From NCBI RefSeq assembly GCF_002261185.1, contig NZ_NEVQ01000022.1, positions 124,001-188,000 of the forward strand: DNA of 64,000 nt, written 5' to 3'. This DNA is from Bordetella genomosp. 4. Lineage in GTDB: Bacteria; Pseudomonadota; Gammaproteobacteria; Burkholderiales; Burkholderiaceae_B. Within the stretch, counting starts at the first letter, position 1; each line of letters starts with the position of its first letter. The position numbers and the translations under genes were made by a program. Below the pieces are notes generated by a model, which had not been told where the DNA came from, did no database searches, and worked only from the letters and a program-made list of their open reading frames with translations. Shown here piece after piece: positions 1-64,000 of this stretch.

Positions 1-542
1 ATCCCTTGGTCTCGGTGCAATTGCAGCCGGGGCCCGGAGACGGCCCGGAACAAGGCATTCTGACGTTGCGCAGCCCCGGTTTAATGCAGGGATATCACCA
101 GCGCCCTGACCTGGCGCTGCCCTTCACCGCCGACGGTCATTACATCACTGGCGACGTTTTTCGCCGCGATGCGGATGGCTTTTACTATTTTGTCGGCCGG
201 CGCGACGATATGTTCGTCAGCGGCGGCGAGAACATCTACCCAGGTGAAGTCGAAAAAATGCTCGAACAGCATCCTGCCGTTCAGCAAGCCGCGGTGGTAC
301 CCGTCGACGATGACATCAAAGGCACCAAGCCCGTGGCATTCATTGTGTTGCGCGCCGGCCAACATGCCGACGCCGAACAGATCAGACAGTATGCGTTGGC
401 AAACGCCCCGGCGTATCAGCACCCGCGTCAGGTCTGGTTCGTCGACGCGCTGCCTCTGGCGTCAACGAACAAGATCGATCGTCATCAATTGCTGGCAGAG
501 GCTGCGAGGCGATTGAGCCTGGATCCCCAACACGCGGACTGA
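1..542 (+). CDS. acyl-CoA synthetase / AMP-dependent ligase, C-terminal part (5' truncated by window edge)
   Basis: Open from the window edge; only the last ~180 residues are present. This is the C-terminal region of an ANL-superfamily acyl-CoA ligase, which activates a carboxylic acid as acyl-AMP and passes it to CoA. Visible motifs are the GD of the A7 region (YITGDVFRRD), the A8 hinge (FVGRRDDMFVSGGENIYPGE) and the A10 catalytic lysine in STNKIDR. It is followed 76 bp later by an ABC importer operon on the same strand, so its substrate may be the imported acid; that link is inference. The substrate cannot be read from this fragment. Confidence 0.9.
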   Translation, partial: PLVSVQLQPGPGDGPEQGILTLRSPGLMQGYHQRPDLALPFTADGHYITGDVFRRDADGFYYFVGRRDDMFVSGGENIYPGEVEKMLEQHPAVQQAAVVPVDDDIKGTKPVAFIVLRAGQHADAEQIRQYALANAPAYQHPRQVWFVDALPLASTNKIDRHQLLAEAARRLSLDPQHAD

Positions 543-618
543 TCCCGCACACAACACCATGTCGTTTATATCGCGATACAGACTGCAGGTATCGCCGACC
601 GTTTTGAAAGGACTCACC

Positions 619-1692
619 ATGCGCTTTACGTTGATCAGCTTGATGACCGCTATCACGGCGATCGCTCCTCTTTCAGCCCACGCGCTGGACGAAGTCACTG
701 TTGCCTTGGCCATTCCGCCCGCCGTGCACGACGGCGCGCCATATGCCGCCGCACAGGAACTCGGATTCTTCAAACAGGAGAATCTGGAAGTCAAAACCAT
801 CGTCTTTCAAGGTGCAGGCGCACTGTTGCCTCAGGTCGCCAGCAAACGCGTGACCTTTGGCTATCCGACGTCGGAACCCATCATCTCCAGCTATTTCAGC
901 GGCAAAGACATTCTGCCGCTGCGCTATTTTTATAACGGCGTGCCATCCAATACGATGGAGTTCGCAGTGCTGGCGGACTCGCCGATCAAAACCATCGCCG
1001 ACTTGAAAGGCAAACAGATCGGTGTGGGCGCGCTGACGTGGGGCACCATTCCCGGCGGACGTGCTGCCTTGCGCACTGCCGGACTCACTCCCGGCAAAGA
1101 CGTCCAATATGTCGCAGTGGGCGCGCTGGCATCAGGCTTTCAGGCACTGAAGACGGGGCGCGTCGATGCATTGAATTTCAATAGCAGCTGGAACGACATG
1201 CTGGAGATGTCCGGCACCAAAATCCGCCGCATTGCCTATCCCGAGGTCTTCAGCGAGACAGCCGGGAATGGTTTCATCACCCATACCGATAACTTCCGCG
1301 ATCATCCCGATCTGCTGGTCCGGTTTGCCCGCGCCTATACCAAGGCCCAAATCGCGTGCCAGGCTAACCCCGAATATTGCGTCCAGGCATTCTGGCGTGC
1401 AAATCCTCAAGCAAAACCTGCGGACGCGGATCCCGCACGCGCGTTGACCGATGCGACCACACTGCTGTCACGCCGCCTGAACCGTGTACTCAACAAACCC
1501 GACGGCCAGCCCCGCGTGCCTGGCCAGTACGACCTGACAGCCATTCAAGGCGGTATTCAAGCCATGGCGAACGCAGGCGAGTATCCCTCCGCCGAAGTCC
1601 CCATCAACAACATCTTTTCGAACGATCTGATTTCGCAGATCAATGATTTCGATGCGGAGGCAGTACGCCAGCAAGCCCGGAGCGCGAAATGA
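619..1692 (+). CDS. ABC transporter substrate-binding protein (NrtA/SsuA/TauA-like)
   Basis: Periplasmic binding protein of 357 residues. The ATG at 619 is chosen over an in-frame codon 60 nt upstream because GAAAGGA lies just before it and the following residues (MRFTL...APLSAHA) form a signal peptide with an AxA-type cleavage site. The mature protein has the NMT1/SsuA-type layout (AAAQELGFFKQENLEVK; later DLKGKQIGVG), typical of receptors for aromatic acids, taurine, sulfonates or nitrate. Its stop overlaps the next start by ATGA, and the ATPase and permease follow in the same operon, so it is the receptor of that importer. The ligand is unknown. Confidence 0.88.
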   Translation: MRFTLISLMTAITAIAPLSAHALDEVTVALAIPPAVHDGAPYAAAQELGFFKQENLEVKTIVFQGAGALLPQVASKRVTFGYPTSEPIISSYFSGKDILPLRYFYNGVPSNTMEFAVLADSPIKTIADLKGKQIGVGALTWGTIPGGRAALRTAGLTPGKDVQYVAVGALASGFQALKTGRVDALNFNSSWNDMLEMSGTKIRRIAYPEVFSETAGNGFITHTDNFRDHPDLLVRFARAYTKAQIACQANPEYCVQAFWRANPQAKPADADPARALTDATTLLSRRLNRVLNKPDGQPRVPGQYDLTAIQGGIQAMANAGEYPSAEVPINNIFSNDLISQINDFDAEAVRQQARSAK

Positions 1693-3026
1693 GTCATCCA
1701 CGCATTAACGTCAGTCCTCGGGCCGCCGCCGTCGATGTGCGCAGGCAGATTCAACTGATCGGATTCCAGCCAGGTCCGATACAACTCGTGGCAGCCTTGA
1801 CGCATCCAGATGGCAGCATCTGGCGCAGCACGGCAGATTTTGTCGCGGGCGCTGACGGCATCGTCGATCTGGACGTCCAAGCGCCGCAGCACGGCGACTG
1901 GGCCATCGCGGATGCCATGGCAGTCGCTTGGTCACTGCAACGCCAATCGCCTCCCACCGACGCCGCCCGCTCCGAAGAAACCGAAACACTGTCGATTCGG
2001 CTATCGGCGCGGAACAACCAAGGCCAAGAGGCGCACGCCGAACTCGTCCAGCGATTTCTCGTAGAGGGCGTCACTCGCCGCGAGATCTCGGAGTCCGGCT
2101 TGGTCGGCACCTTGTTTACGCCGGCCACATCCGGTCCTCACCCGGCCATCATCGTCATGAACGGATCGGGCGGCGGAATTCCCAGACAGCGCGCCGCCTT
2201 ATACGCAGCCCATGGCTATAGCGCGTTGGCATTAGGGTACTTCAAGGCGCCCGGCCTGCCCGACAGCATCGGGAACATGCCGCTGGAATATTTTCAGCAC
2301 GCACTGTCCTGGGTACATCAGCAGCTGCAACCGGAAAATGGCTTTGTCGCCATCACGGGCCAGTCACGCGGTGGCGAACTGTCGTTGCTGCTGGCCTCGC
2401 GCTTTCCCGACCAGATCAGCGCCACCATCGCCTATGTACCGAGCTCGGTGATTCACGGCACGCTGCGTGCAGGCGAACAGGGCCAGGCACCCGACTCCCC
2501 CGTATGGACCTGGCAAGGCAAACCGCTCCCCAACGTCTGGCAGAACAACGACCAGGCAGACTGGAGCGCGTTCCATCAGCGCCCGGAAAACGGCGAATCC
2601 GTACGTCAGGAACCCGCCTTTCACACACCCATGCGCAATCAAGACGCGGTAGCCGCAGCACGCATCCCCGTGGAACAAATCCGAGGTCCGGTCATGTTGA
2701 TATCCGGCACAGACGACGGGTTCTGGCCGTCGTCCTGGTATAGCGAGCAGGTCGAGAAAACCTTGCATGACCATCAACACGCCTGGCCGGTCGAACACGT
2801 ACGTGGCGATGGAGCAGGTCATGCGATAGGTTTACCAAACCTGCCGACAACCCTGATCGCCAAACCCCACCCTGTGGCCCAGGTGGTCTTGACCGGCGGC
2901 GGCACGCCCGAAGCCAACGCGCGCGCCAATACGGTCTCATGGTCGCGCGTCCATGAGTTCCTCCGTGCTGCCGTACGCTCGCACCAAGACTCGCAAACCC
3001 GGGCCGCTGAGCAGGGGGCACAATGA
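1689..3026 (+). CDS. BAAT-like acyl-CoA thioester hydrolase / alpha/beta-hydrolase
   Basis: 445 residues. The N-terminal ~140 residues resemble the beta-sandwich of acyl-CoA thioesterase/bile-acid-CoA:amino-acid acyltransferase proteins; the rest is an alpha/beta-hydrolase. The oxyanion region is MNGSGGGIP, the nucleophile elbow is GQSRGGE (Ser), the acid is in SGTDDGFWPS and the His in GDGAGHAIG. Family members hydrolyse acyl-CoA or transfer the acyl group to an amino acid. Overlapping starts (ATGA) on both sides place it inside the ABC operon, between receptor and ATPase, an unusual place for an enzyme. With a CoA ligase upstream and ornithine cyclodeaminase downstream, it may act on an imported acid or conjugate (inference). 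Confidence 0.8.
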   Translation: MSHPRINVSPRAAAVDVRRQIQLIGFQPGPIQLVAALTHPDGSIWRSTADFVAGADGIVDLDVQAPQHGDWAIADAMAVAWSLQRQSPPTDAARSEETETLSIRLSARNNQGQEAHAELVQRFLVEGVTRREISESGLVGTLFTPATSGPHPAIIVMNGSGGGIPRQRAALYAAHGYSALALGYFKAPGLPDSIGNMPLEYFQHALSWVHQQLQPENGFVAITGQSRGGELSLLLASRFPDQISATIAYVPSSVIHGTLRAGEQGQAPDSPVWTWQGKPLPNVWQNNDQADWSAFHQRPENGESVRQEPAFHTPMRNQDAVAAARIPVEQIRGPVMLISGTDDGFWPSSWYSEQVEKTLHDHQHAWPVEHVRGDGAGHAIGLPNLPTTLIAKPHPVAQVVLTGGGTPEANARANTVSWSRVHEFLRAAVRSHQDSQTRAAEQGAQ

Positions 3027-3790
3027 GCGCCAGCCTGAGTCTTGAAGGTGTCGGGCTGACATATCCAACTCGCACGGGTCTCATTCAGGCTCTGCATGGA
3101 ATAGACCTGCAGATCGAGGCCGGCGAGTTTGTCGCAGTGCTTGGTCCGTCAGGTTGCGGCAAATCGACTTTATTGAAACTGGCCGCCGGCCTGCTACCGG
3201 CGACAGAAGGGGAACTGCGGCTGGCTAACGAACGCATTACTCGACCAAGCCGCCGCGCGGGCGTCGTTTTCCAAAAGCCCAATCTTCTACCGTGGAAAAC
3301 CGTCCTGGACAATGTGCTGCTACCGGCCACGACACTAAAGTTGCCCGCGGCCCCCGCTCGCCAGCGAGCTCAGGACCTGCTCGAACTCGTCGGGCTATCC
3401 GGCTTTGCAGGCAACTATCCCTATGAGCTGTCTGGCGGCATGCAGCAGCGCGTCGGGATCGCTCGCATGCTCCTGCCCGATCCGGATCTATTGCTGATGG
3501 ACGAGCCTTTTGCCGCCCTGGACGCCTTGAGCCGCGAAGCCCTTACGCTGGAGCTGCAACGCATCTGGAGCACGCAGAAGAAGTCCGTGCTGTTCATTAC
3601 GCACAGCATTCCCGAAGCCGTATTCCTCGCAGATCGCATCCTGGTGATGTCCCCTCGCCCGGGGCGCATCATCGAAGACTACCGCCCCGGCCTGCCACGT
3701 CCACGTACGCTCGACACCCTGAACGACGCCGACTTCACCGCAGCCTGCCATCACTTGCGACGTCATTTCACCCATGCTCAAGCGACTTGA
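3023..3790 (+). CDS. ABC transporter ATP-binding protein (SsuB/TauB/NrtD-like)
   Basis: Cytoplasmic ATPase of 255 residues energising the importer whose receptor and permease flank it. Walker A is GPSGCGKST (residues 41-49), the Q-loop is in VVFQKPNLLPW, the signature is LSGGMQQRVGIAR (about residue 138), Walker B is LLLMDEPFAALD, and the switch histidine is in FITHSIPEA. The start overlaps the preceding stop (ATGA) and is preceded by a GGGGG ribosome-binding site. The C-terminal RPGRIIEDYRPGLPRPR is typical of the taurine/nitrate/sulfonate subfamily. Confidence 0.93.
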   Translation: MSASLSLEGVGLTYPTRTGLIQALHGIDLQIEAGEFVAVLGPSGCGKSTLLKLAAGLLPATEGELRLANERITRPSRRAGVVFQKPNLLPWKTVLDNVLLPATTLKLPAAPARQRAQDLLELVGLSGFAGNYPYELSGGMQQRVGIARMLLPDPDLLLMDEPFAALDALSREALTLELQRIWSTQKKSVLFITHSIPEAVFLADRILVMSPRPGRIIEDYRPGLPRPRTLDTLNDADFTAACHHLRRHFTHAQAT

Positions 3791-4556
3791 TATCACCGCG
3801 TTTCTCTATCCGCTCATCAGCCTGGCCGTCCTGGTTCTGGTGTGGCACGTATCGATCGAGATTTTCACCATCCCCGATTACCTGCTGCCGCCGCCGGCAT
3901 CCGTATTCTCAGCGCTATACCACGGCCTGATTTCCGGAGAGCTCTGGCCGCACATCGCTACAACCTTGGGGGAAACGCTCAGCGGCTATGCGATCGGTTG
4001 CGGCCTGGCGGTATTCATGGGCGCATTGCTGGCCGAATCGCGCACCTTTGAACGATTCTTCTATCCCTTGCTGATCGGCCTGCAAGCCATGCCCAAGGTC
4101 GCCCTGGGCCCGATCATTCTGGTGTGGTTCGGTTTCGGCATGGCGTCCAAAGTCGTGCTGGTGGCGCTCGTCTGCTTCTTTCCTCTCTTTGTGAATACCG
4201 TAAATGGTATCAAGCGCACCGATCCCGAACTGCTGGACGCCTGCCGCGCGTTCTCTGCTTCCCGTCTATACCTGCTGCTGCACGTGAAGCTGCCCGCAGC
4301 ATCCGGAGAAATCTTCTCCGGCTTGCAGATTGGCGTATCGCTCGCCCTGATCGGCGCTGTCGTAGGCGAGTTTCTCTCCGCACAACAGGGTCTGGGCTAC
4401 TTGATCGCCTCCGCATCGGTCAGCATGAGTTTGGCGACCATGTTCTCTGGCGTACTGCTGCTCGCCGCCATTGGTTTGACAGGCTCGTTGATCATGCGAG
4501 CCATCCATCGGCGCGTTGTTTTCTGGGAAGCGCGCTCCGAGAAAGCCAGACGGTGA
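3774..4556 (+). CDS. ABC transporter permease (SsuC/TauC-like)
   Basis: Inner-membrane permease of 260 residues with about six hydrophobic segments. The EAA-type coupling loop is visible around residues 145-170 (GIKRTDPELLDACRAFSAS), followed by SLALIGAVVGEFLSAQQGLGY, typical of the sulfonate/taurine/nitrate permease family. It overlaps the ATPase gene by 17 bp, consistent with translational coupling, and ends the transporter operon. No strong Shine-Dalgarno sequence precedes the ATG at 3774. Confidence 0.9.
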   Translation: MLKRLDITAFLYPLISLAVLVLVWHVSIEIFTIPDYLLPPPASVFSALYHGLISGELWPHIATTLGETLSGYAIGCGLAVFMGALLAESRTFERFFYPLLIGLQAMPKVALGPIILVWFGFGMASKVVLVALVCFFPLFVNTVNGIKRTDPELLDACRAFSASRLYLLLHVKLPAASGEIFSGLQIGVSLALIGAVVGEFLSAQQGLGYLIASASVSMSLATMFSGVLLLAAIGLTGSLIMRAIHRRVVFWEARSEKARR

Positions 4557-4734
4557 GTGCCGCAACTGCCACATTACGGTCGCAGAGGAGTATGCTGACA
4601 ACAACGGCGGGATCATTACCGTCGATGGCGATACTTGTCCACGCCGATACTTGCGCGCAGGACGTGTCGAGATACGAACGATGTCTTGACCGTCACACCG
4701 CGCAACCTTGACGCCTGAACAAGGGAGAGCGACC

Positions 4735-5769
4735 ATGACGCTGCTGCTGACCACCTCTGATGTCGTCTCGCTGATCGAACGTCAAACGCTGCCCCGTTTG
4801 CTGGGTCAATTGGAGCAAGCCATTCATGACGATTTCCTCCATTGGCAGGAATTCGACAAATCTGCACGACTGGCAGCGCACTCCCCCAACGGGGTCATCG
4901 AATTGATGCCGGTGTCCAATGACCGACTCTATAGTTTCAAGTACGTCAATGGCCATCCCAAAAACCCGCGCTTAGGGCTGCCGACCGTCATGGCGTTTGG
5001 CGCGCTGGCCGACATCGCCACGGGAAAACCGCTGCTGATCAGCGAATTGACGCTCACGACAGCACTGCGCACGGCGGCCACCTCCGTCATGGCTGCCCGG
5101 GCGCTAGCGCGTAAAGATGCAAGCTCGATGGCCCTGATCGGCAATGGCGCACAAAGCGAATTTCAGGCCTTGGCCTTTCATCACCTGTTGGGGATCGACG
5201 AATTGCGCGTTTACGACATAGATCCCGAGGCCACGCACAAACTGGCCGACAACCTCGCAGCCGCACCAGATCTGCATATCATCTTCGCCAATAGCACGGC
5301 CGCAGCAGTACGTGGAGCCGACATTGTCACAACGGTCACTGCCGACAAGGCCTATGCCACCATCCTGACGCCCGAAATGGTCGAGCCGGGCATGCATCTG
5401 AACGCAGTGGGCGGCGATTGTCCGGGCAAAACCGAGCTGCATCGCGCCATTCTGAACAATGCCCTGACCTTTGTCGAGTTCGAACCGCAGAGCCGTATCG
5501 AAGGCGACATCCAACAAATGTCCGCCGATTTCCCGGTAACTGAGCTATGGCGCGTGCTCAGCGGAGAGGCGTCGGGCCGGATCGAAGCTAGCGACATCAC
5601 GATTTTTGATTCGGTTGGCTTTGCCTTGGAAGACTATTCCGCACTACGTCTGCTGTATGAACACGCCAATCAACAGGGGATAGGTCGCGACGTCGCGCTA
5701 ATACCCGAATTGCAGGATCCCAGGAATCTGTATTCGATAATACAGGCGCAGGTTGCGATTCAGGAATAA
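4735..5769 (+). CDS. ornithine cyclodeaminase
   Basis: 344 residues, ornithine cyclodeaminase/mu-crystallin family: NAD-dependent conversion of L-ornithine to L-proline and ammonia. Stretches match true bacterial ornithine cyclodeaminases closely: YSFKYVNGHPKNP with the substrate-contacting lysine, the NAD-binding ALIGNGAQSEFQALAFHH, TTVTADKAYATI, LNAVGGDCPGKTELH, and FDSVGFALEDYSALR. The ATG at 4735 with GGGAGAGCGACC upstream is preferred to an earlier TTG. It lies 178 bp after the ABC operon, so it may have its own promoter. An imported or conjugated ornithine-like amino acid would link it to the upstream genes, but that is inference. Confidence 0.92.
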   Translation: MTLLLTTSDVVSLIERQTLPRLLGQLEQAIHDDFLHWQEFDKSARLAAHSPNGVIELMPVSNDRLYSFKYVNGHPKNPRLGLPTVMAFGALADIATGKPLLISELTLTTALRTAATSVMAARALARKDASSMALIGNGAQSEFQALAFHHLLGIDELRVYDIDPEATHKLADNLAAAPDLHIIFANSTAAAVRGADIVTTVTADKAYATILTPEMVEPGMHLNAVGGDCPGKTELHRAILNNALTFVEFEPQSRIEGDIQQMSADFPVTELWRVLSGEASGRIEASDITIFDSVGFALEDYSALRLLYEHANQQGIGRDVALIPELQDPRNLYSIIQAQVAIQE

Positions 5770-5792
5770 TCCATTCCCGATGGCGAGCGTAC

Positions 5793-6773
5793 TCAATCCG
5801 CATGCCTTCCTAGAAACTCGAACCCCATCGTGCGGGCCTGATAGTACAGGCCGCCATCCTGCACGATCAAAAATGCCGCGCGCGTGTCACCATCATTGTG
5901 ATGCGAATGCGGTGCGCCGGCCGGCGTGACCAGTGTCGCACCGGCCGTCCACTGGCATTGCTGCTCACTCACTCGTGAATGGCACCGGTCTGCGGCCACG
6001 ACCAAAGTCAGGGCAGCGGAGTTATGCCGATGCGGCGACTGGTGGCAATGCGCGGGCAAGGTATTCAACGACAAGGTCAAATTAGGCATCAGATTGCGGC
6101 TGTCTTCATGCGCCTGCGCCGAAAACACCACTGCCATCCCTGAGGTGCCGGCATCCGGCACGGTTCTGTAGATCGTCTCGACCTGATCAGCGATATCCTG
6201 GGCCCGAAACAATACCGCCCCAGCGTCGCGGCCCAACGACGCTGCAGCAACCGCGCGCAAGCCGTGATGGGCCAGCATAGGCTCATCGGTTACCAGCCAT
6301 GCGACGCAGGCGGCACCGCCGGTATTGGCCACGATATGCGCCCCGGCCGGCAGATACAGCACGTCACCTGTACCGACACGCTGATCCGCCTCTCCATCCA
6401 GATTCACGACCTGCATCGATCCGTGCATGACGTACCAGATGGAACCGCTGGCGGTAAAGTTCGCCGCCAAAGTTTCGCCCGCATTAATGCGGGCGTACCT
6501 GGCCAGCATGAAAGGGGTTGTCGCAGGGTATGGCGTAGCCAAGGCGGCTGACTGATCGCATTCAACATAGCCTGTGGCGGCGCCGTCCCGCTGAGCCGCC
6601 GCGATGGGCTCAGAGAAGATTCCTGCGGGTACTTCAGGCAAGCTGATATTGAACGCATTTGCCGAATTAAAGTATCGCGCGCGGCGTTCGGCCGCGGAGA
6701 GAGGCCGGGCGGCCTTTCCCGCTGGCAAGGCCGCCATAGATTGCCCACATACGGACTCACTTCCAGAAGACAT
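5793..6773 (-). CDS. bicupin protein, gentisate 1,2-dioxygenase-like
   Basis: 326 residues with two cupin barrels. The N-terminal cupin (about 95-170) has GSIWYVMHGSMQVV and GDVLYLPAGAHI. The C-terminal cupin (about 240-310) has HCHQSPHRHNSAALTLVV and TPAGAPHSHHN, in which the histidines could bind Fe(II). The layout recalls gentisate/hydroxynaphthoate ring-cleaving dioxygenases, but the substrate is not readable. It is the last gene of the minus-strand ABC/aldolase/dioxygenase operon; its start at 6773 overlaps the permease stop by 17 nt and follows GGAAAAG. A shorter start at 6737 is possible. It may cleave or sense the imported aromatic compound (inference). Confidence 0.75.
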   Translation of the reverse strand: MSSGSESVCGQSMAALPAGKAARPLSAAERRARYFNSANAFNISLPEVPAGIFSEPIAAAQRDGAATGYVECDQSAALATPYPATTPFMLARYARINAGETLAANFTASGSIWYVMHGSMQVVNLDGEADQRVGTGDVLYLPAGAHIVANTGGAACVAWLVTDEPMLAHHGLRAVAAASLGRDAGAVLFRAQDIADQVETIYRTVPDAGTSGMAVVFSAQAHEDSRNLMPNLTLSLNTLPAHCHQSPHRHNSAALTLVVAADRCHSRVSEQQCQWTAGATLVTPAGAPHSHHNDGDTRAAFLIVQDGGLYYQARTMGFEFLGRHAD

Positions 6774-7515
6774 AACGCTTTTCCAGAAAATTGATCGTGC
6801 CGAAGAAAATCAAACTCGCTGCCGACGCGACGAAAATTGCGGACCATACTTGCACGAAATCGATTTGCAGTACCGCTTGGTATATGGTCCATCCCAAACC
6901 GCCCGTTGCCCCCAGCATTTCGGTAACGATAGCCACGATCATGCTGCGTACGGTCGAGACCCGCATACCGGCCGCCGTCAGGGGGATAGCGGCCGGCACC
7001 CGAAGGCGCCACAAGATAGCAGCACGATCGGCGCCGAAACTGCGCATCAGATCCACTGCTCTCTGATCGACGCGATCCAGACCGGCCAAAGCATGCAGAA
7101 ACACGGTAAAGCCCACGGCCAATGCCACCATGATGACCTTGGATTCCGGACCAATACCAAACCACAGCAGAATCAGCGGCGCATAGGCCACCACCGGCAC
7201 GGAGTTCAACGCGGTAGCCGTAGGCAGCAACACGCGGCGGGTGGCCGGCAGCATCGTTAGAATCACAGCCAGCAGCATTCCACCGGCAGATCCCAGAAAA
7301 AATCCGCCTATGGCCTCCATCAGCGTCATCGCCGCCGCATTGCCCAAGGCCGTTCGCTGATCCACGATAGCGGCCAGAATACTGCTGACGCTCGGCAATA
7401 CGTAAGCAGGCAGATTAAATACCCGCGCCGAGGCTTCCCACAGTATCGCCACACCTGCCAGCCCCATCAGAGCACGTGAAGTGGCCCGCGACGGACGTAA
7501 ACGATTGAGGTTCAC
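6757..7515 (-). CDS. ABC transporter permease, second subunit
   Basis: 252-residue inner-membrane permease of the SsuC/TauC type. The start is taken as GTG at 7515, inside a GTGA overlap with the stop of the preceding permease; a longer frame exists upstream but its extra sequence is only the antisense of that gene. The coupling loop LDRVDQRAVDLMRSFGADR and ...MIVAIVTEMLGATGGLGW are family-typical. With the paralogue just upstream it probably forms a heterodimeric channel, unlike the single-permease importer at 3-4.5 kb. Confidence 0.88.
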   Translation of the reverse strand: MNLNRLRPSRATSRALMGLAGVAILWEASARVFNLPAYVLPSVSSILAAIVDQRTALGNAAAMTLMEAIGGFFLGSAGGMLLAVILTMLPATRRVLLPTATALNSVPVVAYAPLILLWFGIGPESKVIMVALAVGFTVFLHALAGLDRVDQRAVDLMRSFGADRAAILWRLRVPAAIPLTAAGMRVSTVRSMIVAIVTEMLGATGGLGWTIYQAVLQIDFVQVWSAIFVASAASLIFFGTINFLEKRYVFWK

Positions 7516-8288
7516 AGCTCGCTTCTCCAGAAAACCACGCGACGCTCTGCCAACGCGACCAGACCATAGAACGACGTCCCCAACAGTCCTGACATCAAAA
7601 TCGCCGCCCATAAGGCAATGACCTGCTCGTTGTACATCGCCTGCAGCAGCAATACCCCCAGCCCCGTTGTATCGCCAAACCATTCTCCGGCGATGGCGCC
7701 CAGCAGGCTTAACGTGCATGCCAACCTCAATGCCACGAAAATCTGCGGCAACGCGGCAGGCAATTGCAAGCGGAACAAGAGCTGCCAGCGCGTCGCGCCA
7801 AAGCTTCTCAATAGATCGACCTGCCGTTGATCGACGGCGTCCATGCCATTCAATGTATTCACGGTGACAGGGAAGAACGTCAGATAGAACGCAATCAATG
7901 CCTTGGCCAATATGGTGTTGCCGAACCACAATACGACCACAGCGCCAAATGCGATCACCGGTATCGTCTGCGAAATCACAAACAAGGGGAAAATCAGTTC
8001 ACGCAGCGTGCGCGACTGTTTGAACAGCACGCCGTTGGCCACGCCGACCACCACCCCCATGGCAAAACCGAGCAACGTCTCGCTCATCGTTCGAAGAAAA
8101 CCCGCGATATACGCGTCTGGAACGGCGACGATGGACATCACGATGTCCGACAGTCGCGGCAGGTAGTACGGTTTGATGTTGCCCATCACCACCACGGCCT
8201 CCCACAGCGCGGCGGCAATCAGAATGGCGGCCGCACCGCGCAGCGTCGTCAGTGCAGCGGACCGGAGCATCGCGGCCGCCTTGCTCAT
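7512..8288 (-). CDS. ABC transporter permease, first subunit
   Basis: 258-residue integral membrane permease. The conserved cytoplasmic loop is LNGMDAVDQRQVDLLRSFGATR, followed by SLLGAIAGEWFGDTTGLG. The ATG at 8288 overlaps the stop of the binding-protein gene (ATGA) and the 3' end overlaps the GTG of the second permease, so the three genes are tightly coupled. It transports the ligand delivered by the binding protein encoded at 8285-9304. Confidence 0.9.
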   Translation of the reverse strand: MSKAAAMLRSAALTTLRGAAAILIAAALWEAVVVMGNIKPYYLPRLSDIVMSIVAVPDAYIAGFLRTMSETLLGFAMGVVVGVANGVLFKQSRTLRELIFPLFVISQTIPVIAFGAVVVLWFGNTILAKALIAFYLTFFPVTVNTLNGMDAVDQRQVDLLRSFGATRWQLLFRLQLPAALPQIFVALRLACTLSLLGAIAGEWFGDTTGLGVLLLQAMYNEQVIALWAAILMSGLLGTSFYGLVALAERRVVFWRSEL

Positions 8289-9304
8289 GGACGTCGCTCC
8301 TCGACGGGAATGGCCTGCAGAAAGCGGCCGTCAAATGCGGTGGTCACATCTACGGGTTTGGTGAGCACCTTGTTCTTCAGCAAGAACGCCTCGGTCGCTT
8401 CAATGGCTTTAGGGTCGATCCAGAACAATCCTTCGGTCTTCGCTTTCCCCTCCACCATCAAACGATAGGCTTCCGTGAGCATGAATTCCTGATGGGCGCG
8501 ATCCAGCGTAGGGGCGACTTTCATCACCGCATCGACTGCTTCCTTAGGATGCGCCATCGCATCGCGCCACCCACGAATGGACGCCCGCAAGAACTTCGTA
8601 ATCAGCTCAGGCTGATCCTGTGCCGTTTTCCTGGACACGATCAGCGTATCGCGCGGAAAGGTCACGCCATAGTCCTCGGCCACGAAAGTACGCAGATTGT
8701 CCGCCCCCATCCGCTGCTTGATCGTGTAAAGCTCGTTGTACCAAGTCGCAGTGGCGACATCGACGTCCCCGTTGACGAATGGTGTGACGCTGACCTGTTG
8801 AGGCTGGATGTCTACCTTGCTGCGGTCCACGCCGTTGTTCGCCAGCATGCCGAACAGCACATAATTCGCACCGGTGAACCAGGCAGTCACTTTCTTGCCT
8901 TCGAAGTCCTTCAACGTCTTGACCGGGCCGTCTTTGCGCGTCACGAAGACAAAGGGCGTCACCTGATGAGAAACACCTACCGACACGATAGGCATGCCTT
9001 TATCGATCGCCGCCATCACGCTGTCAGTGCCGCCGGACAGGCCGAACGTATCTGCCCCCGTAGCAACCAGATTCTCGGTCAGCAGATTGGGGCCGCCGGG
9101 ATTGATGGTCAGATCAATGCCCTCGTCCTTGTAGTAGCCCTTCTCCAAGGCGTAATAAAAGCCCGCGAATTGCGTCTGCGGCAGCCATTTCAAGCGCAGC
9201 GTTGCTTTCACCAGATCTGCGGCCTGCGCAGCGACAGGGGCCAATACAGCCAGCCCCAACGTGGCCGAAGCCGCCAATACCGCCAATGTGCGTCGTTTGT
9301 TCAT
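8285..9304 (-). CDS. ABC transporter substrate-binding protein (NMT1/THI5-like), start codon abutting an insertion element
   Basis: 339-residue periplasmic receptor. The ATG at 9304 is followed by a signal peptide (MNKRRTLAVLAASATLGLAV... ending AAQAAD). The mature part shows LKWLPQTQFAGFYYALEKGY and DEGIDLTINPGGPN, typical of NMT1/THI5-like receptors for pyrimidine-like or aromatic ligands. The start codon lies directly against the left end of the TnpB element at 9305: the native 5' region has been displaced and the element now supplies the ribosome-binding site (GGAG, 6 nt before ATG). The same frame is open further upstream, but that is antisense to tnpB and not coding. Confidence 0.9.
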   Translation of the reverse strand: MNKRRTLAVLAASATLGLAVLAPVAAQAADLVKATLRLKWLPQTQFAGFYYALEKGYYKDEGIDLTINPGGPNLLTENLVATGADTFGLSGGTDSVMAAIDKGMPIVSVGVSHQVTPFVFVTRKDGPVKTLKDFEGKKVTAWFTGANYVLFGMLANNGVDRSKVDIQPQQVSVTPFVNGDVDVATATWYNELYTIKQRMGADNLRTFVAEDYGVTFPRDTLIVSRKTAQDQPELITKFLRASIRGWRDAMAHPKEAVDAVMKVAPTLDRAHQEFMLTEAYRLMVEGKAKTEGLFWIDPKAIEATEAFLLKNKVLTKPVDVTTAFDGRFLQAIPVEERRP

Positions 9305-10643
9305 CCATTGCTCCGAGGAAACCTCGGCATTCATGCCGGGGAGATAAAGGGCGCAGCCGTAAGGCTGCAAGATCAGTCTGATTTGAGTTTTCAGCTGGAT
9401 AAATATCCAGTTTTTTAGCCTGGCGTCGATAGTATCTGGGGCATGCAAACCAAACGTGCCTACCGATTCCGGTTCTATCCGACGCCCGCGCAAGCGATCA
9501 CGCTGGCTCGCACGTTCGGGTGTGTACGTGTGGTCTACAACCACATGCTCAACTTTCGATCGACCGCCTGGGCTGAGCGACAAGAGAGTCTGGGGTATCA
9601 CGCCACCTCTGCAGCCCTGACGGCACTGAAAAAGTGCCCAGACTACGCGTGGTTGAACGAGGTCAGCAGTGTTCCGCTGCAGCAGGCACTGCGCCATCTG
9701 CAAACGGCGTTTGTCGGTTTCTTTACCAAACGAACGGGATATCCTCGCTTCAAACGCAAGGATGGCTCGCAATCGGCGGAGTACACCGCCAGTGCCTTTA
9801 GATGGGATGGCCGCTCGCTCAAGCTGGCGAAGATGGCTGAGGCGTTGCCCATCCGCTGGTCCCGTCAGATTCCCAAAGCCGCCAAGGTCACTACGGTCAC
9901 CGTCAGCACGGACGCAGCGGGCCGATACTTTGTCAGCCTGCTGTGCGACGACGTTGTAGCGCAGAGAGCGCCTACGTCGAACTGCGTCGGGATTGATCTG
10001 GGCCTGTCTCATTTTGCGGTGCTCTCAACAGGAGAAAAAGTCGATGCACCACAGATCTTTCGTAGGCATGAAGTTAAGTTGGCTAAGCTGCAGCGCCGGC
10101 TGGCTAGAAAACAAAAGGGATCGGCTCGCCGCGCCAAGGCGAAGCTGAAAGTGGCCAAGCTGCATGCAAAGATCGCAGACACCCGCAGGGATTTCCTGCA
10201 CCAGCTTTCTACCCGGTTGATCCACGAGAACCAAGTGATTGCCGTAGAAAGCTTGTCTGTATCCAGCATGCAGAAAAACCGCTGTCTTGCTAAGTCCATC
10301 GGCGATGCCGGATGGGCGGAGTTTGTGAGGCAACTTGAATACAAAGCGCGTTGGTATGGGCGTGAGTTCGTGCGGGTAGATCGTTGGTATCCGTCGAGCA
10401 AACGCTGCCATGTTTGCGGATATGTGTCACCGAAGCTGCCGTTGAGCATGCGACATTGGTCCTGTCCGCAATGCAACGCAGACCACGACCGCGACATCAA
10501 CGCGGCGCATAACGTATTAGCCGCCGGGCTGGCGGTGTTAGCCCATGGAGAAACGGTAAGACCTGAGTGCATGAGTGATGATGTGCAACGGCTCGATTCT
10601 GTGAAGTGGGAATCCCTTTCCTTCTAGGGAAGGGAGCAGTCAA
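9305..10643 (+). mobile_element. IS200/IS605-family (IS1341-type, tnpB-only) element, full copy
   Basis: 1339-bp element. The left boundary follows TTCAT (9300-9304) and the right boundary is TCAA (10640-10643), both set by comparison with the deleted copy at 28997-29264. There is no tnpA, no terminal inverted repeat and no target duplication, as expected for single-strand (Y1/HUH) transposition. The left end (9305-9451) holds three hairpins conserved in both copies: a CCTCGGC/GCCGGGG stem, GCAGCC-GTAA-GGCTGC, and CTGGATA-AA-TATCCAG. The right end has a CCCTTTCC/GGGAAGGG stem before GCAGTCAA. It lies inside the minus-strand operon between the dioxygenase and binding-protein genes. Confidence 0.9.
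9443..10627 (+). CDS. tnpB: TnpB RNA-guided nuclease (IS605 OrfB)
   Basis: 394 residues, full length for TnpB. The N-terminal OrfB helix-turn-helix region includes YRFRFYPTPAQ and ...RFKRKDG. The RuvC-like catalytic residues are present: D185 in GIDLGLSHF, E269 in IAVESLSV, and D351 in DRDINAAHN. A CxxC...CxxC zinc ribbon lies at C322/C325 and C341/C344. TnpB proteins use a guide RNA made from the element's right end to cut sites next to a transposon-adjacent motif, which helps the element persist. Here the motif should be TTCAT. All catalytic residues are intact, so it may be active. It needs a TnpA from elsewhere to move. Confidence 0.95.
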   Translation: MQTKRAYRFRFYPTPAQAITLARTFGCVRVVYNHMLNFRSTAWAERQESLGYHATSAALTALKKCPDYAWLNEVSSVPLQQALRHLQTAFVGFFTKRTGYPRFKRKDGSQSAEYTASAFRWDGRSLKLAKMAEALPIRWSRQIPKAAKVTTVTVSTDAAGRYFVSLLCDDVVAQRAPTSNCVGIDLGLSHFAVLSTGEKVDAPQIFRRHEVKLAKLQRRLARKQKGSARRAKAKLKVAKLHAKIADTRRDFLHQLSTRLIHENQVIAVESLSVSSMQKNRCLAKSIGDAGWAEFVRQLEYKARWYGREFVRVDRWYPSSKRCHVCGYVSPKLPLSMRHWSCPQCNADHDRDINAAHNVLAAGLAVLAHGETVRPECMSDDVQRLDSVKWESLSF

Positions 10644-10663
10644 CATGATCCCGGCAAGTGCCA
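10516..10663 (+). ncRNA. predicted TnpB guide RNA (omega/reRNA): right-end scaffold plus ~20-nt guide
   Basis: In TnpB systems the guide RNA comes from the 3' part of tnpB and the right end of the element, running into flanking DNA that serves as guide. Here 10516-10643 is the part retained in the deleted copy (29143-29264) and ends in a stem-loop before TCAA. The next ~20 nt (from 10644, CATGATCCCGGC...) would be the guide, matching the reconstructed empty site beside TTCAT. Boundaries are inferred from family knowledge and the two-copy comparison. Confidence 0.5.
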
Positions 10664-10741
10664 CAAAGAAGATAGGAAGAAAAGCATCGAAGAGGCGTTC
10701 TCCGGTCCATCACGGACGAGCGTGGATCCCGGCCCCTCGCG

Positions 10742-11626
10742 TCAAAATGGCCGTGAGCCCGCCACCGTCGTTCTGTGCATGACGCGGCGATACTTGTTGT
10801 CGTCATAGGGCGTGGCGCAATGCATGGTGCAACGGTTGTCCCACAAAATCAAATCACCCTGCTGCCAACGATGGCGAAACACGAACTCGTCCTTGATCGC
10901 ATGTGCATTCAGCTCGGCCAGAAGCGCCTCAGATTCTGTTTCCGGTAAATCATTTATGCACTTCACGATGTCCTGGCCCACATACAACGACAGCCGTCCT
11001 GTTGTGGGATGGGTACGCACCACGGGTTGAATCACATCTGGCGTACGTGCCTTTTGCTCTTCGGTCAGCGGCGCACGATCGGCAAAGGCCTTGCCGTAAT
11101 AACCCGCATACGAGTGGGTGGCGCGCAAATTCCGGATACGGTTCTGCATATCGGCCGGCAACCCCTCGTACGCCAGATGCATGCTGGCAAACAAGGTGTC
11201 GGCCCCCTCTGGCGGCACCTCGACGGCATATAACAGCGATCCCATGCTGGGCTCGGCGACATATGACAGATCCGAATGCCAGTTCCAGCCTTCTTTGTGA
11301 TTACCGATAGGCTTTCCGTTTTCACTTACGTTGGACAGCACATAGATTTCAGGCAGGCCGGTTGTCAAAAACTGCTTCAGCACATGCGTCATCAGTGGGC
11401 CGAAACGGCGGCTGATTTCAACGTGGCGCTCATTCGACAGTTTCTGATTTCGCAGCAGAATGAGGGAATGTTTATCCAACTCGTCGACCAAAGCATCGAT
11501 GGCGTTGTCGCTATCTGGAGACGACAAATCCAGATCCATCACCTCCAGACCAAAACCGGGATGCAAGGGTTGGGTATTCAACACAATGGGTTCCTCAAAC
11601 GTAGGCATGAGCGATGTGGAAAGCAT
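10742..11626 (-). CDS. TauD/TfdA-family Fe(II)/2-oxoglutarate dioxygenase
   Basis: 294 residues from the ATG at 11626, which lies 2 nt after the aldolase stop; an ATG 18 nt downstream is an alternative. Members oxidise a substrate with O2 while decarboxylating 2-oxoglutarate. The iron ligands are visible: HxD in NWHSDLSY and the distal His in DNRCTMHCATPYD, and the arginine that binds 2-oxoglutarate is in RRVMHRTTV. TfdA acts on aryloxyacetates and TauD on taurine. In this operon, with an aldolase, a bicupin and an ABC importer, a role in opening an imported compound is likely, but the substrate is unknown. Confidence 0.88.
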   Translation of the reverse strand: MLSTSLMPTFEEPIVLNTQPLHPGFGLEVMDLDLSSPDSDNAIDALVDELDKHSLILLRNQKLSNERHVEISRRFGPLMTHVLKQFLTTGLPEIYVLSNVSENGKPIGNHKEGWNWHSDLSYVAEPSMGSLLYAVEVPPEGADTLFASMHLAYEGLPADMQNRIRNLRATHSYAGYYGKAFADRAPLTEEQKARTPDVIQPVVRTHPTTGRLSLYVGQDIVKCINDLPETESEALLAELNAHAIKDEFVFRHRWQQGDLILWDNRCTMHCATPYDDNKYRRVMHRTTVAGSRPF

Positions 11627-11628
11627 GA

Positions 11629-12444
11629 TTAATTCCGATAAGAAGGATCCTGACGATCCAATTGACGAATGAACGCAGGCCACTCGCGCTCGCCGGCTAC
11701 CAAGATGTCGCCTTTCATTTCCCAGAACTGTCTGGCGGCTTTTTCGCAGACCTCGTGCGGCGGCAGGACCAGCGGACCCGCCCCTCCCGCCACCGAGGCC
11801 TGCATCTGCAGCTGTATCTGTGCAGCGCGCTCGAAGTAGTACAGCAGCATGAAGGCTTCGCCCGGCGTGCGTCCCACAGTCAACAGACCGTGATTGCGCA
11901 TCAACATGACCGGATGCTGGGCGAAATGCGCGATCAAGCGTTCCTGCTCGTCCAGATCGATCGCCACGCCCTCATAGTCGTGAAACGCCTGGCGTTGATA
12001 AAAACGCATCGCGAACTGCGACAGCGGCAACAAACCATCCCGCTGGGCAGAGACGGCGATACTGGCATCCGAGTGTGTGTGCAACACGCAGACCGCATCA
12101 TGACGGCTTTGATGAATGGCACCATGGATGACAAAACCTGCGGCATTGACCTGGTAAGGCGAATCGCAGAGCTTTTGACCATGGACATCGATACGCACCA
12201 GGCTGGATGCCGTGATCTCCTCAAACAGCATGCCGTAGGGGTTAATCAGAAATTGATCATCCTTTCCCGGCACGCGCAACGAAATGTGGTTGTAAATCAG
12301 ATCGTCCAAGCCTAATTTCGCCACCAGGCGATAGCAGGCCGCAAGGGACACACGGGCTTCCCATTCGGCTTCTCCATACTGCTCTCGGCCGAGCTCGACC
12401 GTACCGGATGCCAATTGAACAGGCTCTAAGGTGATATTCAACAT
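11629..12444 (-). CDS. class II aldolase/adducin-family protein
   Basis: 271 residues from the ATG at 12444 (a TTG at 12453 overlapping the previous stop is an alternative; AAAGGAGGG lies upstream of both). The family includes fuculose-phosphate aldolase, ribulose-phosphate epimerase-like proteins and many catabolic aldolases or decarboxylases. Zinc-binding histidines appear in VLHTHSDASIAVSA and further on in LMRNHGLLTVG. The N-terminal LAACYRLVAKLGLDDLIYNHISLRV is also typical. It lies between the ABC ATPase and dioxygenase genes with almost no spacing, so it is probably part of the same catabolic route. Confidence 0.88.
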   Translation of the reverse strand: MLNITLEPVQLASGTVELGREQYGEAEWEARVSLAACYRLVAKLGLDDLIYNHISLRVPGKDDQFLINPYGMLFEEITASSLVRIDVHGQKLCDSPYQVNAAGFVIHGAIHQSRHDAVCVLHTHSDASIAVSAQRDGLLPLSQFAMRFYQRQAFHDYEGVAIDLDEQERLIAHFAQHPVMLMRNHGLLTVGRTPGEAFMLLYYFERAAQIQLQMQASVAGGAGPLVLPPHEVCEKAARQFWEMKGDILVAGEREWPAFIRQLDRQDPSYRN

Positions 12445-12449
12445 GGCGT

Positions 12450-13343
12450 TCAATGCCCTCCTTTGCTGCGCTCACTGGCTGTGAAGGACTTCATGCTTTC
12501 TTCTTCGATCGCCTCCAGCAGCACGCGCTTGAGCTTCATGAATTCCCCAGATGTCACGATATCCGCGCGACGTGGGCGCGGCAGGTTCACTACCTGCTCC
12601 ATCTTTACCTGCCCAGGCCGCGACGTCATGACCAGCACGCGATCCCCGAGAAAGATCGCCTCGTCCACGTCGTGAGTAATGAATAAAATCGTGCGCCGAT
12701 GCTTTTGCCAGACATCGAGCAACCACCGCTGCATCATCGTGCGGGTCAGCGCATCCAGCGCGCCAAAGGGCTCATCCAATAGCATCAGATCGCGGTTGAA
12801 CATGAACGTCCTCATCAAGGCGACGCGCTGACGCATCCCACCGGACAACTCATGTGGATACTGTTTTTCAAATCCCGCCAAACCAAATTCGGGCAACATA
12901 TCCAGCGCAGCGCGCCGTGCATCAGCGCGGCGCGCGCCTTCAAGCTCTACAGCCAGGATGGCGTTATCGATCACCGTCCGCCAGGGCAACAGCAGATCGC
13001 GCTGCGGCATGAAGGACACTTTGCCCAACAAGTCCCTGGCTTTGCAGGGCTTGCCCAGGAATTCAATGCGCCCGCCTTCATCGGGCTCTTCCAGACCGGC
13101 AACGATATTGAACAGTGTGCTTTTCCCGCAGCCACTAGGGCCCACCACGGTGACGAACTCGCCGGGGGTGATGGACACACTCAGGTCGCTCAGTGCGCGT
13201 GTCTTGCCAAACGTTTTAGACACTCCGCTCAGCGTTAATAACGGCGCAGACAAACCCTGGGCCAGATCGGGCAGCGCAGCAGCAGTGCGGCTATCCGGGT
13301 TGACCGAATACATAGCTCGTGAGGCTAATGAATGCGCGGTCAT
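12450..13343 (-). CDS. ABC transporter ATP-binding protein
   Basis: 297 residues. Walker A is VVGPSGCGKST, the signature LSGGMRQRVALMR, Walker B LMLLDEPFGALD, and the switch His is in FITHDVDEA. The N-terminal ~35 residues are an extension before the ATPase core (LLTLSGVSKTFGKTRAL), and the C-terminal ESMKSFTASERSKGG is an extension too. It is the first gene of the minus-strand operon and energises the two permeases at 6757-8288, from which it is now separated by the aldolase, the dioxygenase and the TnpB element. Confidence 0.92.
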   Translation of the reverse strand: MTAHSLASRAMYSVNPDSRTAAALPDLAQGLSAPLLTLSGVSKTFGKTRALSDLSVSITPGEFVTVVGPSGCGKSTLFNIVAGLEEPDEGGRIEFLGKPCKARDLLGKVSFMPQRDLLLPWRTVIDNAILAVELEGARRADARRAALDMLPEFGLAGFEKQYPHELSGGMRQRVALMRTFMFNRDLMLLDEPFGALDALTRTMMQRWLLDVWQKHRRTILFITHDVDEAIFLGDRVLVMTSRPGQVKMEQVVNLPRPRRADIVTSGEFMKLKRVLLEAIEEESMKSFTASERSKGGH

Positions 13344-13418
13344 ACGAAGCCTGCCTGTGCCAGCGTGGCCAACGTCCCTTTAGGCCCAAGATTCATCGTT
13401 CACCTTCCTTCCGAATTG

Positions 13419-13432
13419 TTTGTATGCATAAA
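13419..13432. promoter_or_regulatory. candidate operator upstream of the ABC/aldolase operon
   Basis: TTTGTATGCATAAA, centred on the palindrome TATGCATA, lies 76 bp upstream of the ATPase start. A related palindrome (TTGTATACAT) lies at 13614 before the divergent GntR gene. Paired palindromes in a shared intergenic region suggest sites for that regulator; this is inference. Confidence 0.4.
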
Positions 13433-13613
13433 CATTGACTATGTATTCCCCGAATACGAACACCATCGGTAAGTCGTCGTTCCATGCTTATCAAGCAATA
13501 CCTGTGCCAGCATTTTTTGCCGAAAAACCGAGCTATCGGGCTGGGACTGAGCTAACTTGGTGCACTTTCTGGTGCATACTTGGCTCGATCTGGAGCATCT
13601 AATTATTTATTTC

Positions 13614-13623
13614 TTGTATACAT
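13614..13623. promoter_or_regulatory. candidate GntR operator TTGTATACAT
   Basis: Contains the perfect palindrome TGTATACA, about 170 bp before the likely gntR start at 13795. The rest of the 13344-13794 intergenic region is AT-richer and holds the divergent promoters; no further gene is visible in it. Confidence 0.4.
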
Positions 13624-13794
13624 TAGCCGCTAAAATGGGGTGAACGATGACGCCGGGGCTTCGCCCGCCCCGTGTTCTCCTCCGCTATATTTAGAGAGAC
13701 CGAAGTGAAGTTAGACTTCTCCCCATCAACAACATCATCCGCACCGTCCATCACACCCCGTACACGGACGGCGTCGCCTCGCCATCAGCCGGAC

Positions 13795-14472
13795 ATGAAA
13801 CCCGTTCAGAACCGCTCCGAACAGATTCAGCAAACATTGGAAGCCGAAATTTTTTCGGGAAAACTCAGTCCGGGCGCACGTTTGGATGAAGTCGAACTCG
13901 CAGAACGCTTTCAGGTGTCGCGCACACCCGTACGCGAAGCACTGCGGCACCTGGCCTCGGGCGGCCTGATTCAAATGCGCAACCGTCAGCCCGCCTTGGT
14001 AGCGACGCTCTCTGCACACAAACTCGTGGAAATGTTCCAGGTCATGGCAGAGCTGGAAGGCCTATGCGCCCGTATGGCAGCCCGCCGCATCACCCCCGCG
14101 CAGATTGCCGAGCTCAATCGTTTACACGAAGCCCTCATCTTGCTGTCAAACACGGATCGGGTCGAAGAGTTCTATGACGTGAACCGGCAATTTCACGAGC
14201 TGATCTACGAAGCTTCGCAAAATGAATTTCTGGCTGAGCAAACCCGAGCGCTGCGCAATCGCATCGGCGCCTATCGCCGCCTGGTCACGCACAAGCCCAG
14301 CCGTCGCGAGGGCACCATCAGCGAACATGCGGAGGTCTTGCGCTGTATCGTCGCTGGCGAAGAGGACGCCGCGGCCAACGCGATGCGCGGACATGTGAAC
14401 CTGTTGGGTGAGAAACTGCTGGATTTCATCGCTCTGTTTCCTAAAGGCTCCGAGTCCGAATTCGCCGGATGA
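13795..14472 (+). CDS. GntR-family transcriptional regulator (FCD type)
   Basis: 225 residues from ATG 13795; an upstream in-frame GTG at 13705, preceded by AGAGAG, would add 30 low-complexity residues and cannot be excluded. The N-terminal winged helix is clear (LSPGARLDEVELAERFQVSRTPVREALRHL) and the C-terminal all-helical FCD domain has FHELIYEASQNEFL and HAEVLRCIVAGE, with histidines that may bind a metal and ligand. It is divergent from the ABC/aldolase/dioxygenase operon and probably represses it in the absence of the catabolite. Confidence 0.88.
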   Translation: MKPVQNRSEQIQQTLEAEIFSGKLSPGARLDEVELAERFQVSRTPVREALRHLASGGLIQMRNRQPALVATLSAHKLVEMFQVMAELEGLCARMAARRITPAQIAELNRLHEALILLSNTDRVEEFYDVNRQFHELIYEASQNEFLAEQTRALRNRIGAYRRLVTHKPSRREGTISEHAEVLRCIVAGEEDAAANAMRGHVNLLGEKLLDFIALFPKGSESEFAG

Positions 14473-14541
14473 GTCCGTGCGTATCAGAATTTGGGTGCGC
14501 ATAGCGCGGCGCGTATTTGATATTGAAAGACATCCAGACCT

Positions 14542-14560
14542 AAGATCTACGCGAGATCTT
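14542..14560 (+). terminator. weak hairpin after the GntR gene
   Basis: AAGATCT-ACGCG-AGATCTT is a perfect 7-bp hairpin 70 bp after the gntR stop, followed by TCTC rather than a T run. It could be a weak terminator; evidence is limited. Confidence 0.25.
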
Positions 14561-14618
14561 TCTCGGTATAGCCTTATGATGCGCGGCACATCCCTAGCAA
14601 CCTAAATAGGAATTCCAA

Positions 14619-14816
14619 ATGCGTTTATTGATTGCACTGATCCTGCCATGGCTTACGTTCTTTACCATCGGACGGCCCATTTCGGGGATTGTGTGCCTGA
14701 TTCTCCAGATCACCTTGATCGGATGGATCCCCGCCGCGATCTGGGCGGTCTACTCGCTCAGCCAGTACAAGACTGACAAGAAGATCGAAAAAGCGTTGGG
14801 GACGAGAGCGGACTAG
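14619..14816 (+). CDS. YqaE/Pmp3-family small membrane protein
   Basis: 65 residues with two hydrophobic helices separated by a short loop (ALILPWLTFFTIGRP, then IVCLILQITLIGWIPAAIWAVY), the UPF0057/Pmp3 pattern. Family members are small inner-membrane proteins tied to membrane potential or stress in some organisms. The C-terminus is charged (KTDKKIEKALG). The ATG at 14619 follows ATAGGAATTCCAA, a usable ribosome-binding site. It appears monocistronic. Confidence 0.85.
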   Translation: MRLLIALILPWLTFFTIGRPISGIVCLILQITLIGWIPAAIWAVYSLSQYKTDKKIEKALGTRAD

Positions 14817-14880
14817 AGCGGACTCGGTCGCAGGGCCGTTCTGATGTAGTTGGAACCCACGGAAAAAACGCAGGGGCGAG

Positions 14881-15138
14881 TCATTGCACCTTGCTGCGGC
14901 GCAGTTCCGTCATGGCGATGTCGGTAATGCTGCCGCCCTCTACCTCGCCGCGCTCAGCCTGAGCCAAGCGTTCATTGAGCAAGGCCTTCAGTTCGTAGAG
15001 CGCCTGTTCCCTCATCGACTGAGGGAACAGGCGCTCGAGGGCGTACTGCTTGATGGTTTTACCTTCCAGGGTAGCCATCGTCTTGAGGGTCTGGTGTTGC
15101 TGATCGGTTACATCCATGGTCAGGCAGCCCATGAGCAT
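14881..15138 (-). CDS. orphan type II antitoxin-like protein
   Basis: 85 residues. The N-terminal half (TDQQHQTLKTMATLEGKTIK) resembles the ribbon-helix-helix/CopG-like part of ParD-type antitoxins, and the C-terminal half (LKALLNERLAQAERGEVEGG) the charged toxin-binding tail. The ATG at 15138 follows AGGAAGAGGT. Usually a RelE/ParE-type toxin gene overlaps the 3' end; here only 64 bp separate it from the convergent YqaE gene and no toxin is present, so it is an orphan or remnant. The precise family is not certain. Confidence 0.65.
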   Translation of the reverse strand: MLMGCLTMDVTDQQHQTLKTMATLEGKTIKQYALERLFPQSMREQALYELKALLNERLAQAERGEVEGGSITDIAMTELRRSKVQ

Positions 15139-15269
15139 ACCTCTTCCTAGACTCAGTTTTGATCTGACATGCTCTGTTCAATCAGTCGAGCAGAAAGCGC
15201 CCCGTCCCGGCCATCTGGCTTCCGTACCCCAACTCGTTTATGGACGTTGAAGAGCTTAGCTATTTATCA

Positions 15270-18200
15270 TTAAGGGTCTGACACGTCCAGAATGAATACA
15301 TCAATTAACCCCTTGAGTTCTGTCGGTAGCGTTGTTTCGATGCTGCTCTTTAGTTCCTGCGCACTTCTAATCCCATGGCACTTGCGGTTCGCAACCTTTT
15401 CGTTCTCACCGAACCAGATCACGACGAAAATCCCCTGTCGCGCTGCGTCTGGATGGATGGAGTAACGTTCATGTAATTGAGCAGAAGCAGCTGTGTAGAG
15501 ATCTTTATGCCACTGCCCTTTTACCTCCGTAACAAGCAACTGCCGTCTGCCGCCAATCATCTTGGTTACCGTAAAATCACTTCGGTTAGTATCCTTTAGT
15601 TGATGTTCTAACGTCACCGAGATACCTTGCGGCTCAAGCCTCAAACTTAGACGTTCAGCAATAATTTCAGTGCACCGTTTCTCACCCAACCTCTCATTTT
15701 TTTCATAAAAGCGATCGACGGAATTAAATTCTCCTCCATCTATTACTTCCTGAAAGTACTCAAGCTCCTCGATCACGAGTTGACGCAGCCCCTCCACAGT
15801 CACGACCGCATCTGCGTCCAGTCGATTTACGATTTCCGGAGGCGTTGGTGGTTTGAAATCCTTAAGTGCTTTCTTCCTAACCTGACCGGCCTGTATGCTT
15901 TTTAAATCCTTGTGCAGGCTTACGAAACGCAGGTCAGCGAGAAGCCTATCGAGAACGGGAATCGCATCATCTGGATCGTCTAAGCTGAGTGACCAGATTA
16001 CCTCAGTTAAAAAACGGTATGCGCTCTCTTCTGTGGGGCTGCCTGTCCCCCAGTGGCTCGGCAGCTCTACCTGAGGCCATTTTTCAATGAAGGCGTCTAG
16101 AATAGCTTCTACCTTAACTGACGTGAGCTTGGGCCAATATGAATGATCTTGATGGCTCATCCGCCCAGACCGTTCGTAGAGTAGGTGTATTGTGTCTCTA
16201 TTTGATTTCAACCAGCTCAGGTATATTTCAGGATCGTCGTTCAGAAAATAAAAAGCACGTAGCGACCAGAAAGCGCGCTTTTGTTCGATGTATTCATTGT
16301 TTTCTAGGCTGAGTTCATCGAATTCGAAACGTCCACGAGACGCCACAATGATTTCTATTAGGTCGGTGCGATTACCGTGCTGAGCAGCAATCTCAAAAAG
16401 CGTATCCAATGGTTCAAGCGCCAACCCACGAAAATGCCTGAGCCATTCAATTGACAACGCAGCACGTAAATGCCTAAAAGCCTCGTCATCCCTGAGTAAC
16501 CATACGTCTGAACAAGTACACCTGTCCTGTGCGAGCTGTGGCTCAACGTACTGTCGGAGAAAACTTTCGGCACTGCCGGCATCAGTAAAGATTAGTCTGT
16601 CAATTTCTGTCTTTAGTGCATCCTTATCTTCTTCAGATACTGCGCTGTAGCCCATATTAATGCCCGTTCGCAGCGCCCTTAGGAGCCGAAGATCAACGTC
16701 GTCTAGGTCGCCTTTGGTACGTAAAATTTCCAAACAAGCGGCATGTAGAATCTGCACCGAATGAAGGTATTTTGAAGCACACTGTAGCTCAGCAAGCTTG
16801 GTTAGATCCGGAACATGCGAAGCTATGAAATCGAGACAATTTCTCAATGCATTTTTAACGAGTGCCTCATCACCAAATTCGCACACGATTTTGTCTGGTT
16901 CGTTGAGCACTAACTCGGCAAATCGAACAAGACAACTCCAATGACGTCCACTTTCGATAAGCTCTCGGTTTTCTTTGACATACGTGATGTTCCTTTCTCG
17001 GATGTCGTTTTCTTTCCTACGCTGGCGCTTTATCTTTCGAGTGCGACGGAATCGCAACAACTGGCGATTCTCATTATGTTGCTGCACCATTGCTCTATTG
17101 GTTTTAACCCACTCTCGCATGAAAGATGGTTTTTCCAATGCTTGCTCGCGCATATGTCGTCGCAAGCTATTTACGCCATGTTCTTCTTGATTCTGATAAA
17201 AACGGTGCGCAGCAATGAAACTCGCCCATAAATCCGAGTTGCCAGTTTTAAATGCCAGATCAACCACAAATCTGTAGTCATTAGAATGAAAAGAAAGACC
17301 AGAATGGGAGAGCCAATCAAACTTATATATCTTAGTATTGTGAATCTGTTCGCGGTCGGTCAGCTTGCCGAATACATGCGCAATAATTCCTTGGCGCAAG
17401 TTATCGCTTTCTTGGAGCACTTGGACAGCCTTGCTTTGGTCTGCGACTTTGCCCGCATGGAAGTTCAGGTTTCCGACCCATTGCCAAACTCGTATCGGGT
17501 CAAAAGGCGGCTTGGCTAGATCAAAATATCGATCCAACATTGATCCGACCACCTTGCTTATGCCAGTTAGACAATCACACTCGTAGGGGCGTTCGCCACA
17601 ATTACAAGCGAGGTTGTCGGTCAACTCGTCCAAGAGCCTCTCAATAATCGCCACGTCTAGTGTGGTGATTAACCTTTTCACGAAGTGGCGCGAGCCGATT
17701 ATGCGCTCATCGTGCTCGCGGTGACCTGGATAAAGCGTCGAGCAGGCCCGAAAAAAGTCTGCAAGATATGCCAGCTCGAATGTTTGCGGGCCGAGTGCTT
17801 CGATAATCTTCGTAGCTACATTGAGCGACGTATGGCTGGCCTGAGAAATAAGAACAGCTAAATCAGAACGATGATCGTAGTCTACGATTCCGAGTAAACA
17901 CTCACTTGCCAAAAACCGCGTGTTCTCGTTTTCACCTGAGGCTAAAGCGAGTTGGCGCAAGCTGTCTCTCAGCAGACCAAGTGCTGACGAACCTGCCAAA
18001 AGCTCAAGAATGAGATCGCGCAAGTGTCCGTCACTGCCGATGCCCAGAAGCGGTTTGATCTCCTCGACAACATCTGTAGTGAAGAAACCTGCAACACTAA
18101 ACCTACGCCAAAAATCTCCCCTTCGAAAATAGGGATCTTTGGTTTCTATCACTTTCAACTGCTTTACCAGCAAGAGTTTTGACGAAGGCTCTAACTGGGA

Positions 18201-19295
18201 CGGATCGCCGTTCGCAAGGACCGCATAAGGATCAAGTTCGATTGCAGCTTCTTGTATAGGCCTGGCGCCGATTGCTGCCATCCAACCCAATAGCCCCCGG
18301 AGTTCATCTCGCACTGTGCCATTTGGGGCGATAATAGGCAGACATTTTTGAAGCGTCAGAGGATCAACTGGATTTGCTATCCGCTTGACCAGATAGCTGG
18401 CCGCACAGTACTCGGCAATAATTTTATGGACTGGACGATGCTGATCCGAGTTATCACCGGGCTTAAAAAGTCGACTTGCTAGGATGTCGTTAACCGCCGT
18501 ATTGCCGTTAATTAATGACGCCAATAAGGGGTATGTCCTGCCTTCCATAGCCTCACTTGTGCTAACGCCTTCGACACCAGACAATAAGAGCTTGGCGAAA
18601 ACTTCCGACGAGAGGTCGATCTTTTGGGTGATCGAAAGTATCGGATTGACCCTAGCAATATTGTTATTTACCTCTTTGGCCAGACGCTCGACCGCTTGTG
18701 AAAAGATCGATCGTTTATCAGTAAAGTGCCTTCCGCTTTCGATGTAAGCATCAGCAAACAGTTTGAGAAACTGGGGGTTTGGAAGCAGCATTTCCAAGCT
18801 AAATCGAGCAACTTCCGCCTGAAACGATGCGAAGTCCTCTCCCTTTGCATGATGCTCAAAGATTGCTCGCTGCTCCTCTTCGTCGAACTCGCATAGCCTA
18901 ACTATCAGAGGAGGTTGTCCAAGAAAGTTTTCAAATGCGTTGGTGGCGGAGTTATCCCACTCGCTAGACCGGCTCGATAAGTAGACATGAGTTGGAGTGG
19001 CAGACTCAGCTTTTCCTAGAAGTTGGTAAATGCCAGAGTTATCCACTTTAGCTAGTTCATCGAATGCGTCAATCACCAGCGGAATATTCTTTGCCCCGAT
19101 TTCTCCATATCTGAATTTGCTCGCCGTAAAGACTACGGCACCCAACTGCTGTGCCAAACTACCCATAAGCTCAGTTTTCCCGGCGCCGGGCTCGGCCAAA
19201 ACAACAACATAAGGCGAAGCGGAGATTAGCTCGTGTTCGGTATATGTTTTACCGTTACTCAAGAGTTTGCGCGGAAGGTAAAGAGTTGAACTCAT
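15270..19295 (-). CDS. large STAND/NACHT-like P-loop NTPase with C-terminal PD-(D/E)XK nuclease-like domain; candidate defence protein
   Basis: 1341 residues. Walker A is AEPGAGKT (34-41), Walker B LVIDAFDE (73-80), then a sensor-like SSRSSEWD (about 106-113). HRPVHKIIAEYCAASYL (about 290) matches the helical element after many NACHT domains. Residues ~330-1150 look like a long all-helical, HEAT-like sensor region. It contains a Cys cluster (CNCGERPYECDC, ~560) and a very basic stretch (FRRTRKIKRQRRKEN, ~755). The last ~100 residues have D1240, E1257-V-K1259 and a following Q1273, the PD-(D/E)XK pattern. Codon use is AT-richer than its neighbours, suggesting transfer. No Shine-Dalgarno is visible before ATG 19295. 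It stands alone, so it would act as a single-gene system; function is inferred. Confidence 0.8.
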   Translation of the reverse strand: MSSTLYLPRKLLSNGKTYTEHELISASPYVVVLAEPGAGKTELMGSLAQQLGAVVFTASKFRYGEIGAKNIPLVIDAFDELAKVDNSGIYQLLGKAESATPTHVYLSSRSSEWDNSATNAFENFLGQPPLIVRLCEFDEEEQRAIFEHHAKGEDFASFQAEVARFSLEMLLPNPQFLKLFADAYIESGRHFTDKRSIFSQAVERLAKEVNNNIARVNPILSITQKIDLSSEVFAKLLLSGVEGVSTSEAMEGRTYPLLASLINGNTAVNDILASRLFKPGDNSDQHRPVHKIIAEYCAASYLVKRIANPVDPLTLQKCLPIIAPNGTVRDELRGLLGWMAAIGARPIQEAAIELDPYAVLANGDPSQLEPSSKLLLVKQLKVIETKDPYFRRGDFWRRFSVAGFFTTDVVEEIKPLLGIGSDGHLRDLILELLAGSSALGLLRDSLRQLALASGENENTRFLASECLLGIVDYDHRSDLAVLISQASHTSLNVATKIIEALGPQTFELAYLADFFRACSTLYPGHREHDERIIGSRHFVKRLITTLDVAIIERLLDELTDNLACNCGERPYECDCLTGISKVVGSMLDRYFDLAKPPFDPIRVWQWVGNLNFHAGKVADQSKAVQVLQESDNLRQGIIAHVFGKLTDREQIHNTKIYKFDWLSHSGLSFHSNDYRFVVDLAFKTGNSDLWASFIAAHRFYQNQEEHGVNSLRRHMREQALEKPSFMREWVKTNRAMVQQHNENRQLLRFRRTRKIKRQRRKENDIRERNITYVKENRELIESGRHWSCLVRFAELVLNEPDKIVCEFGDEALVKNALRNCLDFIASHVPDLTKLAELQCASKYLHSVQILHAACLEILRTKGDLDDVDLRLLRALRTGINMGYSAVSEEDKDALKTEIDRLIFTDAGSAESFLRQYVEPQLAQDRCTCSDVWLLRDDEAFRHLRAALSIEWLRHFRGLALEPLDTLFEIAAQHGNRTDLIEIIVASRGRFEFDELSLENNEYIEQKRAFWSLRAFYFLNDDPEIYLSWLKSNRDTIHLLYERSGRMSHQDHSYWPKLTSVKVEAILDAFIEKWPQVELPSHWGTGSPTEESAYRFLTEVIWSLSLDDPDDAIPVLDRLLADLRFVSLHKDLKSIQAGQVRKKALKDFKPPTPPEIVNRLDADAVVTVEGLRQLVIEELEYFQEVIDGGEFNSVDRFYEKNERLGEKRCTEIIAERLSLRLEPQGISVTLEHQLKDTNRSDFTVTKMIGGRRQLLVTEVKGQWHKDLYTAASAQLHERYSIHPDAARQGIFVVIWFGENEKVANRKCHGIRSAQELKSSIETTLPTELKGLIDVFILDVSDP

Positions 19296-20437
19296 AGGAA
19301 AAATATGCGGTACCGAAGCGTCACAAATATTTCAGGCAATCATTTGTAGCTGGGCACCCTCACCAAGCTCTCTTTATGGACGATAGCACGTCGTTCTCGC
19401 TCAGCGGCTGCCTCGAAGCCATAATCCCAAACGTAGTCACGCCATAAGAGTGGAGGGATAGATGGGTTTTACCAAGACCACTTCTGGCCGAGAGCAGCAG
19501 TTGCGAGCACAACACTATCGGATCTGAGGGTGCCTGTCAGATTAAGTCTGAGTTAGTTCAGCCAATGACGGCAGAAAATGCTCAAGATTTCGTTTCCCCG
19601 GCTGGATTTTTCGTGTACCTATTGGCATCCTTGGCACCCTTCGTGGCGCGCTTGACGGTCTCACGACTGACATTGAATAGGTGAGCCGGGTCACGATTCG
19701 ACATTAGTTTTTTTTGCACGAGTTGAGCGTGACTTCCGGGAACCATTCTCAACTTTCGTGACTCGCTGGTTTGTGCCGTTACTCAAGTTCGCCCAACTTG
19801 GCCGCCGCCTCGGCCTTGTGCACCCGAGCCAGGTGATGCCGGTAATGTTGCCGGAGATGACGAACAGCACCGGATCAGCCATCAAAATCCTTGTCGCACG
19901 GCTTAATTCTGGCCTGGAAATAGCCCAGTTTGCCTACCTCCCAAGCGGAAGCGGCAAAGATGTTCTCTGTAGTGGAGCGACAGATACGCAGCGCCGCCAA
20001 GCTCCTACGTGAAGCTAAACCCGAAAGCCCTTCAAGCCGTAGAGGCACTGACTTTGAAACGCTGCCCCCTCAACGGCCTCGGCCGCGCCATTGAAAGGCA
20101 AGAGGACAGCAGCACCGCGCGAGCCCGTGCCACTGGTTTCCGAGCACGGCCGCGACGCCGCCTTGTGGGTGCGTAAGTCGAAAGTTTCAAAAAAAGAAAA
20201 TTTCTTTCGGAGACCCGTTGGGCAGCGTGCCGAGGGGTAGGCAGGAGAAGTTACCCTGCACTAGGCCGGACAGCCATGGCAGCAGCAGACGCCACACAGA
20301 GCCTCACTGGCACCAATCTGGCGACAACGCGGCGACAAACAATCCTAAGGCGTGACGAGTCGTTTACCCCTTGGCGAGGCTGTCTGAAAAGACGTGCCGA
20401 GTGGGATATTGTCTTTACGAATCACTTGCTTAATGCA
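19296..20437. other. gene-poor accessory DNA with decayed ORF fragments
   Basis: About 1.1 kb between the NTPase and the tRNA-Lys terminator with no intact gene. Short pieces look like remnants. On the minus strand, 19578-19704 gives a ~40-residue frame with a helix-turn-helix-like stretch (LFNVSRETVKRA). Around 19795-19885 a truncated frame reads HYRHHLARVHKAEAAAKLGE and then stops. On the plus strand about 20035-20178 encodes RCPLNGLGRAIERQED and an arginine-rich tail. I cannot assign a parent gene; the mix suggests decayed mobile-element cargo beside the tRNA gene. Confidence 0.5.
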
Positions 20438-20465
20438 AAAAACCTACCCGAGAGGGTAGGTTTTT
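20438..20465 (-). terminator. rho-independent terminator downstream of tRNA-Lys
   Basis: Perfect 12-bp stem AAAAACCTACCC-GAGA-GGGTAGGTTTTT, about 105 bp past the tRNA 3' end in its direction of transcription. The A/T runs on both sides would let it work in both directions. Confidence 0.85.
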
Positions 20466-20569
20466 ACGAGACAATACGCGCACTTGCATCGAGCAGGTGG
20501 TGACAACAACCTTTTGGTATCTTTCCGTCCCGTCATGCGGGTTAACGCGCTGATCTCGTTAAAGAATTC

Positions 20570-20645
20570 TGGTGGGCTGTGAGTGGCTCGAACACTCGAC
20601 CTACGGATTAAGAGTCCGCTGCTCTACCAACTGAGCTAACAGCCC
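20570..20645 (-). tRNA. tRNA-Lys (anticodon CTT)
   Basis: 76-nt cloverleaf read on the minus strand. The acceptor stem is GGGCTGT/ACAGCCC, the D-arm begins TAGCTCAGTTGGTAGAGC, the anticodon loop is ACTCTTAAT with CTT, the T-arm contains GTTCGAGCC, and the discriminator A is followed by an encoded CCA. The 3' end faces the accessory region, the usual orientation for island integration, but I found no direct repeat of the tRNA end within the window. Confidence 0.95.
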
Positions 20646-20857
20646 TGATCTGTGGAACACGAAAAACGCGCGCCAGCAGTCAAGAGGCGAAATTATACAT
20701 GCTTCGCAATAACTGTTCAAACCAGCCGATAACGTACGCAAACTGACGCCTAACTTACAAAAAGAGGCTCGCTTCTGCGTCATATATCCGGGATTACGCT
20801 GAACCCCCCTGACTGCTATTGACAAGGCAATACACCCTGTCCGATGATTCATTCCCA

Positions 20858-20877
20858 CTTGTACGACGACGTACAAG
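20858..20877. promoter_or_regulatory. inverted-repeat operator before udh, FadR/GntR type
   Basis: CTTGTACG-ACGA-CGTACAAG is a perfect 8-bp inverted repeat with a 4-nt spacer, 75 bp upstream of the udh start. Each strand contains a TNGTNNNACNA match (TTGTACGACGA and TCGTCGTACAA), the consensus of FadR-subfamily GntR regulators. A TTGACA -35-like hexamer lies at 20819-20824. The site resembles the operator at 57019-57031. Nothing else is recognised in the 20646-20951 intergenic region. Confidence 0.55.
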
Positions 20878-20951
20878 ACATCAGTCTCATGCCCTGCGAC
20901 CATTACCCTCGTCCGCAGCGATACCAGGACTGCGCGACCGGAGACAACACC

Positions 20952-21791
20952 ATGAGCAGTACCCCTGCCCAATCCCGTTTGTTCAACCGCTTGCTATTGA
21001 CCGGCGCAGCTGGCGGTGTGGGCCGTGCTATCCGCCCGCTGCTGGCGGCGCAAGCCAAACACGTGCGCTTGTCCGACCTGCCCGCGGCGCTGACCGCTCA
21101 GGTAACGAACCTGGCTCCCCACGAAGAAGCCGTCCCTTGCGATATCTCGGACCGCGCAGCGTTTGACGCGCTGGCAGCCGACTGCGACGCCATCGTGCAT
21201 CTGGGCGGCGTATCCGTCGAGCGTCCGTTCGAGGAAATCCTCGAGGCCAACATCAAAGGCGTATTCAATCTGTATGAGGCGGCGCGCCATCATGGCATCA
21301 AGCGCATCGTGTTCGCCAGTTCGAATCACGTCACCGGCTTTTACCGCCAAAACGAGACCATAGACGCGCATGCCCTGCGCCGACCCGATGGCTATTACGG
21401 CGTCTCCAAATCGTTTGGCGAAGACATGGCGCAGCTGTATTTCGACCGCTATGGAATCGAAACGGCCAGCATACGCATCGGCTCGCTGTTTCCCGAGCCG
21501 GCAGACCGGCGCATGATGGCGACATGGATCAGCTTGAACGATTTCGACGCGCTGCTGCACCGTTGTCTATATACGCCCGACATCGGTCACACCGTCGTCT
21601 ACGGCATGTCGAACAATCGCACGGTGTGGTGGGACAATCGCTATGCGGCCAAGCTCGGCTACGCCCCACGCGATACGTCGGAGATCTATCGGGACAAGAT
21701 CGAGGCGCAACCTGCGCCGCCACCCGATGACCCGTCGATGGTTTTCCAAGGCGGCAAGTTCACCGTCGCCGGGCCGTTCGAGCCGCAATAA
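20952..21791 (+). CDS. udh: uronate dehydrogenase (NAD-dependent, SDR/epimerase fold)
   Basis: 279 residues from ATG 20952 (GGAG 8 nt upstream; the longer frame covers the operator and promoter region). The Rossmann motif is TGAAGGVG near the N-terminus, and the catalytic YxxxK lies in YYGVSKSFGEDMAQLYF. The tail part RIGSLFPEPADRRMMATWIS and TVWWDNRYAAKLGY matches known uronate dehydrogenases, which oxidise D-glucuronate or D-galacturonate to the aldarolactone. No lactonase is adjacent; an SMP-30-type lactonase and a TRAP importer that could complete the path lie at 57-61 kb behind a similar operator. Confidence 0.82.
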   Translation: MSSTPAQSRLFNRLLLTGAAGGVGRAIRPLLAAQAKHVRLSDLPAALTAQVTNLAPHEEAVPCDISDRAAFDALAADCDAIVHLGGVSVERPFEEILEANIKGVFNLYEAARHHGIKRIVFASSNHVTGFYRQNETIDAHALRRPDGYYGVSKSFGEDMAQLYFDRYGIETASIRIGSLFPEPADRRMMATWISLNDFDALLHRCLYTPDIGHTVVYGMSNNRTVWWDNRYAAKLGYAPRDTSEIYRDKIEAQPAPPPDDPSMVFQGGKFTVAGPFEPQ

Positions 21792-21839
21792 ATCTGCTCG
21801 GCAGTGCCCAGTGCTCGGCGCGTCGGCACCGAGCGCCAG

Positions 21840-24191
21840 CTATTTGGATTTCGCCTTGCCCTGGGACGAGGAGGCCTTGGCCGGCTGGCGCAATTGCTGC
21901 ATCATTTCGCTGCATGGTTTTTCTTCCTCGCCGGAGCTGGGCGCCACCAGCGCCAGCAAGCTCGCCACAGGCGTCAACAGCACACCCAACGCGACCGCGC
22001 CCGCACCGCGCGCGGCCAGCGGCAGCACCTGCACCCCCGCGTCGGGATTGGCAAAGGTACCTTTCACATACAGCGGTGAACGCAGCGAAAACAAGCGAAT
22101 GCCTTTGCTTTCGGGCGAAATGTCCAGATCGAGCGTCTCTTCCTTGAAATTGACATTGCCCGCTATCTGCACAATAGCGTTTTCCGTGTCGAAGACGAAC
22201 ACGCGTGGCGTCATGACGCCCTGCTTCATATTCAGATCAGCCGCACCGCAATTGATCTTCACCTCTTCGTCACCGAACAATTTGCTGATCACGTAGTTGC
22301 CGACGTTCAGGCCGGCAATCTCCATGAGCCCTTTGCTGATGACACCGTCATTGACCAATAGGCGGGCATCGCCGCTTGAGGTACCGAGCAAAGCCGCAAC
22401 GGAATTACCCGCGCCTTTCAATGCCACATCTCCATTCAACTGGCCCAAGGCCTGCTGCATGGATTCAACGTTGGGAAATAGCTGCTTCAATCGCAAGCCT
22501 CGCACTGCGACCTTTGCGTCGCCGGTCATGGGCGTTTTGGCGCCATCGAGCTTCAAGTCAGAGTTGATCGTGCCACCGGCAAAGCCAAAGCGTAATGGGT
22601 CCAGCGTGAGCAGGCCATTATCCAATACCAGATGCACGTCGAGTTTGCTGATCGGCCTTTTTTCGTCATAGACGATACGACCGGCAGTTAACGTCACATC
22701 TGCGTCCATGTCACGCCATCGATCGGTACGGAATTGCTGCGTGGGCAGAACTTTTTCGCCCGAGGATTTGGCCTTGTCATCGCCTTTGGCGGCGGTCTTC
22801 TTCCCGGCGTTAGGCTCAACGCCGATCAGCGGCCCGAGGTCTTGCATCCGCAGTTGATTCGAGTTCAATTCGCCGGTGAGTTTGGGACGCGGAACGCCAA
22901 GTTTGAACGTCAAATCTCCGTGCAAGTCGCTCGCCCCGACTTTGCCGTTGAAATCGCGATAGTGAAACGTGGCGCCGTCAGGCTGTTTGAGTCGCGCGCT
23001 CAAGCGGCCATCGGTGGCGTACCGCGGCGTATCCGGCAAGGTCACGCCAATCAGTGGGTACAGGTCCGACATCGTGGCCCCAGACAAGGCCAGGCGCAAA
23101 TCCAGCGCCCCGAGATTCGCAGGATCGGTCAACGTACCGGCTACTGCCACATGCGTATCGCCAATGGTGACGTCGGCCTGCAAAGGAAAAGGCCGATTGG
23201 GATCTTTGACAGCCAACATGCCGCCGATCTTGCCGTCGCCTTTCAGGGGCAGTTGTTTGTAGCGACCTTTTACTTTCCAGCCGAAGACATAATCGTCGGG
23301 AACGGCGGCGGCGGTCTGACTGGCCGCTTGCGTGGCGTTAGCGCCGTCATCGCCGCTAGCTGGCGGCTTGGTAGCCAATTCGGCTTTCGTCGCTGCCGAC
23401 GGCACACTGGTGGGTTTGGCCTCTGAACTCTGGCCGGCGGACTGCTGGGCGGCAGGAACTACGGTGGAAGGAGTCGGCTCTGCCGGTTTCACCGCTGCCG
23501 ATTTTTCGCCTGCCTTTGTTTTCTCAGCTTTGGCCGAGGATTTGTCGTCTTTTTTGGCGTCGTTGCCAGCACCCTCTTTTTTCTCGCTGGAGCTGGGTTT
23601 ACCCGCGATAGCTTCGTAGGGGATGGGCTTGCCCAGCGGATCGATCTGCGCGTGGAGGTCCGCGTGCAAGGTCTCGTCACGGAAGGCGATCTGCCCCTGG
23701 TCAAAGCCAATTTCGTCTATATCGATTTTCCACTTCGAGGGCTGTCCGTCGCCTTCGGGAAACGTAAATACCCAATTGGTGCGGCCGTCCCGCAAACGTT
23801 CCAGATTCGCCCGGGCGCCCATCAATTGGATTTCACGAATGACGACATGCTGAGTCAGCAACGGCAGCGGTGACAGCGTGAATTCTGCACGTTTGAGCGA
23901 TGCCATGTCCGGATACTGGCCCCAAGGCGGGTTGCCCACGGTGACGTCGTTCAGCGCCACATGAGGCCACGGTACCCAGCCCTGCCAGCCTGGCATATCG
24001 TCGGGACGCCGCCATTGCACCGTCACATCCCCATTGACGGCGAACGGACGTCCGATCGCCTCGGAAACCTTGGTATTAATGGTGGGCTTCAGGTAGTTCC
24101 AATTAAAAAGTGCGATGGCAACTACCAGGGCCGCCACCACGAGAATGATGACGCTACCCAGCCCGATAAGTACTTTCTTCGTACGCGTCAT
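21840..24191 (-). CDS. AsmA-family protein
   Basis: 783 residues from ATG 24191 (AAAGGA upstream). One N-terminal membrane helix (VLIGLGSVIILVVAALVVAI) anchors a long periplasmic repeating-beta protein. The N-terminal domain has the AsmA pattern (FAVNGDVTVQWRRPDDMPGW, LNDVTVGNPPW) and the C-terminal AsmA_2 region LDISPESKGIRLFSLRSPLYV. A low-complexity Lys/Ala/Pro/Thr linker spans about 200-300. AsmA-like proteins are thought to help move phospholipids between the membranes. It is convergent with udh and transcribed alone. Confidence 0.88.
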   Translation of the reverse strand: MTRTKKVLIGLGSVIILVVAALVVAIALFNWNYLKPTINTKVSEAIGRPFAVNGDVTVQWRRPDDMPGWQGWVPWPHVALNDVTVGNPPWGQYPDMASLKRAEFTLSPLPLLTQHVVIREIQLMGARANLERLRDGRTNWVFTFPEGDGQPSKWKIDIDEIGFDQGQIAFRDETLHADLHAQIDPLGKPIPYEAIAGKPSSSEKKEGAGNDAKKDDKSSAKAEKTKAGEKSAAVKPAEPTPSTVVPAAQQSAGQSSEAKPTSVPSAATKAELATKPPASGDDGANATQAASQTAAAVPDDYVFGWKVKGRYKQLPLKGDGKIGGMLAVKDPNRPFPLQADVTIGDTHVAVAGTLTDPANLGALDLRLALSGATMSDLYPLIGVTLPDTPRYATDGRLSARLKQPDGATFHYRDFNGKVGASDLHGDLTFKLGVPRPKLTGELNSNQLRMQDLGPLIGVEPNAGKKTAAKGDDKAKSSGEKVLPTQQFRTDRWRDMDADVTLTAGRIVYDEKRPISKLDVHLVLDNGLLTLDPLRFGFAGGTINSDLKLDGAKTPMTGDAKVAVRGLRLKQLFPNVESMQQALGQLNGDVALKGAGNSVAALLGTSSGDARLLVNDGVISKGLMEIAGLNVGNYVISKLFGDEEVKINCGAADLNMKQGVMTPRVFVFDTENAIVQIAGNVNFKEETLDLDISPESKGIRLFSLRSPLYVKGTFANPDAGVQVLPLAARGAGAVALGVLLTPVASLLALVAPSSGEEEKPCSEMMQQLRQPAKASSSQGKAKSK

Positions 24192-24384
24192 GGCTGCATT
24201 CCTTTGCCTGACCCGCCTCACGCAGCCTGGCTTTCCTACCCAGGGTATAGGCAGATCCGGGAATCATTGCCAGAGAATGTATACGGATTTTTCTAAATCT
24301 GCCTGAACGGCGCAACCGCTCATGCCGAAAACGTAAGGCCATTCCCTGTGCAATGACGATGGGATGATCGCGGTACAGCAAGTT

Positions 24385-24840
24385 TCAGGCCGCAGCAGGA
24401 TGAATGGGGGTGAAAGGCCCCTGCGGATCGTTTTCGGCGTCGGGGCGAGGGGCAATGGGAGGTAAGCCAAGCTTGGCTCGCAGCCGCTGGCAATCGGGAT
24501 TGACGGACCCATCGGGCTGCCAGACCTCGAACTCGCGGCACGGCGTGGGCCGCAAGGAATAAATATCGCAATGAATCCCGGGCTGGCCCAGTTCTCCGCG
24601 CAACGCGACACAGCGCCCTCCGCCCTTTTCCGTACCGGCCATGCAGACCCGCAGCGGGCTGATGGGACGTACCAGCGCCAAAGGCACGGTCCCGCCGTTT
24701 TCGCCGGCGACCTCGCCGCAATAGAACGACACCCGAAAATGCGCGCAACAGGCGCCACAGCTCAGGCAGGGATTGGCATCATCGCCACTCAAGGTGGCGG
24801 GAGCAATAAGCTCGACGGGATTCGGCTGTAGCCGGGTCAT
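24385..24840 (-). CDS. YkgJ-family cysteine-cluster protein
   Basis: 151 residues. The motif CLSCGACCAHF at about 24-34, with further cysteines in FYCGEV, GGRCVAL, HCDIY and TPCREFE, is the YkgJ (zinc/iron-chelating domain) signature. Function of the family is poorly known; members are cytoplasmic and probably bind an iron-sulfur cluster or zinc. The Pro-rich C-terminus is variable. It stands alone between the AsmA-like gene and the Bug receptor gene. Confidence 0.85.
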   Translation of the reverse strand: MTRLQPNPVELIAPATLSGDDANPCLSCGACCAHFRVSFYCGEVAGENGGTVPLALVRPISPLRVCMAGTEKGGGRCVALRGELGQPGIHCDIYSLRPTPCREFEVWQPDGSVNPDCQRLRAKLGLPPIAPRPDAENDPQGPFTPIHPAAA

Positions 24841-24934
24841 GATGGAGGGCGCCAGAAAAGGCCAAGGGACGGCCGGCAGTGTAGCCAGCGGCTTGGTCTA
24901 TTTCAAGAGGCAGCCTTCCACCGATACAGGCGCC

Positions 24935-25945
24935 TCAGTTGTCGACGGTAATCCCCTCTGCCCGGATCAAGTCACCCCATTTTTTGGTGTCGTCACGCAC
25001 CAGATCGGCGAACGCTTGCGGGGTGGTCGGCGACAGCTCGACTCCCGTCGTCTCGGCATAGGCTTTCAGCTCGGGGGTCTGCAGGACTTTGGCCAGGACG
25101 GCGTTCAGGGTAGTAACCGTATCGGCGGGAGTGCCCTTCGGCGCGAACACGCCGTACCAGTTATTGGCATAAACATCAGGAATGTTCAGCTCATCAAATG
25201 TCGGCACATCGGGCAGCACACTGGAACGCTTGGGCGCGGCAATTGCCAACGCTTTTGCTTTACCAGACTGAATATGCGGCATCAGCCCGGACACATCGCC
25301 AATGAAACCATCCACTTGCCCACCGATGGTATCGGTGATGGCGGGGGCGGCGCCCTTGTAGGGCACATGCAGGATCTTTCCCTTGGTGGAAAGCTTGAGT
25401 TGGACGACCGCCATGTGCGGCATACTGCCCACACCGGATGAAGCCATCGACAAACCGTCGTTCTTGACCTTTGCCACGAACGCCTTTGCGTCAGGATAGG
25501 GGCTCTTTGCGCCAACCACCAATACCTCCGGCACGGAAACCAGCAGCGACACGGGCGCGAAGTCCTTGATAGGGTCGTAAATCAGCTTTGGATACAGAGC
25601 GGGATTGATTGAGATCGCGCCAACAGAACTCAAGAACAAAGTCTGGCCGTCAGGACGGGCACGCGCCACGTACGAGGCAGCAATCGCACCGTTTCCGCCG
25701 GGCTTGTTCTCGACCAGGACGGGATGCTTCAGCTCTTTTTCCAGCTGCGCCGCAACGATGCGAGCCAGAGAATCTGCGGGGCCGCCGGCAGGAAAGGCGA
25801 CCACCAGACTCGTCGTGTTTTGCGCTTGCGCACTCACGGCCGCAGCGCCTAATACGGCAGCTGCTGAATATTTGAATAAACGGGATATGGACAAATTCGT
25901 CGCGCTCAAGCGCTTGACTACACGTCCGTAGAGTAGGTGGAACAT
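24935..25945 (-). CDS. Bug-family tripartite tricarboxylate transporter receptor
   Basis: 336 residues from ATG 25945 (CAGGAGACGATC upstream). The signal peptide ends around AAAVSAQAQ. The mature sequence has the Bug hallmarks VVAFPAGGPADSLARIVA, PVLVENKPGGNGAIAA and VPYKGAAPAITDTIGGQVD. Such receptors bind carboxylates and are very abundant in Bordetella relatives, mostly without adjacent TctAB membrane proteins, as here. It is the last gene of the 30160-24935 catabolic operon, so the ligand is probably the pathway substrate. Confidence 0.92.
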   Translation of the reverse strand: MFHLLYGRVVKRLSATNLSISRLFKYSAAAVLGAAAVSAQAQNTTSLVVAFPAGGPADSLARIVAAQLEKELKHPVLVENKPGGNGAIAASYVARARPDGQTLFLSSVGAISINPALYPKLIYDPIKDFAPVSLLVSVPEVLVVGAKSPYPDAKAFVAKVKNDGLSMASSGVGSMPHMAVVQLKLSTKGKILHVPYKGAAPAITDTIGGQVDGFIGDVSGLMPHIQSGKAKALAIAAPKRSSVLPDVPTFDELNIPDVYANNWYGVFAPKGTPADTVTTLNAVLAKVLQTPELKAYAETTGVELSPTTPQAFADLVRDDTKKWGDLIRAEGITVDN

Positions 25946-26016
25946 GATCGTCTCCTGTCTGATTATGGGGTGCAGCTCACTGCCATGCACGCTGCGAACT
26001 GCAAACAAAGTTGAAG

Positions 26017-26970
26017 CTACAGAGCGGTAGCGCCCTGAGTGTTAACAAATAAGGAATAGATCGACGTGCACGACGCCATGAACAAGCGGTTGCGATGCTT
26101 GCCGCCGAAACACAGATTGGCGCAACGCTCAGGCAACGCGATACGCCCCAGCAATTCACCCTGCGGGGAAAACACACGTACGCCGTCCAGCTCGGCCGTA
26201 CCCATCCCCCAGCCACACCAAAGATTGCCTTCGATATCTACGCGGAAACCGTCAGGCGTTCCATCGCCAGCATCGAACAGCACTCGCGGTGGGCTCAGAC
26301 TGACGCCATCGTTCGCCACATCGAGCACCACGATATTGCGCGGCCGCGAGCGAGACTCGATGACGTACAAATGCCGTTCATCGGGTGAAAATGCCAGCCC
26401 GTTAGGCCCCTGTACGGTGTCGCACATCAAGCGGATTTCCTGACCATCCGGACTGATGCGATAGATCGCCGCAGGCAGTTCCTGCTCGGCTTTCTCGCCC
26501 TGGTAATAGCCGATGATGCCAAAGGGAGGATCGGTAAACCAGATCGAACCATCTGACTTCACCACCACATCATTCGGCGAATTCAAGCGCTTGCCTTGAT
26601 AGTGGTCGGCCAATACCGTGATCCGGCCATCATGCTCCGTACGCGTCACGCGGCGGCCCAGGTGCTCGCACGTGATCAGGCGGCCCTGTCGATCCCGGGA
26701 GTTGCCATTCGCATGGCCCGACGCGTGGCGCCAGACATGCGTTTGCTGACTGACCTCATCCCATCGCATGATGCGGTCGTTCGGCACATCGCTCCAAAGC
26801 AGATAGCGTCCATCACCGAACCACACCGGCCCTTCCGCCCAGCGGCTACCCGTGGCCACGCGCTCAACGGCTGCCAACGGCAGCACCAGTTTCTCGAAAC
26901 GGGGATCCAGTGCAAGCACTGCCGCATCGGGATAACGCGTGGGCGCTGCCCGTTCAATCGCATCGTGCAC
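26017..26970 (-). CDS. SMP-30/gluconolactonase family protein
   Basis: 317 residues, six-bladed beta-propeller lactonase family. Metal-site motifs are visible: EGPVWFGDGRYLLWSDV (Glu), LNSPNDVVVKSDGSIWFTDPPF (Asn) and DGFRVDIEGNLWCGWG (Asp). Such enzymes hydrolyse sugar or other lactones with a divalent metal. The start at 26970 overlaps the 3' end of the SDR gene by 17 nt, so they are co-transcribed. A second, only distantly similar member lies at 57203-58120. Confidence 0.9.
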   Translation of the reverse strand: MHDAIERAAPTRYPDAAVLALDPRFEKLVLPLAAVERVATGSRWAEGPVWFGDGRYLLWSDVPNDRIMRWDEVSQQTHVWRHASGHANGNSRDRQGRLITCEHLGRRVTRTEHDGRITVLADHYQGKRLNSPNDVVVKSDGSIWFTDPPFGIIGYYQGEKAEQELPAAIYRISPDGQEIRLMCDTVQGPNGLAFSPDERHLYVIESRSRPRNIVVLDVANDGVSLSPPRVLFDAGDGTPDGFRVDIEGNLWCGWGMGTAELDGVRVFSPQGELLGRIALPERCANLCFGGKHRNRLFMASCTSIYSLFVNTQGATAL

Positions 26971-27754
26971 TCATGCCTCCATCGACGATGATTTCGGTCG
27001 CGGTGACGAAGCGAGCCTCGTCCGACGCCAAGAACAAGGCTGCATTGGCCGTATCCATGCCGTCACCCATGAACGGCAGCGGAATACGTGACTGCCGCTG
27101 CGCCAGCAATGCATCCACGTCGCCTCCGGCACGCTGACCGGCCAGGCGCACCTCGACCATAGGGGTATGCATCTGTCCTGGGATGACGGTATTGCAGCGA
27201 ATATTCTGCTTGGCGTGCTCTATCGCCACCACGCGCGAGAGTTGAATCACACCGGCTTTCGCACTGGCGTATCCCACTTGCGCCGAACCCGTCCAGCGGA
27301 TGCCAGAGGTCGATGCAATGTTCACGATGGCGCCGCCGCCTTGAGCCTGCATCCGGGGCAATACATGGCGGCAACCGAGGTATACGCTTTTCAGGTTGAA
27401 ATCGAGCTGGCTGTCCCAGGTGTCTTCGTCCAAGGTCACCGGGCCGCCTTTACGCGATCCACCTACGTTATTGACCAGGATATCGACGCGCCCCCACGTA
27501 TCCACGCAGGCTTGGACCATATCGCGCACGGCATCGGAATCCGTCACGTCCGCACACCAGGTCGTGATCTGTCCTCCGACCTCGCGCACGCGGGTAACGG
27601 TTTCCTGCATTGCACTTTCGTCACGATCGACGGCAAAGACCTGCGCGCCCTCTTGCGCGAATCGATAAGCAATGGCGCGGCCATTGCCCCAACCTGGACC
27701 CACGCTGCCCGCGCCCGTAACGATGGCTACCTTGCCTTGCAAACGGCCTGTCAT
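26954..27754 (-). CDS. short-chain dehydrogenase/reductase
   Basis: 266 residues. The cofactor site is VTGAGSVGPGWGNGRA, a slightly expanded glycine motif, NNVGG follows, and the catalytic residues are in IVNIASTSGI (Ser) and GYASAKAG (Tyr-x3-Lys). The D in FAVDRDES suggests NAD(H) preference. It is probably a dehydrogenase for a hydroxylated intermediate, feeding the lactonase encoded just downstream. Confidence 0.92.
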   Translation of the reverse strand: MTGRLQGKVAIVTGAGSVGPGWGNGRAIAYRFAQEGAQVFAVDRDESAMQETVTRVREVGGQITTWCADVTDSDAVRDMVQACVDTWGRVDILVNNVGGSRKGGPVTLDEDTWDSQLDFNLKSVYLGCRHVLPRMQAQGGGAIVNIASTSGIRWTGSAQVGYASAKAGVIQLSRVVAIEHAKQNIRCNTVIPGQMHTPMVEVRLAGQRAGGDVDALLAQRQSRIPLPFMGDGMDTANAALFLASDEARFVTATEIIVDGGMSARCD

Positions 27755-27811
27755 GATCTGTCTCGCATAATGTTGTTTTCGTTAAAAAAATGCGGCGTCG
27801 AACAACTACCC

Positions 27812-28363
27812 TCAACGCCCGAAGCTGATCGTGCTGCCATCCGGCGGTTCGATCTCGAACACATTGATCGTCATCGAAATCAATGTGTAGTAGCCGGTGA
27901 TGCCGACCAGGTCCACTACACTGTCAGTTCCCAACACGTCGATCGCTTCCTGGTACAAGGCGTCTGGAACGCGACGGGTCTGCAGCAACGCGCAGACGAA
28001 GCGATACACCACCGACTCGTCTGCTTGCGTAAACACGGGCTCATCGCCCACGCGTATCTGCTCGGCGACGCCGGCATCCAGGCCCGCCTTCAGCGCGATC
28101 GGATGATGTGCCCACCATTCAAACGATGCCTGCCACCATGCAGCCATCGTCAAGATGGCCAACTCGGATAATCGCGGCGGCAGGCTGGAGTCATAGCGGC
28201 AATACTGCCCCAACGCCTGTGCGTGCTCTGCCAGGCCCGCACGATGCAGCCAAATGGCTAGCGGCCCGCGAACTTTGCCACGTGGCCCGGAGGCGATAGC
28301 GTCGTAGATGCGGCGTTGATGCTCGGAAAGGTTTTCGAGTTCAGGAGGATTGAGTCGTGGCAT
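27812..28363 (-). CDS. carboxymuconolactone decarboxylase-like (AhpD fold) protein
   Basis: 183 residues, all-helical. GPLAIWLHRAGLAEHAQALGQYCRYDSSL, split over two helices, and SELAILTMAAWWQASFEWWAHHPIA match the carboxymuconolactone decarboxylase family. The CxxC pair of peroxidase-type AhpD proteins is absent, so a decarboxylase or lyase-like role is more likely than peroxidase. The reaction is not known. It lies between the EthD-like and SDR genes on the same strand. Confidence 0.82.
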   Translation of the reverse strand: MPRLNPPELENLSEHQRRIYDAIASGPRGKVRGPLAIWLHRAGLAEHAQALGQYCRYDSSLPPRLSELAILTMAAWWQASFEWWAHHPIALKAGLDAGVAEQIRVGDEPVFTQADESVVYRFVCALLQTRRVPDALYQEAIDVLGTDSVVDLVGITGYYTLISMTINVFEIEPPDGSTISFGR

Positions 28364-28378
28364 ATTCGGGCCCTCTAC

Positions 28379-28996
28379 CTAGTCTTGCACCAGACGAAAC
28401 ATGGTGCGTTTGGTATTGATGAAATTCGGACGGACGCGATCGCTCCAGGATGTCGCACGCACTGCCAACCAGGCGGGCGACCCAAAGGCTTCGCGTTGTG
28501 CCAGGTCATAGCAGGCGTAATAGCGCGGCGAGCTGTTTTCAGCGAGATAGCGGCGCGCCCTCACCGTGCCTGGTACGGCGGCTAACCCCGGCAGATGCTC
28601 AGTCTCATACCAACGATCAAAATCGGCTTCTGCGCCGGGCTTGATATCGGTCTCGACCATGTAAAACCACGGGGCTGCTTGTCCCGCGGAGTGCCCTGCC
28701 ACATCGGTGGTCAATGCCAGGCCTACCACCAACGCTCGAGGGTGCAACTCGCGCAGAGCCGCCTGCATAGCGTCGAGGTCGGTATTGGAATCGCTGCTCG
28801 CGCGTGTATCGGTGCTGCCGCCAGCATTGATACCTGCGTTGGCGTCGATGCCAGCGGGCGAGTACCACCACACATAAGTTTCGTCGTGATCCACCGCGTG
28901 ATAGATGCGTAAATCCGTTTGCGTCGCGCCGGGCAGCGCCAACACGGCGGTCTCGCTCAAGGTCTCTTCCGGAAATTTGATTAGTATTGATTTCAT
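28379..28996 (-). CDS. EthD/dimeric alpha-beta-barrel-like protein of unknown function
   Basis: 205 residues. The C-terminal half has the EthD-like pattern PWFYMVETDIKPGAEADFDR followed by WYETEHLPGLAAVPGTVRARRY, seen in small ferredoxin-like-fold catabolic proteins. An Asn/Gly/Ala/Ser-rich insert (about 50-70) separates it from an N-terminal half that may be a divergent second barrel. The start codon ATGAAA abuts the left end of the mini insertion element at 28997, which supplies its GGAG ribosome-binding site. Function is not recognised; the setting suggests a helper or isomerase in the same catabolic pathway. Confidence 0.7.
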   Translation of the reverse strand: MKSILIKFPEETLSETAVLALPGATQTDLRIYHAVDHDETYVWWYSPAGIDANAGINAGGSTDTRASSDSNTDLDAMQAALRELHPRALVVGLALTTDVAGHSAGQAAPWFYMVETDIKPGAEADFDRWYETEHLPGLAAVPGTVRARRYLAENSSPRYYACYDLAQREAFGSPAWLAVRATSWSDRVRPNFINTKRTMFRLVQD

Positions 28997-29264
28997 CCAT
29001 TACTCCGACAAACCTCGGCATTCATGCCGGGGAGGAAAGGGGCGCAGCCGTAAGGCTGCAAGATTGGTCTGATTTGAGTTGGTGTCTGGATAAATATCCA
29101 GTTTTCTGGCTTGGCTTGGATAGTATCTCGGGCATGCAAACCATTAGCCGCCGGGCTGGCGGTGTTAGCCCATGGAGAAACGGTAAGACCTGAGTGCATA
29201 TGATGTACAACGGCTCGGTTCTGTGAAGTGGGAATCTCTTTCCTTTAGGGAGGGGAGCAGTCAA
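28997..29264 (+). mobile_element. internally deleted (MITE/PATE-like) copy of the TnpB element
   Basis: 268 bp. Positions 28997-29142 match the left end of the full copy (9305-9451) and 29143-29264 match its right end (10516-10643); the join comes after codon 3 of tnpB (ATGCAAACC), removing over 1 kb. Both termini, their hairpins and the TTCAT/TCAA borders are kept, so it could still be moved in trans. Base differences in both ends show it is not a very recent copy. It sits exactly between the amidohydrolase and EthD-like genes. Confidence 0.9.
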
Positions 29265-30160
29265 GAGCCGAATCGATACAAGGTGTGGGGGTTATCAACC
29301 AATATCTGGTGCTGCATGGCGCGATCGGGGCAAAGACGCAGAAACGTGTTGAGCAACTCGCCGTCATCCGGCATATCGCCGGCCACATTGGGATGCGGCC
29401 AGTCCGTGCCCCATAGCAGGCGCTCCGGCATTGCCTCCAACAAGGCGGCCACCAAGGGCTCGGCATCTGCAAAAGGCCGTTTCCCATGGCTGGAGACACG
29501 ATCCAGCCCGGAAATCTTGACCCAGGCATTCGGGTGGTCGCGCAATGCCAGCAGCGCCTGAAATGCGTCGTTCGCTACGCCTTGCGAGGCAGCGACCCGC
29601 CCCATGTGGTCGATCACGAAAGGCACCGGCAGGCGTTTCAGGCGCGGCAGCAGGTCCATGAGCGACGCTTGGTCGGAATGAATACACACATGCCATCCCA
29701 GCGCAGCGATCCGAGGCGCCACCTGAGCCAATTCATCCCAGCCTCCGTTGGCGAGATGGGCGACGAAGTTGTAGCGCACGCCTCGCACACCACGGGAATC
29801 CATATCCTCCAGCTCGCGCTCGTTGACCGTGGGGCGTACCAGCGCAATGGCGCGATACTGCCCTGCCCCTTTGTCCAGCGCGTCCAGCGTGGCCGACATG
29901 TCGTAGCCATGGCAACCAGGCTGGACGATCACGCCGCGGCTGAATCCCAGCTGCTGATGCATATGGCGCATCTGTTCAAACGAAGCATCGGGAGGCGTAT
30001 AGGGGCGATCCGCCGCATAAGGAAAAACGTCGGCCGGCCCAAAGATATGGAAATGGCTATCGCAAGCCTGCGCCGGTAAAGCTTGGCTGGCAGGCGTAAT
30101 CTGAGCAAGAGGAGGCGCGCAATCGGGCATGGGAATCGTGTAGCTGTCGGGAATTCGCAT
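29261..30160 (-). CDS. amidohydrolase (2-pyrone-4,6-dicarboxylate lactonase-like)
   Basis: 299 residues from ATG 30160; ATG 30130 is an alternative and neither has a strong ribosome-binding site. TIM-barrel amidohydrolase of the LigI type: CDSHFHIFGP (HxH metal ligands), HSDQ (His), VIDHMGRV (His) and LLWGTDWPHPN (Asp). LigI hydrolyses 2-pyrone-4,6-dicarboxylate in aromatic degradation; related enzymes act on other lactones. The stop TGA lies within the TTGA terminal bases of the mini insertion element. Reconstructing the empty site gives TCATGAA, so before insertion the stop overlapped the next gene's start, and the protein sequence was unchanged. Confidence 0.88.
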   Translation of the reverse strand: MRIPDSYTIPMPDCAPPLAQITPASQALPAQACDSHFHIFGPADVFPYAADRPYTPPDASFEQMRHMHQQLGFSRGVIVQPGCHGYDMSATLDALDKGAGQYRAIALVRPTVNERELEDMDSRGVRGVRYNFVAHLANGGWDELAQVAPRIAALGWHVCIHSDQASLMDLLPRLKRLPVPFVIDHMGRVAASQGVANDAFQALLALRDHPNAWVKISGLDRVSSHGKRPFADAEPLVAALLEAMPERLLWGTDWPHPNVAGDMPDDGELLNTFLRLCPDRAMQHQILVDNPHTLYRFGS

Positions 30161-30209
30161 GATGCGCAGTCCGCGCCCGGCCGGCAATGAGACTTAGCGG
30201 ACTTCTGAT

Positions 30210-30224
30210 ATAGCAAAAACGTAT
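30210..30224. promoter_or_regulatory. LysR-type T-N11-A box
   Basis: ATA-N9-TAT (ATAGC...CGTAT) forms a T-N11-A dyad midway in the 76-bp gap between the divergent amidohydrolase and LysR genes. This is the classical LysR-type recognition form and suggests autoregulation and control of the 30160-24935 operon. Confidence 0.5.
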
Positions 30225-30236
30225 ACCATTGTGTCT

Positions 30237-31136
30237 ATGGATCTCAAGCAAATCCGCTATTTCATCGTGGCCTGCGAAATGCGCAGCCTGTCTCGCGCCG
30301 CCGAGGTGCTGGGACTGTCACAGCCCTCGCTCAGCCGGCAGATCCAGTTGCTGGAGGCGGAACTGCGCCATCATCTGCTGATCCGCACCGGCCGTGGCGT
30401 TGAGCCCACGCCAGCCGGCTTGCGTTTTCTGGCGCATGCGCAGACGTTGGATGATCTGGCGCAACATGCGAAACACGATATGCGCGCCTTTGCCTCGACC
30501 TCTCAGGACAAGGTCCGTCTCGCCATGCCGCATCGCGTGGCGCGTCGATTGGCGCCCCACATCATGCAGGCATTTCGCCGCAAACACCCTGCGGCTGCAC
30601 TGACACTGGCAGAGGGTTTGAGCCTGGAAATGAACGAATGGCTGGTCAAAGACCGCGTCGACTTGGCGCTGCTGTACGACCCGCCCCCATCGACGCTGGT
30701 GCGCTACGAGTCGGTCTACCGCGAAGATCTCGTCCTGGCCTACACGAGATCGTGCCGGCCGGCCCCGCCGTCCAGCGTTCGCGCACGGGATCTGGGGCGC
30801 TATCCCCTGGTATTGCCTAGCGCCCCAAACACCATCCGGGCACTGGTCGAGAAAACCTGCCGCGAGCTCAATGTATCGTTAGACGTCATCGCCGAAGTCG
30901 ATGTGGTGCACACCATTCTGGAAACCATGACCCAGGACAGTCTGTACACCATCCTGCCGCGATCGGCGTTACACGACATCCAAGGGCGAGATGATCTGAT
31001 CTGCTCGACCATCACAGATCCCGTCATCATGAATAACCTGACCCTGGCCACCCCCGATCGTCAGAGCCTGCCGCCGCTGGTCGAGTCCACTGCTGACATC
31101 ATTCGCGGTCTGGATATGCAGCATCTGTTTGCGTGA
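30237..31136 (+). CDS. LysR-family transcriptional regulator
   Basis: 299 residues from ATG 30237. The N-terminal helix-turn-helix (SLSRAAEVLGLSQPSLSRQIQLLE) is followed by a two-lobed effector domain. Divergent from the lactonase/SDR/amidohydrolase operon with a T-N11-A box between, it is its likely activator, responding to a pathway intermediate. Confidence 0.9.
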   Translation: MDLKQIRYFIVACEMRSLSRAAEVLGLSQPSLSRQIQLLEAELRHHLLIRTGRGVEPTPAGLRFLAHAQTLDDLAQHAKHDMRAFASTSQDKVRLAMPHRVARRLAPHIMQAFRRKHPAAALTLAEGLSLEMNEWLVKDRVDLALLYDPPPSTLVRYESVYREDLVLAYTRSCRPAPPSSVRARDLGRYPLVLPSAPNTIRALVEKTCRELNVSLDVIAEVDVVHTILETMTQDSLYTILPRSALHDIQGRDDLICSTITDPVIMNNLTLATPDRQSLPPLVESTADIIRGLDMQHLFA

Positions 31137-31150
31137 GCGGTGCTCATCGA

Positions 31151-32269
31151 TCAAGCCAACACCGATACCGCTTTGATCTGCGCCCAGGCATGCGTGCCCG
31201 GCACCAAGCCTAATTGGTCACGCGAATAACGGGTAATCCGCGCCAATAATGGGGTGCCGTCGGCATCCAGACGCACCAGAATGTGGTCAGGATGATCGGC
31301 GGACGCCATGTCCTGCACGCGCACAGGGATCACATTCACAATACTGCTCTGCTCTGGATGCACGAGCGTGATGCTCACGTCACGCGCCTTGACGGCCAAA
31401 CGAGCAGCGGTACCCGGCGGCAAGCGCCCGTGCACCACGCGCAAGCACGACACGCTGCCGGGTAATCGCACAGACATCAGCTGATAGCCAGGATCGAATC
31501 CGGCGACTGTTCCAGACACCACGACAGAAGCGTCATCCGCCATGGCCAATGGCAAATCCAGACGCGTCAGCATCTGCGCAATCGCGCCGCTCGCCATAGC
31601 CCGCCCGGCGCTCAACAACACCAGGTGGTCGGCCAGGCGCGCTACCTCGTCGGGCGAGTGACTGACATAGATCACGGGAATATCGAGCTCGCCATGCAGC
31701 CGTTCGAGATAAGGCAGAATTTCCTGTTTGCGCGCGACATCCAGGGACGCCAAGGGTTCATCCATCAACAACAGACGGGGGCTGGTCAACAGCGCCCGGG
31801 CGATCCCGACACGCTGGCGTTCGCCGCCAGACAGCCCGGCAGGCATGCGTTCCAATAGATGAGCGATCCCCAGCAGCTCCGCTGCCTGCAACAGATCGAC
31901 GCGGCGCTCTGCCGCAGGAATACGGTTCAGGCCAAACGCCAGATTACGCTGGACCGTCATATGGTCAAACAGACTGGCCTCTTGAAAAACATAGCCCAGC
32001 GATCGGCGATGCGTCGGTACGGCAATCCCGGCCTCCGTATCCAGCCAGACCTCGCCATTGATGCGCAGATAACCTCGCGACACCGGAGCTAACCCGGCCA
32101 TACACCGCAAGCACGTCGTCTTGCCCGAGCCGGAATGCCCATATAACGCCGACACGCCGCGGCCCGGCAGAGCCAGATCGACGTCGAGCGAAAACCCGGC
32201 GTAGTCCACGCGAAAGCGGGCTTCGATACCCGTACTCATTGGTGTGTCAGGGGCAGGCGGATGTGACAT
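31151..32269 (-). CDS. modC: molybdate ABC transporter ATP-binding protein ModC
   Basis: 372 residues from ATG 32269, 14 nt after modB; ATG 32239 is an alternative. ATPase motifs are [23 protein letters not shown] and [12 protein letters not shown]. The C-terminal ~80 residues contain a MOP/TOBE-like molybdate-binding domain ([28 protein letters not shown]), characteristic of ModC. It completes the modABC operon on the minus strand and powers molybdate import. Confidence 0.93.
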
Positions 32270-32283
32270 GTGTGGTCCGCCCG

Positions 32284-32961
32284 TCACCACAGCGACGCAG
32301 TGCGCCGGCGCGTATACAGCAACAGCAACACCACAAATGCAAACGCGACCATGCCCCCTGCCAGCCAATGCGCCTGCGCATATTCCAGCGCCTCGACATG
32401 ATCATAAATCTGCACGGAGACAACGCGCGTTTTGCCTTCGATGTTGCCTCCCATCATCAGCACGACGCCGAACTCACCTACCGTATGGGCAAATCCCAGA
32501 ATCGCAGCCGTGATAAATCCAGGCCGCGCCATCGGCAACACAATGGAAAAAAAACAGTCCCAGGGGCTGGCTCGCAATGTGGCCGCGACCTCCAGCGGAC
32601 GGCGCCCGATGGCTTCGAAAGCGTTTTGCAGGGGCTGCACCACAAAGGGCAACGAGTAAATGACCGACGCGACCACCAGCCCGGCAAAGGTGAACGGCAA
32701 TATCCCCAAGCCCAATGACTGCGTGACCTGACCAATCCAGCCGTTGGGCCCCATCAGCACCAGTAGATAAAAACCCAGCACCGTCGGCGGCAATACCAGC
32801 GGCAAGGCGACTACGGCGCCGATCGGGCCTTTCAGACGGGACCGGGTATGCGCCAGCCACCAGGCAATGGGCGTGCCAACGATCAACAACAACACGGTCA
32901 CCAGAGACGCCAGTTTCAACGTCAACCAGATTGCGGCCAAATCGGCGGAGTCTAAGGGCAT
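32284..32961 (-). CDS. modB: molybdate ABC transporter permease ModB
   Basis: 225-residue inner-membrane permease. Family-typical stretches are [19 protein letters not shown], the coupling loop [20 protein letters not shown], and [19 protein letters not shown]. It lies 25 bp after modA and directly before modC. Confidence 0.94.
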
Positions 32962-32986
32962 AAGAGACAGGGACGGCGAGATACGC

Positions 32987-33763
<777 letters not shown>

Positions 33764-33787
33764 CTACAAAAGAAAGCACTGTGATTT

Positions 33788-33811
33788 CGCTATATACACA
33801 ACTATATAACG
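33788..33811. promoter_or_regulatory. ModE operator upstream of modA
   Basis: CGCTATATA-N6-TATATAACG matches the known ModE recognition pattern almost exactly and lies 37 bp before the modA start. ModE with bound molybdate represses mod operons. No modE gene is in the window. Confidence 0.85.
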
Positions 33812-33873
33812 AAATCTACATCATGCCATTCATTGAAAGTACCTGATCGGCCGTCTGCGCTAGTCTCCTCTGC

Positions 33874-34431
33874 TTATTTTCCTATCGGGAGCCAACCTGA
33901 GTTGGAGTAGAGCATATCCGCAGCGACCAGTACCTGCGCAAGAGCACTGCCTGTGCAAGCGACGCTGGTTACCAGTTTTCCACCAGAAAGGACCACGCCT
34001 GGCACATCGCCTTGATACGCCCGCGAGACCAGCGTCGCCGCTGTCACTAACCTCCCGGTCATAGCCTGGTAATTTGCGGCCCCTATCCCGATGCCTGCTG
34101 CCGACTGCACCGCACGGTCCGCCAAGGCCGTCACATTCAAACTATTGGCCACCGCTGACAGCGCACTCGGGCTGAAAAGGCCGCTTGTCATACAGTTGGC
34201 GACAGCGATCGCTGTAGAACATGTACCGAAAGCGGCCAAGACGGAGTCCTGCGCCATGCTGCCCGCGTTTCGCAGGCTTTCCCGGCTCGCATGCGCCACC
34301 GATTCGACGCTCAGTACGTCCGCTACCAGCTTGACCAGATCGCAGCCGAGGTCTTTGACGTCCTTCGGGAAATCGGGGTCAATGTCATACATGCCGGGCA
34401 CCACTGACCCGCCAACAGAAGGGAATTGCAT
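33874..34431 (-). CDS. small Ala/Gly-rich protein next to a chaperone-like gene; candidate secreted protein
   Basis: 185 residues, not recognised. The N-terminus (MQFPSVGGSVVPGMYDIDPD) lacks a Sec signal peptide. The body is rich in Ala, Ser, Val and small residues, with amphipathic or weakly hydrophobic helices (TAIAVANCMTSGLFSP, AAGIGIGAANYQ, LAQVLVAADML). AAAAGGA precedes the ATG. It starts 16 bp after a CesT-like chaperone gene on the same strand, the standard arrangement for a type III substrate and its chaperone, so it may be a secreted effector or translocator-like protein. No secretion apparatus genes are in the window. Confidence 0.6.
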   Translation of the reverse strand: MQFPSVGGSVVPGMYDIDPDFPKDVKDLGCDLVKLVADVLSVESVAHASRESLRNAGSMAQDSVLAAFGTCSTAIAVANCMTSGLFSPSALSAVANSLNVTALADRAVQSAAGIGIGAANYQAMTGRLVTAATLVSRAYQGDVPGVVLSGGKLVTSVACTGSALAQVLVAADMLYSNSGWLPIGK

Positions 34432-34446
34432 AATCGATCCGTCCTT

Positions 34447-34941
34447 TTAAGCCACGTCAGTAGGATTCGTTGCCGATGCCACAACAGACGGATCGGCGAC
34501 AGAGGCAAGAGCCAGTATCGGCTCCAGCTCGCCATCGCGAACAGCAGCCGCCAATGCATCGACATGCTCGGCAAAAGCAATCAGCACGCCGGTAAATGCC
34601 GGCTCGGTCCAACTCGTCTCGTTCGGCATCCACGTCAGTTTCAGCAAAATTTCGTGGGTCACCGGCGCGACGCCCACGCTGGCCATGCCTGACAGACTCG
34701 TTGCCATATTGACCATCAGCAACGCTCGGAGGGTGCTGGCAGGCACCGTCTCATCGGCCATACCTAGGATGCCGGTAAAGATCAATCCCATCGGGACAGG
34801 CGCCGGCGCAACGCTAAAGACGTTCCCACCCTTGGTCGTCAAGGCAAGCATGCCGTTCTGATCGATGACGATTGGGATTCCTAGCGCTTGTTCGAGAGAA
34901 CTTCCCCAATCACGTAAACGTGCAACCGAGTCCGTTGACAT
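34447..34941 (-). CDS. CesT-like type III secretion chaperone
   Basis: 164 residues from ATG 34941. The pattern LRDWGSSLEQALGIPIVIDQ, NGMLALTT, GMADETVPASTLRALLMVNM and a C-terminal helix FAEHVDALAAAVRDGE follows class I (CesT/SicE-like) chaperones: an alpha-beta-beta-beta-alpha-beta-beta-alpha fold, acidic, ~140-170 residues. Such chaperones hold effectors secretion-competent in the cytoplasm. The last ~25 residues (Ala/Ser/Pro/Val-rich) go beyond the usual fold. Similarity is by eye only. Confidence 0.55.
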   Translation of the reverse strand: MSTDSVARLRDWGSSLEQALGIPIVIDQNGMLALTTKGGNVFSVAPAPVPMGLIFTGILGMADETVPASTLRALLMVNMATSLSGMASVGVAPVTHEILLKLTWMPNETSWTEPAFTGVLIAFAEHVDALAAAVRDGELEPILALASVADPSVVASATNPTDVA

Positions 34942-35085
34942 TATGCGTATCCAAAAAAAGCAGAGAACGCTGCGTGAGTAACCACGGATTACATAAGGTT
35001 CCGGCGATGAGTTGTCGTTGATTTGTGGAACCCAATCGGGAAACAGGCCACTCACGGATTCCGTTAATCTGCAACGCACGAAGAC

Positions 35086-35778
35086 ATGATGCAAACAGAA
35101 TCGTCTGGCCGGCTGGGTTTGTGCTTTCTCTTATTGACTCTTGTCGCTCTGTGCCCCAAGAGCGTATCGGCGTCATCATGGTTTGTCTCTCCCCAAATTG
35201 GCACGCAAGGGGTGAGCGCACAGGTGGGGTATCGATCTGATCATGATTTCAGCCTACGCGCCTCTTGGAACCAGTTTGGTTTTGACAGATCGTTCAAGCT
35301 CGACAATGTCGAATACGATGCGGATATCCATTTGAAATCCCTCGGCTTGTTGTTTGACTACTATCCGCTGGACAATGGTTTCCATGTGACCGCGGGCTTG
35401 TACAGAAATAACAACCACATTTCTGCGAGCGGCGTTCTCGATCGTACGTTCTCTCATCGCATCGGCAATCACGTGGTCCAGATAGACGGCAAGCAATTAG
35501 GGAAAAGCTCGGTCAGGGTCGACTATGCGCCAGTCGCCCCCTATCTGGGAATCGGATACCACAACGTCACAAAAGAAGGATTCAGCTTTGCAGCAGATAT
35601 CGGCGTGCTCTATCAAGGCAACGCCAGAGTCAGCGCTGAGCCGCCTGAAAAGCTGCGCAATGTCAACATTCAGCAAGTGAGAGACGGTGTGAACCAGCAA
35701 AAGCGTGAAATCGAAAGAATGGCGAACAAGGTGCGTTGGTATCCCGTCGTAAGCGTCGGGGTCGCTTATACCTTCTAA
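35086..35778 (+). CDS. outer-membrane beta-barrel protein
   Basis: 230 residues. A signal peptide (LGLCFLLLTLVALCPKSVSAS) precedes a mature chain of alternating strands with aromatic residues (FVSPQIGTQGVSAQVGYRSD, GLLFDYYPL, APYLGIGYHNV) and a terminal phenylalanine (SVGVAYTF), the signal for BAM insertion. PVVSVGVAYTF resembles small OmpW/OmpX-like porins. A charged helix (QQVRDGVNQQKREIERMANK) before the last strand is unusual. It is divergent from the chaperone-like gene and ends at a strong terminator. Confidence 0.8.
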   Translation: MMQTESSGRLGLCFLLLTLVALCPKSVSASSWFVSPQIGTQGVSAQVGYRSDHDFSLRASWNQFGFDRSFKLDNVEYDADIHLKSLGLLFDYYPLDNGFHVTAGLYRNNNHISASGVLDRTFSHRIGNHVVQIDGKQLGKSSVRVDYAPVAPYLGIGYHNVTKEGFSFAADIGVLYQGNARVSAEPPEKLRNVNIQQVRDGVNQQKREIERMANKVRWYPVVSVGVAYTF

Positions 35779-35780
35779 GA

Positions 35781-35809
35781 AAAAAGGCGGGTATTGCTCC
35801 CGCCTTTTT
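35781..35809. terminator. bidirectional rho-independent terminator
   Basis: AAAAAGGCGGG-TATTGCT-CCCGCCTTTTT immediately follows the outer-membrane protein gene and also faces the 3' end of the convergent siderophore-binding gene. Confidence 0.9.
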
Positions 35810-35842
35810 GGTCCCGCTGATAGGCACGCTAGTGGCGTACGT

Positions 35843-36781
35843 TTACTTCATGGCCTCTAGCATGTCGGCGGCAATCGTCTGCACATTCGATACGCCCGTC
35901 GTCACTACGTACCACGCGTTCGGATCCGCGTAGTAGACGTGGCCCGTCTTGTAGGCACGCGTCTGACTCAACGCCGGGTGTTTAGCCAAGGTATCGGCAG
36001 CGGTTTTTTTACCTCCATTGATGGCGCCGCGATCCAATACGATGAGCCAATCGGGATCGGCCTGGGTCGCCTTGGCGAGCGTCTCGGCTCGCTTGGCGGC
36101 GGCGGCCTTCGCTGCGGGAGACCCGGGCTCTGGACGGGGCTGCGCTGAGGCAGCGGGATCTGCCGGTGGCAACACGGCGCTCAACCCGGACAATTCATAT
36201 GCGTATCCAAAGCGCTCCCCCGGCGCGTGGGTCATCACATTGCCGTTGATAACGAACAGAAAGAGGCCGGTTTTGCCTTTGGTCACCGCATGTAATTGCT
36301 CTACGGTCCCATTGAGTTTGGAGACGGCCGCCCTGGCCTGGGCTTGCTTATCAAAGGCTGTGCCGATAGCCTCGGTACTAGCCGTCACCGAGGAAAGAAA
36401 TGCCCGTGGATCTGCGGAAAAACTGATGGTCGGTGCGATATTCTGCAGTTCGGGCAGCGCTTTTTGAGTACGTCCGCCAGCGATGATTAAGTCAGGCTTG
36501 ATCTGTTTCAACAACGCGTAGTTTGGCTCAAACAGCGTACCGACGACTGTCGTCTTGCTAAAGCCGGCCAGTGCGCCCTCGTAGGTGGACGACGGTACGC
36601 CGACAACAGGGATGCCCAAGGTATGCAGCGTATCCAGCACACCGAGATCGAAGGTCACGATTTTTTCTGGCGTGGCAGGCAACACCAGAGGAGCCCCCAG
36701 GCCATTTCCTTGCGGCAATTCAAAGGCAAATGAAGAAAACGAGGCCAGCGCCGAGGCGGCCAGCAATATCCGGGATTTCAC
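35843..36781 (-). CDS. siderophore/iron ABC transporter substrate-binding protein
   Basis: 312 residues from GTG 36781, chosen because AAGGAG precedes it and the longer frame would run into the Fur box. The signal peptide is KSRILLAASALASFSSFAFE. The periplasmic-binding fold of the FepB/CeuE type shows PEKIVTFDLGVLDTLHTLGI, PDLIIAGGRTQKALPEL and a C-terminal DPNAWYVVTTGVSNVQTI. It binds ferric siderophore or a catechol-like chelate. No permease or ATPase is beside it, so it uses components encoded elsewhere. A Pro/Ala-rich loop (about 205-235) is inserted. Confidence 0.88.
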   Translation of the reverse strand: MKSRILLAASALASFSSFAFELPQGNGLGAPLVLPATPEKIVTFDLGVLDTLHTLGIPVVGVPSSTYEGALAGFSKTTVVGTLFEPNYALLKQIKPDLIIAGGRTQKALPELQNIAPTISFSADPRAFLSSVTASTEAIGTAFDKQAQARAAVSKLNGTVEQLHAVTKGKTGLFLFVINGNVMTHAPGERFGYAYELSGLSAVLPPADPAASAQPRPEPGSPAAKAAAAKRAETLAKATQADPDWLIVLDRGAINGGKKTAADTLAKHPALSQTRAYKTGHVYYADPNAWYVVTTGVSNVQTIAADMLEAMK

Positions 36782-36829
36782 AGCGAAGGTACTCCTTGTG
36801 CGAGCGTGACGACATCGCCACTGCTTTCT

Positions 36830-36855
36830 AATGATATTGATTATCAATATTCATT
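36830..36855. promoter_or_regulatory. Fur box
   Basis: A near-perfect palindrome, AATGA(A)TATTGAT-AATCAATATCATT read on the minus strand, matches the GATAATGATAATC-type Fur site. It lies 49 bp upstream of the siderophore-binding gene and predicts iron repression. Confidence 0.8.
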
Positions 36856-36909
36856 GTATGGGCAATACCCGTAAAGCTTACAAAGAGCTAAACACGCTGA
36901 AACAACTGA

Positions 36910-37671
36910 TTATCCCGTTCTATTCAAGACCAGCATGATGATCAATATCGGGCCGGAATTGAAAATGCCATGCAAAAGAATGGCTGCGCCGATGCCTCGC
37001 CGCACGCGCATCCAGCCCACTACCAATCCCGCCGACCATTGAGGCAAGACCAGCATAGGCAACATCCAATAGGGAACATCGGCCAGGCGGAAATTATTCA
37101 GATGCACCGCGGCGAAGATCAGTGCGGACAAGTGATAGACCCAGCCGAAGCGCCAACGGTAATAGCGACGCCAATCCATCTGCCAGCCTGATCGTTTGAT
37201 ATGGCCACGCCGCAGTGGCAGGCTGGCCAGCAATATGACTGCAACAGCCCATGCGATCGTCCATCCCTGCACGCCCCACAACAAAGGCGGCAACATGGCA
37301 GGACACACCCATAAAGCCTGGCGAGGCCGGCGCAAGCCATAGCGAAACAGCATTTCCTCGATCAATGGCGCCCACAAGATCGCGGTCAGCCACGGGATCG
37401 CGGCGGGATCCATACGATGCGCTGCGCCGCCGGAGTTCGCCGCCAGAACGGCGAGCGGCCCCAATGCGATGAAGTTCAGCAGCCACAACACTGCAGCCCA
37501 GGCGAGCAGACGGCCGAGCGGAATGCCCGGCCACCAATCGCTGGCTAATCCGCTGCTGGCGCGGCGGCCCGGCAAACGGCGCAAATCCGGCTGGCGAAAA
37601 AAATGCCAGAAATCGGCGAGCTCTTGTCGGAATCGCATCTTGCCTTGCGGAGTGGCCGGGGTCGTGTTCAT
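36910..37671 (-). CDS. CPBP-family intramembrane glutamic endopeptidase (CAAX-like)
   Basis: 253 residues with several membrane helices. The CPBP/Abi motifs are IEEMLFRYGLR (EExxxR), FAAVHLNNF (FxxxH) and ILLHGIFN (HxxxN/B). Family members cleave prenylated or other membrane-linked proteins or serve in peptide immunity; the substrate here is unknown. It lies 6 bp downstream of pth on the same strand and may be co-transcribed. Confidence 0.85.
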   Translation of the reverse strand: MNTTPATPQGKMRFRQELADFWHFFRQPDLRRLPGRRASSGLASDWWPGIPLGRLLAWAAVLWLLNFIALGPLAVLAANSGGAAHRMDPAAIPWLTAILWAPLIEEMLFRYGLRRPRQALWVCPAMLPPLLWGVQGWTIAWAVAVILLASLPLRRGHIKRSGWQMDWRRYYRWRFGWVYHLSALIFAAVHLNNFRLADVPYWMLPMLVLPQWSAGLVVGWMRVRRGIGAAILLHGIFNSGPILIIMLVLNRTG

Positions 37672-37676
37672 TTCGC

Positions 37677-38273
37677 TCAGGCCGAATTACCGCTATGCAA
37701 CTCGCGCGTGGCACGCTCTATATCGCCGTCCAACATAGCCGGCACGACGACGCGGCAACGGCGAATCACCTCGTCGATAGCGGTCTGCTCGTCTCGACGC
37801 GGCGGATGCAGAACAAAATCGGCGACCTGCTGTGCCAGGCCCAATGAACGAGGATGACCGATACCGATGCGCAGGCGCCAGAAATTCGGACTGCCCAGCG
37901 CGGCCTGGATGTCTTTCAGGCCATTGTGGCCTGCATGGCCGCCGCCCTGTTTCAATTTCACTTGACCTGGCAGCAGATCCAGTTCGTCATGCAACACCAA
38001 TATCTGTTCGGGCGTGAGCTTGTAAAACCTCGCCAATGCGCCCACCGACTGCCCCGAGCGGTTCATGTAGGTGATGGGCTTGGCCAGCAATACGTTTTCG
38101 CCGGCGTGACGCGCTTTGGCGACCAGACCAAAGAAACTCTTTTCCAGGCTGAAGCTGGCATGCAAATCATCAGCCAGATGGTCGGCCAGCCAGAATCCGG
38201 CGTTATGACGGGTGGTTTCGTAATCCGGACCGGGGTTACCCAGGCCCACGATGAGACGGATAGCAGTAGACAT
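37677..38273 (-). CDS. pth: peptidyl-tRNA hydrolase
   Basis: 198 residues from ATG 38273 (ATG 38282 is possible). Pth releases peptides from prematurely dropped peptidyl-tRNAs. The motifs are [20 protein letters not shown] with the catalytic histidine, [21 protein letters not shown] (Asp) and [12 protein letters not shown] (Asn). The order rplY-pth is standard in betaproteobacteria; a terminator lies between them. Confidence 0.95.
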
Positions 38274-38327
38274 GGTGAGCATGATAAAGGGGAACGGTCG
38301 TCTTTTGCCCTCGTATCGCTGCAAGGC

Positions 38328-38369
38328 AAAAAACAAAACCCTGCGAATGCAGAAGCATACGCAGGGTTT
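38328..38369 (-). terminator. terminator after rplY
   Basis: AAACCCTGCG and CGCAGGGTTT form a 10-bp stem with a 14-nt loop, followed on the minus strand by TTTTGTTTTTTG. It separates rplY from pth and would make pth expression depend on read-through or its own promoter. Confidence 0.8.
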
Positions 38370-38403
38370 GCGCTAGCGCTCGGCTCAGGCCGAGCACAAA
38401 GGC

Positions 38404-39015
38404 TTAGGCTTCAGCAGCAGCTTCGCCTTCGTCATCGGCAGCAGCACCGCCGCCTTTGACCAAAGCCGTGGCCAACAACGGGTTGGCATCACCACCGTGC
38501 GCGACATAGCTCACGCCCTTGGGCAGCTTGATGTCGGCCAAGTGCACCGAAGCGCCGCCCAGCAGGTCAGCCAGGTTGACTTCGATGAACTGAGGCAAGG
38601 CGGCCGGCAGGCAGGTGATTTCCAGTTCGGTAACCACGTGGCTGATGATGGCGTTGCTCAGCTTGACGGCGGGCGATTCGTCGCCGTTGATGAAGTGCAG
38701 GGGCACCTTGGTGTGCAGGGCTTGGCTGGCATCGACGCGTTGGAAGTCGACGTGCAAGACTTGCGGCTTGTAGGCGTGCCATTGAACCGAACGCAGCAGA
38801 ACGGGTTCTGCCTTGTTGCCGTCGACCTGCATTTGCAGGATCGAGGCGTGGAATTCTTCTTTGCGCAGGGCGTGGAAGATTTCGTTGTGGTCGAGTTCGA
38901 TGTTCAGGGGGGCAGCCTTACCGCCATAAACGATGGCAGGAACGCGGCCCGCGCGGCGCAGGCGGCGGCTCGCACTCGAACCCTGGACGCTACGCGCAGT
39001 GGCATTGAATTTCAT
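38404..39015 (-). CDS. rplY: 50S ribosomal protein L25/general stress protein Ctc
   Basis: 203 residues from ATG 39015 (GGAG 7 nt upstream). The N-terminal L25 domain ([30 protein letters not shown]) binds 5S rRNA; the C-terminal TL5-like domain ([30 protein letters not shown]) makes it the long Ctc form. The acidic Ala/Glu-rich tail is common in betaproteobacteria. It follows prs directly. Confidence 0.95.
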
Positions 39016-39152
39016 GGATGACTCCAGACAATCTGGCAGTGGCGACACTGCCGGTTAAGTGACACGGCACGCGACATGCGTACCGTGTTGTTCGCCCCCC
39101 TGCCGCGACCAGCAAGCGGGCAAATTCGAAATTGGGACCGACGTCGATAACG

Positions 39153-40103
39153 TCAGTCGGTAAACAGCGAACTGACCGACTCGGCGTTGGAAATACGCAG
39201 AATGGTTTCGCCCAACAGCGCCGCGCAGGACAACTGGCGGATCTTGCTGCTGGCTTGGCCTTGTTCGGACAGCGGGATGGTGTCGGTCACGACCAGTTCG
39301 TCGAGCTCGGAGCTCTCGATGCGGTCGATCGCGCCACCGGACAACACCGGGTGCGTGCAATACGCGTAAACAGCGCCGGCGCCACGGTCTTTCAGGGCCT
39401 GGGCGGCCTTGCACAGCGTGCCGGCGGTATCCACCATGTCATCCATGATGATGCAGGTACGGCCATCGACTTCGCCGATGATGTTCATGACCTCGGACAC
39501 GTTCGCACGGGGGCGGCGCTTGTCGATGATGGCCAGGTCGGCTTCGAGCTGCTTGGCCAACGCGCGGGCACGCACCACACCACCGATATCGGGCGACACC
39601 ACGACCAGGTTGGAGAAATTGCGGCGCCAAATGTCGCCCAGCAAAATCGGACCGGCGTAAATGTTGTCGACCGGAATGTCGAAGAAACCCTGAATCTGGT
39701 CAGCATGCAGGTCCATAGTCAGCACGCGGTCAACGCCGGCGACCTGGAGCATGTTGGCTACGACCTTGGCCGAGATCGCCACACGTGCCGAACGCGGGCG
39801 GCGGTCTTGGCGGGCATAGCCGAAATACGGAATGGCTGCTGTGATGCGGCCAGCCGAAGCGCGGCGCAAGGCATCGACCATGACCATGATTTCCATCAGG
39901 TTGTCATTGGTAGGTGCACAGGTGGGCTGCAAAACAAAAACGTCTTTGCCGCGCACGTTTTCGTTGATTTCAACCATCACCTCGCCATCGGAAAATCGGC
40001 CGACGGTCATTTTGCCGAGCGACATATCCAGATGGTTGACTACGTCCACAGCCAGGCGGGTGTTGGCTGTGCCGGTGAAGATCATGAAGCTGTCGTTTGC
40101 CAT
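39153..40103 (-). CDS. prs: ribose-phosphate pyrophosphokinase
   Basis: 316 residues. The enzyme makes PRPP from ribose 5-phosphate and ATP for nucleotide, histidine and tryptophan synthesis. The motifs are [60 protein letters not shown] and the PRPP loop in [18 protein letters not shown]. It is full length and lies between tRNA-Gln and rplY in the conserved order. Confidence 0.97.
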
Positions 40104-40179
40104 GATGGAAGCTGCTGCGATGGTCGGTTAAGACGCGAAAACGTGTACTGCTATACGAAGACACGCCGGAAATCCGGCA

Positions 40180-40240
40180 AATAAAAAAGCTGCTGAACCG
40201 AGGCCAGTGTCTGACAGGCGCGTTCAACAGCTTTTTTATT
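40180..40240 (-). terminator. terminator after tRNA-Gln
   Basis: AAAAAAGCTG(C)TGAAC and GTTCAACAGCTTTTTT pair with one bulge across a 23-nt loop, just past the tRNA-Gln 3' end, with a T-rich tail on the minus strand. Confidence 0.75.
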
Positions 40241-40248
40241 GAAATTTT

Positions 40249-40325
40249 TGGCTGGGGAGGAAGGATTCGAACCTTCGCATGCCGGAATCAAAATCCGGTG
40301 CCTTAACCAGCTTGGCGACTCCCCA
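40249..40325 (-). tRNA. tRNA-Gln (anticodon TTG)
   Basis: 77-nt cloverleaf on the minus strand. The acceptor stem begins TGGGGAG, the D-arm GCCAAGCTGGTTAAGGC, the anticodon loop is ATTTTGATT with TTG, the T-arm GGTTCGAATCC, and CCA is encoded at the 3' end. It sits between ispE and prs, as usual in this group. Confidence 0.95.
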
Positions 40326-40326
40326 A

Positions 40327-41256
40327 CTATCTTGCGATCCAGTCCCGCAACGGGTGTTCAGCTAACCCGGGACATACCCGTATCAATCTGAACCCGACTT
40401 GCGTGTTGCTAGTTAATTTACCAGCGACGCGCATTGTAGCGGTAATTTCGTGCTCCGCCAAAACGGCCTGTCTGGCTGTCGAAAACTGGGCGAACAAACA
40501 CGCACCAGACCCCGACATGCGGACGTGGATACCACGCCCCGATAGCCACTGCGCTGCCTGAGAAACCTCTGGATAGCGCCGGTAAACCACCGGTTCCAAG
40601 TCGTTTCTGCCGAAAAATCCCGGCGCCGCCTGCCCTGAAGCATCCGCACCAAAACTTTGTGAAGCAAGAAAGTCCGCTATTGTGACGGAAGAAGAATCTC
40701 TTGTCAAATCCGGATCGGAAAAAATATTTGCGGTGGGCACGCTCGTGTCAGGTTGGGCGACCAGATAGGTCGCGGCAGGCAGATCCAGCGGAGACAGGAT
40801 TTCCCCGACACCCTCGGCGAAAGCAGATTGCCCGAACACAAACACCGGGACGTCAGCGCCTAACGGCAAGGCCAAAGCCATGAGCTCGCGGCGTGACAGG
40901 CCCGTACCCCACAGACGATTCAATGCAATCAGTGTCGAGGCCGCATCGCTGGACCCCCCGCCCAGGCCCCCGCCTTGAGGAATCTGTTTTTCGAGAGCGA
41001 TATTGACCCCCTGCCGAACGCCGGTCGCCCGTTGCAGCGCGCGGGCCGCGCGCACTGTCAGGTCTTGCTCGGGGGGCACGCCGGGCAGTTCTGAAACGCG
41101 CTCGATGCGGCCATCGCTGCGCGCTTCGAAATGCAGCGTGTCACATAGATCAATGAACCGGAACGCCGTCTGCAGCAGATGGTATCCATCGGCACGGCGG
41201 CCGAGCACATGCAGAAATAAATTCAGCTTGGCCGGCGCCGGAACGTCATACATCAT
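40327..41256 (-). CDS. ispE: 4-diphosphocytidyl-2-C-methyl-D-erythritol kinase
   Basis: 309 residues, GHMP kinase of the MEP isoprenoid pathway, phosphorylating CDP-ME. The motifs are PAPAKLNLFLHVLGRRADGYH, the ATP loop IPQGGGLGGGSSDAAS and the C-terminal HVRMSGSGACLFA. It overlaps the lolB stop by 4 nt. A ~15-residue insertion (around ASQSFGADASGQAAPG) is slightly longer than usual. Confidence 0.95.
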   Translation of the reverse strand: MMYDVPAPAKLNLFLHVLGRRADGYHLLQTAFRFIDLCDTLHFEARSDGRIERVSELPGVPPEQDLTVRAARALQRATGVRQGVNIALEKQIPQGGGLGGGSSDAASTLIALNRLWGTGLSRRELMALALPLGADVPVFVFGQSAFAEGVGEILSPLDLPAATYLVAQPDTSVPTANIFSDPDLTRDSSSVTIADFLASQSFGADASGQAAPGFFGRNDLEPVVYRRYPEVSQAAQWLSGRGIHVRMSGSGACLFAQFSTARQAVLAEHEITATMRVAGKLTSNTQVGFRLIRVCPGLAEHPLRDWIAR

Positions 41257-41831
41257 GGCTGATCAACCGCCAGCCGTACCGCAATGCGGCGGCCCGGCTC
41301 GGCACGCTGCAACACCAGCAGGCCAGGGCCCTGCGTGTCGTAACGCGACAGACGGGCTTGCCAGCCGTCTTGCTGGAACGAGACGGGATGACCCAATTCG
41401 TCACGCTGCACATCCATGGCCGACGTATCGGCAACACGGCCACGCATCCAAGCGCGCAGATTCGATACAGGAATCGGGCCGCCGAGGGCTTCTTCGGCCA
41501 ATTCGTCGGGGTTGCGGGCCTCGTAAACGGCGCCGTCGGCCTTGGTCAGCGTGGCGTGTCCTGGGCGTCCTTCGACGCGCGCCTCGATAGACCCTAAGGG
41601 GGAGGTCAGATCCAGTCGATAGCGGCTGCCATCGTCGTGCCAGTTGAATCCGCCCTGCACGGCCTTCTGTTGCCCATCGGACTCTGTGACGGTGATCGCG
41701 AAACGGCCGTTACGGGAGAACGCGCCATCGCCCGTACTCAAGGGCGCCTCGGGCACGCTGGTGCACGCCGTCACCAAAGCACAAGCCCCCACAAACAGCC
41801 AGGCGCGCAATCTTGTGAAACTCCAGGTCAT
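41253..41831 (-). CDS. lolB: outer-membrane lipoprotein LolB
   Basis: 192 residues. The lipoprotein signal peptide ends with the lipobox LVTAC, and the mature domain (GRFAITVTESDGQQKAVQGG, FNWHDDGSRYRLDLTSPLGS) is the LolB fold that receives lipoproteins from LolA and inserts them in the outer membrane. It overlaps both the upstream TPR gene and ispE by 4 nt. Confidence 0.92.
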   Translation of the reverse strand: MTWSFTRLRAWLFVGACALVTACTSVPEAPLSTGDGAFSRNGRFAITVTESDGQQKAVQGGFNWHDDGSRYRLDLTSPLGSIEARVEGRPGHATLTKADGAVYEARNPDELAEEALGGPIPVSNLRAWMRGRVADTSAMDVQRDELGHPVSFQQDGWQARLSRYDTQGPGLLVLQRAEPGRRIAVRLAVDQP

Positions 41832-43663
41832 TTCGCGCCCTCAAGCTTCACACCGAGCCGTTTGGCGGTGTCTAACACCGTACGGTTTTTCGGATCTTTT
41901 TTGAACCCGGATTGCAATAATTCCGTAGCTTTTGCGCGTTGCCCCTGGGCCCATAGGACCTCAGCCCAATGAGCGGCAATATCGGGCTCGGGCTGTTGCG
42001 CATAGGCGCGCGACAAGTAGTCTGCCGCCGCCTGACTATCGCCCATACGGAATTTGACCCAACCCATGCTGTCCAGCACAAATGGATTGTCGGGCAGCAA
42101 CTCGAGCGCCTGGGTAATCAGGTCCAAGGCCTCGGGCAAACGCTCATTGCGATCGGCCAGGGTATAACCCAAGGCGTTGTACGAATGCGCATGATCGGGA
42201 TCGAGCGCGATGACCTGCCGCAGCTGTGTTTCCAGTTCTTTATAGCGCCCCTGGCGTTCGTACATCATCGCCAGTTCGTATTTGATCTCTATCGTGTCGG
42301 GCTGAGCCTGATTGGCCGCCTCCAGGACCTTCACCGCCTCGTCGATGCGATCCGCGTCGCGCAATATCTGCGCCTTGGTCAGCACGCCCTGAATCTGGTC
42401 GTCTTCGTCATTGGGCTGCGCAGCGTCGACCATCGTCAGCGCCTCGTTCACACGCCCTTGTTTGGCGCGCAATCCCGCCTGACGCATTTGCGCTGAATAA
42501 CGCAGTGCAGGATCGTCGATCTGGCCCAACTGTGAGATCGCCTCGTCGTATTGGCCTTGGTCCTCGGCGATACGCGAGAGCAGAACGCGCGCATCGGCCT
42601 CGGCGGCGCCGGCATCGGTTGCCCCTTCGGCGATGGCCTCCTGGCGTTGATTCTGGACGTCCAGATACTCCTGGAGCAGTGCGCGCGCCTGGTCTTTCCG
42701 GTCGGCCTTGTACGCCAACTGCGCCTGCAGGTACAGCAGATCGAAGTCCTCCGGTGCGCGGCGCGACATCAATTGCAGCTCGGTCAACGCCCCATCGTAA
42801 TTTCCTCGATCAGCCATCAGTCCCGCCAGAGACAAATGCAATTTACGGGCATCAGGATGTTTGGCCAAAAAAGCGCGCGCCTCGCTTTCCGCACGGACCG
42901 GATCGACCCGTGCGCCATATTCCAGCACGCGTTGCGCGGCGGCTTCCGAATTCGGATCGGCCCGCAATGCGGCCCGCGACTCGGCCACGGCGCGGGCGTC
43001 CTCGCCGGCGGCCTGAGCCACATCGGCCAGTGCCAGATGTGCCTCGGGCAGCTTGCGCACCTCGGGGCTGAACGACTCGTTCAAAATCCGCAACGCCAGG
43101 CGGCGGTCGTTGAGGCGGCTGAGCACCCCGAGCGCCTGGGCAATCGCGGCGGGCTTGTTGGGAGAGGCGTCAATGCGATTACGCAATGCCGCAGACAACC
43201 CCGTCGTTTCACCATTGGCGGCGGCCAAAGCCAGCTCAGTGGAACTGGCCTCCAGATCGCGAGGCGCCTGGCTCGACCAGGTCCGCGCAGCCGCTAAAGC
43301 GCCCGGAAGGTTTCCCCCCGCGAGTTGGAATTCGAGAGCACGACGCGCCAGACGGGGGTCGCCGGTTTCCTGGGACAGCCCCAACAAGGTCGTTGCCGCC
43401 GTGTCGTACATGCCGCGTTGCGCCGCGATTTCGGACGCCATGATGCGAAAGAAGATGTCGCCTGTCAGAGACACATAAGGCAGTTGGCCTGGCCGCAAGC
43501 GTATGACCTGGGTCTCGGGGGCTCGCGGCTGAGTGCCCATACGCGGTCCCGTGGCATCGCCCGGAACGGCACCGGCAGCCAGCGCCGGTAGTGGCTGTAA
43601 GCCCGCCAGCGCACACGCCAGCACGAAAGTTAGGTAATGAACTAATTTGAATGACGACTTCAC
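41828..43663 (-). CDS. TPR-repeat protein, secreted, upstream of lolB
   Basis: 611 residues from GTG 43663, which begins a signal peptide ([20 protein letters not shown]... ending ALAAG). The upstream ATG 43711 would leave only 13 bp to the divergent mutM start. The body is a chain of tetratricopeptide repeats, clearest near the C-terminus ([60 protein letters not shown]). Its position before lolB is conserved in betaproteobacteria; the protein is probably a periplasmic or outer-membrane scaffold whose partner is unknown. Confidence 0.88.
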
Positions 43664-43724
43664 ACGACCCGCCCGGTTAATGGCACAATCATCTGTACAA
43701 CGTTTGATCATCTTACACTGGCTC

Positions 43725-44552
43725 ATGCCGGAACTCCCCGAAGTCGAAACAACGCGTCGCGGAATCGACGCCGTCATTACCGGCAAGACGCTGCGCCGCC
43801 TGGTCGTACGCGAGCCCCGCATGCGCTGGCCTATCCCGGCCGACCTGCCCTCGCTGGTGTCGGATCGTACTGTCCTGGAATGTGCGCGCCGCGGCAAATA
43901 TCTGTTACTACGTTTCGAACATGGCACGCAGATCGTGCACCTGGGCATGTCCGGGTCGCTGCGCAGCGTGCCGTCTGACGAGGCCCCGCGTAAACACGAT
44001 CACGTCGATTGGATTTTTGAGCACGCCACGCTGCGGCTGCACGATCCACGCCGTTTTGGCGCGGTGCTGTGGCACCCGGACAGCGATGGGCCGATTGTTG
44101 CCCATCCCTTGCTGGCTAAGCTGGGGATCGAGCCTTTTGATCCCCGCTTTGACGGGAATTGGCTGCATCAGCAGTTTCGTGGCCGCAGTATGGCCATCAA
44201 GCAGGCTTTGCTGGCGGGCAGCGCCGTGGTCGGCGTAGGTAATATTTACGCTTCGGAAAGCCTGTTTCGCGCGGGCATCGACCCCCGCACACCGGCCAGC
44301 CGGGTTTCCCTGGCGCGCTGCACGAGGCTGGCCGACAGCATCCGGGCCACACTGGCCGATGCGCTGGCCTCGGGCGGCAGCACCCTGCGCGACTACGTGG
44401 GCGCGACCGGGCAACCGGGCAGCTATTTCGATATCCATGCCGCCGTCTACGAACGTGACGGTCAGCCCTGCCGGGTTTGCGGCACGCTGATCCGGCGATT
44501 GGTTCAAGGCCAACGCGCTACTTATTACTGCCCGCGCTGTCAACGGCGATAA
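43725..44552 (+). CDS. mutM: formamidopyrimidine-DNA glycosylase
   Basis: 275 residues from ATG 43725; the mature enzyme starts [14 protein letters not shown] with the catalytic N-terminal proline and Glu. It removes 8-oxoguanine and other oxidised bases. Further motifs are [33 protein letters not shown] and the C-terminal zinc finger CRVCGTL...YYCPRC. It is divergent from the TPR-lolB-ispE operon, 61 bp from the TPR start. Confidence 0.96.
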
Positions 44553-44841
44553 GCCGCCTTCCGCGCCCTGCATACCCTCCTGCCCCGGATAGCCCGCGCC
44601 TGCCCGCCGTAGCAGACGGTTCGCAATCAAGCGATGGGACAGCCGCGTGGCCATGGCACCTCTTTGCGGCGGTCGCCCGACACGGCGAACGACCATCCAG
44701 ATGAGAGCCTGATTTCGCCCACTTGCCACGGACTCGTCGCTGAAATTCGTTTATAGCGAATGTATTGCATAAAAACGAACTGCAATTTAATATTGCCTCC
44801 ATCGTCGCGGCCCGTCGGCCGGAATAAGACAAGGAGACAAC

Positions 44842-45795
44842 GTGAGCAAACAATTCGCTTCGCACGCTGACATGGCCGACAAGGTCGTGTCGTTCGACAA
44901 GCTGTCCGACAACGCCTATGCCTACACCGCCGAGGGCGACCCGAATACCGGCGTCATCATTGGCGACGAGGCCGTCATGGTGATCGACACCCAGGCAACT
45001 CCCGTGATGGCACAAGACGTCATCCGCCGCATCCGCGAGGTCACCGACAAGCCGATCAAATACATCCTGCTGTCGCACTACCATGCGGTGCGGGTGTTCG
45101 GCGCCTCGGCCTATAACGCACAGGAAATTCTGGCCAGCCGCGACACGTACGACCTGATTGCCGAGCGCGGCGAGCAGGACAAGGCCAGCGAAATCGGGCG
45201 GTTCCCCCGTCTGTTCCGTAATGCCGAGTCCATTCCTCCCGGCCTCGTGTGGCCCACGATGACTTTTCAAGGCGCCATGACGGTGAATCTGGGCAACCTG
45301 GAGGTCCAACTGTTGCAAGTCGGACGCGGCCACACCAAGGGTGACACCATCGCCTGGCTGCCCGAGCAAAAAATCCTGTTTGCAGGCGATCTGGTCGAAT
45401 ACCAATCCACGCCCTATTGCGGCGATGCCTATTTCCGCGACTGGCCCGGCACCTTGGATACGCTCGCGCAATTCAATGCCGAGAGAATGGTCCCCGGCCG
45501 CGGCCCCGCATTAAAAAATGCCACCGAGGTCCGGCAAGGGCTGGCGGGTACCCGCGCATTTCTGACCGATCTGTACAGTGCAGTGAACCGCGGGGTCGCC
45601 GATGGTAAAGATCTGAAGACGATCTATCGCGAGGTTTATGACTTCATGCAGCCTCGCTATAGCGACTGGGTCATCTTTGATCATTGCATGCCGTTCGATG
45701 TATCGCGCGCCTACGATGAGGCCACCGGCTACGACGATCCGCGCATCTGGACGGACAAGCGTGATATCGAGATGTGGAAACAGTTGGAAGGCTGA
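44842..45795 (+). CDS. metallo-beta-lactamase-fold hydrolase with altered metal motif
   Basis: 317 residues from GTG 44842 (AAGGAG upstream). The MBL fold is clear (TGVIIGDEAVMVIDTQATPV, GRGHTKGDTIAWLP, FAGDLVEYQ), but the signature HxHxDH reads SHYHAVRV, lacking the Asp and third His that bind the second metal. Only a one-metal or different chemistry seems possible. It precedes the FAD monooxygenase by 94 bp on the same strand, so it may process the ring-cleavage or hydroxylation product, or a lactone. The 290 bp before it hold no gene. Confidence 0.85.
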   Translation: MSKQFASHADMADKVVSFDKLSDNAYAYTAEGDPNTGVIIGDEAVMVIDTQATPVMAQDVIRRIREVTDKPIKYILLSHYHAVRVFGASAYNAQEILASRDTYDLIAERGEQDKASEIGRFPRLFRNAESIPPGLVWPTMTFQGAMTVNLGNLEVQLLQVGRGHTKGDTIAWLPEQKILFAGDLVEYQSTPYCGDAYFRDWPGTLDTLAQFNAERMVPGRGPALKNATEVRQGLAGTRAFLTDLYSAVNRGVADGKDLKTIYREVYDFMQPRYSDWVIFDHCMPFDVSRAYDEATGYDDPRIWTDKRDIEMWKQLEG

Positions 45796-45889
45796 TACTG
45801 CTGCATCGCTAGGCTCGCGCACGTCTCCCGTCAGAGGAGATGGCGACGGGCCGTGATGAGCGAAAACGCTCGTCATCAGGAGACCATGC

Positions 45890-47614
45890 GTGACCGATAT
45901 CGATTATCAGGCGTTGGAATTCGCCTATCTAAAACATTCAGATCAGACAGCTCCCGCGCCCGCATCGCATCGCGTGATCGTGGTGGGTGCCGGACCTGTC
46001 GGCCTGACGACGGCGCTGGATCTGGCGCAGCGCGGCGTATCGGTCGTCGTGCTCGACGATGATTGCAAATTATCTACCGGATCGCGCGCCATCTGTTTTG
46101 CCAAACGCACCTTGGAAATCTGGGATCGCCTGGGCATAGGCGAACGGATGACTAGCAAGGGCGTGTCGTGGAACGTCGGCAAAATATTCTTTCGCGATCA
46201 GGAGGTATGGCGTTTCGATCTGCTGCCCGAGCACGGCCATCGACGTCCGGCCTTTATCAATTTGCAGCAATACTATGTCGAAGGCTTTTTGTACGAAGCT
46301 GCTGCGGCGCATCCATTGATCGATCTGCGCTGGAAAAACAAAGTGGTGGGCGTTACGCAACAGGCGGGCGGCGTCGATTTGAGTATCGAAACGCCTGACG
46401 GCTCGTATGAACTGCATGGAGAATGGGTGGTCGCATGCGATGGCGCACGTTCGCCCATTCGCAAGCTGCTGGGCCAGGAAAGCCATGGCCGTGTTTTCAA
46501 AGACCGGTTCCTGATTGCCGACGTGAAAATGCACGCTGATTTCCCGGCCGAGCGGTGGTTCTGGTTCGATCCGCCTTTTCATCCGAATCAATCGGTGCTG
46601 CTGCATATGCAGCCTGATAATGTGTGGCGAATCGATTTTCAACTAGGATGGAATGCCGATCCCGTAGAGGCGATCAAACCCGCCAATGTCCTGCCGCGCA
46701 TCCGCGCTCTGCTGGGCGCCGAGGCACAATTTGAATTGGAATGGGCGAGTGTTTATACCTTTGCCTGCGAACGCATGGACGCGTTTCGTCACGGGCGCAT
46801 TGTGTTTGCAGGCGATGCCGCGCATCGTGTCTCGCCCTTTGGCGCACGGGGCGCAAACAGTGGTGTGCAGGACGCTGAAAACCTGGCGTGGAAATTGCAA
46901 GCGGTCGTGGCCGGCATTGCACCCGAAACCTTGATCGATACCTATGCCACAGAGCGCGAACACGCTGCTGACGAAAACCTGTTGAACTCGACGCGGTCGA
47001 CCGATTTCATTACGCCCAAGAGCGCGGCCAGCCGGCATTTCCGCAATGCGGTCTTGAACCTGGCGCGCGAGCATGCTTTCGCGCGCGGCCTGGTCAATAG
47101 CGGAAGGCTGTCATTGCCCAGCACTTATGTAGACTCGCCGCTGAATACGCGTGACGCAGATGTTGTTGAAGCGACAGGTCGCGTAGCCCCTCAGAATAAT
47201 GCCAGCGCATTTACGGGCCGCATGGTGCCGGGCGCTGTGGCGCTCGATGCGCCCGTTCGTGATGCGCAAGGCAATGAATCCTGGTGGCTATCGTATCTGG
47301 ATGGCCGCTTTGTGCTGGCGCTGTTTTGCGGCGCCGTCACGCCGGACACCGCCACGCTGGAAGCATTGCGGCGTCTGGCGCACGGCACTGTACCGGTACG
47401 CATCGTACTGATCAGCGATGGCAGCGCTGCGTTGACCGTTCCCGACGATTTCACTGTTGTGCAGGATGAGCGTGCCTGCCTGAGACAACGCTATGACGCA
47501 CGCCCTGGCACTTGCTATCTGGTGCGCCCCGATCAACACATTGCCGCACGCCGCCGCGAGTTCGACGAGACTGTCATGACCGGCGCACTGCACCGCGCCC
47601 TGGGCCGGGTTTGA
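45890..47614 (+). CDS. FAD-dependent aromatic monooxygenase (MhpA/PheA-like)
   Basis: 574 residues from GTG 45890 (CAGGAGACC upstream). The dinucleotide motif VIVVGAGPVGLTTALDLA is near residue 30, the DG motif is in WVVACDGARSPIRKLLG and the FAD ribose motif in IVFAGDAAHRVSPFGARGAN; a thioredoxin-like C-terminal domain follows. Members hydroxylate phenolic acids with NAD(P)H and O2. It is followed 12 bp later by a DUF2783 gene, a pairing seen with such enzymes. Confidence 0.9.
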   Translation: MTDIDYQALEFAYLKHSDQTAPAPASHRVIVVGAGPVGLTTALDLAQRGVSVVVLDDDCKLSTGSRAICFAKRTLEIWDRLGIGERMTSKGVSWNVGKIFFRDQEVWRFDLLPEHGHRRPAFINLQQYYVEGFLYEAAAAHPLIDLRWKNKVVGVTQQAGGVDLSIETPDGSYELHGEWVVACDGARSPIRKLLGQESHGRVFKDRFLIADVKMHADFPAERWFWFDPPFHPNQSVLLHMQPDNVWRIDFQLGWNADPVEAIKPANVLPRIRALLGAEAQFELEWASVYTFACERMDAFRHGRIVFAGDAAHRVSPFGARGANSGVQDAENLAWKLQAVVAGIAPETLIDTYATEREHAADENLLNSTRSTDFITPKSAASRHFRNAVLNLAREHAFARGLVNSGRLSLPSTYVDSPLNTRDADVVEATGRVAPQNNASAFTGRMVPGAVALDAPVRDAQGNESWWLSYLDGRFVLALFCGAVTPDTATLEALRRLAHGTVPVRIVLISDGSAALTVPDDFTVVQDERACLRQRYDARPGTCYLVRPDQHIAARRREFDETVMTGALHRALGRV

Positions 47615-47626
47615 AGGAGTTCCGCC

Positions 47627-47824
47627 ATGCCCCTCATTGTTGAACCCAACTTAGCCGTTCCGGATGCTTTTTACGAGACGCTGATCGATGCGCATAGCGG
47701 CCTGACGGACGAACAAAGTGCGGAAATGAATGCTGCGCTGATTCTGCTGTTGGCCAATCATATTGGCGATATGGAGATCATCCGCGAGGCACTGCAGCGA
47801 GCACGTCAGTCGGTGCAACCTTGA
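47627..47824 (+). CDS. DUF2783-family small protein
   Basis: 65 residues (LTDEQSAEMNAALILLLANH, IGDMEIIREALQRAR), matching the DUF2783 pattern. The ATG at 47627 follows GAAGGAGTTCCGCC. Function is unknown; the gene regularly follows FAD monooxygenases and may stabilise or regulate them (inference). It ends the plus-strand operon, 47 bp before the convergent LysR gene. Confidence 0.8.
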   Translation: MPLIVEPNLAVPDAFYETLIDAHSGLTDEQSAEMNAALILLLANHIGDMEIIREALQRARQSVQP

Positions 47825-47870
47825 TCCCCGCGGCTGGATCCGCCGGCACGGGGGTCCGGCCAGTCCGGCT

Positions 47871-48767
47871 CTAGGCGTCGTCGAAACATGCCAGCAAGGC
47901 TTTGACCCGCGCACTGCGGCCTTTGCGGCCCGGCACCAGCAATATGACCGGGGCGGATTCTAATTGCCACGTCGGTAATACGCGCACCAGCGTGCCACGC
48001 GCCACGGCGGCCTCGGCATCCCATTGCGAGCGCACCACCATACCCAGTCCCTGCTCGGCCCAGGCTCGCGCCACATTGCCGTCGTTAGAAACGTAGGCGG
48101 CTGTCACCCGCACCGTCTCAAAAGCCTTTTGCCCCGCCGTGCGCCGCCCCGGCCGGCGAAACCGCCACAAGGTGACATCCTCGTCATTTTCACGGATACA
48201 GATACAGCGATGATGCAGCAGATCGCGTGGCTCGCGCGGCATGCCGAACTCTTGCAAGTATTGCGGGCTGGCGCACAGCCAGCGCTCGTTGGCAGCCAGG
48301 CGCCGTGCTACCCACGACGAGTCTCGCACCGCGCCGATATGCACGACGGCGTCGGCGTCGTGATGGTCCGGCCAAGGAGTCTCGCGCAGATCCAGTTGCA
48401 CCCGCAAGCCCGGATAGCGCTGTGCCAGGCGCGCCAGCACCGGCGCAATGTGGCGCCGTCCATAACCGAATGGCGCGGCAATCCGCAGTGTGCCGGTCAG
48501 GCTGTTGTCGTCGCGCTGTAGCGACTCTGGCAACGCCTGCAATTGAGCCAGCAGGACTGAGGCTTCCGCAGCAAAGCGCTCGCCAGCGGGCGTCAGGCTC
48601 AGACGGCGCGCGGTGCGCACTGCCAGCGCCAGGCCCAGCGTAGTCTCCAGTTTGCGCAGCCGCATCGACAGTGCGGGTGGCGTCACGTTCAACGCGCGAG
48701 CCGCCCCGCTCAGCGACGGCGCCTGGGCCAACGCTGCGATGAGCTCTAAATCCTCGACCCTGACCAT
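47871..48767 (-). CDS. LysR-family transcriptional regulator
   Basis: 298 residues. HTH region ALAQAPSLSGAARALNVTPP followed by ALSMRLRKLETTLGL; the effector domain resembles the TtdR/DmlR-like group (LQLDLRETPWPDHHDADAVV). It is divergent from the HAD-Bug-aldolase-RidA operon (96-bp gap), its probable target. Confidence 0.9.
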   Translation of the reverse strand: MVRVEDLELIAALAQAPSLSGAARALNVTPPALSMRLRKLETTLGLALAVRTARRLSLTPAGERFAAEASVLLAQLQALPESLQRDDNSLTGTLRIAAPFGYGRRHIAPVLARLAQRYPGLRVQLDLRETPWPDHHDADAVVHIGAVRDSSWVARRLAANERWLCASPQYLQEFGMPREPRDLLHHRCICIRENDEDVTLWRFRRPGRRTAGQKAFETVRVTAAYVSNDGNVARAWAEQGLGMVVRSQWDAEAAVARGTLVRVLPTWQLESAPVILLVPGRKGRSARVKALLACFDDA

Positions 48768-48785
48768 TCAGCTCAGCTTAACGAT

Positions 48786-48798
48786 TGATGAAGAATCA
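48786..48798. promoter_or_regulatory. candidate LysR-type site
   Basis: TGAT-GAAGA-ATCA, a 4-bp inverted repeat with a 5-nt spacer in an AT-rich patch between the divergent LysR and HAD genes. A plausible regulator site, by position and symmetry only. Confidence 0.35.
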
Positions 48799-48863
48799 TT
48801 AAATCACAACAGGGTCTGTCTCGCCTATAGTCCTCGCATTGCTCATCGACCTCGGAGTTTTTC

Positions 48864-49541
48864 ATGTCTGCTGCACCTGTTTCGTATCCACGTGCCGTGC
48901 TGTTCGACCTGCTCACGGCGCTGCTCGATTCCTGGACCGTCTGGAATGCCGCTGCGGGCTCTGAGTCAGTCGGGCGAGCCTGGCGCGCCGAGTACCTGCG
49001 CCTGACCTATGGCTGCGGGCGCTACGTGCCATACGAGCAATTGGTGCGCGATGCCGCGCGCGCTGTGGGTTTGGCTGAGGCCGCGCCCGCCGCGCTGGAG
49101 GCGGGTTGGGACAACCTGCCCCCATGGGACGGTGCGCGTACGCTGCTGCAGGCATTGCGTCCGCACTGCCGCCTGGCCGTCGTGACGAATTGCTCGCAGC
49201 GGCTCGGTGAGCGCGCCGCTGCGCTGTTGGGCATCGAATGGGATGCGGTCGTGACTTCCGAGCAAGCCGGCTACTACAAGCCAGACCCCCGGCCCTATCA
49301 GATGGCGCTGGACATCCTGAACGTGAAGCCCGCCGACGCAGCATTCGTGGCGGGCTCCGGATACGACCTGTTCGGCACCTCGCGGGTAGGTTTGCGTACT
49401 TATTGGCACAACCGCGTCGGTCTGGCCTTGCCTGATGGGGCGCCGCAACCCGACATGCAGTCGCCCACGCTGCAAACCGCCTTGCCGTGGCTGCAGACTT
49501 TCCAGGCCACCGCGACAGAACACGCCGGAGATCGCTCATGA
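48864..49541 (+). CDS. HAD-superfamily hydrolase (haloacid dehalogenase type II-like)
   Basis: 225 residues. Motif I is VLFDLLTALLDSW (Asp nucleophile, no second Asp, as in haloacid dehalogenases), motif II VVTNCSQ, motif III YYKPDPRPY (Lys) and motif IV VAGSGYDLFGT. It may dehalogenate a 2-halo acid or dephosphorylate a small metabolite. It overlaps the Bug receptor gene (ATGA) and heads a four-gene operon with a D-amino-acid-type PLP enzyme and RidA. Confidence 0.85.
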   Translation: MSAAPVSYPRAVLFDLLTALLDSWTVWNAAAGSESVGRAWRAEYLRLTYGCGRYVPYEQLVRDAARAVGLAEAAPAALEAGWDNLPPWDGARTLLQALRPHCRLAVVTNCSQRLGERAAALLGIEWDAVVTSEQAGYYKPDPRPYQMALDILNVKPADAAFVAGSGYDLFGTSRVGLRTYWHNRVGLALPDGAPQPDMQSPTLQTALPWLQTFQATATEHAGDRS

Positions 49542-50530
49542 ACCGGCTCCAACGCCTGGTGCTGCGACTGACTGCACTGTCTGGTTTGGCCTTGCTCGCG
49601 CTGCCCGCAAGCGCGCAGCAAGCCGATTATCCGCAGCGTCCCATCACACTGGTGGTGCCGTTCCCGGCGGGCGGCCCCAGCGATGCGCTAGCGCGCGGCT
49701 TTGCCCAACAGATGGGTGCACGATTGGGGCAATCTGTCGTGGTGGAAAATGTCGGCGGCGCGGGCGGTACCATCGGTCTGCAGCGCGTAGCCCGCTCCGC
49801 CGCCGATGGCTATACGCTCGCCTTCGGCACGCTGGGCACTCACGTGGCCAATGCAGCCGTCTATCCCAAACTACCCTACGACCCGGTGGCCGACTTTCAG
49901 CCAATAGGGTTGGCTGGGTCGGCGCCCATGCTGCTGTTGGCTCGCGCCGATTTCCCCGCCAACGACTTGAAGCAGTTTGCTGCCTGGCTGACCGCCCGGG
50001 GCAGGCAAGCCACCTATGGCAGCGCCGGCATAGGATCGATTTCGCACTACGGCTGCGTGTTGCTGCTGGCCGCGCTCAAGCAGTCGGCCACACATGTCCC
50101 ATACCGCGGCGTGGCGCCAGCCATTAGCGATCTGATGGGTGGGCAGACTGACTTCATGTGCGACCAGACCACCACATCGCTGCCGCAAATCGCAGGCGGC
50201 AAGCTCAAAGCCATTGCGGTACTCTCGAACGCGCGGCTGGCACAGTTGCCCGGCGTCGGCACTGCAGCCGAAGCCGGCTACGCGCTGGACGTACGCTCAT
50301 GGAATGCGATCTTCGCGCCGCGCGGCACGCCCGAGTCCGCCATGGCGCCACTGCGCCAAGCTTTGCAGGCAGCCGCAGCCGATGCGAAATTCGGCAGCCA
50401 GATGCACGCGGTAGGCGTGGACCTGCCGCAAAATGACGCGGCTCAGCCACAAGCGGTGACGACACTGATCGAGCACGGCCTGCGCGAAGATGTACCCGCT
50501 TTGCAAGCCAAGCAAGAATTTCTAGACTGA
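49538..50530 (+). CDS. Bug-family tripartite tricarboxylate transporter receptor
   Basis: 330 residues from ATG 49538 (GGAG upstream, ATGA overlap with the HAD gene). Signal peptide MNRLQRLVLRLTALSGLALL... ending ASAQQ. Bug motifs are VVPFPAGGPSDALARGFA, VVVENVGGAGGTIGLQ and VPYRGVAPAISDLMGGQTD. It is probably the receptor for the carboxylate handled by the operon. Confidence 0.92.
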   Translation: MNRLQRLVLRLTALSGLALLALPASAQQADYPQRPITLVVPFPAGGPSDALARGFAQQMGARLGQSVVVENVGGAGGTIGLQRVARSAADGYTLAFGTLGTHVANAAVYPKLPYDPVADFQPIGLAGSAPMLLLARADFPANDLKQFAAWLTARGRQATYGSAGIGSISHYGCVLLLAALKQSATHVPYRGVAPAISDLMGGQTDFMCDQTTTSLPQIAGGKLKAIAVLSNARLAQLPGVGTAAEAGYALDVRSWNAIFAPRGTPESAMAPLRQALQAAAADAKFGSQMHAVGVDLPQNDAAQPQAVTTLIEHGLREDVPALQAKQEFLD

Positions 50531-50559
50531 AGCGCTCCGCGCCACGATACGTATAACTT

Positions 50560-51705
50560 ATGCCCCATTCCGTTCATCCCCTCTCCTCCCTGGACACGCC
50601 TGCCGCCATCGTCGACGTAGCGCGCATGCAGGCCAACATCAGCCGTATGCAGCAACGCATGGACACGCTGGGCGTAGCCCTGCGACCGCACGTCAAGACC
50701 AGCAAATGCATACCGGTCGCTCAGGCACAACTGGCTGCTGGTGCGCGCGGCGTGACCGTGTCCACGCTGAAAGAAGCCGAGCAGTTTTTCGAGGCCGGCG
50801 TCACCGACATTCTGTACGCCGTGGGCATGGCCGAACACCGCCTGCCGGCTGCGCTGGCGCTGCGTCAGCGCGGCTGCGATCTGAAGATCATCACCGACAA
50901 TGCCTTGTCCGCACGGGCTATCGCGGCCTTCGGGCGCACGCACGGTGAACATTTCGAAGTCTGGATCGAAATCGACACGGATGGCCATCGCTCCGGCATC
51001 AAGCCGGAAGACGCCGCGCTGCTGGAGGTGGGCACGGCGTTGCACGAAGGCGGCATGCAGTTGGGCGGGGTCTTGACCCACGCAGGTTCCAGCTATGAGC
51101 TGGACACGCCATCCGCACTGGAGGCCATGGCCGAGCAGGAGCGCGCGGGCTGCGTGCGCGCCGCCGAACGCCTGCGCGCCGCCGGTCTGCCCTGCCCCGT
51201 GGTCAGCGTGGGCTCGACACCGACCGCACTGTCGGCCACGCAGCTGCAAGGCGTGACTGAAGTGCGCGCCGGTGTCTATGTCTTTTTCGACCTGGTGATG
51301 CACAACATCGGCGTATGCCGCACCGACGAACTGGCGCTCAGCGTGTTGACCACAGTGATCGGCCATCAGACTGAAAAAGGCTGGGTCATCGTCGATGCCG
51401 GCTGGATGGCGATGAGCCGCGACCAAGGCACGCGCAAGCAGAAGCACGATTTCGGCTACGGCCAGGTATGCACGCTCGATGGCGAACCGCTGCCCGGCTA
51501 TACGGTCATCGGCGCCAATCAAGAGCACGGCATTGTGGCAGCCGCTACATCGGCAGGCACGGACGTCGCGGCGCAGTTCCCGATCGGCACGCGCCTGCGC
51601 ATCCTGCCCAACCACGCCTGCGCTACCGGCGCGCAATTCCCGCAATACCATGCCTTGTCGCCTGACGGCGGTCTGCAGGCCTGGGATCGCGCACACGGTT
51701 GGTGA
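50560..51705 (+). CDS. D-threonine aldolase/DSD1-like PLP enzyme (alanine racemase N-terminal fold)
   Basis: 381 residues. The PLP lysine is in LRPHVKTSKCIP, followed by VSTLKEAEQFFEAGVTDILY. The metal-binding C-terminal motif PNHACAT is that of D-threonine aldolase and D-serine dehydratase (DSD1) enzymes, which act on beta-hydroxy-D-amino acids. Products would be glycine plus aldehyde, or an enamine/imine; the RidA protein encoded next fits the latter. Confidence 0.88.
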   Translation: MPHSVHPLSSLDTPAAIVDVARMQANISRMQQRMDTLGVALRPHVKTSKCIPVAQAQLAAGARGVTVSTLKEAEQFFEAGVTDILYAVGMAEHRLPAALALRQRGCDLKIITDNALSARAIAAFGRTHGEHFEVWIEIDTDGHRSGIKPEDAALLEVGTALHEGGMQLGGVLTHAGSSYELDTPSALEAMAEQERAGCVRAAERLRAAGLPCPVVSVGSTPTALSATQLQGVTEVRAGVYVFFDLVMHNIGVCRTDELALSVLTTVIGHQTEKGWVIVDAGWMAMSRDQGTRKQKHDFGYGQVCTLDGEPLPGYTVIGANQEHGIVAAATSAGTDVAAQFPIGTRLRILPNHACATGAQFPQYHALSPDGGLQAWDRAHGW

Positions 51706-51710
51706 ACGCC

Positions 51711-52172
51711 ATGTCCGCGACCATCGATGCGGCCGGCGGGCTGCCGCGCATTATCCCTCTACCCGACACCTCTACCATGCCGCTACCCGACACCGCTATT
51801 CAGTATGTCTCGCCCTCCACGCTGGCCACACCCGGTGGCCACTACAGCCATGCCTGCGTCGCTAACGGCATGGTCTATGTGTCGGGCCAATTGCCGATCC
51901 GGCACGATGGCGTGAAACTGACTGAGTCCTCGTTCGAGGACCAGGCACGCCAGGTCCTGGCCAATGTCGCTGCCGCATTGGAGGCGGCCGGCAGCGGCAT
52001 CGACCGCCTGGTACAGGTACGGGTATATATCGACAGTGTCGAGCACTGGCCGGCCTTCAATGCGGTGTATGCCGAGTGGGCAGGAACGGCGCGGCCAGCG
52101 CGCGCCATCGTGCCCACCGGTCCGCTGCATCATGGCTTCAAAGTCGAAGTGGAAGCTGTCGCCAAAGCCTGA
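51711..52172 (+). CDS. RidA-family (YjgF) imine/enamine deaminase
   Basis: 153 residues from ATG 51711. The conserved core GGHYSHACVANGMVYVSGQLP, FEDQARQVLANVAAALEAAG and VRVYIDSVEHWPAFNAVYAE is RidA-like, and RPARAIVPTGPLHHG contains the arginine that contacts the carboxylate. The ~35-residue N-terminal extension holds an in-frame duplication of eight codons (PLPDTSTM / PLPDTAIQ) with an exact 12-bp repeat at 51759 and 51783. An internal ATG at 51777 would give the usual RidA length. It probably clears the reactive imine made by the upstream PLP enzyme. Confidence 0.88.
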   Translation: MSATIDAAGGLPRIIPLPDTSTMPLPDTAIQYVSPSTLATPGGHYSHACVANGMVYVSGQLPIRHDGVKLTESSFEDQARQVLANVAAALEAAGSGIDRLVQVRVYIDSVEHWPAFNAVYAEWAGTARPARAIVPTGPLHHGFKVEVEAVAKA

Positions 52173-52186
52173 ATGCGCCCGCAGAC

Positions 52187-53095
52187 TCAGGACGCATCGG
52201 CGAAAGTATTGATCGTCATCGCGCGCAGCCATTGGTTGCCGCCATCACGATGAAAGCGCCGATGCCAATAGAGATTGGTCTGCAATGCCGGTACACGCAG
52301 TGGTGGCTTCAGGAGCCCGAGTTGAAAATGTGTGGCCACCGTGTCGGCCAGCTTTTTAGGCACTGTTGCGAGCAAGTCGGTCGTGCTCACGATATAGGGC
52401 ACGGCCGAAAAATGCGGCACGCTGAAATGGGCATCCAGCGCCACCCCAGCCTTTTCCAACGACTGATTCACCTGACCATACGGCGCCGCATGCGACACGA
52501 CCAGATGCCGCTCGGCGCGAAACGCCTTCAGACCCATCCCCTCGTGCGCGGTGGGATGGCCACGCCGAAAGAGCGTCGCGTAACCCTGGCGAAACAACAT
52601 GCGCTGCATAAACCCGCTGCCCAGGTCTTCGAATGCGCCTATCGCCAGATCCACGCGGCCCGCGTCCATTTCTCTACGCAAATCCGCGCCCGACAGCCGC
52701 AGCGAATCAATACGCACACCCGGCGCGTGATGCGCACATTGCTCCATCAGCCTGGGCATGAAGTGAATCTCGCCCACGTCTGACATGGCAATACGAAAAC
52801 GCCGCTGACTGTCGGCCGCGCGGAAATCGTGTGTCGCATCCAGCGTGTGCGACAACAGCGCCAGCGCCTCGCCCACAGGCCCGCCCAATCGTTCTGCCTG
52901 AGGGGTGGGCTGCATGCCGTGCGCAGTGCGCACGAACAACTCATCGCCCAGCACCGTACGCAAACGTCGCAATGCATTGCTGACCGCGGGCTGAGACAGA
53001 TCGAGCCGTCGGGCGACAGCCGAAATATTGCGTTCCTCCAGCAGATGCTGAAACACTACCAGCAGGTTCAGATCGATATTGCGCAATTCCGCCAT
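52187..53095 (-). CDS. LysR-family transcriptional regulator
   Basis: 302 residues from ATG 53095 (CAAGGAAAACC upstream). [23 protein letters not shown] then [16 protein letters not shown], of the NahR/NodD-like group. Divergent from hmgA with a 190-bp AT-rich gap, so it is the likely regulator of homogentisate degradation. Confidence 0.9.
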
Positions 53096-53285
53096 GGTTT
53101 TCCTTGAGGAGGCCTTCACCGCGCCGTCATTCGACGATAGTACCAATATTCACAAAATTTATAGTCGATATTTTTCTATTCCCGTAGCCACGCCCCAACT
53201 TTTTGCCGACAATGAGATCTGCATCACGGCGCCACCCGGCCACTCACAGACGGCCAACCCATACGTGCGCCAGGAGACTCACATC

Positions 53286-54587
53286 ATGTCCTTGCAATAC
53301 CAATCAGGCTTTGGCAACGACTGGGCCACGGAAGCCTTGCCCGGCGCATTGCCGGTCGGCCGCAACTCCCCGCAGCGTTGCCCTTATGGCCTCTATGCCG
53401 AGCAATTGTCAGGCACGGCCTTTACCGCCCCGCGCGCCGAAAACCGCCGTTCATGGCTGTATCGCATCCGTCCCGGGGCACAGCACCTGCCATTTGAGCC
53501 GTTCGGCTCAGCCTCACGCTGGCTCAGCGACTTTGGCACAGGTCCAGTCACGCCCAATCAGTTGCGCTGGAGCCCTCTGGCCATTCCTGACAGCCCTACC
53601 GACTTTATCGAAGGCGTACAAACCTGGGGCGGCAACGGATCTCCGGGCGAGCAAAGCGGTGTCGGTATTCATCTGTATACGGCCAACCGCTCCATGCAAG
53701 GGCGTTTTTTCTATAACGCCGACGGCGAGCTCCTGATCGTGCCGCAACAAGGGCGGCTGCGGCTGGTCACAGAACTGGGCATCATCGAACTCGAACCCCA
53801 GGAGATCGCCGTCATCCCGCGAGGCGTGCGCCTGCGTGTGGAGCTGCCCGATGGCCAGGCTCGCGGCTATATGCTGGAGAACTTTGGCGCGGCGCTGCGC
53901 CTGCCGGAACTCGGACCGCTGGGATCGAATTGCCTTGCCAACGCTCGTGATTTCCAGACGCCTGTGGCCTGGTACGAGGATGTGGAGGGCGACTTCGAAC
54001 TGATCGCCAAATTCACCGGCGGATTCTGGCGCGCCAAGATCGACCATTCCCCGCTGGACGTCGTCGCCTGGCATGGCACCCATGCCCCGTATAAATACGA
54101 TCTGCGTCGCTTCAACACCGTGGGCTCGATCAGTTTCGATCATCCGGACCCTTCGATTTTTACCGTCCTGACCGCACCGTCCGATACCCCGGGCACTGCC
54201 AACATGGACTTTGCCATTTTTCCGCCGCGCGTGCTGGCCATGGAAGACACGTTCCGTCCACCCTGGTTTCACCGCAACGTCGCCAGCGAATTCATGGGAT
54301 TGATCCACGGCGTCTACGACGCCAAGGCCGAAGGCTTCGCGCCCGGCGGCGCGAGCCTGCACAACTGCATGAGCGGTCACGGTCCGGATGCGGAAACCTT
54401 TGAAAAAGCCAGCGTCGCCGACACCAAACAAGCGCATTACATCCGCGATACGATGGCCTTCATGTTCGAAACACGCCGCGTCATCCGGCCTACCGGCCAA
54501 GCGCTGGCCTGCGCCGAGCTGCAAAGCGACTACTACCAATGCTGGCAAGGCCTGAAAAAACACTTCACGCCTTCCACCCCTAACTGA
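53286..54587 (+). CDS. hmgA: homogentisate 1,2-dioxygenase
   Basis: 433 residues from ATG 53286 (AGGAGACTCACATC upstream). It opens the ring of homogentisate to maleylacetoacetate in tyrosine breakdown. The N-terminus [20 protein letters not shown] is diagnostic. Fe(II) ligands are expected in the C-terminal third: [20 protein letters not shown], and [15 protein letters not shown]. The fumarylacetoacetase gene follows after 14 bp; no maleylacetoacetate isomerase gene is present here. Confidence 0.96.
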
Positions 54588-54601
54588 TTGATACGACGCC
54601 C

Positions 54602-55915
54602 ATGACCACTCTGAACGAAACCCACGACGCCGCCCTCACCAGTTGGGTCGCCAGCGCGAACGACGACACGAACGGCTTTCCGGTACAAAACCTGCCCTTT
54701 GCGGTATTCCGCAAACGCGGTTCCTCCGAAGCCTTCCGCCCCGGCGTCGCTATTGGCGACCAAATCGTCGACCTGGCAGCGTTGGCCAAACTAAATCCAT
54801 TCGACGGCCAGGCCGCCGCAGCACTGAACGCCTGCACCGCAGACAGCCTGAACGCCCTGATGGCGCTGGGCAGTGCCCATTGGAGCGCGTTGCGCCTCGC
54901 GCTATCGCGTGCGCTACGCACCGGATCGACCTTGCAGTCGCAGATCGAGCCCTTGCTGTTCGCGCAAAGAGATGCCGAATACACCACACCCGCGCGCATC
55001 GGCGACTACACCGACTTTTATATCTCGGTGCATCACGCCACCAACATCGGCAAACAATTCCGCCCTGACAATCCCCTGCTGCCCAACTACAAATGGGTGC
55101 CCATCGGCTATCACGGCCGCGCCTCGAGCCTGGGCGTCAACCAACAGTTCCCGCGCCCGGTCGGCCAAACCCGTCCTGCTGCCGAAGGCGAACTGCCTCA
55201 ATTCGGTCCCTGCCAACGTTTGGACTACGAACTGGAACTCGGCGTATTCGTAGGCACAGGCAACGAACAAGGCCACCGCATCCCGCTGGATCAGGCAGAC
55301 GAACACATCTTCGGCCTCTGCATCCTGAACGACTGGTCCGCACGCGACATCCAGGCCTGGGAATACCAACCGCTGGGCCCCTTCCTGTCCAAAAACTTCG
55401 CCTCCACGATCTCGCCGTGGATCGTCACCCTCGAGGCCTTGGAGCCCTTCCGCACCGCCTTCACCCGTGCGGCCGGCGAACCGCAACCCCTGCCGTATCT
55501 GGCCTCGGACACAAACCGAGCCCAAGGCGCCTACGACGTGCAAATGGAAGTGCTCATGACCACACAGGCCTCGCGCGCTGCCCAGCACGCGCCTGCACAC
55601 CTATCAGCCAGCAATTTCCGCGACGCCTACTGGAACATCGCTCAGTTGATCACGCACCACACCGTCAACGGCTGCAACCTGCAGCCTGGCGACCTGCTCG
55701 GCACTGGCACCCTGTCCGGCCCTGAACCCGACCAAGCCGGCTCCATCCTCGAACTCACCCAGGGTGGCAAAACCCCCATCACCCTCCCGTGGGGCGAGCA
55801 GCGCACCTTCCTGCAAGACGGCGACCAAATCATCATCCGCGCCGAATGCCGCAAACCCGGCTACCCGCGCATCGCCTTCGGCGAATCCGCCGGCACCGTC
55901 CTGCCTGCCCTGTAA
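54602..55915 (+). CDS. fahA: fumarylacetoacetase
   Basis: 437 residues. It splits fumarylacetoacetate into fumarate and acetoacetate, the last step of tyrosine degradation. Motifs are YTDFYISVHHATNIGKQFRP (catalytic His and metal Asp), YKWVPIGYHGRASSL, DYELELGVFVGTGNEQGHRI and FLSKNFASTISPWIV. It shares the hmgA operon. Confidence 0.95.
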   Translation: MTTLNETHDAALTSWVASANDDTNGFPVQNLPFAVFRKRGSSEAFRPGVAIGDQIVDLAALAKLNPFDGQAAAALNACTADSLNALMALGSAHWSALRLALSRALRTGSTLQSQIEPLLFAQRDAEYTTPARIGDYTDFYISVHHATNIGKQFRPDNPLLPNYKWVPIGYHGRASSLGVNQQFPRPVGQTRPAAEGELPQFGPCQRLDYELELGVFVGTGNEQGHRIPLDQADEHIFGLCILNDWSARDIQAWEYQPLGPFLSKNFASTISPWIVTLEALEPFRTAFTRAAGEPQPLPYLASDTNRAQGAYDVQMEVLMTTQASRAAQHAPAHLSASNFRDAYWNIAQLITHHTVNGCNLQPGDLLGTGTLSGPEPDQAGSILELTQGGKTPITLPWGEQRTFLQDGDQIIIRAECRKPGYPRIAFGESAGTVLPAL

Positions 55916-55987
55916 ACGCCTGCATCGCGGACGACGGATCACGCAGTACGCCGAATCTCGATATCTCCGCACGCTTTGTACATGATC

Positions 55988-56022
55988 GTTTTCGTTGGGC
56001 GCGCAGGGCGCTCAACGAAAAC
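55988..56022 (+). terminator. hairpin downstream of fumarylacetoacetase
   Basis: GTTTTCGTTG and CAACGAAAAC form a 10-bp stem around a GC-rich loop, 73 bp after the stop, without a T run. A likely end of the hmgA-fahA transcript. The rest of 55916-56219 shows no gene. Confidence 0.5.
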
Positions 56023-56219
56023 AGCCCCGCAAGATCATTCTCCTTGCCACCACCGGCACAAAAAAATGCCAAGCAAACAAAACGTGCCAGCGATGCAGAG
56101 AGCTCTAATTGCCTCGGCTCGACGTCCATAAGAACATCCGCCCTCGCAACCAAAACGGAACAAACAGCGCACGCACTGCATCCGCAACGCACGCTCACAC
56201 GCAGCACAGACAGACACCC

Positions 56220-56954
56220 CTACCGCGTCTGCCCCCGCCTCAACCTCTCCCGGCTATTACTCAAATGCGTCCGCATAGCCGCCCGAGCCGCATCCGGTTC
56301 CTGACGCAAAATCGCGTCATAAATATCCTCATGTTCCCGATTAACCCGAGCCAGATACTGCTCGCGTCCCTCATCAGCAATACGCGCCGAATTGATCCGA
56401 GTGCGAGGAATCGCCGCCGAACCCAGATGCGACATCAGATCAGCAAAATAACGATTGTCCGTCGCTTGTGCGATCAACAAGTGGAACCGAAAATCAGGCG
56501 TAATCGTGTCGCCATCGGATCCTAGACTGTGGCGGAACTCATCAAGGGCCACTCGCATATCTGCCAACTGCGCATCCGTACGGCGCATCGCCGCCAGCCC
56601 AGCCGCCTCGCTTTCCAGACAGATACGCAATTCCAGCAACACCAGCACATCACGCACCGTCGCCAGATCCGCAGGATCGACCCGGAAATCCGCCCCGCCG
56701 CTGGGCTCCAGCGCATAAGTCCCGATACCGTGATGCGTCTCCACCAACCCCGCCGCCTGCAAGCGCGACAAAGCCTCGCGCACCACCGTACGGCTGACAC
56801 CGAATTGCCGCATCAATTCGGACTCGGTCGGTAATTTTTCACCTGGCCGGATCTGCCCACCCCGAATACGTTCGGACACGTCCTCAACCAAGCCTTGCGC
56901 CAGATTGCGCGGCCGACGCGGTACAGAAACCGGCCAGTCTGCGTTGTTCGTCAT
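56220..56954 (-). CDS. GntR-family regulator, FadR/FCD type
   Basis: 244 residues from ATG 56954. The winged helix is IRPGEKLPTESELMRQFGVS followed by RTVVREALSRLQAAGLVETH; the FCD effector domain has FHLLIAQATDNRYF and HEDIYDAILRQEP. The next operon, divergent, starts behind a promoter overlapped by a FadR-type operator, so this is its probable repressor, released by a sugar acid. A similar operator lies upstream of udh. Confidence 0.9.
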   Translation of the reverse strand: MTNNADWPVSVPRRPRNLAQGLVEDVSERIRGGQIRPGEKLPTESELMRQFGVSRTVVREALSRLQAAGLVETHHGIGTYALEPSGGADFRVDPADLATVRDVLVLLELRICLESEAAGLAAMRRTDAQLADMRVALDEFRHSLGSDGDTITPDFRFHLLIAQATDNRYFADLMSHLGSAAIPRTRINSARIADEGREQYLARVNREHEDIYDAILRQEPDAARAAMRTHLSNSRERLRRGQTR

Positions 56955-56981
56955 CAAGGGATATCCCGAGTAATACTGCGC

Positions 56982-57011
56982 TTGACGTCAAAATTCTGGC
57001 CTCATTATACT
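56982..57011 (+). promoter_or_regulatory. sigma70-type promoter of the SMP-30/TRAP operon
   Basis: TTGACG (-35, 56982-56987) and TATACT (-10, 57006-57011) with 18-nt spacing; the overlapping TTATAC gives 17. The operator at 57019 follows just downstream, near the expected transcription start. Confidence 0.6.
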
Positions 57012-57018
57012 GCCCGAA

Positions 57019-57031
57019 GTTGTACGACAAC
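57019..57031. promoter_or_regulatory. FadR-subfamily GntR operator
   Basis: GTTGT-ACG-ACAAC, an inverted repeat matching the TNGTNNNACNA consensus, centred about 14 bp past the -10 element. Its place suggests repression by blocking transcription initiation. A related site occurs at 20858-20877. Confidence 0.7.
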
Positions 57032-57202
57032 GTATCTGTTTCACCCAGGATATCTGTCGGCGTTCACGTATCACTCAGTCTGTCCCTTGCTTCTGCTACA
57101 CCGCCGGAATGCTTGCATGACACTCGTTACTGAATCACCCACGAACACCCGACACCGCTCGCTGACGACCTGCGCAGCGAGCATTCATCATAGAGAACGG
57201 TC

Positions 57203-58120
57203 ATGAACAGCCAGCCCCAAGCAGAACGGCTGGGCAGCATGCTATGCACCGTGGGCGAAAGCCCCGTCTGGCGTGCCACCGACCAAGCACTGTACTGGAC
57301 AGACATCCCTGCGCGCCGCCTGTGGCGCTACGATCCCGCCCAAGGATCGGCTCATCACTGGCCGCTCCCTGAAATGGCGGGCTGCATCGCAATGCACGGC
57401 ACAGGCTGGCTGGCCGCCATGGAAAGCGGCCTGTATGCCTTGCCAGCAGTCACCGCACCGCCCGGCGCCGGCAATAGCGCTGCTGCATCGGCGCCGCTGC
57501 CTGCAACAGCACTAGCGCGGGTCACGCACGCTGCGCCCGAAATGCGCTTTAACGACGGCCGCTGCGACCGCCAGGGCCGTTTCTGGGCAGGCACGATGGT
57601 CCAGAACATGACATTGGGCCACGACGCCGGCCGGCTATATCGCTACGCGGGCGGTGAGCTCAGCATCCCCTTGCCCATGACATTCATCGTGCCTAACGGC
57701 ATGGCCTTCAGCCCCGACGGCCGTACCATGTATGTGTCCGATTCGCACCCGGATCGTCAAACCGTATGGGCCTTTGATTACGACATCGATAACGGCGTGC
57801 CGCATCATGGCCGCGTCTTCATCGATCGTCTGCCCGCAGGCCGCCCCGACGGCGCAGCCGTAGATCAAGACGGTGGCTACTGGATATGCGGCAATGATGC
57901 CGGCATGTTGTACCGCTACACCCCGGCAGGCAAACTGGATCGCAGTCTGGCACTGCCCGTCTCCAAACTGGCCATGTGCGCCTTTGGCGGCGCAGGCCTG
58001 GACACATTATTCGTCACCAGTATCCGCCCTCCCCATGCTGCGCGCGACGCGCTGGACGGCGCGCTGTTCGCACTCACACCTGGCACCCGCGGCCTGGAGG
58101 AACCCGCTTTTATCGGCTAG
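57203..58120 (+). CDS. SMP-30/gluconolactonase/LRE family protein
   Basis: 305 residues. Propeller motifs: GESPVWRATDQALYWTDIPA (Glu), MRFNDGRCDRQGRFWAGTMV (Asn) and PDGAAVDQDGGYWICGNDAG (Asp), the metal ligands of gluconolactonase/regucalcin enzymes. It likely hydrolyses an aldono- or aldarolactone. It heads an operon with a TRAP transporter and could accept the lactone made by uronate dehydrogenase. Confidence 0.9.
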   Translation: MNSQPQAERLGSMLCTVGESPVWRATDQALYWTDIPARRLWRYDPAQGSAHHWPLPEMAGCIAMHGTGWLAAMESGLYALPAVTAPPGAGNSAAASAPLPATALARVTHAAPEMRFNDGRCDRQGRFWAGTMVQNMTLGHDAGRLYRYAGGELSIPLPMTFIVPNGMAFSPDGRTMYVSDSHPDRQTVWAFDYDIDNGVPHHGRVFIDRLPAGRPDGAAVDQDGGYWICGNDAGMLYRYTPAGKLDRSLALPVSKLAMCAFGGAGLDTLFVTSIRPPHAARDALDGALFALTPGTRGLEEPAFIG

Positions 58121-58242
58121 CCCCCGAGCGATTGACTCATAACGGGCCAACACCCATGGCCCACTTGGCACCAACGCAGTGCCCGCAGCGTTTTTTCCAC
58201 AAGAAACCTGATTACGCCCCACTCCTAAGCCGGAGGTAGACA

Positions 58243-59226
58243 ATGTTGTGCTTTACCCTGAAACGCGCCACCGTGGCCGCGTTGACTGCTGCGTGCCTGT
58301 CCGCAGGTGCATCCCTTCATGCCGAAACGCTGCGCTCGGCGGACATCCACCCTGATGACTACCCCACCGTACAGGCTGTACGCCACATGGGCGAGTTGAT
58401 CAAACAGCGGACCAACGGACGTATCGACGTCAAGGTCTATGCTGGCGGCACACTGGGCCGCGAAGAAGACTCGATCGAACAAGTCAAAATGGGCGCGCTC
58501 GCCATGACGCGCGTCAGCAGCGCCGCGATGCACAACATCTGCGAGACGACGCGCGTGCCCTCGCTGCCCTTTCTATTCCGTTCCAAAGAGCACCTGCACA
58601 AAGTGCTCGATAGCGACATCGGCGAACAAATCCTGAAATCCTGCGAGAACGCGGGGTTTGTCGGGCTGGCCTGGTACGACAGCGGCGCGCGCTCAATGTA
58701 CACGCGCAACAAACCCGTCAAGACCAAAGACGACGTCAAAGGCATGAAGATCCGCGTCCAGCAATCGGACCTGTCAGTCGCCATGGTCGAAGCGTTGGGC
58801 GGCAATGCCACCCCCATGTCCATGGGCGAGGTCTACACGGCACTAAAGACCGGTCTCGTGGATGCTGCAGAAAACAACTATCCCAGCTACGAAAGCGCGC
58901 ACCATTATGAGGTGGCCAAGTACTACTCTCTGACTGAACACACCATGACGCCGGAAATCCTGCTGTTTTCCAAACGTCAATGGGACAAGCTGTCAGACGA
59001 AGACCGCAAGATCATTCGCGATACCGCGCGCGAATCCGTGCCCTATATGCGCAAGCTGTGGAGCGAACGCGAAAACACATCGCGCGCCATCGTCGTCAAA
59101 GCAGGTTCGGAAATCATCGAGCCCGATAAGGCCTCGTTTCAGGCAGCGATGAAGCCTGTCTACGACCGCTTTGTCACAACGCCGGAAATGAAAGATCTGG
59201 TGACTCGCATCCAGGCCGTCAAATAA
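58243..59226 (+). CDS. TRAP transporter substrate-binding protein (DctP family)
   Basis: 327 residues with a signal peptide (ATVAALTAACLSAGASLHAE). DctP features: ADIHPDDYPTVQAVRHMGEL, RSMYTRNKPVKTKDDVKGMK, with the conserved carboxylate-binding Arg in GMKIRVQQSD, and EVYTALKTGLVDAAENNYPS. The closest described group (DctP with hexuronate or aldonate ligands) would suit the operon; specificity is inferred. Confidence 0.92.
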   Translation: MLCFTLKRATVAALTAACLSAGASLHAETLRSADIHPDDYPTVQAVRHMGELIKQRTNGRIDVKVYAGGTLGREEDSIEQVKMGALAMTRVSSAAMHNICETTRVPSLPFLFRSKEHLHKVLDSDIGEQILKSCENAGFVGLAWYDSGARSMYTRNKPVKTKDDVKGMKIRVQQSDLSVAMVEALGGNATPMSMGEVYTALKTGLVDAAENNYPSYESAHHYEVAKYYSLTEHTMTPEILLFSKRQWDKLSDEDRKIIRDTARESVPYMRKLWSERENTSRAIVVKAGSEIIEPDKASFQAAMKPVYDRFVTTPEMKDLVTRIQAVK

Positions 59227-59236
59227 AGGAACAACC

Positions 59237-59788
59237 ATGTCTGCCCAAACGCTTTCACCTACGGAAAGCAGCGGCAGCACAGTGTCACGGGTGTTAAATG
59301 GCTACGCACGTTTGTGCGCAGCCATAGCCCGGCTATGCATGGTGCTAAGTGTGATCGGGGTGATATGCCTGGTCGCCGCTGTCTCGTATCAGATCTTTGG
59401 CCGTCACATCCTGAACAACACACCGACCTGGGCAGAGAGCCTGTCGCTGCTGCTGGTGCTGTACGTCACGATGCTCGGCGCGGCTGTCGCCGTGCGCGAT
59501 GCCGGTCATATCGGCTTTGAATCGCTGGTCAATCTGCTGCCCGAAGCCGGCCAGCGGCGCCTGCAGATTGTCATCCATTTGCTGGTGCTGCTGTTCGGTG
59601 CGCTGATGGCGTGGTATTGCGGCCAACTGGCCGAGTCGGTGCACAGCTACAAGATCCCCAACCTGGGTTTGTCTGAAGGCTGGAAATACGCGCCTGCCAC
59701 ATTATCCGGTGCATTGATCGTGTTGTTTTCGATCGAACACATCATTGCGCTGCTGCGCAATCAAAAGGTGGTACCAGCATGGCATTGA
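59237..59788 (+). CDS. TRAP transporter small permease (DctQ family)
   Basis: 183 residues, four membrane helices. RHILNNTPTWAESLSLLLVL and AVRDAGHIGFE match the DctQ pattern. It starts 10 bp after the receptor gene and overlaps the large permease gene by 10 nt. Confidence 0.92.
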   Translation: MSAQTLSPTESSGSTVSRVLNGYARLCAAIARLCMVLSVIGVICLVAAVSYQIFGRHILNNTPTWAESLSLLLVLYVTMLGAAVAVRDAGHIGFESLVNLLPEAGQRRLQIVIHLLVLLFGALMAWYCGQLAESVHSYKIPNLGLSEGWKYAPATLSGALIVLFSIEHIIALLRNQKVVPAWH

Positions 59789-61062
59789 CTCTACTTTCAT
59801 TGACGTTCATTGGGTTCCTGGTCATCGGAGTGCCGGTAGCCTTTGCCATCGGTCTGGCCTCGATATCGGCCATCGTCTACGAGGACCTGCCCATCGCGGT
59901 GGCTTTTCAGCAGATGACTTCGGGCATGAACGCCTTTTCGTTTCTCGCCATTCCGTTTTTTATCTTTACCGGCGAATTGATGTTGTACGGAGGCATTGCC
60001 GACCGTATCGTCACGTTTGCCAAATCCGTCGTCGGCCATGTGCGCGGGGGGCTCGGCATGTCCAACGTCCTGGCTTGCACGCTGTTCGGCGGCGTATCCG
60101 GTTCCCCGGTCGCCGACGTTTCCGCAATGGGTTCAGTCATGATCCCCATGATGAAACGCGAGGGCTACCACGCCGATTATGCGGTGAACGTCACCACGCA
60201 TGCGGCGTTGGTGGGTGCGCTGATGCCCACCAGCCACAACATCATCATCTATACCTTGGCTACCGGCGGCAAAGTCTCCATCGCGGCATTGATCGCCGCC
60301 TGCGTGGTACCGGCAGTCATCTTGACGCTTTGCAACTTGGCAGCAGCCTATCTCGTCGCTCGCAAACGCGGCTATCCCGCAGGCACATTTCCCGGATGGG
60401 CGGTGGTGGTGCGATCGCTCGTCGCGGCCGCGCCGGGGCTGTTTGTCATCGTGCTGATCATTACCGGCATTCTCAGTGGTGTCTTCACGGCCACAGAATC
60501 CGCCGCCGTCGCCGTCCTGTATTCGCTGGCGCTCACCGCGCTGGTGTACCGTTCGCTGAGCTGGGATCAGTTCATCCGGGCGGCCGCGAAGGCGGTCAAG
60601 ACCACGGGCATCGTGCTGTTGCTGATCGGTATCTCGGCCACCTTCGGCTATCTCATCGGCTTCTACAGCGTCGCAGAAAAGACCGGTGAACTGATGGGCG
60701 CGATCTCCACAGAGCCCTGGGCCATTTTTCTGATGGTCAACATCGCACTGTTTGTCCTGGGCACCTTTCTGGACATGGCAGCCACGATTCTGATCTGCAC
60801 CCCGATCTTTCTGCCAATATGCATGCAGTACGGCATGAGTCCCGTGCAATTCGGCGTGGTCATGCTGTTGAATTGCGCACTGGGACTGAACACGCCTCCG
60901 GTAGGCACCGTGCAGTTTGTAGGATGCGCCATAGGAAAGGTGTCGGTAGGTACCGTCATGCGCACCATCTGGCCGTTTTATGGCGCGCTGATTGTGGCGT
61001 TGGCGCTCGTGACCTATGTGCCGACGTTCTCGTCGTGGCTGCCTGATCTGCTGTTCAAGTAA
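59779..61062 (+). CDS. TRAP transporter large permease (DctM family)
   Basis: 427 residues with 11-12 hydrophobic segments. Family stretches are FLAIPFFIFTGELMLYGGIA, GLGMSNVLACTLFGGVSGSP and LLNCALGLNTPPVGTVQFVG. It forms the sodium-driven channel with DctQ and DctP. The operon ends at a GC-rich hairpin. Confidence 0.95.
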   Translation: MALTLLSLTFIGFLVIGVPVAFAIGLASISAIVYEDLPIAVAFQQMTSGMNAFSFLAIPFFIFTGELMLYGGIADRIVTFAKSVVGHVRGGLGMSNVLACTLFGGVSGSPVADVSAMGSVMIPMMKREGYHADYAVNVTTHAALVGALMPTSHNIIIYTLATGGKVSIAALIAACVVPAVILTLCNLAAAYLVARKRGYPAGTFPGWAVVVRSLVAAAPGLFVIVLIITGILSGVFTATESAAVAVLYSLALTALVYRSLSWDQFIRAAAKAVKTTGIVLLLIGISATFGYLIGFYSVAEKTGELMGAISTEPWAIFLMVNIALFVLGTFLDMAATILICTPIFLPICMQYGMSPVQFGVVMLLNCALGLNTPPVGTVQFVGCAIGKVSVGTVMRTIWPFYGALIVALALVTYVPTFSSWLPDLLFK

Positions 61063-61075
61063 GCACGAAGCAGAC

Positions 61076-61102
61076 CGCGGCGGCATTGCGCATGCCGCCG
61101 CG
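61076..61102. terminator. bidirectional hairpin between convergent genes
   Basis: CGCGGCGGCAT-TGCGC-ATGCCGCCGCG is a perfect 11-bp stem in the 47-bp gap between the TRAP operon and the convergent oxidase gene. It has no T run. Confidence 0.55.
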
Positions 61103-61109
61103 CGGATCA

Positions 61110-62525
61110 TCATGCCTGCAGGACTTTGCCCGGATTCATCAATCCTCGAGGATCCAGCGCCTGTTTGATACGCTTCATCAGGCCTAGCTCCAGGGCACTT
61201 TTGTAATGAGGCAGCTCATCGCGCTTGAGCTGACCGATTCCATGCTCGGCGCTGATGGAGCCCGCATGTTCGATCACACTGCGATGCACGATGTCGTAGA
61301 TATCTTGCTGCAGCGCCAGCAGGTCGGCCTCTGTCTGGCCCGGCGCGCGGGCGACGTTGTAGTGCAGGTTGCCATCGCCGAGGTGGCCGAACACCACGTT
61401 GCGCACATTGGGAAAGCGTTCCTGCAGCAAGCCATTGGTCTTGTGCACGAACCCGGCAATCGATGAAATCGGAATCGATACATCGTGCTTGACGCCTTTA
61501 CCCTGCTCGGCCTCAGCCAGGGGAATACTCTCGCGCAAATGCCATAGCGCGCGGCTCTGGGCTACGCTGGCGGCAATCGCCGCATCGGTGACCAATCCCG
61601 CCTCGATCGCCTCGCCCAATACTGCCTCGAAACGCTCGCGTGCATGCGCCTCGCTCTCGCTGTCGGACAGCTCCAGCAAGGCAAACCAAGGAGATCTAGC
61701 CGAATCGCCCTCAAAGGGCAGCCGCTGCTGCGGGAACAACTGCACGACCGTCTGCAGGCAGTCGCCCGCCATCAACTCGAATCCTGTCAGCGACGCCCCG
61801 AACCCGGAACGCGCCCGCGACAGCAACTCGACTGCAGCGTCGATGGAATCCAGAGCCAGCAGCGCTGTACACGACGCCACAGGTTGCGGATACAACTTCA
61901 GGGTGGCGGCGGTAATAATGCCCAGCGTGCCCTCGCTGCCGATGTACAGGTCACGCAAATCGTAACCAGTGTTATCTTTGCGCAGTCCCCGCAGGCCGTT
62001 CCATATCTCGCCTTCAGCGGTCACGACCTCCAGCCCCAGCGCCAGTTCGCGGGCATTGCCGTAGCGCAACACCTGCGTACCGCCCGCATTCGTAGCGAGA
62101 TTTCCGCCTATCGTGCAACTGCCTTCGGCCGCCAGGCTCAGGGGAAACAGACGTCCGGCCTCGGCTGCCGCCTGCTGTACCGCCTGCAAAATGCAGCCAG
62201 CCTCGACCGTGATCGTATCGTTGGCTGTGTCGATGGCACGGACACGGTTCAGCCTGCCCGTGGACAGCACGACCGCCTGGCCCGAATCGTCGGGGGTTGC
62301 GCCGCCGCACAGGCCGGTATTACCGCCCTGGGGCACCACAGGCGTCCCGTGCTGGACACACAGCCGCACTGCCTGCGCGACTTGTTCAGTGGAATCGGGA
62401 CGGATCACCGCCAGCGCAGTTCCGCGATAGCGGCGGCGCCAGTCCTGCAGATACGTCGCAGCATCGTCGCCGGTCAGCACATGGGCCGGGCCCAGTAGGG
62501 ATTGCAATGCGTTCAATAAGCTCAT
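61110..62525 (-). CDS. FAD-linked oxidase (GlcD/D-lactate/D-2-hydroxyacid dehydrogenase type)
   Basis: 471 residues from ATG 62525. The FAD-binding PCMH domain has VVPQGGNTGLCGGATPDDSG, ...GTQVLRYGNARELALGLEVV and YIGSEGTLGIITAATLKLYP. The C-terminal oxidase domain has VFGHLGDGNLHYNV and SAEHGIGQLKRDEL, with the active-site His and Glu. It oxidises a D-2-hydroxy acid such as glycolate, D-lactate or 2-hydroxyglutarate. It is convergent with the TRAP operon, so not necessarily linked to it. Confidence 0.92.
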   Translation of the reverse strand: MSLLNALQSLLGPAHVLTGDDAATYLQDWRRRYRGTALAVIRPDSTEQVAQAVRLCVQHGTPVVPQGGNTGLCGGATPDDSGQAVVLSTGRLNRVRAIDTANDTITVEAGCILQAVQQAAAEAGRLFPLSLAAEGSCTIGGNLATNAGGTQVLRYGNARELALGLEVVTAEGEIWNGLRGLRKDNTGYDLRDLYIGSEGTLGIITAATLKLYPQPVASCTALLALDSIDAAVELLSRARSGFGASLTGFELMAGDCLQTVVQLFPQQRLPFEGDSARSPWFALLELSDSESEAHARERFEAVLGEAIEAGLVTDAAIAASVAQSRALWHLRESIPLAEAEQGKGVKHDVSIPISSIAGFVHKTNGLLQERFPNVRNVVFGHLGDGNLHYNVARAPGQTEADLLALQQDIYDIVHRSVIEHAGSISAEHGIGQLKRDELPHYKSALELGLMKRIKQALDPRGLMNPGKVLQA

Positions 62526-62656
62526 AGCGAAAACCGCAATCAAAGCGCCCGGCCACGCGGGACGACATGGAAGACAGGAGGGTTATTGTAGGGGTTGACC
62601 GGCGGATATGGCGGTCTGCCGGCCTCCGGCCGCCCCGCAAGCCCCGCGAATCGAGG

Positions 62657-62698
62657 ATAATTCACATTCCTGCACACATAATTCACATTCACGCACAC
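62657..62698. repeat. two tandem 21-bp repeats
   Basis: Two adjacent 21-bp units (62657-62677 and 62678-62698) share ATAATTCACATTC and GCACAC and differ at two positions. They lie 65 bp before the phosphomannomutase start, in its presumed promoter region. Confidence 0.8.
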
Positions 62699-62762
62699 GT
62701 AACGCCCTGCTGCTTGAATATGATCAGCCCTATTTGATTATTCATCATTCCCAGGAGTCTGC

Positions 62763-64000
62763 TTGAACACCGCCACTCATTACCCCGATTCCGTCTTCAA
62801 GGCATACGACATCCGGGGCACGGTACCCGATGCATTGAACCCGGCCTTTGCTACTGCATTGGGCCGCGCGCTGGCCGCCGAGGCACGCGCCCAAGGCATT
62901 TCCGCGCTGGTGATCGGCCGTGACGGCCGACTCAGCAGCGCCGAGCTGTCACGAGCCCTGCAAGACGGCATTCTGGATGGCGGCGTCGACACGATCGATA
63001 TCGGCGAAGTCCCGACTCCACTGGTGTACTACGCAGCGTATACGCAAAAAACCGGCTCTGGCGTTGCCATCACCGGCAGCCATAACCCGCCGCAATACAA
63101 CGGGTTCAAGATGATGATGGGCGGCAAGGCGCTCTACGGACCGGGCGTCCTGGCGCTGCGCGATGCGATGAATACCGCTGCAACGTCCGGCCAAACCGCG
63201 CCGGCAAGCCAACGCGGCACCCGCCGTGAGCTGAATCTGATCGACGAGTACATCCAGCGCATCGTCGGTGACGTCAAACTGGCGCGCCCGCTCAAGATCG
63301 CGATCGACTGCGGCAACGGCGTTGCCGGCGCCGTGGCGCCAAAGCTCTTTCGCGCGCTGGGCTGCGAAGTCACCGAACTGTTCTGCGAAGTCGACGGCAC
63401 ATTCCCCAATCACCACCCCGATCCGGCCGACCCGCACAACCTGGAAGACCTGATTCACTGCCTGGCCACAACCGACTGCGAAATCGGCCTGGCGTTTGAC
63501 GGCGACGGCGACCGTCTGGGCGTAGTCACCAAATCCGGGCAGATCATCTGGCCCGATCGCCAATTGATCCTGTTCGCGCGCGACGTACTGCAACGCTGCC
63601 CGGGCGACACCATCATTTATGACGTCAAGTGCAGCCGCCACGTAGGCCTGGCCGTCGAGGCCGCCGGTGGTAAACCGCTGATGTGGCAGACCGGCCACTC
63701 GCTGGTCAAAGCCAAACTCGCCGAAACCGGCGCGCCGCTGGCTGGCGAAATGAGCGGCCACATCTTCTTCAAGGAGCGTTGGTTCGGTTTCGACGATGGC
63801 CTGTACACGGGTGCACGTCTGCTCGAAATCGTCTCGCGTGAAAGCAATCCGTCGCAACTGCTGGAGGCGCTGCCTCAGGCCGTTTCCACGCCTGAACTCA
63901 AGCTCGAAATGGAAGAAGGCCAGCCGTTTGCGTTGATCAAGACGCTGCAAGAGCAAGGCAAATTCGATGGTTCCCTGCGCGTGGTCACCATCGACGGAGT
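62763..64000 (+). CDS. phosphomannomutase/phosphoglucomutase (3' end beyond window)
   Basis: Open frame of at least 412 codons running off the right edge. The start is TTG at 62763, preceded by CAGGAG, and the protein begins LNTATHYPDSVFKAYDIRGT. The alpha-D-phosphohexomutase motifs are all present: the phosphoserine loop TGSHNPPQYNGFK, the metal loop FDGDGDRLG, and the sugar loop GEMSGHIFF. It interconverts mannose or glucose 1- and 6-phosphates for LPS and exopolysaccharide precursors. No sugar specificity can be given; enzymes of this AlgC-like type are often bifunctional. Confidence 0.93.
   Translation, partial: MNTATHYPDSVFKAYDIRGTVPDALNPAFATALGRALAAEARAQGISALVIGRDGRLSSAELSRALQDGILDGGVDTIDIGEVPTPLVYYAAYTQKTGSGVAITGSHNPPQYNGFKMMMGGKALYGPGVLALRDAMNTAATSGQTAPASQRGTRRELNLIDEYIQRIVGDVKLARPLKIAIDCGNGVAGAVAPKLFRALGCEVTELFCEVDGTFPNHHPDPADPHNLEDLIHCLATTDCEIGLAFDGDGDRLGVVTKSGQIIWPDRQLILFARDVLQRCPGDTIIYDVKCSRHVGLAVEAAGGKPLMWQTGHSLVKAKLAETGAPLAGEMSGHIFFKERWFGFDDGLYTGARLLEIVSRESNPSQLLEALPQAVSTPELKLEMEEGQPFALIKTLQEQGKFDGSLRVVTIDG

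Follow-up and report, generated by a model that had tools for sequence, protein, structure and literature searches.

What allows a transposable element to lie directly against the start codon of a host gene, and to remain there? This question is raised by two copies of a TnpB element in the window, the 64,000-nucleotide stretch of the Bordetella genomosp. 4 genome analysed here. The original prediction, made from this stretch, was that both copies follow the word TTCAT, the complement of an ATGAA start, and that, through their left ends, each gene hit has a GGAG 6 nt upstream of its ATG. Both observations were borne out: TTCAT occupies 9300-9304 and 28992-28996, minus-strand open reading frames start at these positions, and the GGAG was seen at that distance in both copies. 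The features concerned are as follows.

9305..10643, plus strand: TnpB element copy 1, 1339 bp, beginning CCATTGCTCC and ending GCAGTCAA, with bounds set by genomic matches to either end
9300..9304, plus strand: target TTCAT in the left flank of copy 1, complement of the ATGAA start of the minus-strand gene 8285-9304
9311..9314, minus strand: GGAG, Shine-Dalgarno core of the copy 1 left end, 6 nt upstream of the host ATG
9322..9341, plus strand: left-end hairpin of copy 1, CCTCGGCA-TTCA-TGCCGGGG, found by eye, with hairpins at the same place in relatives
9443..10627, plus strand: tnpB, 394 aa, with HTH_OrfB_IS605, OrfB_IS605 and Cas12f1-like TNB domains (Pfam)
10640..10643, plus strand: TCAA right end of copy 1, TTGA on the gene strand
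8285..9304, minus strand: downstream host gene of copy 1, 339 aa, NMT1-type periplasmic binding protein (Pfam), its ATG abutting the left end
10742..11683, minus strand: upstream host gene of copy 1, TauD-like dioxygenase, on the same strand as the downstream gene
28992..28996, plus strand: target TTCAT of copy 2, complement of the ATGAA start of ORF 28379-28996
28997..29264, plus strand: copy 2, internally deleted and without tnpB, both ends present
29003..29006, minus strand: GGAG of copy 2, 6 nt before the ATG
28379..28996, minus strand: downstream host gene of copy 2, 205 aa, no Pfam match
29261..29263, minus strand: TGA stop of the upstream amidohydrolase ORF, made by the right end of copy 2
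29261..30187, minus strand: upstream host gene of copy 2, amidohydrolase (Pfam, ORF list)

Read on the gene strand, the left ends are CCTCGGAGCAATGG directly followed by ATGAAC (copy 1) and GTCGGAGTAATGG directly followed by ATGAAA (copy 2). The NMT1-type protein of ORF 8285-9304 has a signal-peptide-like N-terminus, judged by eye. Copy 2 was considered as a proven split of an overlapping junction and was set aside: the spacer in congeners is about 20-40 nt (by eye), and the empty state is uncertain. The minus-strand ORF 8285-10012, which runs antisense through the element, was considered as a device for translational coupling. An antisense open frame of 239-240 codons was present in the four full copies examined, but its frame relative to the host ATG differed among them, and coupling was therefore rejected in favour of a coding-bias effect.

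The elements are best read as IS1341-like (TnpB-only) members of the IS200/IS605 family, with ends that suit operon junctions. The TnpB matched PF01385, PF07282 and PF12323 (OrfB_IS605 and TNB zinc-ribbon domains), and there is no tnpA. A subterminal left-end hairpin was read directly, and terminal inverted repeats appear to be absent, judging by eye only. In the IS200/IS605 family a single-stranded circle inserts 3' of a short word, which is recognised by pairing; no target duplication results, and TnpB is guided by the right flank and uses the target word as its TAM. The elements studied here likewise follow a short fixed word, show no target duplication at gatB (see below) and end in TCAA, which is the right-end cleavage motif of IS608 and is general for the group.

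Eleven matches to the left end and eleven to the right end were found in the Bordetella genomosp. 4 genome. The left ends were preceded by TTCAT (nine) or GTCAT (two), and a coding frame opened at the abutting ATGA in all eleven. When the left flank or the joined empty site was given to our own gene caller, the start was placed exactly at the junction in ten cases; at the eleventh locus, which is CysG-like, the start was called 12 codons upstream, yet the first Pfam domain begins at residue 6. The proteins behind these left ends included an NMT1-type binding protein and a siroheme synthase CysG, both identified by Pfam, and GatB-like, thiolase-like, LysR regulator-like and branched-chain amino-acid permease-like proteins, recognised from the N-terminus by eye only. 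The ten other left ends had 79-88% identity to that of copy 1 in the window, and the Y1 tnpA (PF01797) had no match in the whole genome, the element included. Because of this divergence and the lack of a Y1 transposase match, the copies in this genome look like old, currently immobile insertions.

That other copies should also lie at starts, and more often than TTCAT in general, was in agreement with these counts. In 464 kb of the same genome (window included), 749 TTCAT sites comprised 58 start codons, 598 sites in genes and 93 elsewhere. The probability of at least 10 of 11 exact starts was 8e-11 against all TTCAT sites, and 5e-4 against the TTCAT sites outside called genes, where 58 of 151 are start codons. 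A background based on coding score only overcounted starts, and the gene-caller background was used instead. The bias towards starts exceeds chance and is in part a matter of survival, as so many non-genic TTCAT sites are starts anyway. Survival might account for all of it, if the transposase used TCAY for reasons of its own, insertions inside genes were lost, many of the TCAY sites left over in a compact genome were starts, and the Shine-Dalgarno-like stretch were a structural part of the left end. This explanation seems unlikely, as the observed share of starts exceeds the non-genic null both here and in Actinobacteria (see below). Moreover, an insertion between a Shine-Dalgarno site and its ATG should normally silence the gene and vanish too, so that the tolerance itself needs explaining.

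Empty sites were available for two junctions. The gatA-gatB junction, GCA directly followed by ATGAACTGG, was uninterrupted in all eight congeners compared, and in this genome the element sits exactly between these two parts. Without the element, the frame upstream, which looks GatA-like by eye, closes with CAA TGA, and this overlaps the ATGA at the start of gatB; with the element present, the frame closes with CAT TGA, the stop being kept by the right end (TCAA, TTGA on the gene strand). The second junction, trbI-traW, is occupied by the element in a Klebsiella plasmid. The empty state of this junction, read from one plasmid record, is gaacagTA directly followed by ATGATACGA, and the filled state has gaacagTA, then TTGAC and the rest of the element, then ATGACACGA. 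The filled trbI gains one extra Tyr and ends at the TGA of the right end, and the filled and empty versions of TraW agree at 204 of 209 positions, stop counted. The left end before the filled traW (L321) carries a G-run only, without GGAG. The filled traW region was matched in 2262 plasmid records, and 25 of the 40 records listed name TrbI at the matched place. At both junctions (gatB against the eight congeners, and trbI-traW filled against empty), insertion had occurred 3' of a short fixed word with no target duplication. The insertion position, the sequence of both ends and the empty sites are directly supported.

Relatives were collected with the TnpB sequence. A scan of a genome collection gave 109 confirmed stretches, from which 80 loci were kept, and further copies were added from 21 of those genomes and from three further proteobacterial genomes, the proteobacterial scan having given a match in 4 of 398 genomes, this one included. 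Removal of duplicates left 139 distinct relatives. Automatic placement of the left end, which looked for TCAT or TCAC with a hairpin following after 10-25 nt, succeeded in 64 relatives and not in 75. Thirteen automatic picks were dropped as wrong and 17 were placed or moved by hand at a visible TCAT, TCAC or TTAT, a procedure that leans towards TCAY, and 67 relatives resulted. The unscored relatives were elements with tnpA, those from Bacillota, others, and those with decayed left ends (for example L046, L048, L060, L103, L107 and L109). From the 12 family loci beyond this genome, L033 was left out, its boundary being unclear. The final set of 89 left ends therefore comprised 67 relatives, 11 copies from this genome and 11 family loci, with 78 TCAT, 9 TCAC and 2 TTAT targets. 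They were split by eye into 69 of a GGAG type and 20 of a GCGCG type or similar, the latter forming a sister group that has the same target and lacks GGAG.

Placement at start codons was also seen in relatives from Actinobacteria, Gammaproteobacteria and a cyanobacterium. The targets TCAT, TCAC and, in one case, TCAA correspond to ATG, GTG and TTG starts; TTCAT, taken originally as the target, holds for the window copies and not as the sole word, the target being a short NTGA word on the gene strand. This shifting of the target within the set of start codons is a further point against survival alone. Among the actinobacterial left ends, 28 of 56 lay exactly at a start called by our own gene caller. 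The background, counted over 400 kb from seven actinobacterial genomes, had TCAT at starts in 63 of 1430 sites, or in 63 of 383 outside genes, and the comparison of 28/56 with this 16% non-genic null gave p 7e-9, the 56 including 9 TCAC and 1 TTAT and the background being TCAT only.

The 28 non-exact actinobacterial cases had no call (13), a call in another frame (6), a call in an opposite-strand gene (3), or a start downstream (3) or upstream (3). The caller needed a stop codon inside the fragment, and some actinobacterial genes were missed. Twenty-five of the 28 were run against Pfam (L045, L177 and L208 were left out), and 17 had a domain match in the frame that the junction dictates, one of these (L059) falling below the Pfam cut-off. 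Such an in-frame domain indicates that the frame is real and does not by itself prove a start exactly at the ATG. With support from either the caller or Pfam, 45 of the 56 actinobacterial left ends agree with the expectation of starts at other copies, and 11 of the 56 were without support. Two sets of calls speak against our reading: in three of the 45 (L054, L065 and L058) the start was called upstream of the junction, by 25, 56 and 171 codons, respectively, and in L055, L176 and L199 the opposite-strand gene was preferred. The downstream calls were 3-6 codons from the junction. GTG starts were supported for five of the nine TCAC left ends, L176 (PurK), L178, L179, L181 and L182 (CbiC), and four were unsupported. 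Of two other proteobacterial GGAG-type left ends, one was at a called start and L035 was not. The sister group lay exactly at called starts in 12 of 20 cases, or 14 of 20 by frame; an example is L172, whose gene has a CTP-synthase-like N-terminus.

Annotated plasmids were examined as well. A protein search gave 4039 plasmid records with a TnpB relative, and 15 of the 60 listed matches were examined, one of which was unannotated. The annotated start of the adjoining minus-strand gene lay exactly at the target word in 12 of the 14 annotated matches, although this test is only partly independent because annotation software itself relies on Shine-Dalgarno signals. The genes at the target were rfbB (three times, once with a TTG start behind TCAA), trbC, traX, traW, a FAD oxidoreductase, a head processing protein (L320, with an odd-shaped left end) and four hypothetical proteins, one of them cyanobacterial (L327). 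For L320 and L327 the left boundary was set from the gene start and not from end alignment. The two misfits were from Thioalkalivibrio, with no gene annotated there, and Alicyclobacillus. Among these matches, 12 had an upstream gene on the same strand; its annotated stop coincided with the right-end TGA in 7, lay inside the element in 3 and fell outside it in 2.

A Shine-Dalgarno core, sought as at least 4 bases of the anti-Shine-Dalgarno complement 4-10 nt before the ATG, was present in 67 of the 69 GGAG-type left ends and always 4-8 nt before the ATG, so the conservation expected of related left ends was found. The core was found in 16% of shuffled left ends and at 210 of 1465 TCAT sites at large. 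At a spacing of 4-8 nt it was present in none of the 20 left ends of the sister group; the contrast of 67/69 with 0/20 is no independent test, since the left end itself had served, by eye, to divide the two groups. At 55 loci the median pairing energy was -9.3 kcal/mol for the site of the element and -5.6 kcal/mol for the displaced native leader. Pairing energy alone was rejected as a test because it was too loose, left ends without a Shine-Dalgarno site also scoring about -5 kcal/mol (median -5.4), probably due to a GAGGT in the hairpin stem, and the spacing-restricted core test was adopted in its place. The supplied site is dispensable for placement at starts, as the sister group without it is also often found there. 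This counts in favour of survival alone; against it, the form of the core varies (GGAG, GGAGG, GGAGGT, AAGGAG, GAAAGGA and others).

The CTCC of the left end, the complement of this core, was invariant in the 11 copies of this genome, which alone says little because 40 of the 151 left-end columns were likewise invariant. It might instead serve as a guide or as a left-end stem for cleavage, with TCC pairing to GGA beside the hairpin, for example, and the likeness to a Shine-Dalgarno site being accidental. Such TCC..GGA pairing across the linker is possible in some left ends (by eye). We give this explanation little credit, as the sister left ends, which share the target, retain both the hairpin and the stretch preceding it yet have no CTCC, and as CCTTTC, CTCCTT and CCTCCG interchange in the manner expected of an anti-Shine-Dalgarno-like sequence.

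The left end and the target had at first been taken as the whole of the arrangement. The role of the left end stands, and the right end also matters, as its TTGA gives a stop for an overlapping upstream gene. Right ends were located by a pattern that admitted only TCAA or CCAA, and 61 and 2 were found, respectively. Among exact actinobacterial starts with a known right end, 12 of 23 were start/stop overlaps, compared with 20 of 99 background starts (p 0.003); in this genome the counts were 2 of 6 and 7 of 58. Given that TCAA is the IS608 cleavage motif, stop rescue may be a by-product, and the generality of this motif is again in line with survival alone. The excess of overlaps, together with the enrichment above the non-genic null, would also be expected if the transposase or target capture actively sought starts by recognising more than the word, such as single-stranded DNA or structure at translation start regions. 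We consider this highly improbable: inspection of the listed flanks by eye showed no sequence in common except TCAY, and the target word is on the template strand.

The preferred reading is that the ends of the element keep both neighbouring genes in use. The target word TCAT, TCAC or rarely TCAA is the complement of a start codon plus A (ATGA, GTGA or TTGA), and insertion occurs directly upstream of this word on the gene strand, leaving the element antisense to the gene. Transcription of the operon would read through the element, and the left end would act as a 5' leader with a Shine-Dalgarno site 4-8 nt before the untouched downstream start codon. The TTGA of the right end would convert a yzA TGA into yzT TGA and so give an overlapping upstream gene an in-frame TGA. 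Since both neighbours would remain expressed, the insertion would be nearly harmless and kept. TnpB presumably takes the TCAY word as its TAM and the 5' region of the gene as its guide, and would cut empty alleles. It is likely that read-through, initiation at the supplied site and stop rescue keep both neighbours expressed; these events, and selection for such properties, are what we infer. The ends were probably shaped by selection for operon compatibility. The stronger claim, that they evolved for this role, has about an even chance of being right. The odds are similarly balanced for the wider reading of a widespread RNA-guided lineage that evolved for gene junctions, with a start codon as target and TAM and with target shifts within start codons. 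Its left end would be a portable ribosome-binding site and its right end a portable stop, so that entry would be costless even at overlapping junctions of important genes such as gatB.

These elements depart from the IS1341 type in having a start-codon complement plus A as the target, a Shine-Dalgarno site in the left end and a right end that can close the upstream gene, and we know of no description of this. In the literature searched, which lacks most subscription papers, no title or opening of an abstract suggested start-codon targeting or a Shine-Dalgarno site in the ends of TnpB elements. HEARO/IscB elements (RF02033) have an integration site described as ATGA or GTGA, the same words, which may be the nearest published hint; their nuclease is different, and the protein of the present element matches the TnpB families. 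A search of 299 genomes with RF02033 gave one weak match and none above the cut-off, with no match in this genome, and HEARO/IscB was dropped as a second case of the start-codon rule.

Outward-reading insertion sequences influence the expression of a neighbouring gene through their ends. What they supply is promoters; the TnpB element would instead bring a ribosome-binding site to the start codon itself. Insertion of IStrons can be made neutral to the host gene. The same is described for group I introns (PMC3984707). Both splice out of the RNA, while in the present elements nothing is removed and the ends would supply translation signals.

If the preferred reading is true, these elements would have a route to harmlessness that differs from splicing, from safe-site targeting by protein contact and from intergenic landing. 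Part of the genetic code would itself be the target word, with translation restored on both sides by the ends. This would explain the start-codon-like TAMs that some TnpB elements would have and the persistence of such elements in compact genomes and on transmissible plasmids. It would also offer a directly testable case of host translation selecting on transposon ends, and annotators would need to consider that such elements alter the leader of the gene behind them.

TnpB relatives were detected in 4039 of the 72556 records in the plasmid collection, the commonest hosts being Klebsiella, Salmonella, Escherichia and Enterococcus. Among the plasmid records that were opened, some TnpB elements were positioned at the starts of transfer genes (traW, traX and trbC). 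In three Streptomyces plasmids (loci L317, L322 and L329), a TnpB element lay at the start of rfbB, at the junction with the glucose-1-phosphate thymidylyltransferase gene. The left ends of these three elements at the shared junction differed from one another, and it looks as if this one site had undergone repeated insertion or replacement.

A TTG start codon, arising from a TCAA target, was present at L322:2381. This is the third start-codon variant, after ATG and GTG, and was observed once. Many sister left ends were preceded not by TCAT but by a TGACC(C)GG stretch (GTGCGCGGCAAGCC and similar; loci L261-L281), in which TGAC is a candidate target. An additional, out-of-frame ATG was frequent in the left end, 4 bases before the host start (AATGGATGAA; 9306-9308 on the minus strand in the window). 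It is not conserved between copies, CAGTGG and CAACGG also being present.

Two long open frames run antisense to tnpB in the window:

8285-10012, minus strand, long open frame antisense to tnpB
10009-10572, minus strand, long open frame antisense to tnpB

One of the two continues in frame into the host gene. A single TGA within the aligned tnpB stretch was found in many matches, in Nonomuraea, Microbispora and related genomes.

The amidohydrolase gene (29261-30187) and the 205-aa gene that flank copy 2, the element copy without tnpB, are kept as a pair in congeners, with a spacer of approximately 20-40 nt between them (judged by eye). Because of this spacer, the sequence comparison suggests that copy 2 may have arrived together with a small deletion, or later than one.
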